DNA from: Membranipora membranacea
Taxonomy: Eukaryota > Bryozoa > Gymnolaemata > Cheilostomatida > Membraniporidae
Direction of reading: 5' to 3'
Length of the DNA: 64,000 nt
Assembly (NCBI GenBank): GCA_914767715.1
Contig: OU612067.1
Location: forward strand, 31,844,162-31,908,161
Every line of letters starts with the position of its first letter. The stretch's first letter is position 1. The notes beneath the pieces were generated by a model. The model did not search any database. It saw only the letters and a program-made list of their open reading frames with translations, and was not told the DNA's origin. Positions 1 through 64,000 of the stretch are shown piece by piece. The translations under genes were made by a program, and so were the position numbers.

Positions 1-28
1 CCCAAACTTAAATTTAGAGTGTTTACAG

Positions 29-3000
29 AAAAGAGTCTATGATTGGTGTAGGCAATGCCCTTGGACCAGCCATGAGCGCCTTTCTTTACAAGGTATAAAT
101 AACTCTCTATTCAAAAGGGTTATGTATATATAATGCCTAATTTTAATCTTTTAAAAAATATTAAAATGGTATCTAGCAGACACTTTTTCACTATGCCACT
201 GATAAGTTTTATATCCACGCTGGGTAAAATTGAGCTGATTTTTAGCGAATAGTTAAACATTGTTGTCTTCAAGAAGTTTAAGAAAGATTTACAAAATGGG
301 GGAAATTCTTGAGATAAATGAGAATCAAAATAATTTACAAATCGATGTGTCAGCGTCCAATACTCATTGAGGATATTGCTTTAAGTTTACAGATGTTGCA
401 AATTAATTGACAAGTTTCAGTTGTAATAGTGGTTGAGATGAAAGGTGGTCCCAAGAGAATCATTTTGCTGTAATGCACTATAAATTATTTGTCTCTATCA
501 TTAAAATTCTGAGGCTAATCTATTTTCAGTTCTTTGGCAGCGCAATATTCTATATACCGCTGGGAGGTATTACAATTTGCAATTGTCTTCTTGCCGTCTG
601 CCTGTTGTTGGGTAAGTTCATATAAAAGTGTTTTCTTCATCAAACCCTCTAACATTGAAGCCCAGTATATGAAGTTTGAGTGTTAACCATATAAGCTTCT
701 CTGTTTTAATGAAAAATAATACCATAAGATGTTGACAGACACAAATACATAGTTTGTATTTTTGTGTTCTACAAAAACAGAAGACAATTGGTTGTGTACG
801 AATCTGACTGGATTTCTAGAGACTAGACTTAGAGACTTAGAGGCAAGAAGTGAATGTTATAGAATTAATTGATGGTAGATATTGTGTTGGATTTTTCTTG
901 CTTGTTGTAGATGTGAGGCCAGAAGGGGCTTCCAAAGAATCTTCAGACAATAATATTAAAACTGATGAGAAATCCTGGTGTTTTGTTGGTGGCAGGCAGT
1001 ATCATTGCCATGAAGATTGCCAGTCGAGGGCTCTCCGTATTTTTACCGCATTACCTTATGAGTCAGGTATGATTTTATTTCTATTCTTGAAAACAAGGTT
1101 GCACTGTCAACTCAAGAATTTCCCCTCCCACCCATATTATCGTTATATCTAACCAATAACATGGATCCAATCCAAATCTGCAGCTTTTACCCCTGATGTT
1201 TTGGTGTGCGTAATTAAACTAAGCTTCTACCAAAAGGTTTTGAAGCCGAATAGCAAATATTCAGGTATTGCATTGCATTATGCATAACTTTGATAATCTT
1301 AACAAAAATTCTATAATGACAATAATACATTGCTAGCTTGGAAATTAGTATGATTACAAGGTTACAAATATGATAAAAAAATCAACCAACCAACCAACCA
1401 AACGCTAACCAAAAATGATTCCTCTCAGGGCCCTTGGAACGCATAGAATTTGCAGTAGTTTGCGACTACATCAATTTATTTTGTTACAGCTAGATGAAGA
1501 AATCAGAATTGCGGGCCTAGTATTCTTGTTTGGGAATATTTCTTACTCCCTGGGAAGCGTTTAGCTGGATAAGTGATGAACAAATTTGTAAGTGTGCTTA
1601 AAGTCTTAGCTCAGTATACCCAAATGTGATAAGAAAACATGCCCTGTTTCCACTATAATGTATATTTTTTGGTGTCTGGGGTGGTGTTAGCTTTTTTGGT
1701 CCGTACTGAATCAAAAAGTTATTTTGTGCACTAAATTTTTTAAAACTGTTGATATATTATACTAGGAGAACTTAGGAAATGAATTTTAAAATAATTTGGT
1801 CTGGTACTGTCCCCCATGCCTCGTTTCTATGCAAAAAATGACATGCCGAGATCAGAGCTAGTTTTGTTTGACTCTTTGACATTGTGACAGGCCAGTTTAT
1901 CAGTGGTTCACAGATGTAAATATTTTCTTCACTCAAGTTTCCATTTGTTGGAGGAAAAAAGCATGTGTAAAAGGCCCAGTCAACATAGAGCGATCAGCCA
2001 GCCGTATCCAATTCCAATAGACTTATCAGCATTCAAATTTCTCCAGCTTTTTCGGAAGAGGAGCAGAAGTGATGTTTTTCGTAATGAAATAGAACATGCC
2101 GATGCAGAACTATGTGTGACACAGGTTTCCCTCAAAGAATACGCTCAGAAAGTGGCGAAAATACATGTTCTTTCATTTCAAATTGTCCAACTACAGTTAC
2201 ACTTCGGCTACTTTTGACGTTTATGATTTATGCTCTCTGAGGTTTTCAGATACCGTTTTCAAGAACTAAATTGACAAGTGTAATATAATCATATAATTTC
2301 CAAGTGTGATGAGCCCCCACAGCAGGGAAGTTTAGCAATGTCCATTTAATAATGTCAAAGCACAAATTCTTATATTACACACTGGATCACTTGAGAAAAT
2401 ATTTAAGTTCTTTCAATAGTTTTGCTTGTCATCAGGCAATAACCAAGAATGATTGTTCCCTGTGCACCCCCTGATTGGCGTAGTCTTTTAAACATGATTG
2501 AGCCAGAAGGGCAAACTGATGGACTGACAGGTAAACGGAGTGATGGGCGTACAGACAGATGGGTGGTCAGATGAAAGGATCAAATTATCAAAAGGCTTGT
2601 GGAATGTTTAAGTTGTGTTCTCTTGAGAGATAAAGGCTCCTGCACATGTCCATCTGACATTGCTTGACATTTCCTTGAACCTAGACAAATCCTTAGACAT
2701 TCCAAGGTAAATTCCCAACATCTATATGATCTCTGTTCTTTCAGAGGTTGAGATTGTCCGTTCGGAGGAGTGGTTGGTTGACTATGGCTGTGCTGTATAA
2801 TTTACGATGTCCATCTTCTCTCCTGGACTTTATATTTCACGGCAAAAGGTGAATATCTCATTCTCTCTGATGGGTCAATATCAATGATTATTTTTTCTTC
2901 ACTTCTGATTTCACCACAATTGCGAGGATCAAAGTGATAAAAGGATAACTAAAATAACACAACCAAACAAATAACGGTACGCCATGTCAATAATTGTTGT

Positions 3001-4341
3001 TCATACAACAATTCAAATCTTACTATCTTCTATCAAGGAGTTAAAGTCTTTAACTCCTTGCTTCTATCTAATAACTACTTCTTTTGTTGCTAAGTTCGAG
3101 CTGTAACTTAGAAGTCAACATAACATTCTTTCTCTTGTTTAGGTATGCTGCTCTCACTATAACGGGGGTAATTTTAGACTACTCTTTTCAAACACTAATC
3201 TATTTACCTCCTGCAGAGATATTTTTTGATATCACAAGGTGAGTTTTGTTAATGACTTGTTATCTGCTCTTTGTGTTAAAGAACTATCTACAAAGTTGCT
3301 TATAAGTTTGTCATTAGTTTACGAAATGATGATTGCTGGTGATGAGGTTCCGTCAATAAATTCACTTAGATTTGTTTGCTTTGAAATGCATGCTCGTGTA
3401 TATATATATTTTTTTAATATTTTTTTGACATCTATATCATTTTCAAGAAAATATTTTTCGAAAATGTATCACTTTTCAGAATAATTGATTATCCTGTCTG
3501 TTTTAATAGCCTCCTATCAAGATCAAAGCTAGTCTTCATGCCAGGCTTGAGAGCTGGTTTTAACCTTTTACTGTGATTATCTCTAAATTTGTCCTGCTTA
3601 TTTTTACATAACTTTCAATTTATCTTTACATGCGGAAATCACTTGCGATGGGATGGACAAGCATTCTAGGGTTGTATGCCGAGAATACAGAACTGTGTTA
3701 TCTTATAACTTAAAGGATAACTTACAGATATAAGAATTTAATTGTTTTGTTCTGTTCTGCTATCTAACACTATACAGTTTCCTGTTCTCATTCTGACTTC
3801 AAATTCATTTCAAAGTCAGAAAGATGATAGAATATGGCAATGGGCTAAACATACTGGCAAAGGATGCAATTAGTACAAGTAGACATTCTCATTTTCTATT
3901 TCAGTCAGTATGGTTACGATAGAAATGACCCAAAGATATGCAGCTTAGTCTCAGCTATATTATATGGTTCCATCAGTTTGGGAGCATCTGTAGCCCCAAC
4001 TCTTGTTGGTGTGGTATCACAGTTCTACAGCTATGAGACTATGGTTAACATCAGTATGGTTGTAATGCTGAGGTTTATAAATTGAGCAATTTAAATTTGA
4101 TACATAGTTTTTTCCCAGGCTTTCAAAGGTGTGAATTTTATATTCTACTCTCCTTCCCAATCCCATCAATTTGAATGACTGGCATAGAAATTCTTTCAGA
4201 TGGAAATCCCCATCCACTCACAGAAATTTATTTTTGCATTTTTCTAACCTCTGATTCCAGGCAGGAGTGACTGGCTTCTATCTCTCCTGTGGATCGATAC
4301 TCAGGAGACATGACAAATCCAGTGATGAAGACAATATATGA
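29..4341 (+). CDS. SLC18B1: SLC18B1-like MFS transporter, 3' part of gene
   Basis: This is a proton-coupled major facilitator transporter of the vesicular amine/polyamine (SLC18) type, expected in vesicle membranes; the 5' exons lie outside the window. Exons seen: 29-92 (NALGPAMSAFLYK), 530-611 (FFGSAIFYIPLGG), 918-1066 (GSIIAMKIASRGLSVFLPHY), 1490-1587 (IAGLVFLFGNISYSLGS), 2747-2848, 3143-3238, 3905 to about 4055 (LYGSISLGASVAPTLVGVVS) and 4261-4341, which ends in TGA. Splice phases join across all but the last junction, where two weak donors near 4055 are possible. The pattern GNALGPAMSAFLY followed later by LGASVAPTLVG matches the repeated motif of this family, and the order of segments matches SLC18B1. 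Exon 1490-1587 carries an in-frame TAG at 1562, just after the YSLGS segment, so the copy may be a pseudogene or contain a sequence error. The family call is firm; intactness is not. Confidence 0.8.
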
Positions 4342-6470
4342 ATGCCCTGATCAATGGTGACTTACAGTAAACATCACAATGAGAACTTTTGTTGTGAATG
4401 TGATGATGCCAAAGCCAAAAAGTTGATAAATGTCATCGATTATACTCCATTTGACATCAGCCCATTGTTTTTTATTGCTTCATTTTCTTGGTACATCAAA
4501 GGTTAGATAGGATTTGATAATGTTGAAAATACAGTCAGCCAGCCAGTCTCCAGTCCTCAGTCCAGCCAGTCTCCTGTTCAACATTATAACAGATAAGTCA
4601 GCCTATGGTGTCCTGAGTAAGTCTACCAAAGTAGAGAGTTGGCGTACTCAGCGAAAAGTGTTGAGTGTGGTTACATTGTTTGGTATAACAGCCTGAGGTT
4701 ATACTCCTTATAATCCCATTCACATCGTTTCATGGGTTCTTATTTGATCAACACGTGAACACATTATTTTTAGGTTCATGAGTTACAAATATGAAAAGCA
4801 ACTGGCTGAGTTTTCCCTAATTCAAATTTCATTGTGTATAAAGATTTGGTATCTCTTAATTTATTAACAACAATCGTCATCATTAAAATTATTGTCCTCA
4901 AAATGTCTCAAAACAAGCAAAACAAAAAAATATGGAAATGAGACATAAACTGCTCGGCTAAAAAAACAGAGAACAATGAGTCTAAGACATGAAATAAGTG
5001 ATTGATTGTTGTCTGAATGCCTTCAAATTGTTTGAATCCTGATGTGTTCTGTGAGGCTAATGAATACAATCACAAGATTGTGAAGAAAATTAATTGATGG
5101 GGGTGCCAGGAAATTTGTGTCTTCTCATCGGGAAGCGATGTATAGGAAGTGAAAACGCCTCCCAAAAATAAACTGGAGCCAACATATTAAGCCCCTTTTA
5201 GCCATCAATGGCAGAGAAATATCTGGCAAGCTGTGGTAAGGTGAGAAGATTTAAGGATTTTGAAAGATCCTGATTAGATATCAGATGTTTTGGAATGAAA
5301 TGAACAAAGGCGATTAGCCTAAAAAAGCCGCTTCTGTAGTAAAAATAACATATTAGTTATATATATATCTACTATAACTTATCCCCATGAGGAGGGGATA
5401 AGTTATAGTAAATATAAATACCATAGATGAGGAATTAACATTTGCAGCATGAATTTTTCAGATCGAAATTGTTGGATATCTTGGAGTTGGCCCCCCCCCT
5501 TTATTCACAGGGCCCCTCCTGATATGCGAGTCTGGAATAGAGCACAGTCCATTTAGACTAATGTCTATATATTTAATTTGAAGTTTTGTATGTGGTCCTG
5601 ATTGGCTAACCAACAACATACATATTGCGGTGCAAAGGGCATTTACTTTCCTTTCATTGCTTTACCTCTGATCAAGTGACAGTGGAGCTCAAAATATTGA
5701 TATATGTAAGTCATGTATAACTGGCTAAACCAAGACTTGGTAGTTTATTGAGAATTTTACTATGTTGAGCTAAGCAATGGTAATGGTAGTGGCCAAAATA
5801 CTTTTACTCAAATTGTTGTTATTCACAAGTGATGACCTGTTATTGAAATGTTTTGATGTGTTATACAAATAAATACCTGAATCAAATGTTGAAGTTGCAT
5901 CCGTTAATTGATTGTGCAGCAATAATTGACATAAGAAAAAAAGAACTTATCCTAGCTATCTAGCTCTAAAAACTTTTTGAGAGACAAACAACTGTTACAT
6001 TATCACAGCGACAAAAAAATTATTACAACTTTCAACTCATACCAATACAGAAACCAAACTCATTTCAACTACTATCAAATTACTTTAAATCTTGTTGATT
6101 TTATTACTAGGATATATTTTTCTTTGGCTCTCAATTTTTTCATATTTTTTAAGTCATTTGTTCTGCCACTGCATGAAGATGATTGTAGATTGACAATAAA
6201 AGTTTATATAAAACAGAACATTAAGTGGTGGTAAAAGTGTGTCATATATTTCATATCCAAGGAGTTAGGTTTTGGTGTGTGTCTCAAGTTGAGAAACAGA
6301 AATTGATAAAGCAACATTTGGTTTGGTGCATTCAACATAAGTAAAATAAAATATTGACAGTTAAAAACTAGTGAGGCGATGAGGCTCTATGTGTACAGTA
6401 GCGTGCTATTCAATGCGCAGAGCCCAAAAATAAGTTGGCACTGAAGGCAATCAAAATATGCGAAGATTAC
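4342..6470. other. Intergenic region, no gene seen
   Basis: AT-rich sequence downstream of the transporter gene. I see no exon with supporting splice sites. A short perfect hairpin at 5371-5409 is the only structured element. Confidence 0.6.
5371..5409. repeat. Short perfect inverted repeat
   Basis: A 16-bp stem (ACTATAACTTATCCCC) pairs with its exact reverse complement across a 7-base loop. There is no transposon-like context or target duplication, so its role is unknown. Confidence 0.75.
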
Positions 6471-6479
6471 ACCAGATTG

Positions 6480-7480
6480 GCAAGTAAATGCTTCTTCAAC
6501 GTCACTCTAAAAGGCGAGGGGTGTTTAATCTCCCGAAGAAAAGCAGGCAAGCTGTTCCAAGCGTCAGATGCTTGATAGTTCGGCTGGTGATGGCCACAGG
6601 CAGATGTGGATTCGGGCAAAAGAAGGTCAAGTTTAAAATTTTGAGTTTTGTAGGGTTGTCAAGGTCGAGGGGAATTGTGATAGAGGGAATGAGCAACAAG
6701 GCAGATCCAATAGGTATATAAATGTGGGAGAGATAGAATTTTTGTTTTTTTTTTAAAACGGAACAGTAGGCTCATTGGGAAGTTTATTGAAAAGATTTCT
6801 CACTAATCTCTTTTGGAGGATAGTGATCTTATCAAAGTGAGTTTGTGGTGCGTTGCCAAGTTTAAATGTCATACACAATTCTACTGTGTGCTAATGCATT
6901 GTAAAACAAGATCATGGCTGACAAAGGTAAAACTTTGGATGCTCTAAATGAAAGGCAAGAAAATTTGTTTGAAGAGTTTCTTAAATCAAAAACGTGAGCT
7001 TCCCAGTTTAGTGTTCGAGTCCATCGATATATCAGAATGCAATTGTGCTAAGTTTTGGCGATCAAAAATAATATATGCTTGGTTTTTTTCTACATTTAGT
7101 GATAATTTATTGGTGTTACACCACCTGAGAACATTGTCTAGATAAGGGTTTACATAAGTTATGACTGTGTTCAGGTTTTTACAACAAAAAGGTTGGTGTC
7201 ATCCGCAAAGAGTCAAAATAACTGGTATGTTTGAGCAGATCGTTAATGTAAAGATAAAAAAAAGTGCGGGCGCAAGTATTGATCCCTGGGGAACACCACA
7301 AGTTACTGGAAGATTTAAAGATCGTACGTTATCCAGTTTAATAAATTGGAGCCTTGAGCCCAGATAGCTTTCAAACCATCTGACCGTTCTTCTGTCAAAA
7401 CTATACAACAAATTTTATTGAGCAAGATATGATGGTTAATTGTGTCCAGGGCCTTAGCATTGAGTACTGAGAAGTGAATA
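6480..7480 (-). mobile_element. LINE-type reverse transcriptase remnant
   Basis: Read on the minus strand, the piece shows reverse transcriptase motifs in the expected order: ALDTINHHILLNK near 7410-7460, CGVPQGSILAPALFF near 7280-7315, the catalytic box LFADDTNLF at about 7185-7210, and WCNTNKLSLNVEK near 7085-7125. The motifs fall in different frames and are broken by stops, so the element is dead. Motif spacing fits a Jockey/CR1-like non-LTR retrotransposon. Neither a 5' end nor a clean 3' tail could be placed. Confidence 0.85.
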
Positions 7481-8135
7481 ACTCAAACATAGCAGTCCAA
7501 GAGCCAAGAATCTTTAAATGATTTCCCTCCAAACTAGGGGTTACTGCATTTAGTTAAAAGCAATCATGCATGCGCCTTGTTGACATACATTCGCAGACAT
7601 CAGGAAGATTAGCTTAGTTTTAGAATGTCATTTTTTCAAATTTGGGTGATTGAATGCCAGTGTCTATGAGACTGTGGTTGAGATGTGAATGCAGGGGTTC
7701 ACAGTGGAATGTGAAAATCTACTGCATCGCATATGCTCTAAAACTTTACTCAGATAGCACTGTGAGGCATATATGATATTGAATTACCTATTGATTTAAA
7801 TTGGGAACATTGACAACAATGTGTATTTCTTAGTTTGCAATTAAGTGATTTACACCTTGACACGCAATGGAAAGAGAAAGGAAGGTTACAGTTGATGTCT
7901 ACAACATAACAATTTTGATGTTACAACAGAATGATTGGAATTCATTGTTAACGACAATTAGCACTACCTTAAATTGAATGTTAGACGGATATCATTATCA
8001 TAGTTTTCACTTGCAGCGATTTGCAACTTACAGCCGCTCCCCTAACAACTTAAGATAAAGCAAGGTAGATTACTAGAACACAGTAACCAATTGTAAGCTG
8101 TAGTGACAGGTCAGATAAGAGACTCAACGGCCAGC

Positions 8136-11100
8136 ATGCAGGCTATTCGCATCACCCTGTTCGGTAAGTTTACAACAATTTAAAAAGGTTTTCTGAAGCT
8201 GCTAATATCAGAGAATCCGAAAAACAATGATATACATGACATAGGGATAAAAATTATGTTTCATTTTAAAGAGTTTCAAGACTGGGAATATCGTGTAGAG
8301 ATGAAGCTGTCAAAAAGAGTTGTTCACTGTCTTGTTTTGCCGACGGGTGGGTCATTTTAATATTTGAAGACTAAGAAAGTATAGCAGCTCAGGTAATTTT
8401 GTGTATATGGTTGAAATAGAAATATATTGCAAAATAAATTGAACTTATATACAGTTTTCATGAATTGTTATGACTAGCATCTATGATTACTTGACTAGCC
8501 TTATGATTAATAACAGGATTAAAGATTAATTATTTTTTAAAGACTGAATAAGGGATAATAAAAGCTGAGTGAATTTTGTTGAGTGAGTGTCTTTTTCATA
8601 AAAATAAAGACAGCATTGTACATACAGAAAGTAACAAAATTTTGATGCCTATAGTTGATTGCCTCGTAATAGTTCTGACCCTTGAGGATAAACAAGGTGG
8701 GTAATTGTACCCGTCACTGCATGGATACCCTTAAACGCCTTTAACACTTCAATCAAACAAAATATATGCTTGGAAGCAACTGTGGTTAGTTTAAATCTGA
8801 GGCTCCTGCGGACAAAATCACAAATTCCTATAATTATACATCGCATAATTATGTGTTAATCTTTTACACTCCATAGAAGGCTAGCACCTTTTTTAAATAA
8901 TTTAAATCATTTGTACTGAGACAGTGGGATCATAGACACAAATGAAGTTTAGGTGCTAGTGTAGGTAATATTAACATGCAACCAAAAAGGTTGGGAGGGT
9001 ACCAGGCATGTATCTTTACCTCTCATGTCCCAAACTCTGATGCTCTGTTGGATGGTTTTGCCAACTGAGAAAAGAGTTCAATTCATTAAGTATATCATAA
9101 TGTGACCTCCATTCAATAAATATTGGGTACAAACAGCCTTGATCTTTCTCATAGCACTTGTTTTACCTGGCTTATCCATTTCTCTTGTAGTGTTATTTTT
9201 CTCAACGCTTCTACCATATGAAGCGCTGTGTCTAAATTGCGATAGACGCAGAGCATGCCAAGAGCTGCATGTTATCAGCTCGATTTCTACGACAGCGGGA
9301 TCCTTCAATTTGATGTTCCATTTCACTGATAGCAGGTACTCGTTGATAGCTGATCTCTTTCAGCGATGCCTTGCTACAACCTACTTAACAGGGTCTGTTC
9401 AGATAGACTGTTCAGATTTCACATCAACACTTTATTTCATACAAGTTTATCCTGGCAAACCAGCTGTTTTCAAATTAACAGTTCAACCTAGTAGTGTACC
9501 TGGTCGCCGTCCCGTTCCAACTACAACAGAAAGAGAACTGATTCAGATTAAAGAAGCACAACCAGTGGTCACTGAATATTCAAGCGTTAAAAGTCTGAAT
9601 AGCACAACAGTGCTGACCCCAAAGTGGTTGAAAATAACAAATACTGTAATAGAGGGGATTTGCACATTGATGCTAATTCTCATAGCAGCTCTAACCTGCA
9701 TTGGACGGTGAGTAGACTTATTCAGAATGAGTTCCACCATCCATTGACATCCTCGTTCAAGTTTTGCCACCGATAGATTCTAGTGATCTTTGTTTATCAT
9801 CCACCGGTGATTAATTTTGAAACCATGTAAGGAAAGCTTAAGCCCTAAAAGCCAAAAACATTCAATTTTTACGAATCAACAAGGTGCTAAAATCTCTTAC
9901 GGGAGCTCAGATATTAGCAGAGGACCAGAGTCAGTCAAATTTATCTGACCAAATTATATAGCTCAGAGCAGTTTTTTATGCTTGCTTGGAGTCAAACATC
10001 ATTAGTTTTAGTGTTGGGCGGGCTGGAATTCCCTAATTTTCTAAATTTGCTCCCAGCAAGACAGATATGACCCGTTTGGTAAGGAGATGAAGATTTGGCA
10101 GATTGCCCGGCTAGCAACTCTTCAGGCCTCTGTTTGGTAAACAAACCATCATTCTGTAGCTGAAAATTGCTAGGTTTAGCCATGAAATTGGCTATTTCAC
10201 AATGAACATCAAGATTTTTTACTGCATTCTTATACTACAAAAATAATGTCATTTTGCTTTGACAGGAGAGATGATCATGCATTCAGAGCTCTTTACATTA
10301 TTTTGAGCTTGTCAGTGACAGGGGTTTTCTGCTCCAATTGTATCTATAACATAGATGTACCTATCCATATGCCACACCTGGTGCTGAGCATAGCAGAGCA
10401 CTACCTCTGGTTTGTTGGCTGTCTGGCCAGTCTTACACTTAACACAAAATGCTGCAATGTGCGCAAACCGTCTGCACAGCCAAATGAGCAGCAGTACATA
10501 GTTCTGCGCAACGAAATCATAGAAAGTTTGGCTGACCAATATTTGATCATCTTTGTTATACCATTACTATACATGGCACCACTCCCCTTCATAGAGTGCA
10601 TGGCAATACATAGGTGAGTAATCCATCAATAGTTTTGAGTCAAAATATTTTGGCTTACTTGATTTTTAGTTATGGGCATTTCGCCACCTAATGACATAAG
10701 TTTACTGTGAATCATTTTAAATGGAATGATTGCAAGCGGGCTGTTGGAACAAGACGCGGTAGAATGGATCTGTTTGCTCTGCTGTCAAAAATTATTTGAA
10801 CAAGTTCTTAGGTAGCTGTAATTTTTTGTTTTGTGAAGGAGAGGTTTTTTATCTTCTGCTTTCCTGACAAGTGTTGCAGTTTGTTTCGGGTCACAATCCT
10901 TCTTCATGGCAGTTCTTCGGTTCCAGATTTCAGATCCCGTACCCCATATCAGAGGTTGCAGAACCTGCACCTATTGAATGTAAAAAACAACTTAAAAACG
11001 TAATTATTGGCACTGCCTGAACCCTCCTCTACCTGCCTCGACAAAGAGCAACATGAATGCATGAATGCTAAAAAACCTCAAAATTCACCTCATCAAACCC

Positions 11101-11700
11101 CAACAGTTGTGAGTGTGGCAGGAATTTATCCAAAGCCATAGTTTGTAAATTTACACATGTTCAACCCCACAAGATAAAATATTGAAAACTGTTTACTATT
11201 CCAGGTCAGATGAAAATATATGGTATTGGTTTATATTTAAAATGTGTGTTTGGATGGTTTTGTATTCCAGGTATCAGTCTTTTTATATGGTGCCCTTGCT
11301 GACACATATTTACATGGAAGGACACAACTCACTACATACTATACTGGAGTTTATCGCCCCTTTCTCTCTAATCACATTTATAAGTCTCATCACAACAGTC
11401 AGAAAGATACACAGAGGATCGACCTCCAGAGGTCTCATCACTAGCCTGGTACTACTGCTAGTCAGTATAACTCTGCCAATCCTATATGTGTCAATGATGA
11501 TGAGTAAATCCCCAGCTGGCAGTGTAGTTTGGGATATATTGATTCTTGCTCTCACAATATTGCTGACCGTCTCAGTTATTGCTTTATTCCTAGTTGATAT
11601 GACATGTTTTGACAACTTTATGCTCATAATTGATCGCAGGAGGTCTTCAAGGTATAGTTCAAGGTTAGCAGAAAGGATAGAAGAAGAATATGGTTTTTGA
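8136..11700 (+). CDS. Uncharacterised secretory-pathway multi-pass membrane protein, 480 aa
   Basis: Four exons join with consistent phases: 8136-8163 (ATG, donor gtaagt), 9137-9707, 10266-10613 and 11205-11700 (stop TGA). Residues 1-33 form a hydrophobic signal peptide or anchor. Residues about 35-175 form a luminal or extracellular domain with cysteines (CLNCDRRRAC near the start, later QRCLAT and QIDCSDF) and N-glycosylation candidates such as NST. Residues 178-450 contain seven or eight hydrophobic segments, for example GICTLMLILIAALTCIG, YIILSLSVTGVFC and SLVLLLVSITLPILYVSMM. The tail is short and rich in Arg, Ser and Glu. A luminal domain followed by about seven helices recalls GPCR-like or trafficking membrane proteins, but I do not recognise the family. 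An AATAAA signal lies at 12011. The gene model is strong; the function is unknown. Confidence 0.85.
8640..8850 (-). mobile_element. Possible LINE C-terminal remnant in intron 1
   Basis: Minus-strand translation gives LIEVLKAFKGIHAV, which resembles the LIEVFKIL-G segment near the C terminus of CR1-like LINE proteins. The match is short and lies inside the first intron of the membrane-protein gene. The call is tentative. Confidence 0.35.
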
Positions 11701-12010
11701 ATTTTCCCCCTTTGTTTAAACTCGTTTCAGAACAGAAGTGGCTTGATTGAAACACGTTACACAATAATTTGTGTTCTAATTTTTAATAAGCCTCCATAAT
11801 CCGTGAACATTTGTTAAAAAAGAAATGAGTTAATTATGCCATTGTAATCCTATGCCACTATTTCCTTTAGATAAGACAAACCTGAGTGATGAAGGAGATT
11901 TACTTCTTGATACTGTTTAACAGCTTGATTCAAACAAAATGAGATCAGAGTTTCATTTCCCTCCCCAACAGTAGCTCTTTGTCATCGCTGTTTAAAATTC
12001 AATATGCATA

Positions 12011-12016
12011 AATAAA
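12011..12016 (+). terminator. Polyadenylation signal of the membrane-protein gene
   Basis: AATAAA lies about 310 bases after the stop codon at 11700, followed by T-rich and GT-containing sequence. Confidence 0.6.
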
Positions 12017-14877
12017 GTGTGATTTGTTCCAACAATATTATATCTTGGAGTGAACAACACTGTTAATTTTGAATTTTATAACGTTAAGGTTTCTAACCAT
12101 TTGAGAAATATACTCTATGGAAATCATCTTCTCATGATGTGGTATGAGTCGACGTAATAAATTAAAAAATTTCTTTTGATATTAAACCTAATCTTTGTTT
12201 TAATCTAGTTTTTTCAAGCTATCTGAGATACAAATGTCATTTTTCATTCATAAAAGAGCCCTTGAGCTGCCCAAAAATACTTAGATTTTCATTTCCAACA
12301 AGATCCTTTCTAAAAATATATATTTATGGATTTGTACTTTTCCGTATAACCTTAAACATAAGAGCGATAAAGACAAACAAGACATGTTTATTTCACATCC
12401 AATGATCATCTGAATAACAGGCCTGTATACCTTATTTCACACTTACACATAAAATAGTTTTGAGTTATTAGTATTTTAACTCTATGTTCTATTTGGAAAA
12501 AGGGACACAAATCCTTTCTAAAATATTGAGGATTATTTCATTGTTAGCGAATGTAACATTTTGATCAGTCAGAATAAAATCTGCAAATTAACACACAACA
12601 ATGCTCATCATAGCCAACACAGGAAAGACAAGATTGGCAGTACTCCTGCTTTTTGGTTATATCCGTAATCCAGGAGGCTTGCACCTGAGGAAGAGCTAAT
12701 GTTATTAGTCAGCCAAAAATCTCAGACATTATATCAAGACAATAGCTTTACACTCGAACTAGACGCTGATACTTCGCTAGTACACAAGGAATAATTAGAT
12801 AAACAAGGGAAGCAGCAGACAAGCCCTCATTCATTGATCGTGAGCAATCAGCGGCCAATTATAAATCCACTTCACTCCAAAAAGAACAGTTATTTTTGGG
12901 ATTTTTGAGGTGTTTTTGGGCATTCTTTTGCGTTAAATGGAAAGAAATGAAGATGCAGCGAAAAATTATATTGGCATTTCCTGTTTGCACCATGGTTAAT
13001 GAAAGCGGCTCATATGTGAGAACTTTCAAAAAAATCTTCGTTTAGCCACAATAATAGTTATTTGGACAGCATGTTTGGCGTAATGCAAAGTTGCTGAAAA
13101 TAATAGCTGTATTGGAGAGTCTACTGTCATTGCAATATGCAAGCTAATTTGTTGAAAGTCAATGTGTATGACATTTGAAGAGTACCCTAAAAGAAAACAT
13201 AACTAGTTTTGTTTCGAGCATATGATCTGTGCTGAATTAATGATTGAAATCTTACATATTTTCATGGCCTCACAAAAAAATGCATTGTATGATTGTATGG
13301 CGTGACGTAAAAAGTCAATTTAGACTAGTCATATATCAAAGAAAGTCAAATTTCACGGTGAAAGCAATCTCTAAGTATACATTCCACCTGTTTTGAAATT
13401 TCTTGCAATTAATTTGACTCCTCTTTCTGCATTGACAAAAACAGCATTTTCTGCCTCATTTCCTCCCTAAAATGACACCGCATCATCAAATCAAGTTTTT
13501 GTTTAGGTATTCATTTTCAGTAGCTCGGCAGCTTTCCAACAGTATATAATATGTTGATATTCGGATCGGTATTTGACATGACCTTAATAAAAAGGCTTGA
13601 GACAGGCTACTAACTACCTAACTGCATAATTATATAACTAACAAACCATCTGGCTATCAATCTACCTAATTCCCTAAATATACAGATACCAAACCACCTA
13701 ACTATCAAACTATCTAAATACAGAAAAGATCTTACTCTACAACTAACAAACTATCTAGATTTCCAGCTATCTAACTAACTATCAAACTGTCCATCTACAT
13801 AATCACCTAACAAATCATTGACCCCACTTGTATCATTGTCAACAAACGTAACACAAATTCTCCTCAGTAGATGCTTGATAAAATCAGTACCATTTACCCT
13901 GTCAATTAATTTTTTTCTTTTCAGATTGTATGTTGAGAGTTCAAAGTTTCAGCCTGATGAATTATTGCCTTTGATTCTGTATAAGTTTTGGGGACATCAT
14001 ACCCTTGTGAGCACCACCTTCAATCATCAAATATGACATTAGTTCTGATTATTTGCTCCTGCGTTGCCAATATCCTGTAATCATCTCTGGAGCTTGTTTT
14101 GAGTAATGGGTACAGACCAAAAATAATAACACACTGTGGAGCATTCAGTGGAATAGTATGGCATTTGCAAACAAGGCAGCATGCATGCAATGTTCTTGAA
14201 GCTAGCTGAGAACATTGCAAAATGACAAATACTTCAGAATCAAGTTTTGATATTGCCTGATACTGGTCCTTACATTCCAATTACTTGGGAGGCATTGTGA
14301 AATAAGCAGGACAGGGTTGATATTGCAATAAATGTGTAAGGATCTATTTGAAACTATAATGCGCTATGATCGTTTTAAAAAAACAAGTGTGATTCATTTA
14401 AAAGATATGAAGCAAAATCACATCAAGATTCCAGCTGTCAAGTAAGAATGCTATTATATTCTTTGGTCTGATGGTCTCACCTGGAGGTTTAGGATCATTT
14501 CTCGGTGTCAGTAGTAATTTCTGATAAGGTACTCACCCACCAATCAAACTACCCAGTTCATTGTTTACACTCCCTTCATGCAGTAAAGAGAAACCCCTCT
14601 GCCTCTTCTATATAAAGTGTAGCCTGTGTATCCGGCAAACAGGGGTTAAGGGTGCGGTTTGAGTACCGAGGGTCCTATCACCTGTACTCTGAAACTAAAT
14701 AATGTTTCGCTTCATATCAGATACTGACACCGTTTAGAATTGATTAGAATCTTAATCTCAATATGAATATACAAGGTTGAGGGTCATTATAGTCTCATTG
14801 AGTACAAATTGCAAAATTGCGAGGTAGCCTTGACTTTATCCTATTCAGCATTCCTCGAAACTTCTTTTAGCCCACCT
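12017..14877. other. Intergenic region with a degenerate tandem tract
   Basis: No exon could be supported. From about 13600 to 13815 there is a degenerate array built on units like CTAACTATCTAAC and AACTATCAAAC. The rest is AT-rich unique-looking sequence. Confidence 0.6.
13600..13815. repeat. Degenerate tandem repeat, ctaactatct type
   Basis: Many loosely spaced copies of CTAAC, CTATCAAAC and ATCTAACTA words follow one another over about 215 bases with no fixed period. It looks like an old, drifted simple-repeat tract. Confidence 0.7.
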
Positions 14878-15313
14878 AAACCACTACTGTCACAGCTGGG
14901 CTTTGCCAAGCAGAGCCACCAGTCAAAAATTCAAATGAAGAGTTGTGGCATTAAACATTTAGCCAGTAGCTTTGCATGGAGTTATATGGGCTCTGAAAAG
15001 TAGTGAGTCTTCTTCCCCAGCCATCCGCCATTAGTGATGACAAAAGTTGACCCGACCAATAAGGTGACTTTAAAATCCAGCTGAGATCCAACACCAATGA
15101 AAATGTTTGATTTCAGCTAGTTTTAAAAGGCACCTGATTGGTCAGGGTCAACTTTTGTCATCACTAATGGCGGATGGCTGGGGAAGAAGATACTCACTAC
15201 TTTTTGAGAGCCCATATAACAATTTATACAAAACAACTGGCTAGATGATTTGATGCCACAACTCTCTATTTAATTTTTGTTTACTGATGGCTCTGCTGTG
15301 TCAGTAGTGGTTT
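14878..15313. mobile_element. Fold-back (palindromic) MITE-like element, 436 bp
   Basis: The element starts AAACCACTACTG and ends with the reverse complement CAGTAGTGGTTT. The two halves are inverted copies along most of their length. The inner part (15003-15200) is almost perfect: CTTCCCCAGCCATCCGCCAT pairs with ATGGCGGATGGCTGGGGAAG. There is no coding capacity. It is a non-autonomous DNA element or fold-back transposon; the target duplication is not clear. Confidence 0.85.
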
Positions 15314-16296
15314 AATCATCCTAACACAAACTTGGACGAAGGTCTATTGATATCCGAATAAAGCCACTTGCTTTTCATGAATATCATATTCCTTAAAGCA
15401 AGTTTGTCATTGTGATACATATTTATCATAGTACCATTAGCTTTGTTATTTATAGCGAATAACAGAAGTTATCTCTGGTTTGATCTACACTGTGTGTCAA
15501 GCATATGTCACTGAAGAATATACCTCATGAAGTGAAATTGTGCATTGACAGTTGTCCTCACTTAATTCATTGGCTTACAATCCTAGAAACAAGGTAAGAT
15601 ATTATGACTCATTGGCACAATATTGATCAGAAACATGTTGATAACACAGATTGCTCTAGAGTAGGAGCAACTTATATACACGACGCAATCTTTGATTAAT
15701 TTATGCTCTTGAATCCTATCTCTCACTGGATGGTCAAATTGTGCTTATGGATAGAGTTACAACAGTCCCTATAGGCAAAGTGGTAAAGGAGGCTGCACCA
15801 AAACAAACTCACCCACCGTTCATGAAATCACCTGAAACTAAAAAGCATCAGACTTGATGTGTCAGTTCAAAGGCAGCAAGATGTTGGCTTTGGTAAGTTA
15901 CTCTTGTGTTTGATTATGACAGTTAAAAGCAGTAATCTTAGTACTTAGTGACTCATCGTACGGCCACATTTATTTTCTGGCTTTACTAAATCAAGTGCCT
16001 TATTATTTAGAAAAATCTTATATTGGTGCAGGAGCTGACCATGTAATTTGTGAAATGTTGCAAAACCGCAATCGGAACAGGGTTTGGTGTTATACACAGT
16101 TAGATACACTCACAATCATTACTATGCTAAGAGTCGAACATGATCAACTTGTTAATTCAATTAAAATTTTGAGGATTTACAAATTATTTTTACTTTCTTC
16201 TGCGGAGTATTCCTACGCCATTGTTGTTTAAAATGATTCTCATTGTGTAATTAGGTTTGTTTACATTATGTGACTACGCACATGGTCAAATGAAAC
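15314..16296. other. Intergenic region upstream of the orphan-family gene
   Basis: No convincing exon. A short open stretch ending in a good donor (gtaagt) near 15895 could be a 5' untranslated exon of the following gene, but no second line of evidence supports this. Confidence 0.4.
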
Positions 16297-18949
16297 ATGG
16301 CAACTGCACGAGACTGCATGCTCCATTGTTTGCCTGCACTAAATCAGGATACTAATCTTATTAACCTATCTGACCAATGCATATCTATAGCATTGAAGTA
16401 TGCCCAGCAGTATTCTGATATAATTGAGCCATATAAGACAATAGGGCATTTACTATTGAGTCTGTTAAACACCAGTAAAGAAGAAGAAGAGCAGCCTGTC
16501 ACATCGACTCCTTCCACATCAACAGCTAGAGCACTGGCACCAGCCTATACTGTCATGAGGAATGCTACAAGAAGTTCACTCATGTAAGGATACTGGCGAG
16601 CTGCAGGACAAGAAAGAAGGTGAGGCTCATTTGTTTTAAGATGGTACAGCCACCCATAAAAATCTAAATTGACCACCACCATGCAATCAACTTCAATCCC
16701 TGCAGATGATAAATCCCACTGTCTTCTAAACTGCAACATTTATAGAGTGCTTTATGCTTTTTCACAAGCTTTGTATTGCATCATGAGTCGAAACTTCCAG
16801 GCAATGCCTGCAAACCAGATGCTTGAACCTACTCTTAAACACTCAAAGTTCGAAGTCAACTACTGCGAATCCCAAGCAGTATACGAATCCCAAGCAGTAT
16901 ACCGTACAGCGTACCTAAGTAGTATCTAGACTAGTATTATATTATGTACCTAACCAACTTTGCACCCTTGATAAATATAAGTAAGTTCTTAGAACTTTTA
17001 CCCAGATATATATTGTTATCTTATGTGATTATAGGCAGTCTCTTATTGAAAGCCCAAGAGAAACAGGACGAGAACATCCTGCGAGAGCTCTCATGGAGTG
17101 ATGCAGTGGCACGGGAAGTGCGTCACCATGTTTCTTGCTACTGACGCTACTGTGAAAATACCAGGTGGGTTGGCTGGCCTACGATAGTAATTTTGACCTT
17201 ATTTGACTCTAACTGACAAAACCTAGACCGTGAGTCAGTTCACAGGTCATTTGCAATATGACCAACTTCGTTACTATGAACTAATTCAATAGCGTTGCAT
17301 TAACCCTAATACGTGATATTGTATTGTTATCTATAGGGTCCTACACTCTTGTTTTGTTACTAGTTACGTCAAATATTGGTGAGTATTGGTGATAGTTTTC
17401 TGCTGTGTGGGTAAATCTCTGGTAGATCATCAACGCTTAGCATGCTGTGTGATACATTTTATATATGTTATTTACATAACTCTTTAACTGCTGCTAAATG
17501 ATCTCATCTCTGCGGTAGTCCAAACCAAAGCTAGCTTGTGATTACCTTGGAATAACTTGCATTGTCACTGATTGACCTGACTGACTAACTACGATATTAT
17601 TTGCGTGAGCTAACTTCAACCCATTCTCAACTTGTGTTTGTGAACTAAACCCACATTCTTTCTTGTCATATCACTATACAGCTAGACTATATGTACTATA
17701 ATATCACTAACCCATAGTTGTTCTCCTAGATCACGGGTGCACGTGTATTCATATTTGGGAATTGATAAGATAACGACAACATTATGCTTGGATTGATTAA
17801 CCTTTGGTTCATTCTGACTTGACTTAATATCATGCTTTGACTTATTCGTGTTGTAGTGAAGCGGTGATAAAACCAGTCAGCACAGAAGGCCTCAACTTGT
17901 TCTGTAACATAGTAAGGTCTAAAATCATCGCTAATCATCAGATTATGAAGTACACTGATTTATACAAACTCTACAAAGATCTTATGTCTGGCTACCCTAA
18001 TGAGACGACACAAGTGTGAGTACATGTATATGTCTAATGTATTGATATAATATAATATCAAATGATCGCATATTTTGTCAGTGATATATGCTATACCTTT
18101 TTCCTGTTGAGATTGAGACAAACAGTGTGCTTGAAACAGTTTGAATGCAAGCCAAGGTTATACATGAACGCTTGAAGACAACTCCTACTGCCAGCAAGTA
18201 ACACTTCTATTACAGGTCAATGAAGTGCTCGTATTAAATGTAAATTATTTCTCTGAACTGTTTCACAGCCAAACAGGTTGAAAGAACGGCTACAGAGTAC
18301 TATACCTGACCTGATATTTAAGGGATCAAAAAGTGCGAGAGATTCTTTGATGGTGTATCATGAAGACACAGATCTATCTAGCGCACTGCCTCACTCGATG
18401 ATGACCTCTCTCACTAGTATCGAACAGGATACAGAATCTGAAGAAGAATCTTTCAATCTCGACTGCGCCTCTTACTCCTTGACTGGATTCAACCAAAGAG
18501 ACCTTTATCATACAGCAAAAGGTATAAACAGAGACACATGTGAAGTCACACCGAAAATGAACTGGCCTCTACAGCTCAGCGAACTCAATCTGGCCAGTTG
18601 CCAGAAATACGTTCCTGTCAATCTATACAATCTCCTAGCAATAATCACAGGTGTATCAGATGCTCTTGATGTATCTGAAGACGGACAATATATGAAGTTA
18701 GAGAGCAATTCACACAAAAGAATTCTGTCCCTCTCGCAGGACATAGTGTCTCTCACTACTAAAGGGCGTGCTATAACCCCAAAAGCAATCGCATGTGGTA
18801 TGACCCTGCGTCACTACTCTGGTCAGAAGAGCGTTAGTTCTCTAATCGCAGGTCTTGGTCATTTTGTCGGCTATCATACATTACTCAGAATGGAGACCCC
18901 TTCCCTCTACCGCAAACAAGGCTTGTCGATACAAGCTATGTGGCTTTGA
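16297..18949 (+). CDS. Invertebrate orphan-family protein with TPK/GLGH domain, possibly broken
   Basis: Exons: 16297-16583 (ATG; start MATARDCMLHCLPALNQD), then an exon from 17039, 17857-18015 and 18277-18949 (TGA). Phases agree for the last three junctions. The C-terminal exon carries NLYNLLAIITGVSDALD, ILSLSQDIVSLTTKGRAITP and HYSGQKSVSSLIAGLGHFVG. I recognise this from large families of uncharacterised invertebrate proteins with the pattern SQDI-x-GK-x-TPK-x-ALGM-x-R-x-TGS-x-GHC-x-SY. The upstream SGYPNETTQ/LKERLQ segment also fits those families. The biochemical role is unknown, and a transposon link is possible. In the second coding exon the frame meets TGA at 17142 before the best donor (AG|gtgggt near 17163). 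Either the gene is disabled, splicing differs, or the copy codes a short protein. AATAAA is at 18989. Confidence 0.65.
16868..16903. repeat. Short tandem duplication
   Basis: An 18-base unit, ACGAATCCCAAGCAGTAT, occurs twice in tandem with slight differences at the ends. It lies in the first intron of the orphan-family gene. Confidence 0.6.
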
Positions 18950-18994
18950 AACATAAATTATTTAAACAATTGCCTAATGTAAAATAGCAATAAA

Positions 18995-20170
18995 TATTGT
19001 TAATGCGGATATTTTCTAATGATGGGACAGAACAAAAGCTGAAAGCAAGTCTTTGGGATACAGTTGAACGGTTTTTTTTTCCACGTTGATCATTGAACAA
19101 TATGGCATGTTAACATCAATCCCACAATGCAAATATAATTTAACATTGAATTCCCAGAAGTTATCTCCCCTGTATAATTTCTAGTTCAGTATTAGCATGA
19201 CAAATTCATATTAATTTGATTGACGTTCTTTGTTTGTACGTTAAGTTCTAGTTTCAACTTCATTCCACCGAATCATTGTTTGAATGTTGAGTTCACTCAT
19301 TACGTTTTACTTTCTCTTTGGTCACACTTCTGTTAGAAAAGGTAACTATGAGTTGCTGACTCAACGACAGCACCAGCACCAAGTTTACAGTTTTTGAACT
19401 TATGACACCATGCCATCCTGTTCCTGTGGCACCCATGGAAAGGTTAATCTATAAAAAACCTGTTCCGAACACCGTTTTGCAGAATTTGAGAATTTTAGGA
19501 AAAACCATGGTCAGCTCCTGCACTATATCGGTTTCATTGAAAAAGTTAAGATTTAGGAAACTAAGATATATGAGAGTAAAATTGTTGTAAGGAAGATCAA
19601 TCGGATTCCATAGGCAAATAGTAGAGTTATTATGTTCGAGGTAAAAAAGAAACACTCTCCCGAACTGACGAACTGAGAGGTGTAGAACTAAGTCACAGTA
19701 TTTGGGCAACCTATCTGCACATACTAATGCAGTCAAATTGCCACCTACCTTCTGTTTAGATTAACTGAACGAGAGCTATAGGTGTCTTCTGGACATTAAC
19801 CCGTAATAACCTTTTAACCTGCAGACCGATAGGTGTAGAAACCAGATATTTGAAATGAGCAAATCTATCCATCTCACAGCGAAATAATTAAATCAATAGT
19901 ACATGTGATAATCCCCTTACTATCTTGCTTTGACTGCTTTGCTATGGTGGACCGAAGTCGTATAATTTTCTATGCTGGAATTTCCAGTTCCATCCCACTA
20001 AGATAACCTACTTTAAATGAACATGGCCTTTGAACAACCAACTCTTCTTTTTTTTTATTTTTCTTTGTGTGTGTTTATTGCTTACTATAAAAACTAGAAT
20101 GAGTAAAACGGTGTCAAAGGTATATAAAAAGTTAAAAAGCACTTGGACAGTCAGATAGCACGAAGCTAGA
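18995..20170. other. Intergenic region, no supported gene
   Basis: AT-rich sequence. A 95-codon open frame on the minus strand (19449-19736) has no recognised domain or splice support and is not called. Confidence 0.5.
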
Positions 20171-20179
20171 GCAGAGACT

Positions 20180-21660
20180 GCCTTGCTAGATCACTCGACG
20201 CCACACTCGCCTGCCGGAACGACAGAGCGAAACATTCCCAACCTGCACACAATCAAACCCCCTCCCACAGGCGCTCCGCCAGGCCACCCAAGGAACCAGA
20301 CTGCGTACATGTCTCCACTCCCATAAGGTACCTGCTGTACAGGATGACACCATGGCGCAACAGGGACCTTTCACCCCGCTTGTTTTTGGCATTTTTTGTT
20401 CGTAAATTATTTAATCTTGTGTTATAATCATGTCCTGATTTTAGAGAGTTGATAAACTCGTTCGAAAATGTTCTTAAAAATAGTTTTAAAGAGCAGTATT
20501 GCAATAACATTCTTAAAGGCATTATATTAAAAGTCTTAAAATGGGTTTAAACATGATCTCTGGTTTTTTTCTTTAAAATTACTCTTACACAAGCCTTTTG
20601 GAGGACTATTACTCGTTTTAGGTCATTTTCTGAAGCATGGCCCCAGAACTCTATTCCATAGAACAGGTGCGGGTAACAAAATGAGAAATATAATTCGATC
20701 ATTGTTTTTTTTGTCAAAATATGGACTTACTACACGCATCATTATTACAACCAAATTTAATTTTTTGCACAATTCATTTATGTGCGCCTCAAAAGTTATA
20801 TTTGAATCAAGGATAATACCTAGTTTCATTTTCCAGTTCAAGGGTTTTGGTAATCAGTTTGATAACATGATCATCGGCACTGAAAGCTTTTCTTGGGGAT
20901 TTAAAAATTACCTGAAAAGTTTTGGAATAGTTAAGTACTAGTTTGTTAGCTAAGCACCAATTTTCAACTCTGTTTAATTCTAGACTTAAAATAGCAAGGT
21001 CTGTACAAAATATATTAGTGTCGTCTGCATACAGTATATAATTTAATGCAGATGCTGCATTCAAGAGGTCATTTATTTAAATCAAAATATCAAAAATCAA
21101 AAATAAAAGTGGCCCCAGGTTTGAACCTTGGGGTACTCCTATGTTGATGTCCCGGTTCTGAGATACAGCAGTATTTACAACAACATATTGTTTACGGTTT
21201 TTGAGGTAATTTTCTCTGAGAGATGTGGCACAGGGTAAAAATCCATTAAATGGTAGCTTTTTGAATAAAAGTTCATGATTAATAGTATCAAACGCCCTTG
21301 AAAAATCTAAAGATATGCCAAATGTGCTGTTGCAGCGGTTAAAATTTTCATACAATTGTTCCATGAGCTTGTTTATAGCAGTGATGGTATTTCTGCCTCT
21401 TCTAAATCCAAACTGGCAGTCGGTTAAAATTGAGTTGGTCTCTAAAAACTCAATGATCTAGTTACTAAGAATTTTTTCAACAATTTTAGAAATAGTGCTT
21501 AAGATTGATATCGGGCGATAGTTATTAGTACTTGGTCTGTCTCCTTTTTTAAGAATGGATGTCACTTGTGCAGTTTTTAAGCTGTCCGGGAACACATAAT
21601 TTTCAATGACTAAATTTACACTATATGCCATGATAGTGGGAGGATAATCAGCTTGTTTTC
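20180..21660 (-). mobile_element. Degenerate Jockey/CR1-like LINE, RT to C terminus
   Basis: Read on the minus strand from 21660 down, the order is that of LINE ORF2: YRPISILSTISKIVEKIL near 21460-21540, CQFGFRRGRNTITAINKL near 21360-21420, ISLDFSRAFDTINHELLFKK near 21270-21320, IGVPQGSNLGPLLFL near 21090-21140, and the catalytic YILYADDTNIF near 21010-21045. Next come WCLANKLVLNYSKT, LGIILDSNITFEAHINEL and the terminal GHDYNTRLNN near 20410. Several stops and frame changes break the frame, so it cannot encode active enzyme. The 5' part, including an endonuclease, is not seen. Confidence 0.92.
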
Positions 21661-24112
21661 TTTGATCTTTGATCCCTTCATTGCAAACATCTGCCTGAAA
21701 TTTTCAAAAACTCATAGGAGTTTTATCACTCACAGAGACAACCAGTTAGAACACAAGTATGATGATGATGATGGTGAATGAGTGGGTCCAGGTTATCAAC
21801 CTGAATTGAATAGGGCACAGTTTACCCTGAACAACTCCTAGGGTTGGTGAATGAGAGAGTAAGAAGAATGAGACTGAGAGAGAAACTCTAACTGTTTCCT
21901 CTATCCACCCACCAAACAAGCTTAATGTATTGGTCAGGTGAACATCCACTGTGGAACATATTAGATTTAACTTACCTCTTAGTCTTGGAGTGTTGCACTC
22001 TCCCCATCAAAAAACTGTAGTCATGTCAATTTTAAGCTATGACCTTTGACTGAATTGGCCGAAATCTAAATGAACACACAACAGATCCATCTTGTGGGTG
22101 GGTGGTAAAATTTCAGAAAGCATGTTCAAATTAAAAGATTTTCTGTCTAAAATCTTTGGAAAAGGATACTTGAATAAATCGTCCCTAGTAATGGTCCTTG
22201 ACAACATGAAATAAGAGAGGAAAAATGTAACAGAATGGACATTCAGTGTAGTTTAACCAACCCCAACACTGATGATGGAGCGTTGGGCCTACTCCAACAC
22301 CAAAAAGTTTTACCTTAACAGCGTTTGGGCTCCCTAACACCACTGCCGGCAGCTATATCATACAAAGACCAAATGGCATAACAAAATACTTACCACGAAG
22401 GGGTTTAACTTTTGATTGGGATCAGCCATTGAACTTGGGCGCATGCATCTATTTAAGTCGACTTACCAGGCCATAAGCTGTTTTTGATCTCTTTGTGAGC
22501 CCTTTACTGGGTAAATGATAGCATGACTGATATTCATATCATTCAATATTTTAAGTCATCGTCATTGTTCCATGAAAGGAAGTTCCAGTTACTAGTTCCA
22601 GTGCGCAGAATGAATTAACATGTTTTTTTGCTTGTTGCTGAAGGGTGATATACCGACTCATTGCAACCATATTAGGCCTTGTCTGGGCTAGTTGCGATAC
22701 ACCCATAAAATCTTGTACATTTACTCTCAAATATTGCCAGTTTTAAAAAACACCTATGAGAACTAAGCACATCAGCTGTTTTGTTTGAGGATAATAAGGA
22801 GAGTGATCAATTTTCTATATCTGCTCCAGCCATATACATGTTAGAAGAATCTTTATTTTGTACTCAAAGCTTTAATTGCCACTTTACAGAGCCTCAAGAG
22901 TTTTGTGACGTATGGGATCAGAAAACTCACAATATAGAGTTATGTAATAAAATTATGGAATCTTTTGAGATACAACGCAATGGAAACTTTTGAGGATTAG
23001 TATGTGGTTCAACACAATATTTCCTTATCATATTGTTATTGGGAGCCACAATTAACTGGAAAATTTGCCTTCTTCCGGTAACATCTGGGACTCTCCGCAC
23101 AGGACATGTCGCATAGGACCTGACGCGTGGAACACAACATTATGTTCTGTTGTAACAAAATGTTGGCAACAAAGAAATAAAACTCACAAAAGATAATAAA
23201 TCACATAAGCAACCTGGCAAATGTGACGTACAGGAAGCACCGGAAACTAAGATACACTCTGAGGAGAATGGTCATACCAAATAATACTAATAAAAATATC
23301 AAAATTATGATCAACTGGTGAATGGACTTCTAATATATCAAATATCGCCTCTGGTTATCCATTTGATAACATACAATAATTCAAAGAAATAAAATAATTT
23401 CCACCCTGAAGAAAGCCGGTCTTGGCTCAGCATTTTTTGTGAAACATTGTACATTTTTTTTCATTTCAAAGAAAGAAATATTGTGTTCTGATTTAGTAAA
23501 AAATGAACAGAATTCAACCTCATCATCCTCATGTATATCATCACTTATCATTTGTGAGAGACTAAGTTTTATCCTGTGCGTAAAATTTATATCTGGCTGA
23601 AGGTTTTCAATGCTCAAATCGAGAATACAAAATAATGTTGGTAATGGCAGACTTTCCAATGTTTATTTTCTTGCTAAAAGTAAACATTTTTCTGGTTCGT
23701 AAGATAAACTTTTATATCATCTGTTTTGGGTTACTAAGAAATGGCACCGCCCTTGTGTATAATGTTGTTTCGTCTCCTCTCATTTTATTCATGCAATGTA
23801 TGATACCATGCTTTCATTATCCTACTCACTATATAGTATATAACACCCTACCATTTATATATTTTTGTTCAAATCATTTTATGTATCAAAGTTAATGTGT
23901 GTGAGGTCAACAAGTTATTTTTAATTTGCTTTAATTATAAACTTTAAGAAAACCTAAATAAAAGAAATAAATAAATAAATGAGAAATGCTTACTACTGCT
24001 ATACTTGCTATACTTTGCAGACACTCATAATGTCTTTCAAGAACCACATAGGAAGCCACCACGATAAAGCATAGTACATAAAGGAAATGCTAACAGAATT
24101 TGGCATTTCGTA
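21661..24112. other. Intergenic region, no supported gene
   Basis: AT-rich. A 70-codon open frame at 22781-22993 (+) shows no recognisable motif or splice context. An AAAT-type run lies near 23965-23985. Confidence 0.5.
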
Positions 24113-24113
24113 G

Positions 24114-24221
24114 CAGTTTTCCCCCTAATTGCGCACCACAGAACACAAAAAAAATTCAACTTAAGGGGCTTTTTCTGAGCTGTTCTAAGGCATTCTGTGG
24201 TGCGCAATTTGAGGAAAACTC
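24114..24221. mobile_element. Short MITE-like inverted repeat
   Basis: Arms of about 28 bases (TTGCGCACCACAGAA at left, TTCTGTGGTGCGCAA at right, extended by GTTTTCC and GGAAAAC) flank about 50 bases. There is no coding capacity. Confidence 0.7.
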
Positions 24222-24777
24222 ATATACTCATAATTTGGCTCTTACTTACTCAATCTATCTCAAATCCTCGCCTAAGATTTCACATCATATCATCAAAATT
24301 CAAAACTCACACACATTATGATATGACGCAAAAAATTACTTTTGGCTCATCATATATTATTTTCAACCAAAAATTAATATGAACTATATCTATAAGAATA
24401 ATGATAACCTGTTTTCAAATTCCTAGCAATCAAGTTTGCTCAGCCATACGCTTTGCGGAAAACAACCTTTTTAGACTCATTTCTCTGATAAAATGACGCA
24501 ACGTTATCCAATCACATTTTTGATAAAGCTTCTGGCAATGAGTAGCTTTGCAGCTTTTGAGCTTTGCATAGAAAGTCGATATTTGTTGACCCCCCCCCCC
24601 GGCGTCTTACCTTAAATGACCATAACAGGACTGGGAACCGCTTTCATAAAATGAACTGGGCTTTAAAATTTTTAAAAATGCTGTAACTAACATTGTAAAC
24701 ATTGCTAAATCAGCCAGCTATTTCTTTCAGTTGTTTTGCGCAAACCAGTTTCTTTAGTTATGACTCCTTTGTTTTAA

Positions 24778-25165
24778 AGGGCGACCAAGGTTTCGCAGCA
24801 AGGCATTAATGGGTAGTGCTGGTAATGTGTAATGTGTAATGTGCTGGGCAGCATCAGCTTTGTGCATTACGCGATGCAAAACTCAAAGTAGTTGCTGACT
24901 CTAAGCTGGGTAACACTTCAGTATAGGGGAGGTTCCAAGACTTTGCTGTAATAATTATAGAGCACAGGCTATATAATAACAGGAACAGGAAAATGTGGTA
25001 TTCTCTTTTAGCTGAGTTTGAGTACCTGATGGAAGAAATGTTTAACATGAATTCTGGCTGAATAATCATCCGAATTATATTTTGTCTTTTTCCCCATGCA
25101 GAAGGTGCAATCTGCTATTAATCAATTGCCATCAATGAGAAGTTGTTTGAAACCTTGGTTGCCCT
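24778..25165 (-). mobile_element. TTAA-flanked MITE, copy 1
   Basis: The element begins AGGGCGACCAAGGTTTC and ends GAAACCTTGGTTGCCCT, with TTAA on both sides. A second copy lies in opposite orientation at 52824-53177. TTAA target duplications are typical of piggyBac and Kolobok DNA transposons; this non-coding copy would depend on such a transposase in trans. Confidence 0.85.
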
Positions 25166-25410
25166 TTAACCATCAGCCAACATTTTTACACGCGGCAGCT
25201 CAGCCAGAGGAAGGTTCATCTCTAGCTGGCAACAAATTTTTTCCTTATACGTTATTTCAACTCAACTCCAAGTGAGAAACCTTAAACAACCTCACACTAT
25301 GTAAGTTTGAATTTTCAAATGAATTAGTTTAATCTGATGCATTCTTGATATTGGCAAATTGATTATGGAGACTCTTATCAAAAATTGTCTATGGTTCTCA
25401 AAAATTTGCG

Positions 25411-25456
25411 GGTTATTATTATTTCCTATTATTTTATTATTATTATTATTATTATC
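25411..25456. repeat. (TTA)n microsatellite
   Basis: An imperfect run of TTATTA units, interrupted by TTTCC, next to the fold-back element that starts at about 25461. Confidence 0.85.
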
Positions 25457-25460
25457 CTAA

Positions 25461-26628
25461 AAAAAAATAGACTTGGCAAAATAAGCATGTGGCTGCCTAA
25501 TTATATTATGTGTTTCTAAAATATCCATACAGCTGCCTAAAAACAACAGATACCTTGAAAACCTTCAATGCAGCTTCCTACAAATAAATGATGGTTCCTA
25601 GGATTATCTACCCACTACCTAATAAATCACAGAGGCTTAACTAGCAATAAACCATGGTCTCCTTACGATCATTGTTACGCTCCCTACAAAAGTCGCATGT
25701 TTCGTTAAAATATTCAGGCCTTCCTAATAAAACATGCTTGATTGAGTTTCGAGACAGAACAGACCGGTCATAGATAGTTACTGTAAAGCAAATAAAGGCT
25801 ACGATTTTAGTAGTCTGAGCCCCCAGACTTTTGCCCCTCCCCCCCCCCCCGGCGAGGGACTTTAGGTGTGTCCATTTGTGAATGGTATAGCATGTCTGTT
25901 CTCGCTACAAACTCAATCAAGCGTGTGTTATTAGGGAGGCCTGAACATTTTTAGGAAACATGCGACTTTTGTAGGGAGCGTAACAATGATTGTAGGGAGA
26001 CAATGGTTTATTGCTAGGCAAGCCTCTGAGATTCATTAGGTAGTGGGTGGGTAGATAATTCTAGGAATCGTCATTTATTTGTAGGAAGCTGCATTGAAGG
26101 TTTTCAAGGTATCTGTTGTTTTTAGGCAGCTGCTTGGATATTTAAGAAACACATAATAAGCTTATTCGCTGGTTAATACACGTCCAAGATAATAAATCAA
26201 TAAATGATTTATAGGCATTTATTGAAGGAGAGGCACTCAATAAAACCTGGTCGTGATAAAACCTGCTTGAGTTAATTTTGGACCCCTTAATAATAGCACG
26301 CCTAACAAGTGGCTAACAGATTTAATTCTAGGCGTCAAGGTTATGATAACAGGACAGCAGCAAAGAACTCAAAGTCACCAGCCATTACTCAATAACAAAC
26401 ATGGTAAAATTGTGATTAATGTGTTTATTTGAATCGCTGTTGTAAAGCTGTTTTCATCAGACTTGGTCGCCTCTATTATTGGCTAAAAATAATTTTTAGT
26501 GCCATTTCATTCGCCTGAATGCACGCCTAGTAAATAATGTGGTCGCCTTGACAACAGACGTCTATTGACAGGCGAATAAGCTTAATATTTTTAGGCAGCC
26601 ACATGCTAATTTTACCAAGTCTATTTTG
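25461..26628. mobile_element. Long fold-back element with nested insertion
   Basis: The left arm starts AATAGACTTGGCAAAATAAG and runs through CATGTGGCTGCC; the right arm ends in the reverse complement (GGCAGCCACATG to CCAAGTCTATT). Inner segments also pair, for example GTTACGCTCCCTACAAAAGT with ACTTTTGTAGGGAGCGTAAC. The arms meet around a C-rich loop near 25835-25855. A separate element interrupts the right arm at 26158-26583. A fragment of the same family (GGCAGCC, AGGTACCT, TTAAGAAACACA) lies near 27622-27705. No coding capacity is seen. Confidence 0.85.
26158..26583. mobile_element. Nested MITE inside the fold-back element
   Basis: Terminal inverted repeats AAGCTTATTCGC at left and GCGAATAAGCTT at right, with looser similarity inward (ACGTC and GACGT). 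It splits the right arm of the older fold-back, so it inserted later. Confidence 0.8.
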
Positions 26629-28735
26629 TTTTTAGGTACCTGCGCGAATATTTAGGAAACATGTGGCAGCAGTGATGCATTTCAGAGTTACGGTTATGAC
26701 GTGGATAAATGTTTTGTTTTACTAAGTACCTTTCCGGTCCTTAATTATCCATTATAATTATAAAATAGAGTAACAAATCAGATACGAGACAAACATGGAG
26801 TTTCATGGGAGACATAGTCATGGTGGGAAAACTCCATGTACATAAAAATACATAAGTAAGTATTTTCTAACAATTACGATTATAAGACTTGAAAAAATGA
26901 GAAAGAAGAACCAACCTTGCTGGCTCTCGGTATAACGGTTACCAATACAATTTATAAATTCCACAGATAATGGCTCTGTACACTGGAACCCACAAAATAC
27001 CGTGGATTAAAAACTGAATTGAAAATGGTGATGATTGAATGCCATGTAAAGTATTAATGCTTTACATACTTTGTAATACAGAGAATAATACGAAATAACG
27101 ACATCGCATATGAAAATTACAAGATAAGTATGATACGGTTAAACAGTAATGAATTTTAACACACCTCATTACTGACTGTGACAATACGCATATTGATGTG
27201 CGCTGTATAAAACACCTCTGAAATAAGAGAGGATTAAACTACATTACAGTGTTCTAATATACCAGTAGCACAACATTATAAATACATATTCATAGGTAAA
27301 GATTCGACTGCTGGACAGCTGCTTCGGTTAAATTACATTCTTAGATGGATACAGCAGCAATTCTAGAAATATTACATTTTGATAATAATGATTTACATTG
27401 ACATTACAAAAATATCAACTGGTGTGTCTGGAAATTGATATGACACTGAAACTAATTATTTACTGTGCGGTCAGAAAACAATAGGGGAAAAACAAAGCAC
27501 TAGCAAGCCTTGTCATAGCTTTAACTGTAACTGAAATTCAGAGTAAACAGCCGAGCCTTAAAACCAAGGGAACACCGCCAACCCAATTGCTGGGACGTGC
27601 CAGCACAAAACACAATATATTGTAGGCAGCCTCTTTAGTTTATAGGTACCTACTCAACTATTTAAGAAACACATTTTATTACTAGGCACCTGCTTCCTAA
27701 TCTTCCAAAACATGGCATGGCAGAAATGGGCCACGGTAGGGAAGGATCGTTCCTATATTTTTCAAATCCAAATCTGAAATCCAAAGCACACGCATATATG
27801 TATAAGACATTGCACTCAAATGATGCTTTGAGCCAATAGATGATCGATCTTCAAGTGAGATTTAGACCCCTGTGATACTTTTATCTATTGATGTTTTTGG
27901 TGACACCCAACGCTGGCAGTGTGTATTTTACTCTGTTTAGTTTAATAACTCAGACACCTTGAAGGGTATCATGAATTATTATTAAAACTAAACTGTTTCA
28001 TAGATGGATGAATGAATCAAACTTTATTTCCTGTCACTACTCGTGGAAGTAAATAAAGACAATGGTTACAATGAAAAGTAGAGAGAAAAAAGACTAAGAG
28101 CTATACGATAAAAATTGCTCCGCATTTAATGTGAGGAAAGTTGAAAAATCTGGACCTTATATTTGAATTAGTAGTGCATTGGATGGATCCGCTACCGATG
28201 ATGGTGTACTTAATAATACACATGACTAGGCCTACTCTACAACCTCTCTGGGTTTTACCGCTTGTCACAAGAGGACTGTTGACAGAGTGGGTCACGCATC
28301 CCTGTACTAATCAGCTCTTTCAACGCGATTTTTGTTCTATGTGATTGTGACAATTATTATCATGAGTGGTCAGTGAAAACAGGTACCATATGGGGAATTG
28401 AAAATCACTCAGATTTCATTGTTTTAGCCACTGTTAACTTTTTATAAGTTAAATTTGACACCTTCCACTTGTGGGGGGGGGGGGGGGCACAAAGATGGAT
28501 ATATTGATGATTAATTTATTGATCGGTCTGAATACATTGAAAATATATATGATTGATCTGATTTACATAATAAGAATTTGGTGTTATCATAAAAATTAAT
28601 TATCAAATTCATTAAAATTTCATCATATCAATTTTCTGAACTTTACAAACAGACTTTTGCTAGCAAGAGCAGTGTGGTGAGGAATCGTAGCGTTACTGCT
28701 GCTTGCAGGGAGGGGTTATGTTGATACTTGTTTAG
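26629..28735. other. Intergenic region with repeat fragments
   Basis: Contains a fold-back family fragment at about 27622-27705, an AATAAAG/CTTTATT-rich segment near 28010-28060 that may be a LINE 3' tail, and a run of about 16 G at 28472-28487. No gene is supported. Confidence 0.5.
27622..27705. repeat. Fragment of the 25.5-kb fold-back family
   Basis: Shares the words TAGGCAGCC, ATAGGTACCT, TATTTAAGAAACACA and AGGCACCTGC with the arm sequence near 26590-26660, in the same order. Confidence 0.65.
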
Positions 28736-28739
28736 GCAG

Positions 28740-29160
28740 CAGATGATGCATGCCATTTATAGGTCATCACAGAGTGGCTCGATGTTACTGGCTCTGAGTC
28801 ATTCATCATAGTTATTTAGCTCAGGATAGATGATCTTCAGCGCCAGTTTCTGTGTTGTTTCTATCAGCTCCTGATTATGAAAGGAAACCATACTGGTGCG
28901 GAATATCTGATGACAGAGATGATGTTTAATTGTCTTGTAGGCATGCAGAAGATTTTCTTTGCTTACTGCGTACTAGGTTGACCCATGACACTTTGATCTG
29001 CATCTGCCTACCAGATCCTTGACATGATCTGAGAAGGTGAGATGTGTGTCAGTGACTATTCCAAGGAGACTGAAAGTTTTTACATCGTTGCAGAGAGGAC
29101 GTTCTGTTTTGTTTCGAGATTGTTGAGTAGGCAATTTCAAAAATGTAACAATTTAAACTT
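28740..29160 (-). mobile_element. LINE reverse transcriptase C-terminal remnant
   Basis: The minus strand codes FSLLGIVTDTHLTFSDHVKD, then a stop, then LLHAYKTIKHHLCHQIF and ETTQKLALKIIYPE. This is the thumb and post-RT region of a LINE ORF2, with KLAL-I replacing the usual RA-R-I segment. It is interrupted by an in-frame stop near 28965. Confidence 0.8.
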
Positions 29161-29808
29161 CATACATACGACCAAGTTTTCGATGTTGATGTTCACTTAG
29201 AAGCATACTCTTACTCATAATGATAGCCATAATGGAGAAATAATTAAGTTCAACCCTAATGTTAGCAAAAATTTCCTACACTTAAACGTTTTCCATATTA
29301 CGAACAAGCTTTTCCTTAATGGGAAGTGGATTTCCACTTCATTTGTTCAAATTCCTTTCTCATCTCTCCCATCACCAAACTGTAACATAAGGTTTTTCTA
29401 CAAAGTCTAAGACTAAGTCTTTAACCAAGATTAATGGCAAGTTAATACATGATCTCACCAAGCAGTACCAGGTTCCGTTGGAGCTTAAAAACCTGTCAAT
29501 TTCAATAATAAGACAAACAGCAAGGATGTTAGCCAATAGGAAAGTTGAAATTAAAATCTCAATCCGAATTAAAGGAAGCACCTTGAGAGTTTCTAACCTA
29601 TAAGGAAATCCAGGGTAGTAAGGTTACTGCATCATTACTTTTGTTTCCTTATGAGCCGAGAGGCGAGGTATACAAATATATGAGAGACTTGATCACACCC
29701 TCCTTAAGCCGACAATAATGTAACTTGTCTCCTTGTTTCCACTCAGGTAATCAAAAGGATTATAGTCATGCCGCGTAAGGCTGTGTTCATCCTCAAACCC
29801 TGGCGCTG

Positions 29809-29816
29809 TATATAAA
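29809..29816 (+). promoter_or_regulatory. TATA box of the BRICHOS gene
   Basis: TATATAAA lies about 95 bases upstream of the start codon at 29909, which is at the end of exon 1. A TSS about 30 bases downstream gives a short 5' leader. Confidence 0.7.
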
Positions 29817-29908
29817 AGACATGTGTAGCTGTAGTAAGTCAAGACATACAAAACAGCTCTTAGAGAAGAAGGCAGTTTACAAATCAAGAATCTAGACACA
29901 CTACTGCA

Positions 29909-32655
29909 ATGGTAGGTAATGTACAATGTACATAGTGGGTGAATAGCTTTGGGCAGTATAGAAACAGAGCCAAGCAATCGTTTTCTAATCAGTAGATAGA
30001 ATTACAATATTTTTTTATTATTATTCACCATGTTATCTTGTAAAGTAACCACTTCTCATGTGCAATCGATTAGTTTGCCTGTGCCCTGCAACAAAATTAT
30101 ATCTCATAATGACTTTGCTAGGATGTGGATATGAAGAGTTCTGGTAGCAGGTGGAGTTCAATATCTCGTATTCTGGTGGTGACGACACTAGTACTTGTTC
30201 TGCTCTTAACTGTTGCCGTGTCAGCAGTAATCTATCTAGCTGTGGGACAGCAGAGCTCTGGTATTGCTCAACCGGAGTTTGTGAGGCATGGAATTCTTCA
30301 GTCTTATGATGAGGTGAGTTTTGTAGAAAACTTTAAAAAGAAAGCATTTTATTCTATTTGTGAAATTAATAATGTGAAACTTACTTTTTCTGTACTGAGA
30401 AACAGTTTCAATTCCATCTGCTTTTTAAGCTGGAATAATCTCTTAGATGCCCCCTGTAAAATTATCACCAGTTGAAGCACAGTATGATAAAAATACAGGA
30501 GTCAAAAGTTATCATACTTAAGCTTCTCTGACACTTGCATTCCCTTGAGATCGCTTTCTGCAGTAAGTTCTATCATTTGTTCAAGAGGAGCTTTTTAATG
30601 AAGTGCTTCTTTTTTATTTTGTTCTGATCAGTTTGGGGAGAAGGAAGAGGAGAGCCCAGAGGAGATCTCATACTTTAAGGAGGATAATGTCGTAATGTAT
30701 AGTAGAGATAACGGCTCCTTTGAGGCTCAAGACTTCAACAAGGTAACTGCTAATAATCAAGCTGACCTCATGCTTCAAAGCACTTAATGTGGGGGGAGAT
30801 CGTTCAAAGCAGGTTCAAGTTCTCAATGCAACAAATATTAACTAAGCCATGAACTAAAGCATATTGCTGATTGTGTTTGGATCAAGTTTTGTTCACCTTT
30901 GACTTTAGTGGCAGGAGAAAATATTCTGTTCACGCAATGTTGAGTAACAAGTGAGAATGAGGAATATCCTTTCCCAGCCAATATCAATAACAGAGATGCT
31001 GGATTATTGGATCAATTGATACTTATCTGAGAGTCATTATGTTGATCATCATCGCCATTACTGGCAAATGTTCAGCAGATGTGTACTGGGTACTCCAGAT
31101 TTGGGGTCCTAGTTTCAGATCCTGCCAGAACTGTTTTTGAACACTCCATTAGTGTTAACATTGTAGCTATATACAATATACAATTCCTTGTATTTGCTGT
31201 ATATTGTTAACTTGTTTTTTAAAACATCAATTCATTTTCTTGTTTGAAATAGTTTTGCCCTTGATTAACTCCTCACTTATTTGGCAGGAATCCCAATATA
31301 GAAGCACACAGCCTAGTTAAGCAATTGAATGCTTTCTTCTATTTCGCTTCTATGAAGATTTTGTTCTAATGAGACTCACGATAGACTCTAGAGGAAAATG
31401 TTGCAGGGAAAAAGATTGTCAATTTGCATAACCAAATCTATGACTAGCTAACATTTATTCAACCCCATAACATTATGTTAACTCCCATCTTAACTAGCAA
31501 ATTGTTTTGCTGGCCCAATCAAGCTTAACAAAACTCTAGCTTATATTTATTCTTCTTGGTTGAAGCTGATATGTTAACAATACACCTAACGCTCTAAGAA
31601 TGATATCCAACCCATACATTTATTTTGGCAGGGTATCTTATACAAGAAAGATGCAAACTCTGGTCACTGTTACCTTCTGCCTATATCTACCACACCTGAG
31701 AAGGGGCATGAGATAGAGGAGCTGCTCTCAGAAGACAATAGTGTAACCATGACTGGAGAAGCTGAGAGGTTTACAGTGTTACCAGGGGAGATAATGGACA
31801 CCAGTTTCATACCAAGTGTTGTGCAAGATGAATGTCAAAATGGCTACAGATGGTTGAAAAAGGCTGAAGATAAAGGTAAGGGACAGTAATTGTACTTAAC
31901 TTCCACCTAGCTGACTAGGACCATGGGCTGAATGATAACTTTGTAAGGGCTTGCCACTCTGGAAACATTAGAAAATGTAAGCAACTAATGAATGGTATCT
32001 TGCGAAAAAGGCTAGGTGTATCCACTATTAGGTTACTCACAGACAGGGAGACAGGGAGCAGTGAGATAAAGAAAAGCTGACAAAGTTAAGGCTTATGGGC
32101 ATGGCAAAGAGTTAGAATTATAGAAACATATTATTATTAAAACATTACGCAGATGAGTTGTGATGGCATGCAAACGATCTTTAGCTTGAAACCTTAATTT
32201 TCTTTGTGTGTTTTCCAGTAATTTTTGAATGACAGTGAACAATGTGTATTAGTCAACTTTGTTTACTTGCTGACAAAATTCACATGAATTTGCTAACCAA
32301 TGATTATTGAGAACAGCAGTCTGCTAGTAGAGCACATAAAGTTTCTTTGTCACCTCATACCATTATCTGTATGTTCTCTATAGTAAGTAATGTTTCATTA
32401 TACCATTGAACTTGACTTACTTTGACTTATGTTGCAGAACTCCTAGTGGAATATTGCGCCATTGAACAGTCAAATGAATTATTTTTTGCAGATGGAGCAA
32501 TCGTTAAAAGACAGGCAGTAACACCTAAAGTAACAATTGAAGTTGAGGTTGAGGTTGAGGTAGAGATCGTTGTAGTCGGCAATCGCTGCTATATCAACGC
32601 CCTCCGAGTCAGAGTATGTGTAACCGTCACTATAGAGAAGAGAAAAAGGAAGTAG
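29909..32655 (+). CDS. BRICHOS-domain precursor with cationic beta-strand C-terminal peptide, 255 aa
   Basis: Five exons join in phase: 29909-29911 (ATG, donor gtaggt), 30122-30313, 30632-30742, 31632-31875 and 32438-32655 (TAG). Residues about 17-41 are a signal-anchor helix (VVTTLVLVLLLTVAV), giving type II topology. A linker follows. The BRICHOS region runs roughly from residue 85 to 190, with YKKDANSGHCYLLP (Asp109, Cys115), DECQNGYRW (Cys170) and VEYC (Cys190). BRICHOS is an intramolecular chaperone for beta-prone C-terminal segments. A dibasic VKR site (206-208) precedes a 47-residue tail. That tail holds an acidic strand TIEVEVEVEVE (216-226) and a cationic strand with two cysteines (C234, C244) ending KRKRK. 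Annelid arenicin-type antimicrobial peptides are released from BRICHOS precursors with a similar layout, so an antimicrobial product is a reasonable guess, not shown. AATAAA is at 33138. Confidence 0.88.
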
Positions 32656-33137
32656 TTCTGAAGCGTTTGCTGTTGCTCTATGTCTACTTACTATTTGTTA
32701 CTGCGTACTGTTTTATAATAATGAGGTGCATGTCATCTTTCCTATATTTTACATCCTTATGTCTTGCTATTCAAAGATTTTTCATAAGCCTTACAAACCC
32801 ACTTATAAATCCTGATTGGATTACCCAGCCTAGAGTGATATTCACATATTTATTGATTGTAGATCACATTTTTTTTTAGATTTTTCTAAAGAATTTGTTG
32901 TAACTTGAATGTTCCCCTGCTATTGTGTCAGTATCAGACCAAAACCTGTTGGTCTACACTCTAAATCAAGAATTGTCACAAAAAATATCATGGCCATTGA
33001 AGTGCCTGGATGTTAGGAGCAAAACCAACAGTATATGCTTTTATACTATCATAGCAAACAAGGCAGAACAGATATTTTATTGTTCTTATTACCACTCATT
33101 TAGGAGAACTACTAACAACTTCAAGCTGGGATAAGTA

Positions 33138-33143
33138 AATAAA
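33138..33143 (+). terminator. Polyadenylation signal of the BRICHOS gene
   Basis: AATAAA about 480 bases after the stop codon is the first match downstream that I found. Confidence 0.5.
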
Positions 33144-34660
33144 GGATATATGGTTGGTAAAAATCTGTAGTGTGAAATCTTCAATATAACAACTTTGTGA
33201 ACTCTGTAATACCGCACCTGATATCAGATTTATCTCTTCAGAGTAAGCCTTTTGTTGACACTTACACTCGAAGGCCGGGAACTTTGGCTGAGCCTAGTTC
33301 ACAATTCTCCTTTAAGAGGTGGTGTAAACAAGTCCCAATTTGAAAAGAATATGTTAATGATATACCAGTACAAGTAACCAAGTCAGAGTTTGTGCACATA
33401 TCTATCCTGAGAACTGATGTTTAATGATAAATGCCATTTGTGAAAGTAGGATTCCACTATCAACCACATCCGAACCAGCTTGCCTATGTTTTGTTGTCGA
33501 TTGTCACTCCGCAGAACATATGGATAGTATAACATTTGCCCGTGACTTTAGGTCTAGACTGACAGATCCTCAGTTAATCTGTATATACACAATAATCCTC
33601 TGAGGCTCATATGTTAGTGATGTGAGGTCATACGAACCTCTCTGCACTCCGCTGATCAACTCTCTGAGTAACAGCTGAGCCCGCTGTTAAGATTTACGTT
33701 TTTAACAATGGTCACATTGTTCAATCCTCTGAGGTTACAGCCGCTCAGTGTTTTTTTGTCATGGCTTGGGGTGTCTTCTTTGAAAATATTTATAAGTCCG
33801 AAAATTTTGGAAATGGGCAAACATAGTACATATGGCAATGTTTTGGCATGCCCACTCTGGCGATTGAACATGTGAAGTTGTCCTCTCTTCACGCATGAGG
33901 ACACAACTTTGAAGATCCAACTGAATCATTACTAAGATCACAGGCGAGCCCTTGAGCATTATCAACCACTATCCATCGTGACAGAGAATCTAGTGCGTCA
34001 ACCTTCGATCACGGTAACAGTTTGAGAGTGTGGCTTCAATCGTCTCCGACAAACCATTCCACTTGCGCCAGCATCCACCGATTACCCATTTTCTGATTGG
34101 CGCATTTAGGGCGCCATTATTGACTTCAAAAACAAGAGTTCAAAATTAATATCTTTTGAATAAGGGCTCAACTAGGTAGGATTGGTTGCATAAAGAGCAC
34201 AGCAGAAGCAATCACACATAGTCGTATACATACATATGAAGCACAGTTGTTCATCATATGCAGCCAGAAACCATCACAGCATTGATAATGATGTTGCTCA
34301 GGTGAACTAGCGACATATTCAACCTTCCCTGTATGACTCGTTTTTCGATTGTGTCCATATGTGATTCCTAATTCTTTAAATTAAAGTAATGTATATTCTG
34401 AGCTGAGGTTTTTGTTTCTGTTGGAGTAAGGCCTACTGTACACGACTTCTCAGACTTATTGAAATAATCGACGACAGTTTGCCAATTTTGACCACCATGA
34501 TCTAAGAGTCGCCAATCAGTGATGTAGTGAAGTGTCATATTCACTCTCAGCACTGACCCACTGATGTGAACTGACGATGGATTGACCTGAGGCTATTTTT
34601 GGGGCTATCTCTGCCATAGATTACCTCCTGGTTCACGATGAGCTCAGAGGATTATGTGTC
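33144..34660. other. Intergenic region, no supported gene
   Basis: Short open frames on the minus strand (33656-33904, 34368-34553) show no known domain, start context or splice partners. Confidence 0.5.
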
Positions 34661-34666
34661 CATTCC

Positions 34667-34880
34667 GCTGTAGCTCGCTGGCATTGCTGAGCGTTTAGCG
34701 ACATAGACCATGACTGAAGTGGCCTGGGTTCAAATTCTGGTGGCAGCAGATTTGTTTGGATGTTTTCATCTTAGCTCTATCCAAGGGATTGGATACATAA
34801 TTCGAGTGCGAGCCCAGAGGTCACAACTAAGCTCACTCTAGGTCGACCTCAGAATCCACGAAACATAAAATTATTTTTTG
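34667..34880 (+). mobile_element. tRNA-derived SINE
   Basis: A pol III promoter-like pair is visible: A box TAGCTCGCTGG at 34671 and B box GGTTCAAATTC at about 34728. The spacing and the GCTGTAGCTC start are those of a tRNA. The sequence does not fold into an acceptor stem, and it continues into an unrelated body, as in tRNA-derived SINEs. The 3' end is estimated. Confidence 0.6.
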
Positions 34881-35440
34881 GATTACTTTTCAGTATTACC
34901 ATTTTGTCAATAGATGGCAGTTTGATAGTAGTTTTATTTAGTTAACATGTTGAGTGAAGAATTTTAGATGTCCACACTGAAAACTATGCCACAGCGTTTA
35001 GACACAAAAACTAAAAATATCAAATTAAAGAATACCAAGTTTTTGCGAAATTATCACAAAGAAAAGAAAATTAATAAAATAAAAAGCATAAATTGAATTT
35101 ATGTACAAGAAACAATTTCAAATGTTGTAGCGAAGCATCTTACAGAGATCTGACCATTAATTAGTTAAATCAATTTTGCAAGAAAACAAAACAAAGTACA
35201 AACAATACAAACAAAAATCTTTGATTAGATGTAGGTAGATTAGGAGTACTCGGGTGTGGATACAGGTTGCTATAGAGGTTTTTATGCAGCAAATGTGAAT
35301 ACTCATCTCGTGGAGAGTTGTACCCTCAGGTTTGTTTGTCGCTTTCTACAAGAGCAGGAAATAATATAAATTTGTTAAATTAATAAAGCACAAAATCAAA
35401 CAACAGATTTAAAATCACAAAGCTTCCACACCCAGTGTTT

Positions 35441-35955
35441 AGATTAGATAAGATAAGATAAGATAAGATAGCGGTTTATTGGTAACTCCGTCAAAGCCAG
35501 TTTACAATTGTTTAAAAAGGCTCTGTAATTAAAACTTTGATACTGGTAGGTATAAAACTACATGAAAATCTTTCGGACTTAATTTTTTGCATCCTGTAAG
35601 ATTTCCTGCAAAAAGAGTAGCACCGATTCAGAATATGTGTATCAAAACTAATAAAATTGTTGTCGGTATTTTCAATCCTACTACACACTAAAGAGTCGGC
35701 ATAAAAAAAGTGAGAATTCTTAAAAAATGGACGGAGCAGTTCCTCTCCATTACCTGGGTGGCTGAAAAATACCATAACTCAATATTATACAAAAGATGGG
35801 TAATATCAGAGTTTCTATAAAATCGTGTTTTTTGTGACTTAGAGGGATTAAACTGCTTAAATTTAGAAAAACAATAAAACCTTGTCCTGAGCCTTTTATT
35901 GGTATAACTAGTGTTTTCATGCCACTTTATAGGTCATGGCTAAATTATGTAGCTA
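35441..35955 (-). mobile_element. LINE 3' fragment with GATAA microsatellite tail
   Basis: On the minus strand the piece codes FIETLILPIFCIILSYGIF, resembling the LINE post-RT segment. It then passes through a short 3' region into a (TATCT)n tail, seen on the plus strand as AGATAAGATAAGATA at 35441-35470. Microsatellite tails mark the 3' end of several LINE clades. The frame is broken. Confidence 0.7.
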
Positions 35956-36643
35956 AATACTTAAAATGTTAAGTCAAACCCAGTATTCCTCTCCAGAGTT
36001 AGATGAAGCTGGGTTTTCAACTTTACTGAGTCATGTGAGTCATTATTATGTGCTGTGCGGTTAGGATGTGCGACAACCTAAGTTACATTCGATCTTGCTC
36101 AGTTTGGTCCCTGAAGTACCTTGGTAGGATAAATGAAGTGTTAATACAAGTACTTTTATTTACAGGGATAGAGCATGCACCTCATATAGGTCAACATCAT
36201 ACCCTCAACAAAAAACTCTCCCTACTGCTCGATATTCTAAAGAAATGTTAGGAAGTAGCCAATATAGGCCAGTAAGTAAATAAACTGCTCACCAATGCTT
36301 TCTGTCTGTATGATAACAAGAGACACATATTGTTTGGGATCATCAAAGCCACAAACTCGACCTGCCGATCCAACAGGAAGGGCAGCGGACAGTTTGTTAC
36401 TCTCAGGAATCTCTCCACCACATTTGCTTTTCCAATGACATCTTTTGTTAACTGAGTTTTATTTTAATGAACACACTGACCATTCAGATGACCCCAAACC
36501 AAATGGGTAAAGAATCAGGTCAGCTACCAATTATAAGCAAAGTAATTTATTTATCACAAATCTTCTAGAATCTTGTCGAGGGACTAAGATCTCAACATAA
36601 CTCGGGAACTTATAGATTGGGATAAAATTGGGATAAAGATACC
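35956..36643. other. Intergenic region, nothing recognised
   Basis: AT-rich sequence with a 67-codon open frame at 36048-36251 that I cannot support as a gene. Confidence 0.5.
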
Positions 36644-36812
36644 CTGGGTGGTCTTTCAATAAGAACGAGCGATGCTCTACTAAAGCAAGTTATCACTATT
36701 ACATCGCTCAAAATCCTCACCCACATGGTCTTCCAATTAGACAAAATCGCTCCAGAATCGCTCACTGAGAATGGATATAGTTACATCAATGACTGAGCAA
36801 TTGGAATATGTT
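36644..36812 (-). mobile_element. Copy of the GATCGCTC MITE, diverged
   Basis: Read in opposite orientation, this matches the MITE at 57642-57868 along its length: GGTCTTTCAAT, AGCGAT, TACTAAAGCAAGTTATCACT, TTAGACAAAATCGCTCC and GACTGAGCAATT. The termini are eroded. Confidence 0.75.
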
Positions 36813-37179
36813 AGTTAGGCTATCAGATTGTTTCTAATTGAAAAACCCAACAGGCTAGCTTTTGCCCTTTAAACTCTATCCATTAAACATTGCTTGAGAA
36901 ATATTCAAGTTAAATTATTTGAACCTCTAAATAGAAAACGGCTTCGAGAAACAGCAAAAATATGTTGTAGGCCTACTTAAAAAAATAATGAAATTATTTT
37001 ATGAGGTTTGATATATTTTTGCTGGTTAAAACACTGTGGGATCCTGACGCCTTGAAGAACCTTAATTTTATTATTTTTATTCAACAAACTGCATTAACCA
37101 AATACTGGTAAAGACTTACCTCCTCCCATATCAAAGTTACAGATACAAAACTGACAGCCACTGGCCTTCGACTCAGCAC

Positions 37180-37479
37180 TAGTGATGGCAAACTGTCAGA
37201 TTTTGGTGAGACAGGACGAGACCGAGACAGCAACAAAATTCAAGACGAGACCGAGATATATATCGATGCCGATAAAATTGAAAACTGCTACTTTTTTGGT
37301 TTTTAGGTTTTTGGTTACAAAAACTAAAAAACCGTGTCAAAAAACCGTGACAAAATCAGTGTTTATAATGAAAAAGTCTCGATATGTATCAAGAGTGTGT
37401 GTCTCAATGAGACAAGACAGGGTCTCGTGGGGTCAAGTCTTAAGAGACGGAGACCGGCACCGAGACTTTGCCATCACTA
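37180..37479. mobile_element. MITE with TAGTGATGGCAAA termini
   Basis: Terminal inverted repeats TAGTGATGGCAAA and TTTGCCATCACTA bound about 300 bases. Subterminal GAGAC/GTCTC words are repeated several times in opposite orientations, typical of transposase-binding repeats. The termini recall hAT elements; no target duplication could be fixed. Confidence 0.75.
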
Positions 37480-38755
37480 CTGAGCATACTGTCTGAGTTA
37501 TCTCGCCTGTGTTCATATCTCGCAAAATCATCTTTCAATAGTATAAGCTGCCAGAAATCCCTCCCACTGCAGCTGTACTCAAAAGATAGCTATCTTTCAT
37601 GTGTTATGGTGTATTGGAAACGATAAAATAGATCAGTAGCAATCAGCATTATAGCTCTGACATTTAGAATTGGTGAGGGGGGTTAAAAATTCGATTGACT
37701 GCTTACAGGAGCATGAGCCAAACAGTAAGCTAACCTTTCATATTACCATTATTGTTGAAAATTAAATTTGCTTTCTCAATTAACAAACAGAAATTTTCCT
37801 CGTTCCCCCGCCTCTTTCTGATTGAAAGGCAAAAATTATATGCATGATATGATATACATAGCCTTCGCTAGGCGCTTAGGTATTACCAAAGCAGGTTTGT
37901 GTGTGCCACAAAGTTAAAGAAACTTCATCAGCTCAATCAAAAATTTTCTGAGTTAGTACATTTCAAATACATTCAACTCACTTTCAGCTCCGTAAATAAC
38001 AATCAGTATCAATCTTATGGCACCACATAGTCTGAAACATTTGCTGTGACCAGAAAATTGAATTGATATTATCACAGAGTAAGGATCCTTACTCTGTGAT
38101 AATATCAATTCAATATTCTGGTTACAGCAAATGTAGAGAGCTTTCATAGCCATTATTGTCGGTGACATTTCATATCAGAAAGTTTACAGGTATAAATCTA
38201 TTACCACCAAACAAGAACAAAATTCAGGAGGTAACCATAAATTGAATTGATGAGACAAATCCATAATCTACCTTACATTAATCCAAAGAATCAAGAGGCC
38301 CAATAATATGGGCATTATTATTGCCATACAGGAAGGAAGACTATGACGCTAGCTTACCTAAGCACATCATTATCAATGATGTGATGGTGTCTGGCTGCAT
38401 ATTATGAACAACAGCACTTTATATGTATGCATATGTCTACGTGTTAGTAACATAGACACAATAGTTTTGACAATGTCGCAGCTAGTCAAGGCGCAAAGCC
38501 AAATTGCCATACAAGATTATGATGAATAAAGTACACACCTAAAAGCTTAGAGGTGGTAACTGTGATTCATTTACAGGGTGGCCCAACTCTTCACTGCTTT
38601 CAGGTTGTCTGGAAGCCTGTATCAAAACACTGCTGTTTGGTGAGAGACCTTTTGTTGACGTCGGCTGGTTTTCTAAATTCATAAAATTTGATTTGTTCGA
38701 TTTATTTGAGTGGAGTAGATGAAGTTTGTCTTTGAATGAGCAGTAACATATACAT
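37480..38755. other. Intergenic region containing a palindrome
   Basis: AT-rich; the palindrome at 38038-38135 is the only structured element I see. Confidence 0.5.
38038..38135. repeat. Near-perfect 98-bp palindrome centred on GGATCC
   Basis: Arms of 48 bases differ at only two positions. The left arm starts ACATTTGCTGTGACCAGAA and the right arm ends TTCTGGTTACAGCAAATGT. The centre is AAGGATCCTT with no loop. It may be a minimal fold-back element or a replication or assembly product. Confidence 0.9.
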
Positions 38756-38759
38756 AAAA

Positions 38760-39280
38760 AATCTTTCAGAGTTTGGCATCAAGGTTTGTTTGGTTTTATT
38801 TTAACTGAAACTTAATTTGCTTTCATTGCAAATTTCTGCTACTGACTGATGTAAGGGCAACATCCATTTAACCTGGGGCTGATTTAGATCTTGAGCTCCA
38901 AAAAACAAATTTGTATCATCAGCATAGAGAGTTGACTTGATCATTAATAGAAGAAATTGAAAACAACGCTGAACCCAGAATGGATTCTTGTGGAACCCCA
39001 GAGTTCGTCAAACATGGTGTTATCATTTATCAACATTTTTGTTGGCAAGTAGCATGAACTGACTAGCTCAGTTGCGCTCCATGGTCTTGATGGTTTCTTA
39101 TTTTAAATTTTAGTTTGTAAACCATCAGAGGGTGCGAAATTGTTGCTGATTTCCAAAAACAGTATCTTAAAATTGTCATACATTTTGTTGCCATCCTCAT
39201 TACAGCTTCGTGGATTAAATCAACTGTACTCAAGTCAGCACCAAAGTCATCATTTTTAAACTCTTTCTTTCATCCTTATA
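38760..39280 (-). mobile_element. LINE reverse transcriptase remnant
   Basis: The minus strand codes TNSGVPQESILGSALF near 38970-39010. In a different frame it codes LYADDTNLFFGAQDLN near 38890-38935, so a frameshift separates the two hallmark RT motifs. The intended motifs are SGVPQGS and YADDTNLF. The element is dead. Confidence 0.85.
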
Positions 39281-39919
39281 ATTAAAATGATAATGGGAAA
39301 AAAATATGGGTGCGCTTCATGAATTTAAAATGTGGTGCAGAATTGACGAACAAATGAACACAATCACCAAGAAACTGTTACAATCTTAACAATGAACAAC
39401 ATAAGTTAGTGAAAGGAAAGTGGGAGGGAAAGTTTTTTAATCTACTCACTGCTTAAGTGAATTGATTCCTGTTAGATAATTGATTTTGGGATGTATGTTG
39501 ACAAATAGTTCAAAATCGCGATGGTACTCATCTTTTTCAGCACTGGGTGACAGGAAGACCACCGTCAGAGCAAGTCCATCTACAGATTAAACTATGACAG
39601 ACATTGTGGCATCTTACTGCCGGGCATCAGAAGCAATACTGGCAAGTAAATAGACCCGGCCACCTCTTCCTCTTATGGGTTTTAAATAACAGTAGCCATC
39701 GTTATGATAAACGGATTGCTCCTCTTTGAAAATGGAAGTTTTGGTTAGTCACATCATATCAAATGGTTAATGAATTGTGAAATTTTAATTGCATCAAATT
39801 GGTTTCTAAGGCGTCAATGTTACAATCCAAAAGTTCAAAAATATTTGTGTTTGACAAACAATCTAAAAACATGGTGATAATGTATGCTTCACACTGCGCT
39901 GAAGATATTATGTATTTCT

Positions 39920-40620
39920 CTATATCACATAGTCAACTATATGCTGAGTAGTGGAGATGGAGAGTATCCTGACATGTGGAAACATGCACAAATAGCCCCT
40001 CAACCAAAGTGTAGCAGCCCTGCTGAGTGCAAGCAGTATAGACCTACTATTACTACTACTAATTTTAGCTCTTCTGTTCCTGGCCGAATTAGTGATGCGA
40101 TTGAGAGAGCCATCAGATGGTCAAATGACAGCTCTACGCTTTAAACTCAGACTCAACTGCTTTAATGAATACCTCTATATGATATGCCATTAATTTTGAT
40201 GACGATATTTTAGTAAATTATTTTATGATTACACCATCAGGTCACACAAAGTCTTTAGGTGTTATAATTGATAATAAGATGAATTTTAGTAGTCATATTG
40301 AATATTAAATTTCTAAGCGTGATAGCCGATTGTTTTTAATGAGAAATCTGGAATCTTTTGACTCAATAATGACAGCCTCAAAACTGTTTATATATGTATA
40401 GCATTTAATGTATCTTTGCAGATAAAACACATTTTGTAAAAATGTGCTCTGTAGATTTACAATAAGGGATGGTTTCTAAAAAACTGTCGAATAATATGTA
40501 AGTATAAGTATCCACAGAAATTTCCTATATAAATCCTGGCACAGAGTGTTCTAAAACAGATTATTCAGCAGTTTAATCGCCCATTGGCAATCCTAAACCT
40601 GCCGGATGGAAGTTTGTCCA
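39920..40620 (+). mobile_element. LINE remnant with internal deletion
   Basis: The start codes YPDMWKHAQIAPQPK followed by ECKQYRPT, the classic LINE RT N-terminal segment. The palm with its YADD box is missing. The sequence resumes at about 40240 with TKSLGVIIDNKMNFSSHIE, the post-RT segment. This is an internally deleted, inactive copy. Confidence 0.8.
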
Positions 40621-41212
40621 GCACTATAAGGGGGTCAGCACTAGAAATCATAATATGTAGAGCGCTTGTTTTATGATGTTGTTTGTAGAGAGAATGGACA
40701 GATTTGAATTCTAAAATGTTACCACTAAAACGCTTTGCAGTTATCGTCGGCTGCTAGAGATGCTTTTTGTCTTCTTCAAACAAGTGCCCATAGTGAGTAA
40801 TGATATAAAATGCTGTATATGCCAGATTGATGGTCTTACTACTGGCCTGAATAAAATTTACTTGTGACATGATATAGATTCTCTAACTTGAGATCCATTT
40901 TATTGTATGGAACCCTGCTTGGTATTGACTTTTACCATTGGTATCTAAAGGTAAACTAGAGACAATGCAACGCAGTGCCACTAAGATTATTATCCCGAGA
41001 TGTGTCACATTGATAAGTTAGCTTTCCCTTTCTATTCTGTTACTCAATGATTTTACATACGACGATGATATTTTTTCTAGCTATGCCAAACACTTTGAAC
41101 GTACTTTTAGTAGCCAGTCTCATCAACTTTTTAGTCGCATTAGTCTAAGAGATCTTCCTGTACAACTTATGTCTGTACTACATACCGTCCAGAAATATCC
41201 CGCACCCAAAGA

Positions 41213-41790
41213 TGCTATCTATCATTACGGTATCACTCATGCAGAACATTTAGATAGAATCGGATGGTCTAATAAATATACAAGTTATGCTCTCTATTGA
41301 ATAAGAGTACTTCTGTTGTCAGAAAATCTCATAAGAAAAACGAAAAAATGTTTGCCTTTTTCTCAGTTTGGGCTTTATCTGGACAGAGTTTAGTAGATGC
41401 TCATCAGGATATTTCAAAAATAATTCATTGTTATACTTGAATGAAGTGGACGCAATCTGACAACATTTTATCCAAATAATTTTGACATAAACTTAAAACC
41501 AAATTGCTCAAAGTGGGAACTGTCAAAATGCAACATCTGTCATCATAGGCATGGTCTGGAAATATGATGTGTGTGGCACTTCTCTGCGACTTTTCAGAAT
41601 TTCTCACATATAACTTTTGATAAGATCTCCAACGGAACTAAAATTCCTTAGAGACCCTTTCATGGTAGGACAGATTCTTCATCTCATATTGAAACATATA
41701 ATAATTCATTTATCATTACAACTTATTACTTGTTCACTAATTTTCCATCGTAATTTCACTATTGATTACAATTGCAGATTAGTCTGCCAA
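41213..41790 (+). repeat. Interspersed repeat, copy A
   Basis: Matches 63538-64000 in the same orientation over about 460 bases. Shared segments include ATCGGATGGTCTA, CTGGACAGAGTTTAGT and TCAAAGTGGGAACTGTC. A decayed coding trace LSGQSLVDAHQDI is visible. It may be the 3' end of the LINE family seen just upstream, but that link is not certain. Confidence 0.8.
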
Positions 41791-41929
41791 AATGTATCCA
41801 TAAATCCTCAACCCTGGATCGAGGAATATAGGCCTGTCATTCCTGCAAGTAACCTGGAATTTCATTTGCTCTGTTGGGAGAGAGTACACTTTGGCGGAAA
41901 ATGACACAAGGATTGCCTATAGCCGCACT

Positions 41930-43470
41930 TGCTGTATCCTGAAGGATCACATTCTCTCGGTGGCAAGATGGAGAAGTGGCTTTTTTTATTTGAATGAGGT
42001 TTCTGCTTGAAAATTTCTAGTGAAATAATTGATTAAAATAAAGATAAAGATGCAGCAGCGTGGTCTGATAGTGTACGCAAGAGAGGTCAAGACTACAGTG
42101 GTGATCATCTGATTAAACAAAGCTGAGACCACCCCAACTAGAAACCGGGAAAAAGGGATAGCTATCTGTGAGGGTGATATGAGAAAACAACTTTCGAAAC
42201 AACTCAATGTGGGTCGGTGCGATGTTGACATCTGAAAACGAGGCAATGTATAATAAAATCTATTAACCGCGACCATCACAAAATCCTGTACTTTTGCCTG
42301 ATTCAACAAGTATACCATTATAATAAAACTGTGTAGGGAGCACATTTCAAAATGCCACCCTGAAGTGTTAGGAAAATGGCAATCATTGACCCTTTGATAT
42401 TTTCCTGTAATTAAAAGACATCAATTCCTCCAATAACTTAAATTAATTACATGAAGTAACACAATACCTTTACACTTTGCTGCAAACTTCCCCGTTTCAT
42501 GATATTCATCCAGACAAAATTTTATGTCTAAACGACCATGTCCCCCTTTTCGTATCCATGTAGGCGAGTTTCCTTTCACAATGAGAAAGTCTTTCATATG
42601 CAGACCGCTTGCCAAGAGATTTGTGTGACAATAAAAGAACATTCTGGTATTACGAGTCAGGTTTAACTGGAAGACATTCTATCATCTATCAGTATAAAAT
42701 TACAAGGTGTTTTCTGTCTGATCATTCAGTAATTTTAAGTTACTGGGTACTAAGCAGCGGATCTAAGTATGATGAAAAGTAAACATTGCAACTGTACTGG
42801 GGATATTACCCTCACGGATTTTATATTCGTGCCATTGATTGCAAGTGGTGTTTTGGTGACCAAGCCCATATTATTGATCATAAATTTTCTGATAACTCGA
42901 TTCATTTCAGGATTTTGTCATTGCCAATATATTTGTGGCTTTCGCAAACCAAGGAAGGGAAAACTCCGGTACTGGGAATCAAATGCAGAGCATCAGCTCG
43001 CCCGCAAACCGCTGACTGACTACTTATTATTTTCACAGTTGGCTCGAAAACCAATTTGACTAATCAGAATGCTTGTTTAAACTCAAAAATATAGGCAGAT
43101 AAATTTCAAGTATCAACCATTTGCTGATCTCATAAGTTATAAACGTTGGGATGTATTATCCAGCAGAAATAATTAAGTATGGTAAAAATGTGAAGCTTGA
43201 TGAAAAATGGATACAAAAATATATAGTATGATGAATACCTCGCTGATTATCAACCTATTCCAATTTGAATTTAATTAAATTGGTGTGATTACGATGATCA
43301 GATTTCGGTTGTCAAGGCGACCTGGTGCATAGTATATTATCAGTGATCCATGAACATAACATATTCCTAATAGCTGGTCACTTTTTACCAAACATAGTTA
43401 TCGTTTATGTTTGAGTATGATGCTAATGCCACAACATGCAAATTATATGCTACTAGATGGCGATTCTATA
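41930..43470. other. Intergenic region, no supported gene
   Basis: A minus-strand open frame at 42421-42642 begins MFFYCHTNLL and contains DIKFCLDEYHETGKFAAKCK. It has a possible donor near 42465 and could be an exon, but I found no partner exon in phase. Confidence 0.4.
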
Positions 43471-43476
43471 ATTTAC

Positions 43477-46367
43477 TCATATGAGTATATCTTGCCTCCC
43501 TTTGTTTTGTAGGCGACCAAATCTTTCACATGTACGGCAGTGATTGTTGCTTTCCTTTCTCTTTTTTGATCTCAGTTGATGAGTGACAACTATATTAAAT
43601 TGGGGCTGACAGCAGTCGCCTAAAGTCTGACTAGGGCTGACCATTGGTATCAGCGTGCTGTGTTCTTCATCGCCAGAAGATTCAATGGTCAGATCTACCA
43701 GAAGTGGCTGGTTAGTGTTATAGTGCAACTCTAGTCTAGGCTCGTCTGCTGTGAAATCCTATCCACAAAGATTAAAAAGATTGGCCGCATAAATCATTTG
43801 AAAAAGCTTGAAAAAGACGTTGTTTTGCTTTACTAACATATCTATCTATCAATGTGAGGGCGAGGAATAAATCATCACATTAACATGATCATGATTGATC
43901 CAAAATTTGCTTCCCGGTTTCTAAACACAGCTTAACTGATCTTGATTAAAATTATGCTAAACCATACAAACATACCTCCCATAGGAATGGTGATTTGGTT
44001 GCAGTATTATTTGGAGCATGGTCTCTAGTTATTCTGTGAATGTTGCCTCCCATATCTTTCAGTTGACTGATCTTATGATAAGCAGCTGCAGCAGATGTTG
44101 TAGCACACAAACTTTTATTTTCTCTTGAGTCAATTGTAATGCTCCTCTTGGCTCTAGATATTGGCTTTTGATCACAGCTACCATAATCCTGATCAATACT
44201 AGTGATCGACTTTGAGAGGGATGTCACACTAATCATTGACTTTGCCGGAGGAGAAGGGGATGATCTTGTCTTCTGTTCTTGTATAAATGAGTATGCTGTA
44301 AAGATAATAATAGATTCAGCATTTCATGAATAGCGATGACAATTGAATGTGACAGTAATAATGTTATTTATTAACTTATTATAACCTTTGAACTCATCAG
44401 AGTGCCTGCGATGTCGACATGATAACTGTTTCGTGATTATCAATCAAACACAAATAGTCGGGGTGACTCAAATTCTTGTGGCAACCAGACCAGTGAGAAT
44501 CATCATTAGAATATCAGGTACAGATTAATTATGTAGGTCCTTGAGAATATACGAACATCTGAAACGAGATCATTTGAAATCTTAGGATTCGGATGAGAAG
44601 TGAATTTTTTTTTTCACTGAACCAGTGGCACTAATTTACCAGACATCTGGCTATCATATGATTTAATAATTATACTCAATTGCATCAGTGTTTGGGTAAT
44701 TAAATCACCAAGTGCTGGGTGTATTTTATAGTCATAGAGCAATGTTATTCTAATTGCATAGCAAATCCCACATTTGAATGCTGAGAGTCTCAAGGGAGAT
44801 AATCAAAATAAAACTCACAGCTAGGCGCTGGTGTTGGAGATCGCCCAACACTGGGGTCAATTTTCAATCTGGCGACTTTAACATGACATGGTATCATCCG
44901 TCTCATCAGCCTCCGAGCTGCTCTATTCAGCCCAGTTCTTAGTCTTTTGAGGCGTTCCCGTTGATCAAGTCTTCCAAACACAACAGCTCGATTCAACTGG
45001 ATGTGGTCTGGTAATCTCATATAGTGTATGTTATTTAGATTCCAGCGATCATCACCTGAAATCAACACAGAAAACATTAATGTGATCATCTGTTTCAAAT
45101 ATCTGTTCTGCGGAATGTACATAACATTTGTTTTCTTTCAAATCTGAGACAAATAGTATGTCACCAGATATTATAATGAACAAAAAAACTATTCAAAAAA
45201 GTTCAAGAACCAACTACAACTGAGTATTACATATATTTCAAATTACACAACTCAATCAAGAATGAGACATGATTCATAAGATGAAACGAATAAGCCCTTT
45301 TGATGTGTCGATACTTAGTAGCTGTTGAATATTATCTTGAAAAAACGATCAAGAAGTATTTACAGGGTCCCAGTTTAGGGTGCTTTGTGACAAGAAATAA
45401 GCATCACCAGTCAAATAAGAGCTAGCGCAGTGACTCCAGAATTACACTATTACATGCTTTACTTACAGTAAGTGGTTTGAGATCTAAGACTGCGACTATC
45501 TGTGTGTGTCTGGACCCTATTACAATACTGATCATAGTCTCTGATGGTTGTACACTTCTGACATTGGCTCGACAGCAGAGACGTCATCTTAACACCCAGA
45601 GGTGAGCACAAGTCAAAATGAAGTAGGTCATCATTTGGATCATCTAGTAGCTCGGATTTGATCGATGCAATAGCGGTATCCAGAGTAACTTTTGAAGCCA
45701 AAGGTGACAATAACATAGTACTACCCGTCCTTGACGTTAACTGGAAGGTTTTATTTGGTGAGCCTACGCTCTTCTCAGAGTTTATGACAAGTTCAGGTTC
45801 AGATGCAACCTTGTCATTGGTGAAATGTTCAACTGATTTTCTGATAGGTGAAGAGTTTGTTTTTGATTTGACCTGTAGGCCCAAGCCTTCAAAAAAACTG
45901 TTTATTGAAGTAATTTCTGGTGTAGGTAGATGAACTGTACTGGGTCTGTCGATAACTTTGAAATAAGACTTCAGAGTGTTGACAGGGGTTTTGTTGACTT
46001 TGGATGGCATTCTTCTTATTTTGCTCTTCTGTTCGATCTGTGTTGATCTTTCAAGTAGTACTACAAGCTGGCTTCTAGTGTTGACTGAAAAACAAAGACG
46101 AATTAACATGGCATTAACATGGGATTGCCTAAGATATCAGCCAGATACTACCAAAACAAACTGTGATAAATTATGCTGGAATATAGTAGGCCAGAGTTCA
46201 AAGAACTTGGGCTATTTGAAGGGCTATGGGAGCAGTGCTTAATAATAAACAATAACATCAGCTTTCTAACACTCTGTAATGTTGTGTGCTCGGCTCTTGT
46301 ACTACCACTGGGTTCTTAGTACTTATCTGGTATGCTTACCATCAGAGAATGACTGCTTTACTCTCAT
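43477..46367 (-). CDS. Unrecognised SUMO-binding-motif protein, 494 aa, likely nuclear
   Basis: Five exons join in exact phase on the minus strand: 46340-46367 (ATG, MRVKQSFSD), 45467-46084, 44819-45055, 43976-44295 and 43477-43758 (TGA). The start is the first ATG before a good donor (gtaagc). The protein is polar and Ser/Thr-rich, with no membrane segment. Two segments resemble the hydrophobic half of PCNA-binding boxes, NTLKSYF (45-51) and INSFF (70-74), but both lack the leading Gln. Residues about 216-280 are strongly basic and helical-looking (LDQRERLKRLRTGLNRAARR). Residues 420-433, LLVDLTIESSGDEE, fit a SUMO-interacting motif: a hydrophobic core followed by acids. Basic LRSKKRK (457-463) may be a nuclear signal. 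I do not recognise the family; a chromatin or DNA-repair role is inference. Confidence 0.85.
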
Positions 46368-49050
46368 ATTGAAGCCAATAGAGCCAATGTATGCTAAATC
46401 AATACTCAATTCTATGACCGGACCGCGTCTTAAATGAGAAAATAACACTCAGATGTAAAGGGTACAGGCTTGTAGTATCAGGAATGGGTGTCTCAATAAA
46501 AATTTCTTGTTTGAACCAAGATTAACCTTTTGTCCAAACAAGCCAAGCATTTTTGGAATTTTTTTCTGCTGTAACAATATAAATCATAATCGGGGTTTAG
46601 TGTTGACACTAACTAGGGGAGCCTACTGATTATAATTTAAGTTAAGTTGACCTGTAAACCATGAGTCACAATTGGCAAGGCACAGTCAAACAGACAACTA
46701 AACTTGGGACAGGTTTTAAGTTGACGACATAGTTGAAACGCTAATCATGTATATACAATAATTGATGATGTCAATTTGATTTTAGTCTGATGTCAATCTA
46801 ACATCAGTCATCTATCAAGTATTTTGTTACCATCTAAATGGTAGGAAATGGCATCATGTGAACTCAGTTATTATTGTAATATTTCAATCAGATGTAATAA
46901 ATGTGGTTTGTTATTGGCAATCAACTGAGGTCAATTTGTGGTAAGTTTGAGGTAGGCCTATGCATGTGGCTTATAGTTTGTATCTTCAAGTATCACTATG
47001 GTCTACTCAAAACAGATTTTTAAAGTCTTTAGAATTCTAGTTAGATCCCATATCACAGAGCAAATATGATTGACATACTCGAGGCACCAACAGTCTTTAA
47101 ACAGTGACTCAATCTACATATCTATCAATCTACTAGAAGTAATAATTAGGTCAGTGGCTGAACTACAAATTAATGATGTAATGTGACCTTGTAATGTTGA
47201 CCTAAATCTGGTAAACAGATCAAATAGTTTATGTGATAATAATGTTGACTCACTCCTCCCAAAACGTGAAAAAATGTAGTGTGTTAAATTGACCAATCTG
47301 ACAGACATGTCAATAAACAGTTGTCGTCAAAAAACTTTCTTGTCACCGAATTCAACACCCCTTACATTACACTGGATTGTCTCACTTTCAATTTCAAATA
47401 TTTACCCAAGATGCCCTCCTATTGACCACAATTGTCATGGCCAACATCAAATTGGTGTCACGCCGATATTGAACATAATACAGCTCTCTTACCCAAAATC
47501 ATCCAATTATTGGATATAATCATTATTAGGTATACATCGTTACACTGCCTGCGACATAATCAGTAACTGTAGGCCCAAATTTGCAAATGACTTAGAACCA
47601 TCTATGTCTATAGAAGAGTAGTAGGCCTATGTCTTGGTCCTCCCAACCACCTGAAGGCCATTCAGTTTCGCCTTATAAACGGAAAATGAAGGAAAACAAA
47701 ATTTAAGGCTTAGGTCTTATAGACTTCACTCACCTTGATACTTGGTCAATTGTGGAGGCCCAATGATATGAGGAGTACTTCTTATTTTGTCCTATCTGTT
47801 GAGAATATACTGATTAACCCCTACTAGCACTATCTCATAAGGAATGATAGTTCACCTAGTACTAGCTACTCTAGCCCTATTAGATATTGTCCAAACATTC
47901 CTACTGTAAAAGCAGGTAATCTGATTGGTCAATATTTAAGTAGCTAATTGAATCAATAAGTAATTTCTTTGTTACCGCTGATTCATGCATGGTCGCATTT
48001 CATTATGCGTTTCAGTATGCATAAGCATCAAGTGCATAGTTCAATAAATATATTTAACAGCATGTAACAAATATATATCAATCATTGTATGCAGGTTACA
48101 TCAACCCACTACAGATCTATCTATATTTATATACACCTGCTTTGAATTTTAATTTTAATCAAGAATCATAGTACCATTAAGGTCCTCCCTCACATTTTAA
48201 TGGGTCAATTCTCTTATTCCATCTCAGTAGGGTGATACCTCAGCATCAATAATCCAAGTATGGAAGTTAACAGCAGGAACTATACCTTAACTGTGCCTGT
48301 GGTCTGTACATTGATGATCTAGCATAAGGATAGTTGTAAAATGAGAAACACCGATTACTGAACATTAAGCCGACGCTCTCAAATCAGAACGAGGAACAAT
48401 TTAAGAGATTATTCCTGGTCCTAGCAAGGGTGGCGAGGAAAAAGCAGGCTGCTTGATGACACAAAACTCAGCTTACTCATCCAATATCAATCTGAGACCA
48501 ATAAAATCATCCTAGATGGAACAAACATTTAACTGATAAGGTCAAATTGTTAGGTAATAGATAAGACAATCTATCTTTCAGAGCGAACATTGACAACAAT
48601 CGCACATTCTTGTGAATTTCAATCTATAGAATGTGATCAGCAGATTTGCATTCTTCACTATTATGTGTCTCCAAATCGGGGCTTTAGAAAGGACAGAGCC
48701 ATGCCTAAGGAAATGGTTCAGTCAAAACCTGGCTGTGATTTAAGTATTCTGTTCCAATATGTTATCAAAAACTCACAATTTCTTAGCAACAACATACATT
48801 TTGATTCGCAAAGGTCATAACTTTCCCAAAATTCCTCTGCCTTATATCAATGGCTAAGCTGACATTAGAATATTTATAAAATCTGGTCAGTTAGGTACCA
48901 AAAATTGACATGAGGATAAATGATAAATCAGCTGACAGCAAATCGTAATGGTGTTTATTCGTATGATTGAGTAAAGAGAACTATTGGACTTTTTGGAGGG
49001 TTTATGGTCCTGGTTACTGCGGCATTAGAACATATTTTTTTCATAAGCTC
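46368..49050. other. Intergenic region, no supported gene
   Basis: This should contain the promoter of the minus-strand gene that starts at 46367. I see no clear TATA box. Open frames here are short and unsupported. Confidence 0.5.
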
Positions 49051-49520
49051 AGTGTTTAGGAAAGCAAAAAACAACCACTGTTCATATCAGAGAAATCCAA
49101 TAGCAATGAGCAAAACAGTTTTCTCGCATAAGGATATTATTGAATGATGTAACCTAATTTAAAGGGCAAAAACCCTGGGTCTAGAAGCATTAAGAGTATG
49201 TTATCTCCGCTGTTACAGATTAACACTAAAATATCTTTGCCTACGCTAACTTTGAACAATGGTGTTTTTGGGTGATTTCTAGTGGAAGAGGAGCAGCCTT
49301 GTAACTGTCTTAGGCATGCCAGGGCTAGGCTTACTGATATACTGTTAGTGTATCATCATTATGATGTCAATCTGTTGCAGGAGAGATAACACCCTCTATA
49401 CCCTTCTAGACCCTGGGCTTTCGCACTTTGAAATAGATTACATCATCCAATAATGTCCCTGTGCGAGTAAATTAAGCTGTTTTGTTCATTGCTACGGGAA
49501 AGCTTTGATATGAAGTGTTT
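49051..49520 (+). mobile_element. Fold-back repeat, copy 1
   Basis: Two signals overlap. The stretch 49051-49350 matches 60022-60325 in direct orientation (GCAAAAAACAACCACTGTTC, CAGCCTTGTAACTGTC, GCCAGGGCTAGGCTTACTG). Within this copy, 49120-49210 pairs with 49378-49475 as an inverted repeat (GGGTCTAGAAG with CTTCTAGACCC). It is a non-coding dispersed element. Confidence 0.75.
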
Positions 49521-49796
49521 GTATTTTGCTTTCCTACACCATATAACAAAATTATTACATCCATTTATGGTTAATAAGATAAGTTGATAGAGAAAGTTAA
49601 AAAAAGTAGACTTTCTGTAATGTTAATTGGCGTTGTCCTGAAACATTTGTTTGAAGTCTAACTCTGCTGGTGTTACAAGAATTGGCAAATTTAGAATCTT
49701 CGATACTGGGGCCTGAAAAAAGAAAGCTCACGATGAAAATTTTGCTATAATAACCGTTTATTTATGTTTTTAAACATAATAGATGATAATAAACTT

Positions 49797-49992
49797 ACCT
49801 TTAACTAAGTTGCACAATAGGAAGCTAATTGCCGAAATCACTGTCAACAAAAGGGAAAGTGATCAACAAAATGATAGTATGGTTCATGAAAATCCAAAAT
49901 CTGAAGATCATGTGAAAAAACTTGCTTTGGATGTTCACAAATATACAAATACAATACAATACAAAGCCGCCATTAAAAATCGGATCTACTAG
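49797..49992 (+). repeat. Inverted repeat unit with coding-like frame, left
   Basis: AAGTTGCACAATAGGAAGCTAATTG to CGGATCTAC matches the reverse complement of about 51285-51410. The frame reads KLHNRKLIAEITVNKR. It may be a duplicated exon or a mobile element end; no function is recognised. Confidence 0.5.
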
Positions 49993-50894
49993 AACAGCGA
50001 TGCTCAACCTTGGCCAAATCGGCTATTCCAGCTAATATGGTCGGTCATATTGCTTGCCCAATTGCACCCTTACCACATCACAAAAGAGAGACAAATTTTT
50101 AACGCCTTTTTCAACAATAACAAATGTAACAGAAATCTGTAGTATTCTGCCATAACTGATATTCCAGCTAGCACACATTGAAAAGTCCAATCGTTGCTCT
50201 ATTGCAGTAAATGAGGTGTATACATAGGTAGACAAACAGGTAGACTTAGAAAAAGACAACCTTAACTTGCCATAATAGCATTATTATGCATTGACTCTAT
50301 TTATGTTTACCGAGTGCTACGGGGTCTGTTGTGTTGTTGGTAGAGATTATAAAAAGGGATAATAGCTAATACTTATACTACCGTTTTCATTGGCAAATTT
50401 CTATATTTTATAATGTTCAGAGCCCATCGACAAATTTAAAACCGAAGTATGTGAGCGATACCTTCTTCACTATGGCATGCCTCAAACCGTACCTCTATGC
50501 CAATAAATGTATAGAAAACGATGACCATTTCATTAATGAATTTTTGAGTCAATGCCGCTCTCGAAGATATCGAACCATTAAATATAGAGGAGCATTGGGC
50601 AGAGACAGTTTTTTTACTCCACCTTGTACATACTTTAAATCATATTTTCTTTTAAACAATCCGACAGAGATCTGACTTTTTTCCAATTTTGTTCATGTCT
50701 ACTTTTAAGGCCATTATTTACACCGAATTTCGCAACATGTACTATTGTCTGTGAGCCCCTTAACATGCCATGTTCTATATCGTTGCAGAGGGGCCTGGAA
50801 TATTTCAATTCAAAGTATAAAACACAAAAGGGATTAGATATCAAATATTATTGTTACTCAAAGAGTCCCGTGGCTGATTGCTTGTTAGTTTTCT

Positions 50895-51015
50895 AATAGG
50901 GCTGGAATGCCTAAAAACCGCCTTTATTTTCAAAGATTTTTCTGGGGGAGGCCCAATACCCCCTAGCGTGAAGGCACCCAACCCACCTGGCCCTACAATT
51001 TTAAAAATCATGGAT
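50895..51015 (+). repeat. Dispersed repeat, copy 1
   Basis: Shares AATAGGGCTGG, GCCTAAA, GGGGGAGGCCCAATACCC and CCTGGCCCT-like segments with 59842-59945 in the same orientation. Confidence 0.65.
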
Positions 51016-51284
51016 ACTGGCCTGGATATTCCCACTCTGTTTCTCAAGTAAAAATTGCTCAACAATTGGTGCGGCCAAATGATACGCTCCCAAACAAAAA
51101 ACGGCCAAACAAGAAAATAGGTTGGGCATACGTGCACTAGAACATCCTAAGCCTGTTTCCCAGAGGGCAGCAAAATTGAATATGTAGTATTGCTTTTACC
51201 ATGGCTATAAACAGGTGATATAAGGTGGTATTGCAGCCATTTACGGCAGTTTCTCGGCTGTTTATATTAGCAGATCCATAAAAA

Positions 51285-51544
51285 CTTGTAGATCCGCTAT
51301 TACTGACATGATCTTTCTGATTTTTGATGATGTGAAACCGTTTTATCGTTATTTGATCAGTCTTCCTTTTGCCCGCAGCATTTTTGACAATTAGCTGCCT
51401 ATTGTGCAACTTATAAACATACATAGTGTAAGTTACAATATCATGAAAAATGCGATCAGTATGACAAATGCACCAGAAACAACTGTCAAATACTATCCAC
51501 CCGGTTTTGTAAAATTGAGTTGTGCTTCTAGACAAATTTTGCAT
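51285..51544 (-). repeat. Inverted repeat unit with coding-like frame, right
   Basis: The partner of 49797-49992. On the minus strand the frame reads KLHNRQLIVKNAAGKRKTDQ within a 135-codon open frame. Similarity covers about 130 bases and then fades. Confidence 0.5.
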
Positions 51545-52820
51545 AGACTAATAATCAGTAACACAACTATGAATGCCAGCTGATCAGTCAGTTGTCCACA
51601 GCCATGAGAAAAAAAATCAATAGACAGTATTTATTTGTAATGGAAAGGAAATTATATAGCCAGTGTGTTTCAGTAGTCATAACTAGCTATATTTGTCGCA
51701 ATGGTTTCAGGTTTATTGTGCCGCACCATGTGAACCTGTCTATTCTTTTTTTTCACCACATAATGTTTAATGGTGCCTTGGGTGGAAGATGAGCAACAAG
51801 TTCAGTTAAAAAACCAAAGAGCCATGTTCTCATAATTTCAAGGAAGACAACCCCAAGAATGTACTCTGTAGTAGCCCATTTTATGTTAATAACACACTAA
51901 CTAGTTATTGCATATCCATGTCCATGACACAACGACAGCTGGTTGTGCATTGTACAAACTCCATTGGATCAATCATCGTACTAGAGAGGATTTTTTGATA
52001 ACAAAGCTGTAATTAAGTGTCCTGATTTTTTGCTACTTAATTTCTAGCAAGTGTGTTCTATTTTGGAATAGTATTTATTGAATACTGTCTATCTCTTCTA
52101 TGTATTTTTCCATGGAGAATCAGAACAGCTCACAAATAATACTTATTATGATGTCATGAGTGTGAAAGGGGTTACCCAGTGCTGAAACACACTCAGAAAC
52201 TGTCTGGCTGTATCAAATCTTTAACAATGTCATGCGCATAAAAATTCAAGGCCCTTAGAGAGTATTATTTAACGGCTAAGATGAGGTTCAACGCTCCCAA
52301 AAAATAGAAGAGTGAATATATTTTCTGTACCATTTTGGAATGCAAAAAACTAAGTCAGTTCTTTCTTTGAAATAGTTTGTTGTCTTCGCATATTATATTC
52401 TGCTGCATTCTATTATTGCCGATGCATTCCTTGTTATCTTACGTTGGGAATGGATGAGGATCAGTCCCATAAACCCGGCTGAGATCTCAAATACCACAAA
52501 TGGGAGGTATTTATGAAGAGTTGACTTTTCATGTCAACTGAGCTGACAACTTTTCATCAATTTGGTGTAATACATGATAAGAATCCACTATTCTTATTCA
52601 AGGTAGATTTGGTGCAATCTTACCCAATGAATGCACCTAAACCGTTTGTTAAATGTTACGGATATGCCTTGTACACAGATAGCCAAACCATCAAATTACT
52701 TATTTGTGTTTTTGACCATCTCTAACATTTCACTGAATATCCTTGGGACAGCACTGATGTATGCTATTGTGTCTAAATTACCAAATAATGCCTGCTTCAA
52801 TCCTGCCTGCAATTTATACT
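51545..52820. other. Intergenic region, no supported gene
   Basis: AT-rich, with short unsupported open frames; it ends at the second TTAA-flanked MITE. Confidence 0.5.
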
Positions 52821-52823
52821 TAA

Positions 52824-53177
52824 AGGGCAACCAAGGTTTCAAACATGTTTTCATTGATTGATAGCAGATTGCACCTTCTGCATATAGGGAAATAGGGAAA
52901 AAGACCAAATCTAATTCAGATGATTATTCAGCCAGAGTTCTTGGGAAACATTTCATCCATCAGGTTCTCAAACTCGGCTAAAATATAATACCACAGAGCA
53001 GTTTCCTGCTCTATCATCATAACAGCAATGTCTTGGAACCTCCCTAAATTGAAGTGTTACCCAGCTTCAGAGTCAGCAACTACTTTGAGTTTTGCGTCGT
53101 GTAATGCACAAAGCTGATGCTGCCTAGCACATAATTTACTACCAATTAATGCATCGCTGCGAAACCTTGGTTGCCCT
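52824..53177 (+). mobile_element. TTAA-flanked MITE, copy 2
   Basis: Begins AGGGCAACCAAGGTTTC and ends GAAACCTTGGTTGCCCT, flanked by TTAA on both sides. It is inverted relative to copy 1 at 24778-25165. The interior shares TTTGTGCATTAC-type segments with copy 1. Confidence 0.87.
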
Positions 53178-53987
53178 TTAACGATGATAAAATGTATTTA
53201 TGCCGACCCAATGTGACACCACACACAATCATACATCCTGATGATGCAATATTTTACAACAATGTGTTATGTTATAACAAGGAATAAAGAGTAACTGTTA
53301 CTCATTGGTTATAACCTTCTTGTTATAAAATCAAAGCTCACTCAGCAGTTTTCCCTTTGTTTTCAAACCTGTATAAGCTGCACTAAAATTGATTTATTGA
53401 AACATTGAAACTTTTGCAACACCAGGTCAAAATAGCATTTCATTTCAGTAAAAAAAGTTGTGATGTTAGTGTGAACAAGATGCCTTCTCATGCATTCAAG
53501 TCATTATTTTCATTGATGACCCAAAGTTTGGCCAAGCAGGCTGGAAAATAGTTTTTTGTTTCACTGTCTGGTACCTTACATTGAGTGTTTTGAAGTCATG
53601 AATGGTTACTTTACACGCTTCAAATTATTGATGGATGACACCAATTTCAACCTTGCCGTGGTGGTACGACTGTAAAAGTCCCGTATTCAACAAGTTTTCT
53701 CGCAGGAAAGGGAATTAATTAAGGTAACTGAGAAAATATTGTTACAAATTGATACCTGCAGAGGGTTTGGAGGGTCCCCTAGAACAGAAGTGCAGTCATA
53801 CAAAGGTTACAAACATTATGGTTGGGCATTCTGCAAAGCTCTCAGCAGTAGGCGAATTTGAGGCTTACGATTATGAATGCCCAAAATGGTAGACATGATG
53901 ACTTCCAAGAAGTATAACTCTGCAACGTGTCAACTCACTTACAGCACCAACAGCTTTATCTGTACCATGTGACTAACATTAAACTGT

Positions 53988-54037
53988 CCAATCACAATCC
54001 TTTATCTAATACCATAATGTAGGTTCTGCAGTATAAA
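53988..54037 (+). promoter_or_regulatory. CCAAT and TATA promoter of peptide gene A
   Basis: CCAAT at 53988-53992 and TATAAA at 54032-54037, with 40 bases between the end of one and the start of the other. The mirror-image gene keeps the same motifs and spacing. The predicted start of transcription is near 54062; a leader exon ends at the gtaagt donor at 54098. Confidence 0.75.
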
Positions 54038-54249
54038 GGCAGTCTCTCTGTGACTTTCACATCATTAGTTTCACACAGGAGAAGCTCACAACTACCAGTA
54101 AGTACTATTTTTACACTTGATTCTTGTTCAGACATCTTTACATGGTTATTGATTAATTGGGATGGGTCTTGTTTATAATTTTGATTGTATGGCAGCATAG
54201 TAATAATTATGTTTGAGCTTCTTGTTTCTTTATTGCAGATATAGGAATA

Positions 54250-54761
54250 ATGAAGTTGATCTTTCTCATCATCTCAGCCATTATGGTTGTCTATGCAGCT
54301 GCCAAGGACGCGTGCACTTCCGACAGGTTAGAACTTTAATTTATACCATCTACGTTTGCCACTGTGATAATGTGATAATCGCCTGTTATTTGTTGTTAAT
54401 TTCAAAGAGTATTATGCTATTGCATATGATGGTTTGACTATAGTTTGCTCTTTAAACAGTTTTGATTTGTATTACAATATTATGCACTTATGCGGCCATT
54501 ATGACCACAGTGTATACATTTTCTAAATAAGCCAGTTTTACCAGTTTTATCAGTTTTATCAGATCTAATCGTGAAAATCTCAGTACAATTTTATCAGATT
54601 TAATGTTGAAAATCTCAGTAATATATACACATTTTAGATGAGCGTTTATTCACTCCCATCTTTTGTTTTTCAGTGACTGCCCTGATCCTGATTTTCAGAA
54701 ATGTAGAGCCGGTATCAAAGAAAGAACATGTACCGTAGCAGACTGGGGATGGGGGAGATAA
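54250..54761 (+). CDS. Secreted four-cysteine peptide A, 54 aa
   Basis: The leader exon ends at 54097. Coding exons are 54250-54326 and 54674-54761 (TAA), joined in phase. Residues 1-18 form a signal peptide (MKLIFLIISAIMVVYAAA), so the mature peptide starts about KDACTSD. It has four cysteines with the pattern C-x6-C-x7-C-x8-C, Cys-Thr-Ser-Asp-Ser-Asp-Cys-Pro near the front, and an aromatic-glycine end ADWGWGR. The front half resembles the C-x-(S/T)-D-x-D-C-P start of WAP, colipase and similar small disulfide folds, but the peptide is too short for them. Two disulfides are likely. It could be a defence or signalling peptide; neither is shown. AATAAA is at 54790. The inverted copy is at 61462-61943. 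Confidence 0.88.
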
Positions 54762-54789
54762 GCCTTGATCTTTATTTTTTACATTGATG

Positions 54790-54795
54790 AATAAA
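54790..54795 (+). terminator. Polyadenylation signal of peptide gene A
   Basis: AATAAA 29 bases after the stop codon. Confidence 0.6.
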
Positions 54796-55094
54796 TAACT
54801 TGTCCACAAAAACAAACGAAGCAAAATGCTAATGATTTTTTTTTATTATCCTGCAAAATTGAATTGCAAAAATTGGAAACGAAGGCTGATACCAAACTTT
54901 TGTCAAACTGTACATGCTTACATGTTAGAAATCTCTACAATTTTTCCACCTGGACATTTTCTCCACAAGTTGTTCATCCATCAAGCCGTTCTTCCAACTA
55001 GCCATTTTCACTTTTCAAGACAAATTCCCTCTGAACCATTTTCCCAGAAAGACAATAACCACTGTACTGTTTTCTCAAAACGACAATTTCATAC

Positions 55095-56282
55095 CATGCT
55101 TTTTTATCTGCATAGCATATTTTAGAGGCTTATTTATTATTCAAAGCTTGCAAAAAAACTTGTGTCATAGTCTTCGGGCTATATCTCTTGCTGATCAAAG
55201 AAAACCGAATTCTCATCAAGTTATTATCAATAAACCATCTAATATTGAGTATTATTACATGGCTATTAATCAAGGTATGAGGGGCATGCAATCTAAATTT
55301 ATTATTTGCTTTAACCAGATCAAAACGGCATTTTTTTAAATTCAGTATGTTTTCCCCTTGTAAGAAGAAGGAACAACTACCTATAATTTGAAACTCCATT
55401 AGTGAAGATCAATGAGCAATAGCATAAACATAAATAAAATTATTTTTGTTGATGAATCTGTGCTGCTAAAAAAGGCCAGATACAGATAATATGTGGTTAA
55501 TCTATACTTATAGACCTAAGACTTAGTTTTTCTCAACATAACTATACACCGCTTGTTATGGTCCAATTTGTTTGCATGCGCTGCAATGCCTGCATTACTC
55601 GGGCAATATACCAAGCTGTTAGATTATTGTAATATATCACAAAAGAAGCCTTCCTGTTGACTCCTATGATGTCGCTTCCGAAATTCCCCATAGTGTAGTA
55701 AGATCAATAGCAAAATGAATGGAAGTCAGTAAACTGATTTTTTCGCATCAACTTTAAATCGGCAGTATTTGACTCCTTGATAGTTTCCAGCTCTGCCCTC
55801 AGACTCTTTATGAGATTCACATGCTCTTTATAAGTGATAGTGCTTTTTCGTTCTAGTAAGTTTCTTGCACCTGGGAGACCTTCTTATCCCAACCTTTTGA
55901 ATCTGGCTTTCTGGCTCCACATGAGTTGTACAGTGCATGAGCCTAAAAATCAAACAGTGTCATTAAACTCAAAGGTATAATGAAGTACATCCTAAAATCA
56001 AAGTTTTGATTGTTCATAGGTAGACCAGATATTAGCTAGATGAACTGTATCAATATAGTCGCTTCTCTGCGTGGCATAGATTCTAAGAAATGTTATTGCC
56101 CGCTGCCCGGTTTCTCAACAAAAATACTTCTTGTCTACAAAATATCATTGAAGAGAAATGATACCTGTTGTGGACACACTAAAGCACCAGATGGAAAAAG
56201 AAACCAGACTGGACTTAATTAATCACAAACTATTCCCTAAATAATTCCTTACAGATTGCTTTCTTTTACTTAGAAAATATCG
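55095..56282. other. Segment unique to the left arm
   Basis: The two arms are colinear up to CATACC (about 55094) and resume at CTATTTCCTG (about 56283). The 1.2 kb between them has no counterpart in the right arm, so it is either an insertion here or a deletion there. No TE ends or gene were recognised inside it. Confidence 0.6.
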
Positions 56283-56460
56283 TCTATTTCCTGTATTAAT
56301 TGCGCAGTCTTATGTCTGGTTTGAGGTTATTAGGTCTAAGGATAAGATGAGACAGATGGTTCCTGCTAATGATACCCCCTACAACATTTTTTTCTAGGAT
56401 TTCCTGGTGAAAAGACAGGAAATTTATTTGAACTTCGGAGTTCTGTGCTCATGCTATGAA

Positions 56461-57482
56461 AGGAGATAACTTCCACAACTAGCGAATTCTCAGAAATCAT
56501 TGGTCGGTCCTTGCTTTGTGAACTTGTTTGCTTATGGAGGGCTTGCTTTTAGCCTGGAACTACCATCTGTCATGTAGACAACAATAGGACTCTCAGTTGA
56601 GCAGATTTATTCTCTGTTTTAGCTGTTGAGAGTTAACAACTGTTCACACTGTCCTTTAGCACATTTTTTTTATATCCATTGTCATTTCCCTCCCCTGTAT
56701 ATTATTATCTACTCTAGTCACAGCCTTACCCCCCCCCCCTATACATCATCTATACTAGTTACAGCATTACCCTCCCCTGATCTCTCTTGCTGATAGAAAC
56801 CATTTGATTCAGTCGGTTCGGCAACACAAAGCTGTTATATGCATTACTTAATCTCATAATTATTGGGCAGAGATCCAACTATCTTCGGTTTTATAGGTAG
56901 GTTAAGCCAAAAAAGTCTTCAAATTTGGAGGAGGCTATCTATGATTTGTCATAAAATGCCATTTTTTCCTTAATGTTTATTTGCAGACAATGAGCATGAC
57001 AAAAAAATTAATTAAATGTTTTTGTCTTTTGCATACAATAAATAAATCACTGACTCCCCCCAAATAACTGTTTAATGAGTTTAATTCAAACCAGCGAAAA
57101 AAACAGCTTAAAACTTTTGGCTGTTGACCATACTCAGAAAGCAATATTCAAATTTGGTTGTTTGCTAGACTTAATGTTTATTCATGAAAGTAAGTGCTAG
57201 ACAGGTCAAATCTGTAAAAATGAGCAACAAAATGAGGTGATTTTTGCCAGAGTGACATTCTTGACAAGTCTTTTAGTAGCTGTCCGCCTCTTATCGCCCT
57301 GAGAGGAGAGGCATATTATTACTGCTTACGGTGGAGATATCCCATAGCAAAGGAGGATTTTTGTGACCTGGGATACTGGGTGGAGCTTCAGGATCATTCA
57401 ACCACTCAGTGAGTGGCAGGTACACAGATATAAATATAGAAACTTTAATAATAATCTCACATAATAATCTATTACTAAAGCC
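56461..57482. other. Region upstream of the secreted-protein gene, left arm only
   Basis: Not found in the right arm. It should contain the promoter of the gene starting at 57483. Runs of C lie near 56732-56740. No other gene is seen. Confidence 0.5.
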
Positions 57483-58739
57483 ATGTATCTGTTTTATGTT
57501 CTGCTGGTATTTGTAGCTAGCATTGTAGTCATTAAAGGCAGAAGCAAACTTGTGGTTATCCGCTTTGGTGAAATAAATGATGTGACAAAAAGTGACCAGA
57601 GTATGGGAATAGGTGGGACACCAGGAGGGACAGTAACAACCAGGGGGGTCTTTCAATTCCGATCGCTCACTCACTGAATGAGCGATACCTGCTAGGGGTC
57701 TCGCTTTCAGATCGCTCAGTCACTTGATGGAACTATATACATTCTGAGTGAACGATCTGGGAGCGATTTTGTCTAATTGAAAGACGAAGTGAGTGATGAT
57801 TTTGAGCGATGTGATAGTGATAAATTGCTTTAGTAAAGGATCGCTCTTCCTAGTTGAAAGACCCCCCTGAGCGTTATCACCTTACTATCATAACCCAGGG
57901 CGACGACCGCCATATTACAGAGAATACATTGGTAAGTCTGAAATACAGACCGTTGCTGAAATTATAAATGGTCAAACCAATTCATCACAATAGACAGAAC
58001 TTGTAGAATTTGTTACATTAGGAGGACATAAATGATTCACAAGAATAATAAACCTTGATAGTGTCCATTTGTTAACTGTAATTTGTTCTCATTCATAAAC
58101 TGTCTAATCAATGAAGATTGCTGTAAAACAAATATCCAATTAAAACATTAGATATAGCAGAGAAAGACACCGGAGGAGATAGCAAATCAGGAGCACATGG
58201 CAAAGACAAGAAAGGAGCACACATCTCGCCTGTTTTGTCGGAGCTGAAACTTGAAGTATCCGATTTAGTGGATGCCGACATGGATAAAGGTGGGTTTAAA
58301 GTTCAAACTTGTATGGTTGTTAATTAAGTATTGTAGTTTTTTTATTTTATTTTTGTGACAGTTCCCGCTATCCTTAAATTCAGAGCCAAACTGTTCCTCA
58401 TTCAATTTAAATTAGAGCAAAGTTTGCCAGTTCAATACATTCCCTCGCCTATAGGGTTGTATGTCCGTGTTCACAGAGGGACAACTCTCAGTATACAATA
58501 ATATTTATTGAGACAGAACTCTCTATAAGGACAATTTTCCTCAGAATCTATATTGAATATGAGGGTGATGTTTTGAAGTGCAGCTTTGGCATTGTGAGCC
58601 ATGTGATTAGCGATAAGCCAATGGTGTTTTTCGAGACGTTCTAAGGATATATTTATGAGTAGATATAACACACTCTTGTGTGTTTATTTGTTGTGAATAT
58701 TGTTATTTAGATATTGTTCCTGAAGACTACAAAAAGTAA
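57483..58739 (+). pseudogene. Secreted protein gene interrupted by a MITE
   Basis: Exon 1 (57483-57931) starts with a signal peptide (MYLFYVLLVFVASIVVIKGR) and continues through GEINDVTKSDQ and a Gly-rich MGIGGTPGGTVTT. A MITE at 57642-57868 then breaks the frame. Coding sense resumes after it with LSPYYHNPGRRPPYYREYI and donor gtaagt. Exon 2 (58152-58289; EKDTGGDSKSGAHGKDKKG) and exon 3 (58711-58739; IVPEDYKK, TAA) join in phase. The paralogue at 60655-60960 (-) has the flanking codons joined without a MITE, showing the original reading. Unless the MITE is spliced out, the product stops 12 codons into it. The original protein was about 125 residues, secreted and rich in Gly, Pro and Tyr, perhaps matrix-related. 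No family is recognised. Confidence 0.75.
57642..57868 (+). mobile_element. GATCGCTC MITE inserted in coding sequence
   Basis: The terminal inverted repeats AGGGGGGTCTTTCAA and TTGAAAGACCCCCCT are perfect over 15 bases. Internal AGCGAT/ATCGCT words repeat in both orientations. A diverged copy lies at 36644-36812. The perfect termini suggest recent insertion. Confidence 0.92.
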
Positions 58740-59841
58740 CTAATCGCAAGGCTGTATGAGATTCTGAAAAGCGGAAACAGTCTGACATCAACTCCGTGAG
58801 GCAGCAGAATCCACAGGAACATCGGAAGTAATTTCTCAGCATCGTGTACACATACATTGTATAGATTTTTTGGCAACTTGATGCTGTTTACAATATTTTA
58901 ACTGGAAACATAATAATATCCCTAAACTATGTAACGATATATCTAACATACTGTTGTGTATGCAACGCTGGATTTTTTGTTTATTTTGAAAGTGAAATAA
59001 TATTAGAAATATAATTCATCAAATTGTAGTTTTCCTCCAACAGCTTTAATAACAACATAATATGGTAATTTCCTTCAATACATTTTATTCAGTATAAGTG
59101 CCAAAAATAAAAATAGTTTGTCCTGGAGTAAGAAGTTATGAAAATCAAGTTTGCTGCAATCTAGAGAGAGATAAGTTGAAAGAAATGGACACAAATGAAA
59201 CTTTCAAGCATTGATTATTTTGTGTCTGAGCCAGGAAGCGTGCTCTCCCTTTATAGCAGATTTATCTCCCAGTGCAATGGTGATATTCTTTGTCGGCATA
59301 GCCATTCAACATTAACGACATCATTCTATGAGATAATATTGTTCTTCTTCGCAGACATCTTGTCTCCAAAACCAGAAAATGAGGATGGTGTATTCATAGG
59401 TGGGCCAAGAGGCCAATTGCCTTACCTTTTTTTTCTGCAGGTAAATTGAGAAAGCTCCTAAAATTAGTTCATCAAAAAACATGTGAGCTCTCATTCAGCC
59501 CTAACGCCCGATTCATAATTATGCCTCTGTGCCAATTTAAGCTAGGATTGTGCATACAGCTTGATTAGTTGTAGGTTCCAAATTGTTGCATGGCATCCCT
59601 TCCCAAAATGGTGTTTGGCTGTTCCGATTAGTAAGTGTTAAAATTATGACTCAATATTGCTTCTCCAATGTCTTCCTTGTGATCTTTTCAACCAAAATAA
59701 AAATTTTACATCATTACGTTTTCTTTCCACAATATTCTCATTGAATTTTTAAATTGAAGCATCGGACACAGTAGGGATCAGATATAATATAATGTAAAAT
59801 TTGATTGATAATCGAAGGTCCCTCTGGCCAGTATCTTGTAC

Positions 59842-59945
59842 AATAGGGCTGGGAGCCTAAATTCTGCCTCTATTTTTAAATTTTTTTTGGGGAGGCCCCA
59901 ATACCCTTTCGCCTGACCCTGCCATTTTAAACCCATGAATAGATC
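59842..59945 (+). repeat. Dispersed repeat, copy 2
   Basis: Partner of 50895-51015: shares AATAGGGCTGG, GGGGAGGCCCCAATACCC and a CCTGCCATTTTAAA-type end. Confidence 0.65.
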
Positions 59946-60021
59946 CCTGCATGTTAGGTCTATGATAGAATCATGATTTACCTCTTTCATTGACATGAGG
60001 TATTACAAAACGGAATCCTTA

Positions 60022-60325
60022 AAGTGTCTAGGGAAGCAAAAAACAACCACTGTTCATATCAAAGCTTTGCCATTGCAATGAACAAAAATAGTAAAATTTT
60101 TTGCACAAGGACGTTATTGAATCATGTAACCTAATTTAAAGTGCGAAAATCCAGGGTCTAGAAGAGTCTAGAGTATGTTATCCCCCCTGTCACGGGTTAA
60201 CACTAAAATATCTTAGACTATACTACCGTTTTCCAATATTGTTTTTGGATAATTTCTTGTGTAAGTAGAGCAGCCTTGTAACTGTCCTAGGTAAGCCAGG
60301 GCTAGGCTTACTGTTATACTGTAAG
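60022..60325 (+). repeat. Dispersed repeat, copy 2 of the 49-kb element
   Basis: A direct match to 49051-49350, ending in GCCAGGGCTAGGCTTACTGT. The inverted half seen in copy 1 is absent here. Confidence 0.75.
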
Positions 60326-60654
60326 TCAACCCCCATTCAAATTAATTAACTCGTAGAGTTTTCACAAAAACAATAAATTCTAGAAACTAAAATACTGGAT
60401 ACACTTATACCTTACACTTAGAATGACCAATCATACCATACCAGTTCTAATTTCAAACACACTTTTATCCATGCTGTTAACCACTGAATCAGATTGTTAA
60501 ACTTTCATTTCCGTTAATACAGGCAGGTTGTGTGCTCCTTTCTGATCATATTTTGCCATTATCGTTCGTTTCCATTTCTTTCTCTGCAACGTCTACTGCT
60601 AAAATTAGAAACTACTGTTACAAATGGAAATGGTCAAGCTAATATTTTCTTGTA

Positions 60655-60960
60655 AATCAGTTATGTCCTCCTCGTGTTAAAAAATCTACAAGTACTGTCT
60701 GTTGTGATGAATTGGTTTGACCATTTAGCATAACAGCAGCTGTCTTTATTTTAAAAAAAACCTTTGTACTCGTTTTAATGCGGCGGTCGGCATCCGGCTG
60801 TATGATAATAAGGTCATAATGCTCTGGTTGCTACTGTACCACCTGGTGTCCCACCTATTCCCATATCCAGGACACTTTTAGTCTCATCGTTTAGTTTGCC
60901 AAAGCAAATCAACACAAGCTCTCTTCTGTCTTTATAAGGGGAAATTCAGTTCAGATTCAC
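60655..60960 (-). pseudogene. Decayed paralogue of the 57.5-kb secreted protein
   Basis: The minus strand reads ELVLICFGKLNDETKS, MGIGGTPGGTVATRAL, then TGA, PYYHTAGCRPPH and TAA. This lines up with GEINDVTKSDQ, MGIGGTPGGTVTT and SPYYHNPGRRPPYY of the left copy. The signal-peptide region is missing, and two stops end the frame. There is no MITE, so it shows the pre-insertion junction. Confidence 0.78.
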
Positions 60961-61461
60961 TTTCATAGCATGAGCACAAAACTCAAAAGTTCAAATAAAG
61001 TTCACGCTTTTTTCAACAGGACATCCTATAATAAATGGGGAGCTATCATGAGAAGGAAGCATCTGATTTACCAGCTTGGCGGTAAAGAGCCATAGACCTG
61101 ACGTCAGCGAGCTGAACATAAGACTGCACAATTAAGACAGGAAATAGGGTATGATATTGTCTTAACGGGAAAACAGTACAGTGGTGATTGTCTTATTGGA
61201 AAAAAATGATCCAGTGGGAATTTGTCTTGGTGATAAAATAGCTAGTTTGTAAAACAGCCTTATGGGAAAACGACTTGTTGAGAAACTCTCCAGGTTGGAA
61301 AATTGGAGAGATTTCTAACACTCAAGCGGTTACATTTCGACAAGAAGCTATTTGACATAAGCTTGGTGTCAGCCGACATTTTCCAATTTCAGTAATAATG
61401 TCAATTAGTACGCTATTCATCAATGTAAGAAATGAAGGAATGCATTTAGACAGATCAAGGT

Positions 61462-61943
61462 TTATCTCCCCCATCCCCAGTCTGCTACGGTACATGTTCT
61501 TTCTTTGATACCGGCTCTACATTTTGGAAAATAAGGACCAGGGCAGTCACTGAACAAACAAAGAAAGGAGTCAATAAGGGCTGTATAAATTCTCACTTAC
61601 TGCAATAATGAAAGTACTGAGATTTTCACGATTAGATCTGATAAAACTGATAAAACTGGGAATTCGGGTTGATGTCAAAAAATGTATACATTGTGGTAAT
61701 AAAGGCTGTAAAAGTACATAATATTGTAATTTAAATCCAAACTGTTTAAAGAGCAAACTAGAGTCAACCATCAATAGCAATAGCATAATACTGATTAACA
61801 TTAAAACAAAAAAAACAAGTGATCATCACAGTGACAAGCGTAAATTGTATCAATTAAAGTTCTAACCTGTCATTAGTGCACACGTCCTTAGCAGCCGTGT
61901 AGACAACCAAAATGGCTGAGACGATAAGAAAGATCAACTTCAT
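61462..61943 (-). CDS. Secreted four-cysteine peptide B, 54 aa
   Basis: Coding exons are 61867-61943 (ATG) and 61462-61549 (TAA); their lengths (77 and 88 bases) and phase equal those of peptide A. The signal peptide is MKLIFLIVSAILVVYTAA. The mature part keeps all four cysteines. It differs from A at five of its first 18 residues (Ala to Val, Ser to Asn, Asp to Gly, Asp to Tyr, Gln to Pro) and at none of the last 18, which end ADWGWGR. Both copies look functional: there is no stop, and splice sites, TATA and CCAAT are kept. The function is as uncertain as for peptide A. Confidence 0.88.
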
Positions 61944-62150
61944 AATTGTTCTAGCTGCAAAAAAAGAAAGAAGAAGCTCAAACATAATTATTATGCTGCC
62001 ATACAATAAAAATATAAACAAGACCTCTGCCAACATCAGTAACAATGTAAAGATGTTCGTAAAAGAATCAAGTGCAAAAATAGTACTTACTGGTAGTTGT
62101 GAGCTTCTCCTGTGTGAAAATAATGATGTGAAAGTCACAGTGAGACTGCC

Positions 62151-62200
62151 TTTATACTGCAGAACCTCCATTGTGGTAATATATAAAGGATTGTGATTGG
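62151..62200 (-). promoter_or_regulatory. CCAAT and TATA promoter of peptide gene B
   Basis: On the minus strand CCAAT lies at 62196-62200 and TATAAA at 62151-62156, with the same spacing as in gene A. The leader exon sequence (CACAGGAGAAGCTCACAACT) and its donor are also kept. Confidence 0.75.
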
Positions 62201-62450
62201 ACAGTTTAATGTTATTTACCGCACAGAGCTATTGGTGGTGTTAGTATGTTGACACGTCGCAGAGTTATACTCATTGCCAGCCATCATGTCTTCCTTTTTT
62301 TGCTGTCAAGAAGTCTTCTGATTTAGAATCATATGCCTAAAATTCACAAACGTCTGAAGGCTGCGGAAGAATGCCCAACCATAATGTTTGTAACCTTTGT
62401 ATGGCAGCTTCAGTTCTGAGGAACTCTCCGAACCCTCTGCAGGCATCAGT

Positions 62451-63537
62451 TTGTAGCTAAATTCTCTCAGTGGAATTTGAGCTTTGAACCATCTTTTTGG
62501 TAAGCCTGATTTTGAGCATTAGTAAATATTATAAATGGCTTGTAAGGGACTGAGAGTTGTTCAGCCAGTTGTTGGCAATTAACAAAAAATAAGTTCTCAG
62601 CCAGAACACTGGAGAGGACTTTGTTGGTGATAGCTCAAAGTGGATGGAGCTGTCACAGGCATCCTGTTAGAAAGTTTTCTGAATATGGGACATTTGCAGT
62701 CTTACAATTGTGTTAAGATCAAAATTGGTCAGGCAGGGACATGCCTCAAGTTGAAAAGATAACCATCACCCTTAGAACAGTAGCTCTAACACAAGTAAAA
62801 TATGAGCCTTAAACACAGGCCTGTAAGATGGAGGGCCAACAGATTCCCTCATACCAGAATGTGCAAGTTCATCGCAGTGTTTATCGCGTTCAAGGCCGCT
62901 GATATTTGCGGTATTTGTCAGCATGCTGCTTATTAAAGCAAGTTAGGTCTTCATGGTTTGAACTCCAAAGATGTATATGGCGGTACTGATCACACTTTGT
63001 AATATTACAGTAAGTTGAATACAATGGATGATAACTTATAGATAGTAGCGTTGTGTCCAACTTCTCATTCCCTCGATACATCAATACATCAATACTCAAT
63101 ACATACATCAGTACATCAATCTAAAAGGCCAAGCTCCTTATATATTACGCCAACATTTGCAGAAAATGTCTGAGATCTCAGGTCACTCTCAGGTATCTTT
63201 GGGTACAAAAACCATTTTGCCAAGTGTCATCAATTAAAAATTTTAAGTATGTTAATTAACTATTCAGGCCTTCAAAACACTCGATTTAAGGTATCAGACA
63301 TTCTTCTGACATTGTATATGAGTTTTCAACAATGGAATCATTTATTTTATATATTGAGTATAAAATGAACACTACATTTTTATGTTATCGAACCTTTGTT
63401 TGATAGAGAAATGAAAAATGAACCAATACCAATATGCTGTCATAATCCTCAAACATAAAGTTATAGGATAAAATCTAATTCATTTGAGAATAGAACGGTA
63501 TAGAGTTTGAATTTTAGAGTTCAGAGTTCATTATATC
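62451..63537. other. Intergenic region, no supported gene
   Basis: Nothing recognised apart from a short ATACATCAATAC-type repeat near 63070-63120. Confidence 0.5.
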
Positions 63538-64000
63538 TACCATCACAGTATCACTCATGCAAAACATGCAGATATAAATCGGATGGTCTATTCACAATAG
63601 AAGTTTTGCTCTCCATTGAATATAAGTACATCTGTTCTTAGAAAATCTCAGAAAATATTTCAAAGACTCTCTGCCCTATTCTATTTATCTGGACAGAGTT
63701 TAGTGGATGCTCGTCAGGATATTTTACAAAATAATTATGACATAAACTTAAAATCAAATCGCTCAAAGTGGGAACTGTCAAAAAACAACAAAGAATATTA
63801 TGTGTGGCACTTTATTGCAACTTTTCAGAATTTCTGACATATATAACTTCCGATTAGATGTCCAACAGAACCAAAAGTCCTTAGAGGGCCTTTCCTGCCT
63901 CACTTTGCAGGACAGATTTTATATCTCATATTGAAACAGATTACTATTTAGTATTACTACATATTACTTGTTCACTAATTTTTCTTCATAATTTCACTAT
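63538..64000 (+). repeat. Interspersed repeat, copy B (runs off the window)
   Basis: Partner of 41213-41790. Coding trace LSGQSLVDARQDILQNNYD is better kept here. It continues past the window end. Confidence 0.8.

What the first reader, a model, noticed from the sequence alone, without database searches (positions are those of the whole stretch)
29909..32655. BRICHOS precursor whose tail looks like a beta-hairpin peptide
The gene has a signal anchor, a BRICHOS region with its Asp and Cys residues, a VKR dibasic site, and a 47-residue tail ending in strands with C-x9-C and KRKRK. Annelid arenicin-type antimicrobial peptides come from BRICHOS precursors with the same order, but they use a cleavable signal peptide and the mature peptide is shorter. 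This may be an undescribed BRICHOS-derived peptide or a new membrane-anchored BRICHOS client.
Basis: partly seen in the sequence, partly recalled or inferred. Interest (0 to 1): 0.85.

Follow-up and report, generated by a model that had tools for sequence, protein, structure and literature searches.

The report
Bryozoan BRICHOS precursors with ever-changing tails
A sea-mat (bryozoan) gene makes a membrane-anchored precursor in which a chaperone-like BRICHOS domain comes before a sticky beta-strand peptide behind a likely cutting site, and it belongs to a family of about forty genes and gene remnants that share the precursor but mostly carry different peptides, perhaps defence or surface-coating molecules.

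Summary
The gene model at 29909-32655 (+) holds: five exons, a 237-residue membrane-anchored protein, BRICHOS (conserved Asp, two Cys), K-R, then a 47-residue tail predicted as a hairpin. The genome is a bryozoan, Membranipora membranacea (eight of eight contig sizes seen match the published table), not an annelid. The larger finding: this is one of about 41 BRICHOS loci there, some of them broken. The last exon, behind a convertase-like site, was assigned in 31 of 39 loci and carries 28 distinct tails: 19 genes with beta-strand tails, 12 with Cys-rich ones. Tail class follows the BRICHOS tree. Mean identity among 16 beta-tail genes is 57% for BRICHOS and 21% for tails. Only 7 of 19 beta tails are net cationic, so 'cationic antimicrobial peptide' is not general. 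The window tail has one apparent relative outside this genome (P0001, organism unknown) with the K-R site, two Cys and basic end kept. Membrane-anchored BRICHOS peptide precursors are already published from an annelid and spoon worms; my searches found none for Bryozoa. Likely function: chaperoned release of beta-aggregating effector peptides; release and a defence role are inferred, not shown.

The parts
29809..29815 (+). TATA-box-like element 100 bp upstream of the start codon
   Evidence: TATATAA found by pattern; consensus match only
29909..29911 (+). Exon 1 coding part: ATG followed at once by donor GTAGGT
   Evidence: same ATG|GTRRG upstream of exon 2 in 8 of 11 loci printed
30122..30313 (+). 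Exon 2: short cytosolic N-terminus, signal anchor and linker (residues 2-65)
   Evidence: similar exon in 16 of 41 loci at E <= 0.001, 22 at E <= 1, this one included; many fetched loci end 1500 bases upstream of the match
30170..30244 (+). Hydrophobic anchor helix, residues 18-42
   Evidence: Read by eye from the translation; similar stretch in paralogues; no transmembrane predictor was run
30632..30742 (+). Exon 3: acidic linker and start of BRICHOS, with the conserved Asp (residue 99)
   Evidence: similar exon in 29 of 41 loci at E <= 0.001, 35 at E <= 1
31632..31875 (+). Exon 4: BRICHOS core with Cys115 and Cys170 (residues 103-183)
32492..32655 (+). Exon 5: DGAIVKR + 47-residue tail + stop
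   Evidence: only copy found in the genome, next match E 2.7
32506..32511 (+). Lys-Arg convertase-like site (residues 189-190)
   Evidence: kept in P0001 and at a similar place in 29 further assigned tail exons, R-x-x-R in L036
32512..32652 (+). 47-residue tail: (Val-Glu)n strand, turn, C-x9-C, Arg/Val strand, EKRKRK end; predicted hairpin
   Evidence: (strands 13-29 and 32-49 of the 54-residue exon product, best model mean pLDDT 81.6, worst of five 43.0)
32438..32491 (+). Optional in-frame extension of exon 5 if the upstream acceptor is used (255-residue form)
   Evidence: poorly matched in P0001; judged less likely
33138..33143 (+). AATAAA polyadenylation signal
   Evidence: consensus match only

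Best explanation
This is one gene of a large bryozoan family of membrane-anchored (type II) proproteins. The anchor holds the precursor in the secretory membranes (inferred from sequence). The BRICHOS domain acts in cis as a chaperone that keeps a very beta-prone C-terminal peptide from aggregating (inferred from established BRICHOS biology). A furin-like convertase cuts after Lys-Arg (site shown, cutting inferred). The freed peptide then folds as a beta-hairpin or assembles with itself outside the cell, most likely as a host-defence or surface-protecting effector (inferred). Shown here by sequence: the architecture, the family, the recurring site, the conserved BRICHOS and the faster-changing tail. 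My estimate is about 0.85 for a convertase-processed BRICHOS proprotein and about 0.45 for a defence role.
For: BRICHOS assignment. 43 BRICHOS-exon places in the genome, about 41 loci after merging two split ones. Anchor-type exon beside 16 and linker exon beside 29 of 41 loci at E <= 0.001. A phase-1 terminal exon with K/R-R (R-x-x-R once) was assigned in 31 of 39 loci examined. A scan with fixed rules, set after I had seen the tails, found such exons in 31 of 39 loci, against a mean of 6.1 and maximum of 13 in 200 Markov shuffles, 7 of 39 on the reverse strand and 10 of 39 upstream. Beta tails are rich in Val/Ile/Thr: 0.54 (19 tails) against 0.18 in BRICHOS exons of 16 of those genes, with mixed synonymous codons, so more than a DNA repeat is kept. 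Tail class follows the BRICHOS tree: Cys-rich genes on one side of one branch, 0 of 500 shuffles as low. Tails diverge more: 57% versus 21% mean identity over 120 pairs. P0001 keeps DGAIVKRQ, two Cys, VCVTVT and a basic end.
Against: No transcript, peptide or activity data were available. The window protein's Pfam score stays below the curated cut-off, and the family search of the genome with PF04089 found nothing at E <= 0.001. BLASTP with composition correction reported only a 10-residue match elsewhere in P0001, E 0.039; in the database search P0001 had E 0.99, and two further protein searches found nothing. All dN/dS values obtained are below 1 in both exons, and in L040/L042 the BRICHOS exon has the higher ratio, so positive selection is not shown. 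Seven of 39 loci gave no acceptable tail exon, the closest BRICHOS paralogue L002 among them. Control scans are not empty (6-10 of 39 by chance), so a few assigned tails could be wrong.
Confidence: 0.62

Rival explanations
1. Classical cationic beta-hairpin antimicrobial peptide of the arenicin/UuBRI type: the freed 47-mer inserts into bacterial membranes through its Arg/Val strand and KRKRK end.
For: Same precursor order, including a membrane anchor, in UuBRI-21 and HfBRI-25; basic end kept in P0001; net charge +3 here and +8 in L010/L011.
Against: Five Glu sit in the first predicted strand, six acidic residues in the whole tail; the predicted hairpin puts both Cys in one strand; only 7 of 19 beta tails and 6 of 12 Cys-rich tails are net positive.
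Confidence: 0.35
2. The tails are building blocks of functional amyloid or beta-fibres (cuticle, adhesive, mucus or microbe-trapping nets); BRICHOS keeps them soluble until release.
For: Tails such as VVPIIIVIVIVVTTT, GTTVIIIIVKV, GWEISITITIPF and QTVTTTTTTTITVSTTTTISKQ are near-pure strand-type sequences with little charge; BRICHOS is described as specific for beta-prone regions, with a groove that binds the mature peptide.
Against: No assembly data; structural proteins do not usually diversify this fast between copies (own knowledge); the Cys-rich part of the family does not fit.
Confidence: 0.3
3. The tail stays attached: a membrane BRICHOS protein of ITM2 or tenomodulin kind in which K-R is not cut.
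For: Type II signal-anchor architecture is described for BRICHOS proteins; no proof of cleavage here.
Against: K/R-R lies a short, similar distance after the last splice junction in 30 of 31 assigned tail exons although what follows differs (the distance was part of how exons were picked); fast tail change is unlike a housekeeping membrane protein.
Confidence: 0.15
4. The tails are signalling peptides (neuropeptide-like or allorecognition cues).
For: Convertase-like site and high diversity.
Against: Of 31 tails only L007 ends in Gly and none in Gly plus basic residues, so there is little sign of amidation; poly-Ile/Thr strands are unlike known peptide ligands (own knowledge).
Confidence: 0.07

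Closest known systems
Membrane-anchored BRICHOS antimicrobial precursors of annelids and spoon worms (HfBRI-20/-23/-25/-28/-54; UuBRI-21, UcBRI-21, BvBRI-21)
   Same: Short N-terminus, transmembrane helix, BRICHOS, Lys/Arg-Arg type site, C-terminal peptide; in Heteromastus 13 peptides of nine structural families, beta-hairpin and Cys-rich ones included
   Different: Bryozoan host; about 41 loci; 12 of 19 beta tails not cationic. Similarity to their tails could not be tested, because the text held does not print the sequences
Arenicin, alvinellacin, capitellacin, nicomicin (signal-peptide BRICHOS precursors)
   Same: Anionic pro-region with BRICHOS, dibasic site, C-terminal peptide
   Different: Anchor instead of signal peptide (inferred by eye); longer tail; in Alvinella the antimicrobial peptide lacks variation while BRICHOS varies, the reverse of what is seen here
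ITM2B/BRI2 family
   Same: N-terminal membrane anchor, BRICHOS, convertase-released C-terminal peptide; best solved-structure match of the family profile
   Different: BRI2 releases a 23-residue peptide; here many diverged genes carry mostly different tails
proSP-C
   Same: BRICHOS groove binds and stabilises a mature peptide; that this peptide is Val-rich is recalled
   Different: In proSP-C the client lies N-terminal to BRICHOS

Membership tests
BRICHOS superfamily | One Asp and two Cys strictly conserved in the domain | tested here: met
   Asp99 in 23 of 23 rows covering it; Cys115 and Cys170 in 25 of 25 (25 of about 41 loci were aligned, broken ones left out). The feature is stated in a paper passage
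BRICHOS superfamily | Profile match above the curated cut-off | tested here: not met
   19-20 bits against a cut-off of 25 for the window protein; low BRICHOS sequence conservation is reported in polychaetes too. I file it here on the family-level evidence, with this failure stated
BRICHOS superfamily | Profile-level similarity to a solved BRICHOS domain | tested here: met
   Best match 8rnu, ITM2B, E 0.016, aligned through its Asp and first Cys only; modest on its own
BRICHOS superfamily | Hydrophobic N-terminal region, linker, BRICHOS, C-terminal beta-prone region | tested here: met
BRICHOS superfamily | BRICHOS fold | not tested
BRICHOS-related antimicrobial peptides | Dibasic site between BRICHOS and tail | tested here: met
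   Window K189-R190; K/R-R in 30 and R-x-x-R in 1 of 31 assigned tail exons, out of 39 loci examined
BRICHOS-related antimicrobial peptides | Cationic mature peptide | tested here: inconclusive
   Window tail +3 with six acidic residues; family range -6 to +8
BRICHOS-related antimicrobial peptides | Demonstrated antimicrobial activity | not testable with these tools
   Needs peptide synthesis
Arenicin-type beta-hairpin | Cross-strand disulphide closing the hairpin | tested here: not met
   Model puts both Cys in strand 32-49 of exon 5 (two-sequence alignment, so weak); spacing changes to C-x10-C in P0001
Arenicin-type beta-hairpin | Cleavable signal peptide | tested here: inconclusive
   No SignalP-like tool was on hand; the hydrophobic stretch lies behind a 17-residue basic N-terminus and reads as an anchor

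The most novel reading that the evidence does not exclude
Bryozoans have evolved a large repertoire system in which one conserved, membrane-tethered BRICHOS chaperone cassette delivers dozens of rapidly changing beta-aggregating or Cys-rich peptides. The non-cationic members would work by controlled self-assembly (amyloid-like nets or coats on the colony surface) and not by classical cationic membrane lysis: a chaperone-gated functional-amyloid immune or antifouling repertoire outside annelids.
Probability: 0.22. Interest if true: 0.85.

Novelty: new variant of a known kind. Interest (0 to 1): 0.62.

Why it matters
BRICHOS is studied as the body's own anti-amyloid chaperone. A genome with about forty BRICHOS loci, most of them with their own client attached, is a natural experiment on which peptides BRICHOS can hold and how chaperone and client change together. 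It extends BRICHOS-derived peptides to a phylum for which my searches found none reported, and gives 28 distinct candidate peptides that can be made and tested for killing, fibre formation and chaperone dependence.

Tried and rejected
Rejected: annelid origin (contig sizes match Membranipora); the 255-residue reading with acceptor 32438; exon-5 diversity as mere microsatellite DNA (mixed synonymous codons; but 4-mer diversity is lower than in exon 4 for some tails such as L014, L020, L007 and L010, and about equal for L001, L003, L004 and L009, 11 compared); proof of positive selection (not obtained).

Led nowhere: PF04089 against the genome at default threshold, 0 matches, not even this locus, and no control genome rang either; viral and bacterial/archaeal contig scans; plasmid tblastn; PDB search with the single protein (one unrelated weak hit) and with the tail (one unrelated weak hit); exon 4 and tail-alignment protein searches; tRNA and Rfam scans of the window; extending L002 downstream for a K-R tail. 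A genome search for mitochondrial COX1 to place the animal did not complete and was dropped once contig sizes had named it.

Rows left out of counts: L026 (same gene as L030), L035 (its best hit repeats L015; its second locus, split in two pieces, was not analysed) and L037 (no exon-4 match in my own blast) were dropped before the 39-locus counts. In one search two of the 31 positive loci (L002, L028) are positive through an ORF that is not the one I assign, and L036 (R-x-x-R) is missed by that rule. The alignment and the tree used 25 of about 41 loci, chosen to cover the clusters. Tails of L018, L022 and L030, whose exon 4 is broken, are in the tail counts but not in the exon-4 comparisons.

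Full report
What was checked. Splicing five exons gives an open 237-residue protein: M | exon 2 with a basic N-terminus and hydrophobic stretch 18-42 | acidic linker | BRICHOS | DGAIVKR | 47-residue tail ending EKRKRK. Pfam gives BRICHOS 19 bits, E 0.0017, under the cut-off of 25. The exon-5 acceptor at 32492 is preferred over 32438, because five paralogues and P0001 begin their last exon with D-G-x-x-x-K-R and the extra 18 residues have little counterpart in P0001. The odd one-codon first exon recurs as ATG|GTRRG upstream of exon 2 in 8 of 11 loci printed before that script stopped. A TATA-like box and AATAAA flank the gene. No transcript was seen.

Which animal. The window lies on contig C3 of an unnamed assembly of 339,339,785 bases in 18 contigs. 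The eight contig lengths seen (C2 39.53, C3 35.04, C4 35.00, C6 29.39, C8 27.17, C9 25.74, C10 24.42, C11 23.37 Mb) equal the chromosome sizes of Membranipora membranacea tzMemMemb1.1 in Table 2 of PMC10290214 (passages read), eight of eight; the published span is 339.4 Mb in 21 scaffolds. The host is therefore a bryozoan.

The family. Searching the genome with the BRICHOS exon found 43 places with E from 3e-51 to 0.03 (such counts are lower bounds). After merging two split genes these are about 41 loci on eight chromosomes, many of them in clusters. At E <= 0.001 the anchor exon is recognisable beside 16 and the linker exon beside 29 of 41 loci; many fetched loci stop 1500 bases from the match. 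Where I assigned the donor after exon 4 (34 loci, by eye among candidates) it is in phase 1. An alignment of 25 loci has six invariant columns, among them both Cys, and the BRICHOS Asp is present in 23 of 23 rows that reach it. 17 of 25 match PF04089 at E <= 0.1, best 0.00017; four unrelated families match 1-4 members. The profile's best hit among solved structures is ITM2B BRICHOS, E 0.016, through the Asp and first Cys; the second is unrelated at E 2. Some loci are broken: stops inside L018, L022 and L026/L030, and a second C3 locus in L035 split in pieces.

The tails. Downstream of the BRICHOS exon a phase-1 exon with K/R-R (R-x-x-R in L036) and a stop was assigned in 31 of 39 loci examined. 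L034 carries K-R and a Cys-rich tail in the BRICHOS exon itself. Seven loci gave none (L002, L012, L015, L021, L023, L029, L033). A scan with fixed rules, set after I had seen the tails, finds such exons in 31 of 39 loci, against 6.1 on average and 13 at most in 200 Markov shuffles, 7 of 39 on the reverse strand and 10 of 39 upstream; two of those 31 are not the exon I assign. Nineteen tails are beta-type (0-2 Cys, 11-47 residues), twelve are Cys-rich (4, 6 or 8 Cys); 28 of the 31 are distinct (16 beta, 12 Cys-rich). Val+Ile+Thr make up 0.54 of beta tails against 0.18 of the BRICHOS exons of 16 of those genes. Net charge of beta tails runs from -5 to +8: positive in 7, zero in 5, negative in 7 of 19. 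Ile and Thr runs use mixed codons, which suggests that the amino-acid pattern is kept.

Evolution. Among 16 beta-type genes mean identity is 57% in the BRICHOS exon and 21% in the mature tail over 120 pairs, with the tail as similar or more similar in 3 pairs; among 12 Cys-rich genes 35% and 22% over 66 pairs, 4 such pairs. Of 15 pairs run for dN/dS, both exons gave a ratio in 8, and the tail exon was higher in 7: L024/L025 0.48 against 0.02, L031/L032 0.62 against 0.38, L005/L006 0.77 against 0.35, L003/L010 0.95 against 0.26, L003/L016 0.36 against 0.28, L014/L020 0.42 against 0.37, L040/L041 0.31 against 0.28; L040/L042 goes the other way, 0.44 against 0.61 (pairs overlap, and exon 5 includes the residues before K-R). 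No value exceeds 1, so faster change is indicated and positive selection is not shown. Recent pairs L010/L011 and L004/L008 have identical tails. On a maximum-likelihood tree of 25 genes the Cys-rich ones lie on one side of one branch (support 94/91; 0 of 500 label shuffles as low); the beta label needs three changes only because L002 and L012, whose tails are unknown, lie inside. BRICHOS type and tail class thus go together. This contrasts with Alvinella, where the peptide lacks variation and BRICHOS varies (PMC5431198, passages).

The window tail. Its exon is found only once in this genome (next match E 2.7). One protein of an unnamed source (P0001, ENA) contains a matching exon: DGAIVKRQ identical, a beta strand in which four of five Glu are Thr, two Cys at C-x10-C, VCVTVT and EKKKKK. 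Its best match in this whole genome is the window exon, E 2.4e-6, the next 0.01, so it is probably from another organism. An unmasked local alignment scores 118 against 30.8 +/- 5.3 in 5000 shuffles, maximum 57; the Thr-rich tails L014, L020 and L022 score 59. Against this, the database E-value was only 0.99, and composition-corrected BLASTP reported only a ten-residue match elsewhere in P0001. AlphaFold2 on the two sequences gives a two-stranded hairpin, strands 13-29 and 32-49, best model mean pLDDT 81.6, pTM 0.44, worst of five models 43.0. Both Cys lie in the second strand, so the model offers no cross-strand disulphide.

How it probably works. Shown by sequence: architecture, site, family, tail divergence. 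Inferred from established BRICHOS biology (PMC9714404, passages and section 2.1; PMC5431198, passages): the domain binds the beta-prone tail until a convertase releases it. Inferred by analogy with annelids: a defence role. The many uncharged, strand-like sister tails make self-assembly a serious alternative to membrane lysis.

Known or new. Membrane-anchored BRICHOS peptide precursors are published for Heteromastus filiformis (PMC10745061: abstract, introduction, section 2.1, figure legends and tables read) and for Urechis and Bonellia (PMC9410094: abstract, section 2.1, legends); nicomicin was seen in passages (PMC6265681). A search for BRICHOS with bryozoa gave one paper, a pharmacology review with one mention of each (search listing only). 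The listings (each capped) showed no bryozoan BRICHOS study; one search was poorly aimed, since none of its 15 listed papers mentions BRICHOS. The library misses most subscription journals. I rate this a new variant of a known kind: known architecture, new phylum as far as I could search, and an unusually large and divergent tail repertoire.

Mended: charge counts, exon counts, the amidation statement, dN/dS pair counts, the ITM2B match description and the status of broken loci.

Noticed in passing
window 21080-21457 (-): Fragment of a reverse transcriptase (Pfam RVT_1, E 2.1e-14), a retroelement remnant.
   Followed up: no
window 9106-11697 (+): Three open stretches that read like exons of a multi-pass membrane protein; no Pfam match at E <= 0.1.
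   Followed up: no
window 45462-46136 (-): Open frame of 225 residues without Pfam match at E <= 0.1.
   Followed up: no
L038 and L034 (C11, 10.07-10.26 Mb): BRICHOS genes with collagen-like GQPG repeats around Cys- or His/Cys-rich tails; L038 has a run of His-Cys pairs that looks metal-binding.
   Followed up: partly
L002 (C10:13213871): Closest BRICHOS relative (72% identity) keeps EGAIVK after a splice site but then Ser instead of Arg and an unrelated hydrophobic stretch; tail replaced, gene decaying, or tail exon not found.
   Followed up: partly
L018, L022, L026/L030, second locus in L035: BRICHOS exons with stops or split matches, likely decayed copies beside intact ones.
   Followed up: no
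L010/L011 (C3:24.37 and 24.39 Mb) and L004/L008 (C11:4.77 and 4.83 Mb): Nearly identical duplicates with identical tails; L010/L011 has the most cationic tail, +8.
   Followed up: partly
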